DNA of 22,343 bases from Gemmatimonadota bacterium. Its GTDB lineage: Bacteria; Latescibacterota; UBA2968; UBA8231. The stretch is from assembly GCA_002712305.1 (NCBI GenBank), contig PATE01000045.1:92884-115226 (forward strand), read 5' to 3'. Positions 1-22,343 of this stretch are shown here, one piece after another (the stretch's first letter is position 1; each line of letters opens with the position of its first letter). Position numbers and translations under genes: made by a program. The notes beneath the pieces are model-generated. The model was not told the origin of the DNA. It saw nothing but the letters and a program-made list of their open reading frames with translations, and searched no databases.

Positions 1-374
1 GCGATCCCAAATTGCTGTGCCGCCGGAGACTGCCGCAGATACTGGTTCCACAGCAACCCCTCGAAGGCACCCGTCTCAGCCGCGATCAGGCCCGCCGCAA
101 CGTAGTAGAGGACGTAAACCTCTTGCCGCGACAGAGAGGTGAAGGAGCGCTTCGTGATCTCGGCGAAGAGGATGATCGTCACCCACTCCGCAGCTGCACC
201 GAGATTGCCTCCGACCATGAGACTGAGGTACATATTCCCCGGAATCATGACGAAGGCGACGAAGAGCACACCGACGACGGCCTTGCTCGTGAAGCCGTCG
301 GCGTACTCCGTCGGCGTCTCGAGCAGGTCGCGATATTCCTCGATTTCCTGGTTTGGGTTCTTACCTCCCAGCAA
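1..374 (-). CDS. OPT-like (DUF6784/DUF6785-type) membrane transporter, N-terminal part
   Basis: This is the first 124 residues of a membrane protein that continues past the left edge. I translated it by hand. The frame is closed upstream by a TGA at 390-392, and the only sensible start is a TTG at 374 preceded by AGGAGAAGG with 7 nt of spacing. A short polar N-terminus (about residues 1-30) is followed by a hydrophobic helix with a MIPGNMYL motif (about 43-50), then EWVTIILFAEITKRSF (about 63-78) and a second helix around VYVLYYVAAGLI. These motifs resemble the large 'peptide transporter' proteins related to the oligopeptide transporter (OPT) family seen in Planctomycetes and similar lineages; that match is from memory. 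It lies 51 bp after the giant permease gene on the same strand and is probably cotranscribed with it. Substrate is unknown. Confidence 0.6.
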   Translation of the reverse strand, partial: MLGGKNPNQEIEEYRDLLETPTEYADGFTSKAVVGVLFVAFVMIPGNMYLSLMVGGNLGAAAEWVTIILFAEITKRSFTSLSRQEVYVLYYVAAGLIAAETGAFEGLLWNQYLRQSPAAQQFGI

Positions 375-392
375 CGGGGCGCCTTCTCCTCA

Positions 393-436
393 TGTCATGC
401 CTCGAAAGGCATGCGTGTCTTGTTGTCATGCCTCGA
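393..436. repeat. 13-bp direct repeat and UUCG-loop hairpin at a gene junction
   Basis: The 13-mer TGTCATGCCTCGA occurs at 393-405 and again at 424-436. The second copy contains the stop codon of the permease gene. Between and into the first copy lies a perfect 7-bp hairpin (396-402 with 407-413) whose loop on the minus-strand transcript is UUCG. No T-run follows on the minus strand, so it is not a standard intrinsic terminator. It sits between the permease stop and the ribosome binding site of the OPT-like gene. An mRNA-stabilising or processing role is possible but is inference. Confidence 0.5.
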
Positions 437-3400
437 CTGCCACTTGTTCGCCAGCGAGAATCGCCGACCCCTGATCTCGGTAGGAGGACTTCGCATCTGA
501 GTCCACGGTACGCCAGATGAGGAATTGCTTCCGGATCACATTCATGAAGCGCTGATTCACTCGACGCCAGGAAGCATCCTCACCGCTGAGGCGGGTGATA
601 TCCAACTGGACCTGGAAGATGTTGTGTTCGCCCACCGGCAGAGCCCGAATCACGACGTGCTGGCTGACGCCAAGGTCAAAGGGAGCCAACCAGATGTTCA
701 TGTCGATCGTGTAACCGTCGCCCTCTGCCGTGTCCTGCCGACCCAGCTTGGCCCCATCGGTGTAGAACGTCCCGATCGACTCTTCGGAGTAGGAATCGAA
801 ATACCCGATGAGAAACACACAAAGTCCCAACACATCGTGGCCCGAAACGGTAAAGGGGAATTCGAAATGCCAACGATCCCCATCCGGCACTGGCAGCCGC
901 CAGCGCCGAGTCACATCGGGTACGGCCAATTGGGATGCCTTGCGTGATGGATACACCGTCGACAGCATGACCACGGCCATCACGAGGATGCATGACAGGA
1001 CTGCTGAAAGAGATGAGTAGTTCAGCGTAAACCCTGTCACGAGGCCCAACTCGATCAGCACCGTCGCTGTGATTTGACCGGTCAGGTAGCCGGCGACGAC
1101 GCCGAGCACGGCGTAGACACACGACTCGGCCATGAACAACCAGGCAATGTGCCCAGGGGCCAACCCCACTGAAGAATAAATGCCGATCTCACGGAAGCGC
1201 TCATACACGGATCCCATCATCGTATTGAGGACGATGAGGGCCGCGATGAGGATGGGCACGAAGAGGTTGGCCATACCGGACAGTGAGGTCATGCCAAGCG
1301 ACGAATAGATGGAGACCTTCACGAAGTCGTCGCCTGTCTCGCGAATGCCGGCAAAAAGGGTCACGGCCAAGCGCGACAGGAATTGCTCGATCTCGGCTCG
1401 TTCGTCCACGCCCTCCTGAAAACGGACGGCCACGGACTGAAGAGGATTACCCGAGCCGATATTGCGCAACGTGTGATAGGGCACCAGAAGGGTGTTGGCT
1501 GGCTCGAGGTGAACGAAGGGCTTGATGACGACCTGTGCGTCCTCCAGGCCTTGTTTCTCACGCTGCTCTTCCTCGGCGATCTCCTGGACGGCGGCACCAC
1601 CAGTGACGGCGAAATCAGCGGGTGTCATCGTCTCGTCGTCGAGATCCTTCAGCTCCTTCATGCGTTTCGAATTGATGATGCCGATGACGGTGAAGGTCTG
1701 TCCAAAGACTCTGATCTTGACCGAGCCGTCCTGCCGATCCACATCCTCCGCAGCAATATCCAACGCAGCTACCATCCCGTTGGGAAGGATACATACGCGC
1801 TCCTCCCCAGGAAGGAACCAACGGCCGGCGATCAGCGCCCGATCCAGGCCGGTGACGTCCACCTCTCCCGGTGTGAGTCCGAGCACACCTAGCGCATTGT
1901 GGGCGTTGTTGCCGTACTTGAGCTTGATGTGCGCTTTTTTCTTGTTGTCATACCAACTACGCGGAGCAATCGATGCAATGTCGCCGAAGTTGCTGTTCGC
2001 GTATTCGAGCACTGACTCTTCGAGCGGCGTCCATGCCTTGCTGCGGATCAACAGTCCTTCATACAGTCCTTCGTTGTCGCGCTCGATCTGATTGAAGCGC
2101 AACGCCGTCTGAATCGACGTAAAGGAAAGGACGGTGAAGGTCAGTAGAAGAAGTGTCAGGAAGGTGAGAGCCGTTCGCGTCTTGCGACGCTTCATGTTGG
2201 AGATGCCCAACAGAAAAGCCGTCATGGATGCACCAGCTCGACTCACATCGGTGTCATGGATCACGGCAACTTCCGTACGCAGCTTTTTCATCTGCTCGTT
2301 GAAGCGACCCGATATGATCGACATGACCAGCGCGGCAAGAACGAGAATGACAAAAGCCAACAGAATCACGAACGGATTCGATAGTTCGAAAGCAGGATGC
2401 ACGACAGAGAGGATGATCCAGATCACCAGAAAGATGGCCGCGAATCCCAGAATCTGATTCTTGATCGTTGCCGCCGTGATCAGCAGACGTTCGGCGAAGT
2501 AGGCACAGGGCAACACGAGGGCCATGAAAAAGATGATGCCCTGGATGACGTCGTTCTGTGTCGACTTCACATCCGGATAGGCCCGGGATTCCAGACCGAT
2601 CGCCGAGCGTGTGCGGCGGACGAACTCGCTCCACGTTCGGGAGGCCATGGCTTCTTCGGCCAGATCGAGTTCTTCACGTGCACGATTGTGGAGATTCGTC
2701 AGTCGCTGATTTTCGATCGAAAAACTCTTGAGTTCCTGCATTCGCGCTTCATCCAGCGTCCACATGTCTCGGGCGGCCAGATAAGATGTCTGTGCAAAAC
2801 TCGTCTGCGGTTCGATCGAATAACCGGCACCGAGGGCTTCTGCTTTGCTCTCGGCAGACACGGAGTTGAGCAGGAGCGAGCGGAATCCGAGCAGCCCAGC
2901 TCCCAGGCCCATCTTGACTTTCGTCCCCGGACGCGCGAACAGAACGCCCACAGGCTCATCCTTGGCGGATGGCCCCTCGCCGATGGTGTAGCCGTATTCG
3001 ACAGGTGACGTGTTTGTTTCGTCGAAGACGGTCACCTGCGACAACTTGGTCAGATACCGTGGATCGACGATGTCGTAGAAGTTGTAGGCCTCACAGGGGA
3101 ACAGGACGACCATCCACTCCTTGTCGCGCCAGTCCATCTTGATCAGCATCGGATACGACTCGTCACCCTGGATTCCGCGATCGGGGGCATACGTGATCCG
3201 GCCCGTTGCCGGATCCATATAGTACCCCTCGATCTGCACCTGGTTGACACGCAGCCGATTGACGAAGAAGGCCCCCTCGTCGTCGACGACTTCGAAGTAT
3301 TCTCCGCGCACACCTTTGTAGGATTTCTTCTTGCCATTGCGTACGACGGCGACCGCATCGGTACGCGCCAGATCGGGCACGATGCTGCGTCGCGGAAAGA

Positions 3401-5234
3401 CCATCGTCTTTGCCTTCAACGAGCGAAGCGTGTCCTTCAATCGCATCTTGAAATCGGGGAACAGTTCGGGGTCTTCCAGCGCCATGTGGAACATCCCCGC
3501 CAGAGCCCGGATCTGCCGGCCGAGGTTCTCGTATTGAACCTTGTCCGGCCGGTCCAGCGGCGTGTCCACCAGGAAACGGGCATCATTGACGGTGACGAAA
3601 GCCAGAGCGGGTGTGCCGGTGGTCAGCACGAGTTCGCTGTTGACGGAGATTTCCCCAGGTACAAAGGTCTCCCAGCTCTTGCCACCTTCCGGGCTGATAC
3701 CGTTCACCAGCACATCGCGGAACGTGTATCCCAGTTCGCGGCTCACCTGCCGCGAGTATCTCATGAAATTCTTGCCGAAGGGTGCGAAGTAGCGCTTGTA
3801 GTAGAAGCTGGAATTGCTGTTCCAGACCCCTAGCTCGTCGGTCTGTGAAGACAGGTCGAGGCTAACGAAGAGTTTGACATCCAGTGAATCGACTTTGGGA
3901 TCGACCCATCTTCGATAGAACCCCAGCCGCAGGTCTTCATCCTCGAGCAGCGCCTCGGCAAGTTCCTCTTCATCGTCAAAGTGCTCAGTGCGGATATCCT
4001 CACCGTCGGGGACGATGAGATCCAAGCCTTCACTGACGGGTTGAATCATCGATTCACCGCGGGCAAGAGCGTCGGCCAGGATGCTCTTTACCAGAACCGA
4101 GTCTTCATCGGCAACGTGCCGTATCAGCCCTTCCTTGCCCACGAATGTCTGGCTGCCGACGCCATAGCTGATCCCGTCGTCCCCGGCAGAGATGAATCCA
4201 TTCGCGATAGATGCTTCGACGACTCGACGAATGACCATGCGATCGATGAAGGGATCCTCATCGCGCAGGTAACGTTGGATGAAGTCGTCAATGCCCCGCA
4301 TGGCCAGATGATGGGCGGAGGTGGCCAGGAAGACGACGGATCGTGCGGGCGGATGGGCGCGGAAGTATCGTGCCAGTTCGAGTAGTCCGGTAATCCCTGC
4401 CGCCTGTTCGGCACCGGGCGCGAGGGCGGGGACCACGGACATGGCATCATAGTACGACTCGATGACGATGACGTCTTTTTGCAGCAGCGGATCGTAGCCG
4501 GGGATGAACCCGAGCACATTCCACGCGGGCTGTCGCTCCCAGTCCATTCGGTACTCGAGATGGACCTGTGAAACACCGGTGCGTGCCGCTGCCCGCAATT
4601 GATCCCCCGCCGCCTTCGTGACCCAGAAGCGGGGCAGGTCGAGGGGCATCGTCAGGAACTTGCGTTCGCCCTCGAGATAGACGGTGGAATCCGGCTCAGA
4701 AAACACGACGGCCGCCGCCCCCAAGTAGGCGCAATTGAGCCAGTTGTCGCCGGAGTTGAAGTCGAGCAAGACGACGGCGCCCTTGAGATCCAGTCCATCC
4801 AGTTCTTCATACTCGCCAGTTCCTCCGTAGAGGAGGTGACCATCGAGACCGCCATCCGGCAGGGTCGGCGTGCGAACCAGGTTTGGCCACAAGCCGTGAA
4901 GATCGATCGGTGGCGAGTCGCCTTCGACCTGCAGAAACCCACCCTTCTCGACCGGCACCGACACGTCATACTTGTGCAGGGTAATGTCATCAAGGCCGAT
5001 TTCGGTGAACTGGCGCTGTACGTAGCGTGTCGCCTGCTCTGCCCCCGGGTATCCAGTGACACGCGAATCAAGACCGGCCAGGAAACCGATGGTCTCGCGC
5101 AGCCTGCTCTCTGGGGCCAGCGCGCGCAGATCGTCGTAGTTGACGCTCGCAAAGGCCGATTGGACACCCAGCGCCAACAGCGCCGCGATTCCATACAGCG
5201 TCTGACAAATGAACGTTCGGTTACGTGGCATCAT
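426..5234 (-). CDS. Giant FtsX/MacB-type permease with N-terminal M28 peptidase-like domain
   Basis: A protein of about 1600 residues. Residue numbers here count from an alternative TTG start at 5261; I prefer the ATG pair at 5234/5231 because it gives a cleaner signal peptide, but neither has a good ribosome binding site. A hydrophobic signal segment (about 17-39) suggests export of the N-terminus. Residues about 150-215 look like a PA-type insert, and about 240-400 resemble the M28 aminopeptidase fold (GLLELARYF, SVVFLATSAHH), but the metal ligands look altered. A long unassigned region follows. About 903-985 holds several membrane helices, and about 1010-1450 is an FtsX/MacB permease with NMKRRKTRTAL and the hallmark RFREIGIYSSVGLAPGHI. 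A globular C-terminal domain ends it. Such permeases normally need an ABC ATPase, and none is in the window. Substrate and any peptidase activity are unknown. The OPT-like gene follows by 51 bp. Confidence 0.8.
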   Translation of the reverse strand: MMPRNRTFICQTLYGIAALLALGVQSAFASVNYDDLRALAPESRLRETIGFLAGLDSRVTGYPGAEQATRYVQRQFTEIGLDDITLHKYDVSVPVEKGGFLQVEGDSPPIDLHGLWPNLVRTPTLPDGGLDGHLLYGGTGEYEELDGLDLKGAVVLLDFNSGDNWLNCAYLGAAAVVFSEPDSTVYLEGERKFLTMPLDLPRFWVTKAAGDQLRAAARTGVSQVHLEYRMDWERQPAWNVLGFIPGYDPLLQKDVIVIESYYDAMSVVPALAPGAEQAAGITGLLELARYFRAHPPARSVVFLATSAHHLAMRGIDDFIQRYLRDEDPFIDRMVIRRVVEASIANGFISAGDDGISYGVGSQTFVGKEGLIRHVADEDSVLVKSILADALARGESMIQPVSEGLDLIVPDGEDIRTEHFDDEEELAEALLEDEDLRLGFYRRWVDPKVDSLDVKLFVSLDLSSQTDELGVWNSNSSFYYKRYFAPFGKNFMRYSRQVSRELGYTFRDVLVNGISPEGGKSWETFVPGEISVNSELVLTTGTPALAFVTVNDARFLVDTPLDRPDKVQYENLGRQIRALAGMFHMALEDPELFPDFKMRLKDTLRSLKAKTMVFPRRSIVPDLARTDAVAVVRNGKKKSYKGVRGEYFEVVDDEGAFFVNRLRVNQVQIEGYYMDPATGRITYAPDRGIQGDESYPMLIKMDWRDKEWMVVLFPCEAYNFYDIVDPRYLTKLSQVTVFDETNTSPVEYGYTIGEGPSAKDEPVGVLFARPGTKVKMGLGAGLLGFRSLLLNSVSAESKAEALGAGYSIEPQTSFAQTSYLAARDMWTLDEARMQELKSFSIENQRLTNLHNRAREELDLAEEAMASRTWSEFVRRTRSAIGLESRAYPDVKSTQNDVIQGIIFFMALVLPCAYFAERLLITAATIKNQILGFAAIFLVIWIILSVVHPAFELSNPFVILLAFVILVLAALVMSIISGRFNEQMKKLRTEVAVIHDTDVSRAGASMTAFLLGISNMKRRKTRTALTFLTLLLLTFTVLSFTSIQTALRFNQIERDNEGLYEGLLIRSKAWTPLEESVLEYANSNFGDIASIAPRSWYDNKKKAHIKLKYGNNAHNALGVLGLTPGEVDVTGLDRALIAGRWFLPGEERVCILPNGMVAALDIAAEDVDRQDGSVKIRVFGQTFTVIGIINSKRMKELKDLDDETMTPADFAVTGGAAVQEIAEEEQREKQGLEDAQVVIKPFVHLEPANTLLVPYHTLRNIGSGNPLQSVAVRFQEGVDERAEIEQFLSRLAVTLFAGIRETGDDFVKVSIYSSLGMTSLSGMANLFVPILIAALIVLNTMMGSVYERFREIGIYSSVGLAPGHIAWLFMAESCVYAVLGVVAGYLTGQITATVLIELGLVTGFTLNYSSLSAVLSCILVMAVVMLSTVYPSRKASQLAVPDVTRRWRLPVPDGDRWHFEFPFTVSGHDVLGLCVFLIGYFDSYSEESIGTFYTDGAKLGRQDTAEGDGYTIDMNIWLAPFDLGVSQHVVIRALPVGEHNIFQVQLDITRLSGEDASWRRVNQRFMNVIRKQFLIWRTVDSDAKSSYRDQGSAILAGEQVAVEA

Positions 5235-5289
5235 TGGTCGTAGAGGCAGGTGGGCGGACAACGCGTTGAGTTTTCAAGTTGTGATTCCT

Positions 5290-5321
5290 ACAAAAGATAC
5301 ACCAGCCTGAAGGAGCCGGTG
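5290..5321 (-). terminator. Probable intrinsic terminator after the Gx gene
   Basis: On the minus strand, 44 nt past the Gx stop codon, CACCGGCT and AGGCTGGTG form an 8-bp stem (two G-U pairs) around a six-base loop (5300-5321), followed at once by TATCTTTTG. This fits a modest rho-independent terminator and would separate the Gx/NusG-II pair from the giant permease gene. No convincing promoter was seen between it and the permease start. Confidence 0.5.
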
Positions 5322-5365
5322 CAACGCCTGCAGCGGCGGCATTAAAGCGACATGCGAGCTTCCGG

Positions 5366-5896
5366 TCAAGGGTAGGTACCTTCAGCGGGATGGGGCTGGA
5401 GTCGCTGAACGGCAAAGTGTGCGATCAGGCCCGTCATGGCCCCCGCCAACAGACCGCTGGCGATGAACAGGGGCGCGAGCCCCACCAGACCGGGATGGCC
5501 CAGATACAGCGAAGCCAGAGCCAACTGCGTTACCTGGTGTGTGCAGGCCCCGAGAATACTAAGTCCCACGGCGCTGAGGCCCAAGGATCGTACGCGGCTG
5601 CGCCCCACCTGCAGGCCACCGGCCATCAACAGCAGACTGGTCATGCTTGCTCCGCACGCGAGCACGAACGTAGGGCCCGCAAATGCCCCTGTGAGCAGGC
5701 TGCCGACAAAGACCTTGATGACCGTGACCGCAGCCGCGCCACGCCAGTCGAACAGGATCAGTGCCGTCAGGACGGCAGCGTTGCCAAGACCTAACTTCAT
5801 CCACGGAAGTGGACGCGGGACCACCGCCTCGAATACGAAGAGGATGAGGGCCACGGCGGCAAGCAGGGCCAGTCGGGTGAGATGACGGGTGCTCAC
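5366..5896 (-). CDS. Gx transporter family protein (heptaprenyl diphosphate synthase component I-like)
   Basis: A 176-residue hydrophobic protein with about five membrane segments. The N-terminus with a PRPLPWMKLGLGN motif (about 27-39), followed by a helix and a GAFAGPTF stretch, matches the Gx/Hpre_diP_synt_I family (PF07456) as I remember it. Members are annotated as component I of heptaprenyl diphosphate synthase but look like small-molecule transporter subunits, and their real function is not settled. The GTG start at 5896 follows GGGGGAG at a fair distance. It lies 36 bp downstream of the NusG-domain-II gene; this pairing recurs in many anaerobes and supports both calls. No prenyl synthase subunit II is present here. 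Confidence 0.8.
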   Translation of the reverse strand: MSTRHLTRLALLAAVALILFVFEAVVPRPLPWMKLGLGNAAVLTALILFDWRGAAAVTVIKVFVGSLLTGAFAGPTFVLACGASMTSLLLMAGGLQVGRSRVRSLGLSAVGLSILGACTHQVTQLALASLYLGHPGLVGLAPLFIASGLLAGAMTGLIAHFAVQRLQPHPAEGTYP

Positions 5897-5932
5897 CTGA
5901 CCGGCTCCCCCGAGGTTGATGCGGCGTGTTCT

Positions 5933-6358
5933 TTAGCGGGTGACACCGTCGATCCTCTCAGAGTCGGTGTGCCCCACCTTGCGACCCGCCACTCGCAGGA
6001 CCAGCCGATTGGGGACACAGACGGCCAGGTCACCGGGTTCCGAGAGCCACCCGCTGAGACGGCAGATCTGTTGGCGACATGGAGCTGACAGAATCCGCGC
6101 CCGGCCTGCGCCAACCTCCAGCACGGTGGGTCCGATAGGCCCTTCGATCGTTATCTGGTGAACCGGACGATCCTCAACCGACAGTGGCGCCTGGCTGTGA
6201 CGGCCATTATCGATCTCTATCACGAGACGGAGCGGGCCGTCTCGTTCAGTTGTCGGTCCCGCCAGGGCGGTGAATGCCGCAAGCACTAGCCAACCCACCA
6301 CGAGAATGACGTCCCCGCGGGTCAGCGGCGAGGGAGGAAGATCGGGGCCCGTTGTCAC
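5933..6358 (-). CDS. NusG domain II-like membrane-anchored protein
   Basis: A 141-residue protein with an N-terminal membrane anchor (about 15-34, after GDVILVVG) and a small beta-rich domain outside. The domain carries PCRQQICR (Cys94, Cys99) and a conserved LAVCVPNRLVL stretch (Cys114), the signature of the NusG_II family, which despite its name is a secreted or membrane-attached domain without a transcription role. The open frame runs on to 6913, but the true start is the GTG at 6358, preceded by CAGGAG with 6 nt of spacing. The gene is first in a minus-strand pair with Gx. The paired cysteines suggest a redox or disulfide role; this is inference. Confidence 0.75.
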   Translation of the reverse strand: MTTGPDLPPSPLTRGDVILVVGWLVLAAFTALAGPTTERDGPLRLVIEIDNGRHSQAPLSVEDRPVHQITIEGPIGPTVLEVGAGRARILSAPCRQQICRLSGWLSEPGDLAVCVPNRLVLRVAGRKVGHTDSERIDGVTR

Positions 6359-6563
6359 TTGACACTCCTGAGGGGCATCGCTATGATTCGCCGACGTGTG
6401 GGATGGGCTCGTATCTTGTTGAGAGCATTGAACTAACCGTCCACCGCTGGTCGTCACGTTGACTGCCGTCAGTGGCTGTGGTCGCCTCTGCGTGCAGTGG
6501 CTCACCCGTCCTCCGCCGTGGTCGCAAACATCAAGGCTGTTCTCAGCCGATTGAAGGACATCG

Positions 6564-6878
6564 ATGGTCTGGTTTATCACCACCGTTGTCTGTATTTGCG
6601 GCGCCTTGCTGATCCAGTACTTGTATGCCAGCAAGATCCTGCGCATGAAGCAGGCGATCTTCATTAAAGATATAGCCCTTCGAGATGTTCGTGCCGAGGG
6701 GGATCGCCTCGACGAGCAGGAAACCGAACTGAGTAAACAGCAGACAAGCCTCACCCACGGCATACGCCATTTGCGTGGTGATATCAAAGCGCTGGCGCTC
6801 CATCTCCAAGAGCGCGAAATCGACGTGCCCGAGCCCGATTTCCCTCTCAGCGAGCTCGAAGAAGACCTGGACGGCTGA
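6564..6878 (+). CDS. Small membrane-anchored coiled-coil protein, unknown function
   Basis: A 104-residue protein. One strong membrane helix (about 3-21) is followed by a charged, heptad-like helical region (about 40-95) rich in Glu, Asp, Arg and Gln, ending in an acidic tail (SELEEDLDG). The ATG at 6564 has an AAGGA ribosome binding site 5 nt away, which supports this frame over a similar-sized open frame on the other strand. It is divergent from the NusG-II gene (205 bp between starts) and lies about 170 bp before rel. The layout (single-pass anchor plus cytoplasmic coiled coil) resembles FtsB- or LapA-type scaffolds, but I do not recognise a family. Confidence 0.65.
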   Translation: MVWFITTVVCICGALLIQYLYASKILRMKQAIFIKDIALRDVRAEGDRLDEQETELSKQQTSLTHGIRHLRGDIKALALHLQEREIDVPEPDFPLSELEEDLDG

Positions 6879-7005
6879 GCGGGCCTGCCCCACCTAGGCA
6901 GAGTCGACGCCAAACTGCCTCAACCCGAGATCTCCGGCCTCATAGATCAGCTACGTGACTTTCGCTCTAACTCATTGTAGCAACGTCACCTAGGTCAAGA
7001 ATCGA

Positions 7006-7034
7006 TTGGTCCATTGGGGCGATCTGAGTATATT
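7006..7034 (+). promoter_or_regulatory. Putative sigma70-type promoter of rel
   Basis: TTGGTC (7006-7011; 3 of 6 to consensus) and TATATT (7029-7034; 5 of 6) are separated by exactly 17 bp. Transcription would begin near 7041, only about 9 nt before the ATG at 7050 and 3 nt before an in-frame GTG at 7044. This would explain why no ribosome binding site precedes either start and argues against an in-frame TTG at 7014, which lies inside the promoter. Confidence 0.45.
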
Positions 7035-7049
7035 CGATCTCGAGTGCCC

Positions 7050-9284
7050 ATGGAAAGTCCTGAGACATCTACCGCAATAGGCTCGCCGGCCGCAGTTGGC
7101 ACGGTTACGCCCAAACTCGACGATCTACTCGAGGAGGCGAGGGACCATCTGCAACTGCAGATGCTGCTGATCGAAGTTGCCTCCTGCAACGAATCAGCCG
7201 ATTTCGAGCTCATTATCCGTGCCTACCATGCCGCAGATCAGGCCCATCACGGTCAGATTCGACGCTCGGGAGAGCCCTTCCTCCAGCACTGTGTGGAGGT
7301 CGCTCGCATCCTCGCCCAGCTACGCCTGGATTCCACCACCGTCGCCGCAGGTTTGCTTCACGATGTCCTGGAAGATACCAGTGTCGATGCCGAACAGGTG
7401 GGCACCGAATTTGGCGTCAAGATCGCATCCCTCATCGACGGCGTCACGAAGATCGAACGCTTCCGCTACGAGAGCCGCGAAGCCAGACAGGCCGAGACCT
7501 ATCGGAAGATGCTCCTGTCCATGGTGGAGGACATCCGGGTCATCCTCATCAAGTTTGCTGACCGGCTGCACAACATGCGGACCCTGGACGCACTGGATAC
7601 GGATCAACAGAAGAGGATCAGCCACGAGACGGTAGAGGTCTACGCCCCCCTTGCCCACCGACTGGGACTTGCACGCATTCGCTGGGAACTGGAAGACCGA
7701 AGTCTCAAGTATCTTGAGCCCGAGACCTACGGCGAGGTGCGCGACAAAGTCGCGATGAAGCGTGACGAACGCGAAGCGCTGATCGAGGAATTCAAAGCAC
7801 CCCTCGTTGAAGAGTTATCCAACAATCACATCGAAGCGGAGATCACGGGCCGCGCCAAGAATTTCTTCAGCATCTTCAACAAGATGCGATCGCGAAATAA
7901 GCCCTTTGAGGAGATCTATGACCTGACGGCCGTGCGAATCACGGTCGACACGGTGCGTGAGTGCTATCACACGCTGGGTCTGGTACATACAGTGTATCGT
8001 CCGATCCCCGATCGATTCAAGGACTACATCGCCACACCCAAGACGAACATGTATCAGTCTCTTCACACGGCCGTCATCGGCCCGCGAGGCATGCCGGTCG
8101 AAGTGCAGATTCGCACATGGGAGATGCACCATACGGCTGAGATCGGCATTGCCGCCCACTGGCGCTATAAGTCTGGCGAGACTCGACCGGGCAGCGGCGA
8201 CCTCGATCAGCAGATCAATTGGCTTCGTCAGGTCCTCGATTGGCAGCGTGATGCCACCGAGCCTGCAGAGTTCATGGAGAGTCTGAAGATCGAGTTGTTT
8301 CAGGACGAGATCTTCGTATTTACTCCCAAGGGGGATCTACACCAGCTTCCCAATGATGCGACCCCCCTAGATTTCGCCTTCGCCATTCATACAGACATTG
8401 GTTTTCACTGTCTCACGGCGAAGGTGAATGGTCAGGTTGTTCCCCTCAGCGCAACGCTACAGAGCGGGGACACTGTGCAGATTGTCACCTCGACTCATCA
8501 GAAACCCAACCAGACATGGCTCGAGGTTGTGCAAACCGCCAAGGCCCGCCAGGCCATTCGGCGATACTTCAAGGAGGAGCAATATGCCGAGAGCGTCCGC
8601 CTCGGTCAGGAGATCCTCGAACGAGAATTGAAGCGATACCATCACAGTGCCGAGAGTGAAACGCTTGATGAATTGGCGAGCGATCTGGGGCTGGCCGATG
8701 TAGAGCATCTGTATGCCGGCATCGGGTCGGGAGACCTGTCGGTCAGCCGCGTCGCAAATCAGCTCGTCCCGGATCGTCCCCAGCGGCGGGTTCGCCCCGC
8801 TGCACGAGACGAGCGAGGGATTCGGATCCAGGGCATGCATCACATGATGATCAACTTCGGCAAGTGTTGTACGCCGATTCCCGGTGATCCGATCATCGGC
8901 CTGATCACCCGCGGACGTGGACTGTCAGTGCATCGTACCGACTGTCCGAATCTGTCGGATCTGGCCGAGGACCCCGAACGTCTGATGACCGTCGACTGGG
9001 ACATCGATGAGGACAAGGCCTTCACCGTGCAGATGCGTATCCGCGGCAATGACCGGAAGTACTTCCTCTCCGATATCACGCGCGTCATCTCGGACACCGG
9101 TGCCAATATTGTCAGTTGTGCGACAAAAACCGTCGCCCACGTGGCGGAAGAGACGTTCTGGATCGACGTTCACAACACGCGCCAACTGCACAGCATGATC
9201 AAACAGCTGCAGGGAATCGAAGGGGTGATGGAGGTGGCCCGTGTAGACGAAGCTCACGCGATCGATCCTCCGGCGCCGAACTGA
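7050..9284 (+). CDS. rel: Bifunctional (p)ppGpp synthetase/hydrolase (RelA/SpoT family)
   Basis: A 744-residue long Rel/SpoT protein, usual length for the family; it makes and degrades the alarmone (p)ppGpp in the cytoplasm on starvation. Domains in order: HD hydrolase with HDVLEDT (His104-Asp105) and KFADRLHNMRT, so hydrolase residues look intact; RelSyn synthetase with YHTLGLVHTVYRPIPDRFKD, in which the RFKD motif (322-325) is the form typical of bifunctional enzymes, and VEVQIRTWEMHHTAE; TGS domain (about 419-480, starting DEIFVFTPKG); a zinc-finger-like region with Cys606-Cys607 (FGKCCTPIPGD) and HRTDC; C-terminal ACT domain (about 657-733). The TTG at 7014 would add 12 residues, and a GTG at 7044 two. 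It ends directly against the stop of the minus-strand gene that follows. Confidence 0.95.
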   Translation: MESPETSTAIGSPAAVGTVTPKLDDLLEEARDHLQLQMLLIEVASCNESADFELIIRAYHAADQAHHGQIRRSGEPFLQHCVEVARILAQLRLDSTTVAAGLLHDVLEDTSVDAEQVGTEFGVKIASLIDGVTKIERFRYESREARQAETYRKMLLSMVEDIRVILIKFADRLHNMRTLDALDTDQQKRISHETVEVYAPLAHRLGLARIRWELEDRSLKYLEPETYGEVRDKVAMKRDEREALIEEFKAPLVEELSNNHIEAEITGRAKNFFSIFNKMRSRNKPFEEIYDLTAVRITVDTVRECYHTLGLVHTVYRPIPDRFKDYIATPKTNMYQSLHTAVIGPRGMPVEVQIRTWEMHHTAEIGIAAHWRYKSGETRPGSGDLDQQINWLRQVLDWQRDATEPAEFMESLKIELFQDEIFVFTPKGDLHQLPNDATPLDFAFAIHTDIGFHCLTAKVNGQVVPLSATLQSGDTVQIVTSTHQKPNQTWLEVVQTAKARQAIRRYFKEEQYAESVRLGQEILERELKRYHHSAESETLDELASDLGLADVEHLYAGIGSGDLSVSRVANQLVPDRPQRRVRPAARDERGIRIQGMHHMMINFGKCCTPIPGDPIIGLITRGRGLSVHRTDCPNLSDLAEDPERLMTVDWDIDEDKAFTVQMRIRGNDRKYFLSDITRVISDTGANIVSCATKTVAHVAEETFWIDVHNTRQLHSMIKQLQGIEGVMEVARVDEAHAIDPPAPN

Positions 9285-9289
9285 TCAGT
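9280..9289. repeat. 10-bp palindrome holding both stop codons of convergent genes
   Basis: ACTGATCAGT is a perfect palindrome. Its centre is the exact boundary between the rel stop (TGA, 9282-9284) and the stop of the convergent minus-strand gene (TCA on the plus strand, 9285-9287). No base lies between the two genes and there is no T-rich terminator nearby. Confidence 0.8.
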
Positions 9290-9560
9290 CCCAGCCAAGG
9301 GCGGTTCTGACTTTCGTCAGTATGGCTTCCTCGTCTGGATTCACGACCTTCCCTCCGCCATAGTGCGTAGCCCACCAATCCTCGGCCCAGGCGTGAAGGA
9401 TCTGGATCTGGATTCGGCTGAGCTCAAGGGGGCGATTCTGCTCGAGGGCCGCAGACAACTTGCGTCGTACTCGCTCCTCGTCCGGGAACATCTGCCTCGA
9501 CGTAGACCATGTGATCAGGAGCCGAATCTCTCTGCTGCTGAGAGCGATCGCATGCGCCAT
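9285..9560 (-). CDS. Small helical protein of unknown function
   Basis: A 91-residue protein from the ATG at 9560; a GTG at 9587 would make it 100. It is predicted to be mostly helical, with an N-terminal ALSSREIRLLITW segment, a charged EERVRRKLSAALEQ helix, a central LELSRIQIQILHAWAEDWW segment with three tryptophans, and a C-terminal NPDEEAILTKVRTAL helix. I do not recognise the family. The coding evidence is its periodic hydrophobic pattern and tight fit between rel and hisC, from which it is divergent. The start is uncertain because neither candidate has a strong ribosome binding site. Confidence 0.6.
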   Translation of the reverse strand: MAHAIALSSREIRLLITWSTSRQMFPDEERVRRKLSAALEQNRPLELSRIQIQILHAWAEDWWATHYGGGKVVNPDEEAILTKVRTALGWD

Positions 9561-9647
9561 CAGAGATCGACCCTGCTTCGTTGACACTGTGAGGACGCGC
9601 CGGCAGTTTTGCAGCAGACCCCCTCTTCACCTGAAATCGAGCGACTG

Positions 9648-10733
9648 ATGCCGCAGAAGGCACCGAAATTTCTCGACCATATCGAGCGGATGGCGGGATA
9701 TATCCCCGGCGAACAACCGCGGCAAGCGGACATCGTCAAGCTCAACACGAATGAGAACCCCTATCCACCGCCACCGTCCGTGCTTGAGAGAGTGCGAGAA
9801 GCAGCAACACAGGACTTGAGGAAGTATCCTGATGCAGCAGCTTCCGGCGTCAGGGAACGACTCAGCAGGCTTCTTGGCGGCTCACCGGACAATTTCGTCA
9901 TCGGCAACGGATCTGATGAACTTCTCAATGTCATCCTCCGGTGCTTCGCCGGACCTGGTGATCTGGTCACATTCCCTTGGCCAACATATCCCTACTATGA
10001 CAAACTGATCGATCTACAGCAGGCGAAGCCACATCCGGTCCCACTGGATGACGACTTCCAAGTGGCTATTGACGATCTGGTGCATCCTGAGTCACGTATT
10101 ACCCTGCTGGCCAACCCAAACTCACCCACCGGAATCGGGTTGTCCAGAGAATCGATCGACGAACTGGCCAGCCGCTGTTCGGGTATTCTGGTCGTTGATG
10201 AAGCCTACGTCGATTTCTCCGCAGGCGGGGCGATCGAGATCGCACAGAAGCACCCCCACGTCATTGTGACACGAACCTTGTCGAAGTCCTTTTCTCTTGC
10301 GGGTGTTCGGGTCGGGTTCGCCTACGCCCACCCCACTCTCATCGCCGGACTCTGGAAGGTGAAGGAACACTACAATGTCAGCAGCCTGAGTCAGGTCGCC
10401 GCCGAGGCGGCCCTCGATGACATCGACGTGATGCGCGTAAATGCAGAACGCATCATCGCCACGAGGATGCGACTGTCGAATGAACTGCGGACACGTGGTT
10501 TCTTCGTCTGGAGTTCTGAGGCCAATTTCGTCCTCGCTCGAATCCCCGTCGGTGACGCCGGTCACGTGGGAGACGCTCAGCCCCTGTTCGAGGCGCTCAA
10601 AGAGCGTGGATATCTGGTCCGGCACTATGGCCAGCAACCCCGTCTATCGGATTGTCTGAGGATTTCCATCGGCAGTGACGAGCAGATCGACGGTTTGCTG
10701 GACACGCTCGATCACGTGGTGGAGGGCGACTGA
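9648..10733 (+). CDS. hisC: Histidinol-phosphate aminotransferase
   Basis: A 361-residue fold-type I PLP enzyme that converts imidazole-acetol phosphate to L-histidinol phosphate with glutamate in histidine synthesis. The substrate-side LNTNENPYPPP motif lies near residues 32-42. The cofactor region shows GNGSDELLN, NPNSPTG, DEAYVDF and the lysine motif TLSKSFSLAGVRVG (Lys213 forms the Schiff base). The C-terminal CLRISIGS carries the conserved phosphate-binding Arg. I chose the ATG at 9648 because it gives the usual short N-terminus; a TTG at 9609 is possible. No other his genes are in the window. It ends 4 bp before the end of the convergent flagellar operon. Members of this family can also act on aromatic amino acids, so substrate range is not certain. 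Confidence 0.92.
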   Translation: MPQKAPKFLDHIERMAGYIPGEQPRQADIVKLNTNENPYPPPPSVLERVREAATQDLRKYPDAAASGVRERLSRLLGGSPDNFVIGNGSDELLNVILRCFAGPGDLVTFPWPTYPYYDKLIDLQQAKPHPVPLDDDFQVAIDDLVHPESRITLLANPNSPTGIGLSRESIDELASRCSGILVVDEAYVDFSAGGAIEIAQKHPHVIVTRTLSKSFSLAGVRVGFAYAHPTLIAGLWKVKEHYNVSSLSQVAAEAALDDIDVMRVNAERIIATRMRLSNELRTRGFFVWSSEANFVLARIPVGDAGHVGDAQPLFEALKERGYLVRHYGQQPRLSDCLRISIGSDEQIDGLLDTLDHVVEGD

Positions 10734-10737
10734 ACGT

Positions 10738-11274
10738 CTACCGAGCCGCGTCTCGCATGCGTTTGAGAACGTTGACCTCTGCCACACCGAGCCCCACCTG
10801 TCGAGCCACATCCGTCGTCGACATTCCCTGCTCGAGCAGTTCGCGCGCCAGTCGATAGGCCTCCCGACTCCGTTCAGCCATCTGCTCCCACTCGCGCTCT
10901 GGACTGGCCTCGCCGGCCCGGGATGGACTGGGCTCGCCCACCCGAGAGGGTGCCGGAGTGTTGTCGGTGCGGCGAGGTCGGCTCACCGACGGTCGACGCG
11001 GTGGTGGCACCGAGGAGGGGGCATCTCCAAGCGTCGGACGCGCTTGACTCGGTGCAGAGGCGGGCATGTGACGCTCAAGGAGACGACAGGTGGTGGTCAG
11101 ACGTTCCGTGAGTTTCTCGAGACCTTCGTGCTGTTTTTCAAGAGCCTCGATCCTCGAATCCTGTCGTCGGGTCTCCCTCTGAAGCCAGAAGCGGAAATAG
11201 AACCCCATCCCGCCTGCCACAAGCAGGAACAACAAATCGACGAAGATCAGCTGCAGACTCGACGTCTCAGTCAT
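10738..11274 (-). CDS. Membrane-anchored coiled-coil protein with C-terminal DUF2802/DUF6115-like helix-turn-helix
   Basis: A 178-residue protein. One N-terminal membrane helix (about 8-28), a coiled coil (about 33-68), a Pro/Ser/Arg-rich disordered linker (about 70-128) and a C-terminal domain (about 133-175) with AYRLARELLEQGMSTTDVARQ and VGLGVAEVNVLKRM. The end domain resembles the DUF2802/DUF6115 module found beside flagellar and chemotaxis genes in other bacteria. The ATG overlaps the histidine kinase stop (ATGA), so the two are translationally coupled. It is the last gene of the flagellar operon. The role is unknown; a membrane-tethered partner of the kinase or of the export/placement system is inference. 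Confidence 0.7.
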   Translation of the reverse strand: MTETSSLQLIFVDLLFLLVAGGMGFYFRFWLQRETRRQDSRIEALEKQHEGLEKLTERLTTTCRLLERHMPASAPSQARPTLGDAPSSVPPPRRPSVSRPRRTDNTPAPSRVGEPSPSRAGEASPEREWEQMAERSREAYRLARELLEQGMSTTDVARQVGLGVAEVNVLKRMRDAAR

Positions 11275-12824
11275 TCGGGCGTCGGGTCCGCGTCAGTTGG
11301 TTCGGTGTCGAGGGGCTGTGCATCCATCGTTCCTTCGGCACCCGGGGACTCGGGCTCCGTGTCTGAACTCGTGTCAGGACCGGCCACGGGCAGTCGCACA
11401 ATAAAAGTTGACCCCTCGCCGGGAACACTGTCGACGGTGATCGACCCACCGTGGTTTTCGATGATTCGGTAACTGACAGCGAGCCCGAGACCTGTTCCGC
11501 CGTCATCAGCGTGGGTGGTGAAGAAGGGTTCGAAGATCCGATCGAGATGTTCAGACTCGATCCCCGTCCCGGTGTCTGAGAATCGCACCTCCAACGACTC
11601 GCCCTCCAGCAGGGCGGCGATCTCAAGACGACCGCCACTGGCCATGGCGTTGGCTGCATTGAGAATGAGATTGATGAACACCTGCTCCAGTTCACCCACA
11701 CTCCCGGTGGCATTGGGCATGTCTACCTCGATCTGCACGTCGACCTCGATGAGCTTGCTCTCGAGTTGGTGCCGAGTCAGCGCGCAGGCTTGCTGCAACG
11801 CAGTGGAGACGGCGAAGGGCTGACCCTCTGCGTCAGCGCGATTGTGTGTAGCGAAGCCGAGCAGCGCGCGAATGATCCGAGAGATCCGCTTGACGTTGGT
11901 CTCGATCAGTGCCAACCCGTCGCGCAGCCGTTCGTCGGTGCCATGACGCACGACCATCAACTGAACGCGGGACAGAATAATCTGTAGCGGGTTGTTTACT
12001 TCATGCGCGACGCCGCCGGCAAGCTCGCCGATGGCAGCCTGCTTCGCCGAGAGCAACAGCTGTCGTTGCGACTCCTTCAGACTTCCGTGCGTCGTCTCAA
12101 GATCGGTGTAGAGTCGCGAATTCTCGATGGCCGCCGCCGTTTGATTGGCAAGGACACCGAGCAACTCGATCTCACCGAGTGTGAAGTCATCCTTGGCTCG
12201 CGTGCAATGCAGGGCGACCAGTCCAATGTCTTTGCCTCTCACCATCAGAGGAATGAGAACGAAACAGATGTCGCCTGCACTCTCCATGTCGTCGAAGACG
12301 ATGGGACGACGCTCGCGCAGAACCCAATCGACGATGCCATCGTTCCACTGAGCCTCCATGCAGCGCTCGAGCTGCTTGCCATTCCCACACAGAACTATCG
12401 CTTCCAGACCGGCGTCCTCCCGCGACAGTGCGAAAACACCCGCTGCATCGAAGTCGACGACGCGAGCCGACAGTCGCATGAGCGCGTCGAGGGTGTCTTC
12501 AAGATTGAGACTGGTACTGATGGCATCAGATAACTCGTGGAGATTCAGCAGTTCGTCCATCGAGGCCCGCAACTGCGCGTAGTCCTGGTGACCTCGATCC
12601 AGACGTTCCTGGAGGGCCCCATTCTCTTCCTCGAGGGCGTTGACGCGAACGTGCAGTTCGCTGCGTTCCTCGGCGAGGGAGTCGAGCAGGAGGGTCAGTT
12701 CCCACGTTGCATTGCGGTCACCACCGGCTTCGCCGAGCTGCTCGAGCAACTCACGGGCACGGGCCGCGGGCTCGACTGAAGGTGTCGAGTCCTGCTGCGA
12801 GGCCATGGGCTCAGTCGTCGCCAT
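11271..12824 (-). CDS. GAF-domain sensor histidine kinase
   Basis: A 517-residue protein with no membrane helix, so it senses from the cytoplasm. An N-terminal coiled coil (about 40-85) leads to a GAF domain (about 92-237), then a HisKA dimerisation helix with GELAGGVAHEVNNPLQ (His274 is the phospho-acceptor), and an HATPase_c domain with N-box FINLILNAANA (Asn389), G1 box FSDTGTGI (Asp417) and G2 box DGGTGLGLAVSY. The last 35 residues are an acidic Glu/Asp/Pro/Thr tail. The open frame extends to 13073, but that part only mirrors the HDOD gene. The chosen ATG at 12824 overlaps the HDOD stop by 14 bp; an ATG at 12806 is the alternative. No response regulator is encoded nearby. Position in the flagellar operon suggests control of motility. 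Confidence 0.88.
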   Translation of the reverse strand: MATTEPMASQQDSTPSVEPAARARELLEQLGEAGGDRNATWELTLLLDSLAEERSELHVRVNALEEENGALQERLDRGHQDYAQLRASMDELLNLHELSDAISTSLNLEDTLDALMRLSARVVDFDAAGVFALSREDAGLEAIVLCGNGKQLERCMEAQWNDGIVDWVLRERRPIVFDDMESAGDICFVLIPLMVRGKDIGLVALHCTRAKDDFTLGEIELLGVLANQTAAAIENSRLYTDLETTHGSLKESQRQLLLSAKQAAIGELAGGVAHEVNNPLQIILSRVQLMVVRHGTDERLRDGLALIETNVKRISRIIRALLGFATHNRADAEGQPFAVSTALQQACALTRHQLESKLIEVDVQIEVDMPNATGSVGELEQVFINLILNAANAMASGGRLEIAALLEGESLEVRFSDTGTGIESEHLDRIFEPFFTTHADDGGTGLGLAVSYRIIENHGGSITVDSVPGEGSTFIVRLPVAGPDTSSDTEPESPGAEGTMDAQPLDTEPTDADPTPE

Positions 12825-13854
12825 CACCGGCTGTCGTGTCGTCGTCAGCCTCAGGGGGATCTGCCGCATCGTCCGGAGCATCGTCCACAGCATCATCATC
12901 ACGCACGATGCTTGTGAAGGCATCAGCCGTCTCCATCTCACGCTGGAGTTCTTCCCCGTAGCCGAAGATGCGCTTGAGGGCAGCACGTGGCTCCTCGTGG
13001 ATGCCGAAGGCCCTGAGTGCCGCCGGATCGAGCTTGGGGAGGCGTTCGCCTCCCCCATCGCCGATTTTCTCACGGCGACAGAGGAAATCGGCCAGATGAA
13101 TCAAGGCGGGCAGATCGTTACCACGTCCGAGTCTTCCCGGGGCGTGGTGGAAGGCGATCGTACCTTCCAACTGGCGAGGCAGGTTCCACCGCTCCGCCAG
13201 CCAGCCACCTACGTCGGCGTGTGTGACACCGAGAATGCGCTCCTCAGCTTCACCGATGTAGAGATTCTCCTCGTGCATCGTGTGCAACACCTGATCGAAC
13301 TCATCCGGAAAATACTGGCTGAGGATCAGGCGACCGATGTCATGCAGAATGCCGGCAGCAAAGGCCTCCCCCGGTACCCGGTAGCGTAACTTCGTCGCCA
13401 GCAGGCGAGCGGCCACGCCGCAGGCAATCGAGTGTTCCCAGAATTTCTGGCGATCGAAGTCGCCCCGATCACCATCGGCGCCGGCAAACCGCTCCAGCAC
13501 TGAGACGCTAAGTCCAAGATTCTTCACGGTCTCGAAGCCGAGCACGACGACGGCCAGGTCGACGGTCGCGATCTCTCTGGGAAACCCATAGAACGCGGAG
13601 TTGGCAAGCTTGAGGATCTTTGCCGTCAGCGCCTGGTCAGTCGAGACCAGTTGCGCAACATTGCGTGCAGAGGTCTTCGGGTTGTCGATGAGGCTGATCA
13701 ACTGGGTGATCACCGTCGGCAACGTGGGCAGACCGATAATGCTCTGCGTGATGCGCTTTAGGCGCTGTTGCTTGTCGTCGTCCACGGACGCTCGGATCGC
13801 TGTCTCAGAGCCCACGTCAGATGGGCCCGGATGCGTGGAGATGGTCTGCCCCAT
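12811..13854 (-). CDS. HDOD domain protein
   Basis: A 347-residue protein. The HDOD domain (about 30-230) begins with IIGLPTLPTVITQLI, includes DQALTAKILKLANSAFYG and FWEHSIACGVAARLL, and retains an HD pair in AAGILHDIGRLILSQ (His171-Asp172). HDOD proteins are relatives of HD phosphohydrolases and mostly act as signalling adaptors rather than enzymes. The C-terminal 34 residues are almost all Asp, Ala and Glu. The frame is open back to a GTG at 13977, only 5 bp from the fliA stop; I prefer the ATG at 13854, which leaves 128 bp after fliA, but the start is uncertain. It sits between fliA and the kinase and is probably part of the same signalling branch. Confidence 0.82.
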   Translation of the reverse strand: MGQTISTHPGPSDVGSETAIRASVDDDKQQRLKRITQSIIGLPTLPTVITQLISLIDNPKTSARNVAQLVSTDQALTAKILKLANSAFYGFPREIATVDLAVVVLGFETVKNLGLSVSVLERFAGADGDRGDFDRQKFWEHSIACGVAARLLATKLRYRVPGEAFAAGILHDIGRLILSQYFPDEFDQVLHTMHEENLYIGEAEERILGVTHADVGGWLAERWNLPRQLEGTIAFHHAPGRLGRGNDLPALIHLADFLCRREKIGDGGGERLPKLDPAALRAFGIHEEPRAALKRIFGYGEELQREMETADAFTSIVRDDDAVDDAPDDAADPPEADDDTTAGDGDD

Positions 13855-13982
13855 GGGTGCTCGCTGGCTCACTCGGTCGTGTGGGCGGGTGTCGTCGGGG
13901 GAGATGGCGGAGCCGCTTGTCTTGAGCCGGGGGGACGACTCAGGTGTAACGAAAAGGTGACAGCACCGGGCTGCCACAGGTC

Positions 13983-14774
13983 TTAACTCATGAACCGCTT
14001 GCGCAGTTTCACCCGCAGGCCTAAAACCGCCTTGGTGTGTAACTGAGATACACGCGATTCGGACAGTTCAAGAACCTGGCCGATTTCTTTGAGTGTCAGT
14101 TCCTCATAGTAGTAGAGCGCCACCACCAGGCGTTCCTGTTCGGTCAACTGGCCGAGGGAGTCAGCCAGCAGATTGCGCATCTCTTCGGCCTCGAGACGCG
14201 TCAACGCTGTGTTTGCGTCCGGTGATTTCAAGGTGTCCAACAAGGGTACTTGCTTGTCATCATCATCCCCATGTGTCATGTCGTCGAGGGACAATAACGA
14301 AGTGGAACTGACGTCATCGATCATCGTGTAGTACTCTTTGAGCTCGACGCCCAGTCCGTTGGCCAGTTCCGTCTCAGATGGACTTCTGCCCAGTTCGCCC
14401 TCGAGCCGAGAGATCGTCCGTTCGATTTCCCGCGAACGAGCACGGGTTGACCTCGGCACCCAGTCCATCCCACGCAATTCGTCGAGAATGGAACCGCGAA
14501 TCCGCAGCGAAGCGTAGGTCTCGAACTTCACGCCCTTCTCGACGTTGAAGTTGCTGTAGGCCTCGATGAGCCCGACCACACCCGCATTGATGAGATCATC
14601 CATCTCTACGGATCGCGGAAGACCGATGGCGAGACGGCCGGCGATATACTTCACCAGCGGCAGGTAGTCCTCGAGGGGACCCCGTTCTGTCTTGGGCGCA
14701 GCGGCGGTTTCGCTGGCGACCTGCTGCTTCTCGTATTCACGAGATGCGCGTTTAGCTGTAGGCTTGGCACTCAT
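13983..14774 (-). CDS. fliA: RNA polymerase sigma factor FliA (sigma28)
   Basis: A 263-residue sigma70-family protein of the FliA/WhiG group, which directs transcription of late flagellar genes. Region 2 shows DLINAGVVGLIEAYSNF and FETYASLRIRGSILDELR followed by MDWVPRSTR, the typical FliA signature. Region 3 includes ELGRSPSETELA, and region 4 carries the helix-turn-helix LTLKEIGQVLELSESRVSQL. The N-terminus has about 30 extra residues rich in Ala and Lys before the usual start of homology. The ATG overlaps the flhG stop by 4 bp (ATGA), indicating coupling. No FlgM anti-sigma gene is in the window. Confidence 0.95.
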   Translation of the reverse strand: MSAKPTAKRASREYEKQQVASETAAAPKTERGPLEDYLPLVKYIAGRLAIGLPRSVEMDDLINAGVVGLIEAYSNFNVEKGVKFETYASLRIRGSILDELRGMDWVPRSTRARSREIERTISRLEGELGRSPSETELANGLGVELKEYYTMIDDVSSTSLLSLDDMTHGDDDDKQVPLLDTLKSPDANTALTRLEAEEMRNLLADSLGQLTEQERLVVALYYYEELTLKEIGQVLELSESRVSQLHTKAVLGLRVKLRKRFMS

Positions 14775-15676
14775 GTGGTCGGCGAGGGCTCCTGAGCCTG
14801 ACGCCTCGCCATGGATCCGTCGAGGGAAGCGGACACGAGGTCGACGATCCCCTCGAGATAGGCTCGATGGTGATGAAGCGTCACGATGGGGTGTCTTTCG
14901 CTGAGCGCGATAGCGAGGTCGGCGACAGCCAGGGCCGCCGGAGTGGACGGTCGTGCCAGACTGAAAGGCGTCTGGTTCTTGGCTGCATCACGGACCGTTC
15001 GATCTAAAGGAATATAGCCCCGATTGTCAATCTGCGCCCCGAGGAAACGCTCAAACAGATCTGCGAAGCCTTGCTGCAGATCTTCGGCCTCCTCGGCGCT
15101 CTCTGCAGCATTCACCAAACATCCCAGCTGAATCTGTGATTCGAGCTGCTGCAATCGTTTTCCCGTCGCGTATCCGTCAGCGACGGCTGTCAGTTCAGGA
15201 GTAATGATGACCCACACGGCATCGGCCGCTTGTGATGCGGCCTGTGAATCTGCATCGATGCCCGGCCCGGAATCCGTCACCAGCAGGTCATACTGAGATT
15301 CGAAGGCAAGCAGTGCTCCAGAGTCCATGTGAAGATCGTCGAGATGAGGGTTTCCCCCCACGGGGGGAAAGACTTGGAGCAGGTCGACCGAGGGTGACAG
15401 TGATCGGGTCTGGGCACACCCCGTTGCCAGCAAGGACGGCGGCGACTCAACACCGCCCAGCAGAGCCAGATGGCCTGGATGAGGATCTGCATCGATAAGC
15501 AGAATGGAGCGGTTCAGGGTTCCCAGACTCAGCGCCAGATTCAGCGAAAGACTGCTGCGACCGACGCCTCCCTTGCCACTGACCAGGGCCAATGCGGGGG
15601 GACGTGGGCAAGCCTGAAGTTTGGATCCGGAGGCAACCAAGGGTCTATCCTGACACCTCGGATCCAGCGGTGCCAT
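14771..15676 (-). CDS. flhG: FlhG/MinD-like flagellar number regulator with altered Walker A
   Basis: A 301-residue ParA/MinD-family protein placed right after flhF, the usual position of FlhG, which limits flagellar number by acting on FlhF. The deviant Walker A reads SGKGGVGRSS: the signature Lys35 is present, but the P-loop lysine is Arg40. Walker A' LLIDADPHPG (Asp62) and the switch segment VTDSGPGID (Asp135) are kept. The N-terminal DQAxxLR motif by which FlhG stimulates FlhF is not visible in either candidate start. The C-terminal helix (about 275-292) could be a membrane-targeting helix. The ATG at 15676 overlaps flhF by 32 nt; the open frame to 15811 lies inside flhF and is unlikely to be used. 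Identity as FlhG rests mainly on context. Confidence 0.85.
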   Translation of the reverse strand: MAPLDPRCQDRPLVASGSKLQACPRPPALALVSGKGGVGRSSLSLNLALSLGTLNRSILLIDADPHPGHLALLGGVESPPSLLATGCAQTRSLSPSVDLLQVFPPVGGNPHLDDLHMDSGALLAFESQYDLLVTDSGPGIDADSQAASQAADAVWVIITPELTAVADGYATGKRLQQLESQIQLGCLVNAAESAEEAEDLQQGFADLFERFLGAQIDNRGYIPLDRTVRDAAKNQTPFSLARPSTPAALAVADLAIALSERHPIVTLHHHRAYLEGIVDLVSASLDGSMARRQAQEPSPTT

Positions 15677-17249
15677 CCGGTATAAATGGGCTCGGACACA
15701 GGCCCACAACCCAGTCGACCAGCCGGCGCAGATCACCAGGAGCGATGCCGCCCGGAATCGCAGGACCCGTGGTGAAGAAGGAACTGGGCATGGTTCCTGA
15801 AATCGCGGCACTCAGGGCAGCCCCCGGGTGCATAGCCTCGTCCATCTTGGACAGCAACAGCCGGCGTGGCTGCTCTCCGTCGCAGACTTCGAGCAGGTCC
15901 AGCATGTAGTCGTATCCGGTTCGACCGTCTAACACCACCTGAACTTCATCGACGGCCGCCGTATCGAGTAGAGTTCGCAGTTGTTCTCGCTGTTTGACCT
16001 CGTGAGCGCCGATACCAGCCGTGTCGATCAAGACCAGCCGTGCGTTGGCGTGGCGTTCCAGGGCCTGGGCCAGATCGCCTGCATCGTGGGCATCCTCGAG
16101 GGGGACCCCGATGAGTTCTGCATAGGCACGTGCCTGCGCCAGGGCGCCCACGCGCTGTGTGTCGGTACTGATGATGGCGATCTCCCCTTCTGAGAAATCC
16201 GGGCGACGCTGGCGACGCTTCACGAATCCAACGGCGATCTTGGCGATGGCTGTAGTCTTGCCACTGCCCGACGGACCGACAAAGGCCACGACTTTCCGGC
16301 TTCGTCCGATGCGTAGATCCGCACGCTCGGGGAGCATTTCGTAGAGCAGCTCTGCCGCCGTTTTGACAACGGTCTCCCGGCAGTCGAGAGATTCCTCCTG
16401 GACTCGGCGCAGCACCTTGGGCAGCAGCGCGCGCGTTAGGTCCTCATTGACTCCGACCCGTCGCAGGCGCTCACCCAGTCGTGCAACTTCGGGCGGCAAC
16501 TCAAGGCTGCTGGAGTGACGTGCCATGTGGCGCATGGCATCCTCGATCTGGCGTAGACGACGCATGACGGGAGCGCCCTTGGGCTCGCTATCGTGCTGCA
16601 TACCCGCTGTTGGCTGACCGGGTACGTGATCGATGGTCTGTGCCGTAGACGTGTCGGCCGACGGCAGATGATCACGACGAGGCGTGACATTCTCAGTCTC
16701 GGCCGTTGCATCATCGTCTCTCGTCTGATCAGCCACCGAGGGCAAGCTGGCGAGCCAGGCGGCGGTCTCCGTCGTCGGAGCGCCCGTCAGTCGGTTGCGA
16801 TCCGCCCGATGGCGATCCGTCCCAAGACGATCCGTCCCTGGACGATCTGCCCCAGGACGATCTGTCAAAGAGCGCCTGGACCGTGGATCAGCCCCCAGCC
16901 CAGCAGCCCGATCCTCCGTCCAGCGCGGTCCTTGTCTCGAAGGAAGGGGTACACTTCCCCTGCTGGAGTCAGGTGGCTCGGGTGCGGATCGCGCAGGCGC
17001 GGATCGCCCATAGGTCCGTCCGAGCAGATCACCCCCACCTTGAGCAGGTGCTTCGACAGTTGCCACGGGAGCCGCAGCAGCGGTTGCCACCGGCGCACTG
17101 TCGTGGGCTGCTGTGATCTCTACGTGTTGACGCCCACCCTCCCCCGGAATCTGCCGGGTATTGAGAATGACAGCCTGGTCCCCGAGATCATCACGCACTT
17201 GGCGCAGCGCTTGCGGCACGCTCGGCGCTACGAATTTCCGGATCTTCAT
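15645..17249 (-). CDS. flhF: Flagellar SRP-type GTPase FlhF
   Basis: A 534-residue protein that marks the site of flagellar assembly and recruits early flagellar parts. The N-terminal B domain is MKIRKFVAPSVPQALRQVRD and the following VILNTR (about 1-32). A long low-complexity linker (about 50-225) includes an Asp-Arg-Pro-Gly repeat (about 129-155). The N domain (about 235-315) is followed by the G domain with P-loop GPSGSGKTT (325-333), DTQRVGA (363-369), DTAGIG (409-414) and SKMDEA (467-472). It is longer than typical members because of the linker. The ATG at 17249 lies inside flhA, overlapping it by 59 nt, and is fixed by the conserved B-domain start. AAGG lies 10 nt upstream. Confidence 0.94.
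   Translation of the reverse strand: MKIRKFVAPSVPQALRQVRDDLGDQAVILNTRQIPGEGGRQHVEITAAHDSAPVATAAAAPVATVEAPAQGGGDLLGRTYGRSAPARSAPEPPDSSRGSVPLPSRQGPRWTEDRAAGLGADPRSRRSLTDRPGADRPGTDRLGTDRHRADRNRLTGAPTTETAAWLASLPSVADQTRDDDATAETENVTPRRDHLPSADTSTAQTIDHVPGQPTAGMQHDSEPKGAPVMRRLRQIEDAMRHMARHSSSLELPPEVARLGERLRRVGVNEDLTRALLPKVLRRVQEESLDCRETVVKTAAELLYEMLPERADLRIGRSRKVVAFVGPSGSGKTTAIAKIAVGFVKRRQRRPDFSEGEIAIISTDTQRVGALAQARAYAELIGVPLEDAHDAGDLAQALERHANARLVLIDTAGIGAHEVKQREQLRTLLDTAAVDEVQVVLDGRTGYDYMLDLLEVCDGEQPRRLLLSKMDEAMHPGAALSAAISGTMPSSFFTTGPAIPGGIAPGDLRRLVDWVVGLCPSPFIPDGTAGSEVSG
16799..16866. repeat. 15-bp tandem repeat inside flhF
   Basis: Four full units and a partial fifth of a 15-bp repeat (plus strand GATCCGTCCCAAGAC and variants, starting at 16799, 16814, 16829, 16844 and 16859). 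In flhF it encodes a run of Asp-Arg-x-Gly-x pentapeptides in the disordered linker between the B and N domains. Units differ at a few bases, so the array is not freshly amplified, but it could vary in copy number between strains. Confidence 0.85.
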
Positions 17250-19302
17250 CGTCTACGAGCCTTATGACACCGACAGCGCTAACCTCCACTTCCGGCGCGA
17301 TCTCGTTGTAGGAGACCACGTAGAGTGTCGGGAACGACGCTGCCGTCAGCTTGCGGAAAGCCAGACGGATATGTGGTGCCGTGAGCACCACAGGCTGCTG
17401 GCCGTGAGCGATCATTCGATCGATAAGAGAGGTCATGTTGCGGAAAACGCGGGTCGCTACCTCAGGAGCGATGGCCACGGTGAGTCCCGCCGGTGTTGCC
17501 TGGACGGACTCCTTGATGATTTCCTCGATGTCGCCGGAGATGGTGAGTACGGCGATCCCATCCTCCGGTGCTTCTTTCAGCAGGACATTGCAGATGGAGC
17601 GACGAAGGGCCGTGCGAGAGTATTCTGTCAACACCTCCACGTCCTTGATATCGCTGTAGTCGGCGAGGGTTTCCAGAATGGTGCGGAAGTCTCGAACCGG
17701 CACCCGTTCAGAGAGCAGATTCTGCAGCACACGCTGCAGACGCCCCACGGGTACCACATCTGGAATCAGCTCGTCGATGATGGCCGGATGGGAACTGCGG
17801 AATTCATCGACAAGATGCTGTGTTTCCTGACGTCCGAGCAGTTCAGCCGCATTGGCATTGATCACTTCGGTGATGTGCGTCGCCAACACAGCAACCGGCT
17901 CAACGACATTGTAACCGAGCAGTTCGGCCTTTTCGCGCTGGTCGGCGGCGATCCAGCGTGCAGGAAGACCGAAGGCAGGATCGATGGTCTCCGTCCCCTC
18001 TACGGGGCCCTCGGCGATGCCCGGATCGATGGCCAGCAGAGCCTTTGCCTGCAGTTCGCCTCGAGCGACGGGATCACCCTTGATCTTGATCTGATATTCA
18101 TTCGGCTTCAACTGAACGTTGTCGCGCACACGGACAGGCGGCACGATGAAGCCCATCTCCATGGCCCCCACCTTGCGGATCTGAACGATGCGCTTGATCA
18201 GGTCACCGCCTTGTTTGGCGTCGACAAGAGGCACCAGCTGGTATCCGATTTCACATTCGAGTAGATCGACGCGCAGATAGTCCTCAGGACGCTCCTCTGG
18301 TCGCTTCTGTTCGACGCGCTCGGCTTCCTCTTCCGCCTCCTTGCGCTTGCCCATGTAGCTGACGGCGGCAGCCAGTCCGGTCAGACCACTGCCCACCAGC
18401 AGGAAGGGCCACGTCGGCAATCCGGGAATCAGACCAAGTCCGACCAGCATGGGACCGGCGATGAAGGCCGCCTGTGGCCTTCCTGTCAGCTGACGATTGA
18501 TGTCCGATCCCATGTTGTTGTCGGAGGCGTGACGCGTGACGATGATGCCTGCCGCCGTGGAGGTAATCAGCGCAGGAATCTGTGTAACGAGACCATCTCC
18601 GACGGTCAGCAGTGTATAGGTGGACATGGCATCAGCCAGGCTCAGATCTCGCTGCAGGACGCCAATCGCGAAGCCACCGATGATATTGATGAGCGTGATC
18701 AGAATACCTGCGACGGCATCACCTCTGACGAACTTGCTCGCACCGTCCATGGATCCGTAGAAGTCGGCCTCGCGAGAGATATCCTCGCGACGCTGGCGTG
18801 CCTGCGCTTCGTCGATGAGTCCGGCGTTCAGATCTGCATCGATCGCCATCTGCTTGCCGGGCATGGCGTCCAAGGTGAAACGCGCCGCCACTTCGGCGAC
18901 ACGACCCGCACCCTTTGTGATCACGACGAACTGGATGATGATAACGATGGCGAAGATGATGAAACCGATGATGTAGTTACCACCAACCACCACATCACCG
19001 AACGCGTCGATGAGAGATCCCGCATTCGCCTGGCTGAGAATCAACCGAGTCGAGGCCACATTCAGCGACAGCCTGAAGAGGGTCATGACCAGCAGCAGCC
19101 CAGGGAATACCGACAGTTCGAGAGGCGCTGCGATGTAGAGGGTGAGCATGAGCACGAGCAGGGCCGCGCTGATGTTGATCGTCAGCAGAAAGTCCATGGC
19201 GTACGTCGGCAACGGCACGATCATCACCCCGAGGATGACGACGACACCGAAGGCCAACATGACGTCCGAGTGCTTGGCGATCGCTTTGAAAAAGCTGCTC
19301 AC
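17191..19302 (-). CDS. flhA: Flagellar export gate protein FlhA
   Basis: A 703-residue FHIPEP-family protein that forms the cytoplasmic ring of the flagellar type III export apparatus. Eight membrane helices are expected in residues about 15-320; conserved stretches include LPTYAMDFLLTINISAALLV, the LFRLSLNVASTRLIL segment, TKGAGRVAEVAARFTLDAMP and GDAVAGILITLINIIGG. The soluble C-terminal domain (about 350-685) docks export substrates and chaperones. The GTG at 19302 has GGGAG upstream and is 20 bp from the flhB stop. The last 19 codons overlap flhF. Length and motifs are normal. Confidence 0.97.
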   Translation of the reverse strand: MSSFFKAIAKHSDVMLAFGVVVILGVMIVPLPTYAMDFLLTINISAALLVLMLTLYIAAPLELSVFPGLLLVMTLFRLSLNVASTRLILSQANAGSLIDAFGDVVVGGNYIIGFIIFAIVIIIQFVVITKGAGRVAEVAARFTLDAMPGKQMAIDADLNAGLIDEAQARQRREDISREADFYGSMDGASKFVRGDAVAGILITLINIIGGFAIGVLQRDLSLADAMSTYTLLTVGDGLVTQIPALITSTAAGIIVTRHASDNNMGSDINRQLTGRPQAAFIAGPMLVGLGLIPGLPTWPFLLVGSGLTGLAAAVSYMGKRKEAEEEAERVEQKRPEERPEDYLRVDLLECEIGYQLVPLVDAKQGGDLIKRIVQIRKVGAMEMGFIVPPVRVRDNVQLKPNEYQIKIKGDPVARGELQAKALLAIDPGIAEGPVEGTETIDPAFGLPARWIAADQREKAELLGYNVVEPVAVLATHITEVINANAAELLGRQETQHLVDEFRSSHPAIIDELIPDVVPVGRLQRVLQNLLSERVPVRDFRTILETLADYSDIKDVEVLTEYSRTALRRSICNVLLKEAPEDGIAVLTISGDIEEIIKESVQATPAGLTVAIAPEVATRVFRNMTSLIDRMIAHGQQPVVLTAPHIRLAFRKLTAASFPTLYVVSYNEIAPEVEVSAVGVIRLVDDEDPEIRSAERAASAAPSA

Positions 19303-19322
19303 GGGTCTCCCGATCTCCTATA

Positions 19323-20405
19323 TCAAACGTTGGCCGTCGTGCTCTGACGACGCTTCAGTTGGAAGACGAAGGCCAGGACCTCCGCTGTAGCGCGGAACAG
19401 CTCTTCGGGAATCTGTTCGCCGATCTGGACAGCCTTGAACAACGCCCTCGCAAGAGGCTTGTTCTCGACCAGAGGCACCCCTGCCTGTCGCGCGAGTTCC
19501 TTGATCCGTTGCGCCACCAGCCGTTGGCCCTTGGCCAGCACCACTGGTGCGTTCATGCTCTCCGTGTCGTATTTGAGTGCGATCGCAACGTGAGTCGGGT
19601 TGGTGACAACCACGTCTGCCTCGCCCACATCCGACATCATTCGTTGCTGTGACATCTCGCGCTGAAGCGACCGAATGCGCGAGCGAACCATGGGATCGCC
19701 TTCCTGCTGCTTGAGCTCTTCTTTTACTTCCTGCTTCGTCATCCGAAGATTCTGCTCGTAGTCGAAACGCTGGAAGGCGTAATCCAGGATCGCCATGAGC
19801 AGCAGCAGCAGCACGAGCCGAACGCCGAGGGTCAGGATCAGATCGGAGCTGAAACCGAAGATCTGAGTCACCTCCATGTGCATGTAGGCCAACACCCCGT
19901 CGGCCTCCGATGTCATGGTCAGATACGTCACCACGCCGACGACGAAGACCTTGAACAGGCCCTTGGCCAGTTCAACCAGGCCTTTCTTCGAGAAGATTCG
20001 CTTGAGACCGCTGAAGGGACTGATGCGATCTGCTTTGGGCATCAGTGGTTTCCCCGTGAAGATGATCCCCACCTGGGCCACATTGACCAGCGTTGCCACG
20101 ACAAACAGGAATACCATCATAGGCGCCACGATCAGGGCGAAGTCATTGATCCAGCTCATCATGTGCGCCGGTGCCGAGATTGCATCGAGGTTGATGGCGT
20201 ACCCCTCAGTGAACGTTCTCACCATCACCCCCTGCAGTCCCCCCATCATCCAACCACCCACCCCCCACAGAGCCAACAGACCGGCTGCGAGGATCGCCAC
20301 CGAGGACAGTTCGGCACTTCGTGCCACCTGCCCCTTTTCGCGGGCGTCGTCGCGACGCTTCGGCGTCGCCTGCTCTGTCTTTTCCTGGAAGGATTCTTCA
20401 GCCAT
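19323..20405 (-). CDS. flhB: Flagellar export switch protein FlhB
   Basis: A 360-residue protein that controls the change of substrate class during flagellar export. The N-terminus EKTEQATPKRRDDAREKGQV is the typical amphipathic start. Four membrane helices follow (about 35-55, 88-110, 142-165, 185-208). The cytoplasmic domain carries the self-cleavage site NPTH at Asn269-Pro270, with TNPTHVAIALKYD intact, so autocleavage is expected. It begins 9 bp after fliR and ends 20 bp before flhA. Nothing unusual was seen. Confidence 0.97.
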   Translation of the reverse strand: MAEESFQEKTEQATPKRRDDAREKGQVARSAELSSVAILAAGLLALWGVGGWMMGGLQGVMVRTFTEGYAINLDAISAPAHMMSWINDFALIVAPMMVFLFVVATLVNVAQVGIIFTGKPLMPKADRISPFSGLKRIFSKKGLVELAKGLFKVFVVGVVTYLTMTSEADGVLAYMHMEVTQIFGFSSDLILTLGVRLVLLLLLMAILDYAFQRFDYEQNLRMTKQEVKEELKQQEGDPMVRSRIRSLQREMSQQRMMSDVGEADVVVTNPTHVAIALKYDTESMNAPVVLAKGQRLVAQRIKELARQAGVPLVENKPLARALFKAVQIGEQIPEELFRATAEVLAFVFQLKRRQSTTANV

Positions 20406-20414
20406 TCCGGACCA

Positions 20415-21185
20415 TTAGTGCATGAAATCGACCATGACCAGCATATCGCGGCGCATGGTGATGATGAGTCGCTCTACGAGCATCGCGAACAAGGGCATGC
20501 AGACCAGGAATGCCCCGAGCCCTACGCTGATCTGAACGGGAAATCCGACCATGAAGACGTTCATCTGCGGCACGGTTCGAGCCAGCACACCCATGGCTGC
20601 CGTCACCAGAAAGAGAGCTGTCATGATCGGTGCGGCGATCTTGACGCCGATGATGAACACCTCGGCCGTGATGGCGATCATTTTCTGCATGAGCCCCGCC
20701 TTGAGCACGACACCACCGAGAGGGATCGTCTCGAAACTCGTGACCAGAGCGGTCAGAATCGTGTGGTGGCCATTCAGACTCAGCAGCAGCAGGATCGCCA
20801 GGATGTTGAGGAACTGCCCCATAATGGACAGCTGATTGGAAGACTGCGGATCGATGACGTTGACGATGCCGAACCCCATCTGAAGGCCCGCCACTTGTCC
20901 GGCAAACTGAATGCCCACGAACAACAGCAGAACCACAAAACCCATCACCACGCCCATCAGTACTTCCCGGATCATCATCAGCGCGTAAGGCAGTATGCCG
21001 GCTGGCACATCAAGGGGCTGGTCCGCGACGATCGGAAACAGGATGATGGAAACCGTAAACGCGAGACCCACCTTTGCCCGAGCTAACCACGTACGATGCC
21101 CGAAGATGGGAGCGACCATCAGCAGGGCACTGACTCGTAGCAGCACCAGGAGAAAGATGTGAAACTGGTCCAGCCAGTATTCCAC
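20415..21185 (-). CDS. fliR: Flagellar export gate protein FliR
   Basis: A 256-residue integral membrane protein of the FliP-FliQ-FliR gate. It begins with a WLDQFHIFLLVLLRVSALLM segment and includes APIFGHRTWLARAKVGLAF and GFGIVNVIDPQSSNQLSIMG, all typical of the family. The GTG at 21185 is 9 bp after the fliQ stop, with a purine-rich AGGCGG in the gap. Length is normal. Confidence 0.96.
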   Translation of the reverse strand: MEYWLDQFHIFLLVLLRVSALLMVAPIFGHRTWLARAKVGLAFTVSIILFPIVADQPLDVPAGILPYALMMIREVLMGVVMGFVVLLLFVGIQFAGQVAGLQMGFGIVNVIDPQSSNQLSIMGQFLNILAILLLLSLNGHHTILTALVTSFETIPLGGVVLKAGLMQKMIAITAEVFIIGVKIAAPIMTALFLVTAAMGVLARTVPQMNVFMVGFPVQISVGLGAFLVCMPLFAMLVERLIITMRRDMLVMVDFMH

Positions 21186-21194
21186 CGGATCCGC

Positions 21195-21464
21195 CTAACC
21201 GATCAGTGTCGGGATCGCCGACAGAAGATTGATGGTGAAGTCGATCATTCGCTGCATCATCCAGGGCAACATAAGAATGATCGTCGCCCCTACGGCGATG
21301 ATTTTCGGAATGAAGGTCAGGGTCATCTCATGCACCTGGGTCACCGCCTGAAAAATGCTGACACCCAGACCGACAACCAGAGCAACGATGAGCACCGGCC
21401 CCCCCACGTAGAGGATGAGGGTCAGCACTTCCTGACCGAGTTTGATGATGAAGTCAGGACTCAC
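21195..21464 (-). CDS. fliQ: Flagellar export gate protein FliQ
   Basis: An 89-residue protein with two membrane helices (about 15-38 and 50-75), the usual size and layout. The QAVTQVHEMTLTFIPK segment between them is characteristic. It packs with FliP and FliR in the export gate. The GTG at 21464 has AAAGG 9 nt upstream, in the 11-bp gap after fliP. Confidence 0.96.
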   Translation of the reverse strand: MSPDFIIKLGQEVLTLILYVGGPVLIVALVVGLGVSIFQAVTQVHEMTLTFIPKIIAVGATIILMLPWMMQRMIDFTINLLSAIPTLIG

Positions 21465-21475
21465 GATCTAAACCT

Positions 21476-22343
21476 TTAGTTGAAGGACTTCACAAGGGAC
21501 TGGACGACAAGATTCCAACCATCCACCAGGACAAAGAGCAGAATCTTGAAGGGCAGAGAGACCATGATCGGCGGCAACATCATCATACCCATCGACAGCA
21601 GGATGCTGGACACGACCAGATCGATGACGAGGAAGGGAATGAAGAGGATGAAGCCGATCTGAAATGCTGTTCGTAGTTCGCTGATGATGAAGCTCGGGAT
21701 CAGGACCGAATTCGGAATCTCCGAACGGTTTGCAGGTTGCGGCATGCGCGCCAGGCGCATGAACAAAGCCATGTCCTTCTGCCGGGTCTGCTTCATCATG
21801 AATTCGCGGATCGGTTCCATGCCGCGATCGAGGGCCTCCTGATAGGGGATCTCATCCTCGATCAGTGGCTGGATCGCATTGTCGTTGACACGCTCCCACA
21901 CCGGCGCCATGACGAAGAAGCTCAGAAACAGAGCCAGGCCGATGATGAGCTGGTTTGGCGGCATCTGGCCGTTGGTACCGATCGCCTGTCGAAGAAAGGA
22001 GAGGACCACGACGATGCGTGTGAAAGAGGTCATCATGATCAGGATCGACGGTGCCAGAGACAAAATGGTGAGCAGAAAGATGATCTGTAGTGACACGGCT
22101 GCGTCACCACCATTCTGAGCATCCTCTAGCTGAAGGCTGATCTTTGGCAGGCCCTGGGCATCGACGGGCTGCGCGCCGCGCACCATGTAGCCGTTGACGA
22201 AGCTCGTCGGCGTACCGCGCGCGCCCACCTTGGTGGCCAGCGCCTGGTCACGCTTGATCTGCTCCTCACCGGCGCCGTCAGCCATGAACTTCTTGAACTT
22301 CTTCATGTTCAACTTGAGGTCCGTGGCGTACTTCTCCAGGTCT
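21476..22343 (-). CDS. fliP: FliP joined in frame to the C-terminal part of a DsbA-like protein (5' end outside window)
   Basis: The frame stays open to the right edge. Residues encoded from about 22156 down to 21476 (226 residues) are Fli[53 protein letters not shown], and [17 protein letters not shown] are family hallmarks. FliP forms the export gate with FliQ and FliR. Native FliP starts with a cleaved signal peptide of about 20 residues; here that part is missing and the frame instead continues into a thioredoxin-fold sequence encoded by 22157-22343. No ATG lies between the junction and the first FliP helix; a GTG at 22096 is the only likely internal start and would give a protein without signal peptide. 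Whether the fusion exists in the cell or comes from assembly is open. Confidence 0.85.
22157..22343 (-). other. DsbA-like thioredoxin-fold segment fused ahead of FliP
   Basis: The 62 codons visible here encode the C-terminal part of a DsbA-family domain: a Lys-rich helix ([10 protein letters not shown]), then [20 protein letters not shown] with the cis-proline Thr-Pro characteristic of the fold, and [13 protein letters not shown], the usual strand and turn before the last helix. The last helix is lacking; FliP sequence starts instead. The CXXC active site would lie beyond the window. By hand count 57 of 62 codons end in G or C, against 43 of the next 64 FliP codons, so this piece has different codon use from its neighbour. 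Confidence 0.75.

Follow-up and report, generated by a model that had tools for sequence, protein, structure and literature searches.

The window analysed in this study, a stretch of 22,343 nt, spans G000:C66:92884-115226, and as contig C66 is 115,226 bp long, window and contig end on the same base. At this end, a single stop-free frame of 288 codons runs from 22342 to 21476 on the minus strand, and two protein families were detected in it. Frame residues 90-283 matched all of FliP (PF00813, Pfam, E 5.5e-84), and the TIGR01103 fliP profile was matched over positions 1-197 of 197 with 295.1 bits against a cut-off of 217.45 (E 2.4e-88). Frame residues 2-61 matched PF01323 (DSBA, Pfam, E 1.2e-9), passing the curated cut-off with 38.6 vs. 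25.6 bits, over profile positions 125-184 of 191 only. The original prediction, that a DsbA-like C-terminal segment leads into FliP without a stop, was borne out by this frame and these matches. Downstream of fliP lie fliQ, fliR, flhB, and flhA, so that fliP-fliQ-fliR-flhB-flhA form the usual gene order. The features are as follows:

22178..22343, minus strand: DsbA-like foreign tail (PF01323 from position 125 on; 10/56 DNA identity to the fliP leader of a relative; GC3 0.927)
22157..22177, minus strand: junction zone of 21 nt, encoding GAQPVDA (16/21 identity to L068 fliP; compared with both DsbA and FliP relatives)
21476..22156, minus strand: mature part of fliP, complete to the stop codon (PF00813, TIGR01103; 94% protein and 84% DNA identity to L068)
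17191..21464, minus strand: fliQ-fliR-flhB-flhA, a flagellar export cluster in normal order (PF01313, PF01311, PF01312, PF00771)

At the other end of the window, one frame of 1611 residues (426-5261, minus strand) combines M28-type peptidase, MacB-type periplasmic, and FtsX permease domains (PF04389, PF12704, PF02687).

The closest relative, L068, belongs to the same genus and carries the region on an intact 264-kb contig, where fliM, fliN, and fliO are followed directly by a 252-residue fliP that starts with an ordinary signal peptide (MASSRWITVFAMLAMLTIAAAQPIDA) and continues into mature FliP; contig G001:C101, also of the same genus, equals that of L068 in length and in its sequence at this place. 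The FliP of the window is 94% identical to that of L068 in protein sequence, and in ungapped alignment 569 of 678 nt of the mature fliP (84%) and 16 of 21 nt at 22157-22177 were identical, while upstream of 22177 the identity fell to 10 of 56 nt, which is chance level. These results indicate that the mature fliP part is genuine and that the signal-peptide start of the gene was lost at the junction; in this contig, the window FliP lacks an N-terminal signal peptide of its own and has DsbA-like sequence in its place.

According to the original prediction, such a protein could be a true fusion, in which an exported DsbA-like domain, cut before its last helix, is joined to mature FliP and replaces the signal peptide. 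The frame that stays open through the junction, the significant matches to both families, and a topology that would be compatible with export all speak for it, as does the position of the junction near the signal-peptide cleavage site, given that the signal peptide of Salmonella FliP (Met-1 to Gln-22) is cleavable (PMC5542437). However, no relative carries it, those of the same genus included: the phylum yielded 22 further full-length FliP proteins, ranging from members of the same genus to more distant ones, and all 22 were without a DsbA part, so the search for the same fusion in related genomes that accompanied the original prediction came out against it. In those FliP relatives whose N-termini were read through, an ordinary hydrophobic leader came before the mature part and fliO in most cases lay directly upstream, in agreement with the cleaved Salmonella leader (PMC5542437). 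A normal FliP with its own signal peptide in relatives had also been named beforehand as an outcome that would tell against the fusion, and this was found in every relative examined; the replacement of the signal peptide by a fusion is thus not supported. G465 has a 411-residue FliP frame, considered as a further fusion and rejected because its leader is not DsbA but a normal signal peptide, with open frame ahead of it.

The sequence at the junction was then compared with both families. The window reads GAQPVDA, followed by QGLPKISL of FliP, and the L068 leader ends in AAAQPIDA, so that the end of its signal peptide, AAQPIDA, is comparable to the GAQPVDA of the window. In DsbA-type relatives the GAQP motif is followed by xxxF and then by the last helix (...GTPAFFINGRRLTGAQPFSAFQQIIDDELERL); at the very place where the window switches to FliP, they have GAQPxxxF plus this helix (...GAQPFSAFQQIIDDEL). 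FliP had been predicted to begin at about 22157, which needs correcting: the homology to FliP begins about 21 nt further upstream, at 22177, and GAQPVDA is common to the homology of both families. As judged by these alignments, the 21 nt encoding GAQPVDA suit, in one and the same reading frame, both DsbA with its GAQPxxxF motif and the place where a FliP signal peptide ends, and the join falls within this in-frame microhomology. Because both genes encode nearly the same peptide in the same frame, the frame would remain open across the join, and no selection for a fused protein is needed, which counts against a real fusion. The absence of the last helix from the DsbA domain, correctly noted in the original prediction and confirmed by the relatives that carry the helix after GAQPxxxF, is likewise explained by a false join falling at GAQPVDA.

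Codon use was assayed on the two sides of the junction. GC3 was 0.919 (57/62) over the 62 codons on the DsbA side vs. 0.749 for the FliP part, in line with the sharp change described earlier; for the 55 codons that precede the shared stretch it was 0.927. Among 584 windows of 62 codons sampled from the other genes of the window, none reached a GC3 of 0.90 (maximum 0.887, mean 0.70). The tail is therefore compositionally foreign, its GC3 being above all 584 sampled windows. Its sequence is also distant from the DsbA-like genes of its own genome and of relatives: the nearest in its own genome, on C7, is 36-37% identical to the tail, the nearest in the same family is about 40% identical, and none is close in the genus or phylum. 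The PF01323 genes of the own genome on C7, C64, and C78 were rejected as sources of the tail, being distinct paralogues of which the nearest is the 36-37% identical one; that on C64 (17310-17860, L135) lies near a contig end and has a start that is not clear in one frame. Similarly, the own genome plus 60 relatives contained no close donor, and searches of plasmids, of viral contigs, and of solved structures gave no match to the DsbA segment. Neither 395 genomes of one other phylum (best 46% identity over most of the segment) nor a 9-genome phylum yielded a close donor, a weak negative, as in-depth sampling was limited to one other phylum. The missing donor gene counts against a chimera; a DsbA part that is compositionally foreign and without its terminal helix counts against the fusion.

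The purely DsbA-like part, 22178-22343, makes up only the final ~165 bp of the contig, about the length of a single short read. Inside the contig, the DsbA-like segment has neither a CXXC nor a signal peptide nor the context of a start codon, and the active-site CXXC part of the domain would fall beyond the contig end. In addition, comparison with the L068 DNA did not recover the native fliN-fliO region from this assembly, the contig being broken there. A fliM-like gene on C48 was tried as the other half of the operon and rejected, since it encodes a divergent FliM and no fliN, fliO, or fliP follows it. This gene (C48:271-1374, L132) lies near the start of its contig, and its product is 60% identical to L068 FliM in protein sequence; it may be a paralogue, what is left of a second flagellar cluster, or the result of a binning error.

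A position exactly at the contig end is a further point against a real fusion, and a lineage-specific DsbA-FliP protein that equips the flagellar export gate with a periplasmic oxidoreductase domain, as read from these sequences, would be most improbable. We consider it just as improbable that a real and recent rearrangement took place in the strain, by illegitimate recombination at the 21-nt microhomology, disrupting fliP and leaving a joined protein without function. The microhomology at the junction would suit such an event; however, the donor dsbA is not of the kind found in the own genome or genus, and a breakpoint within about 165 bp of the contig end is what an assembly error is expected to give.

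Taken together, the contig end, the loss of homology at the microhomology, the normal FliP in relatives, and the foreign composition favor a chimera, and the DsbA-FliP junction is very probably a chimeric contig end and not a gene fusion. The original prediction leaned slightly this way, and the normal FliP of the relatives and the location of the segment at the physical contig end now argue for it strongly. A short foreign segment at the contig end, sequence shared at the joint, and altered composition, by which such chimeras are recognized, were all found. That chimeric contigs or reads give rise to mis-assembled contig ends has been described (PMC4270193). In the present case, about 165 bp from an unrelated gene of the dsbA type would have been appended to the contig beyond the 5' part of fliP, perhaps because the assembler followed a short shared word, or through template switching or a chimeric read. 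The bridge would be the stretch of about 21 nt that encodes nearly the same peptide (GAQPVDA) in both genes, making the join automatically in frame. We infer that in the real genome fliP is of the ordinary kind, adjoining fliO and encoding a cleavable signal peptide of its own.

A join that happens to lie within coding microhomology, in this case GAQPVDA, can thus let a chimeric contig end pass for a convincing in-frame fusion protein. We advise against entering the 288-residue product in databases under the name of a DsbA-FliP fusion and recommend trimming the final ~165 bp of the contig.

Compared with known systems, the window shares with FliP (PF00813, TIGR01103), the flagellar type III export gate protein, the whole mature protein and the gene order, but differs in that DsbA-like sequence stands in for the signal-peptide coding part at the contig end. 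With the DsbA-like thioredoxin domain (PF01323), it shares the helix, the cis-proline loop (GTPTSFVNG), and the GAQP motif of the C-terminal third, whereas it has only profile positions 125-184, lacks the last helix, and is at most 46% identical over most of its length to the relatives found. A third likeness is to chimeric metagenome contig ends (PMC4270193), in which a short foreign tail is likewise joined to the contig end at a short shared sequence, an origin that in the present case is deduced from the assembled sequence.
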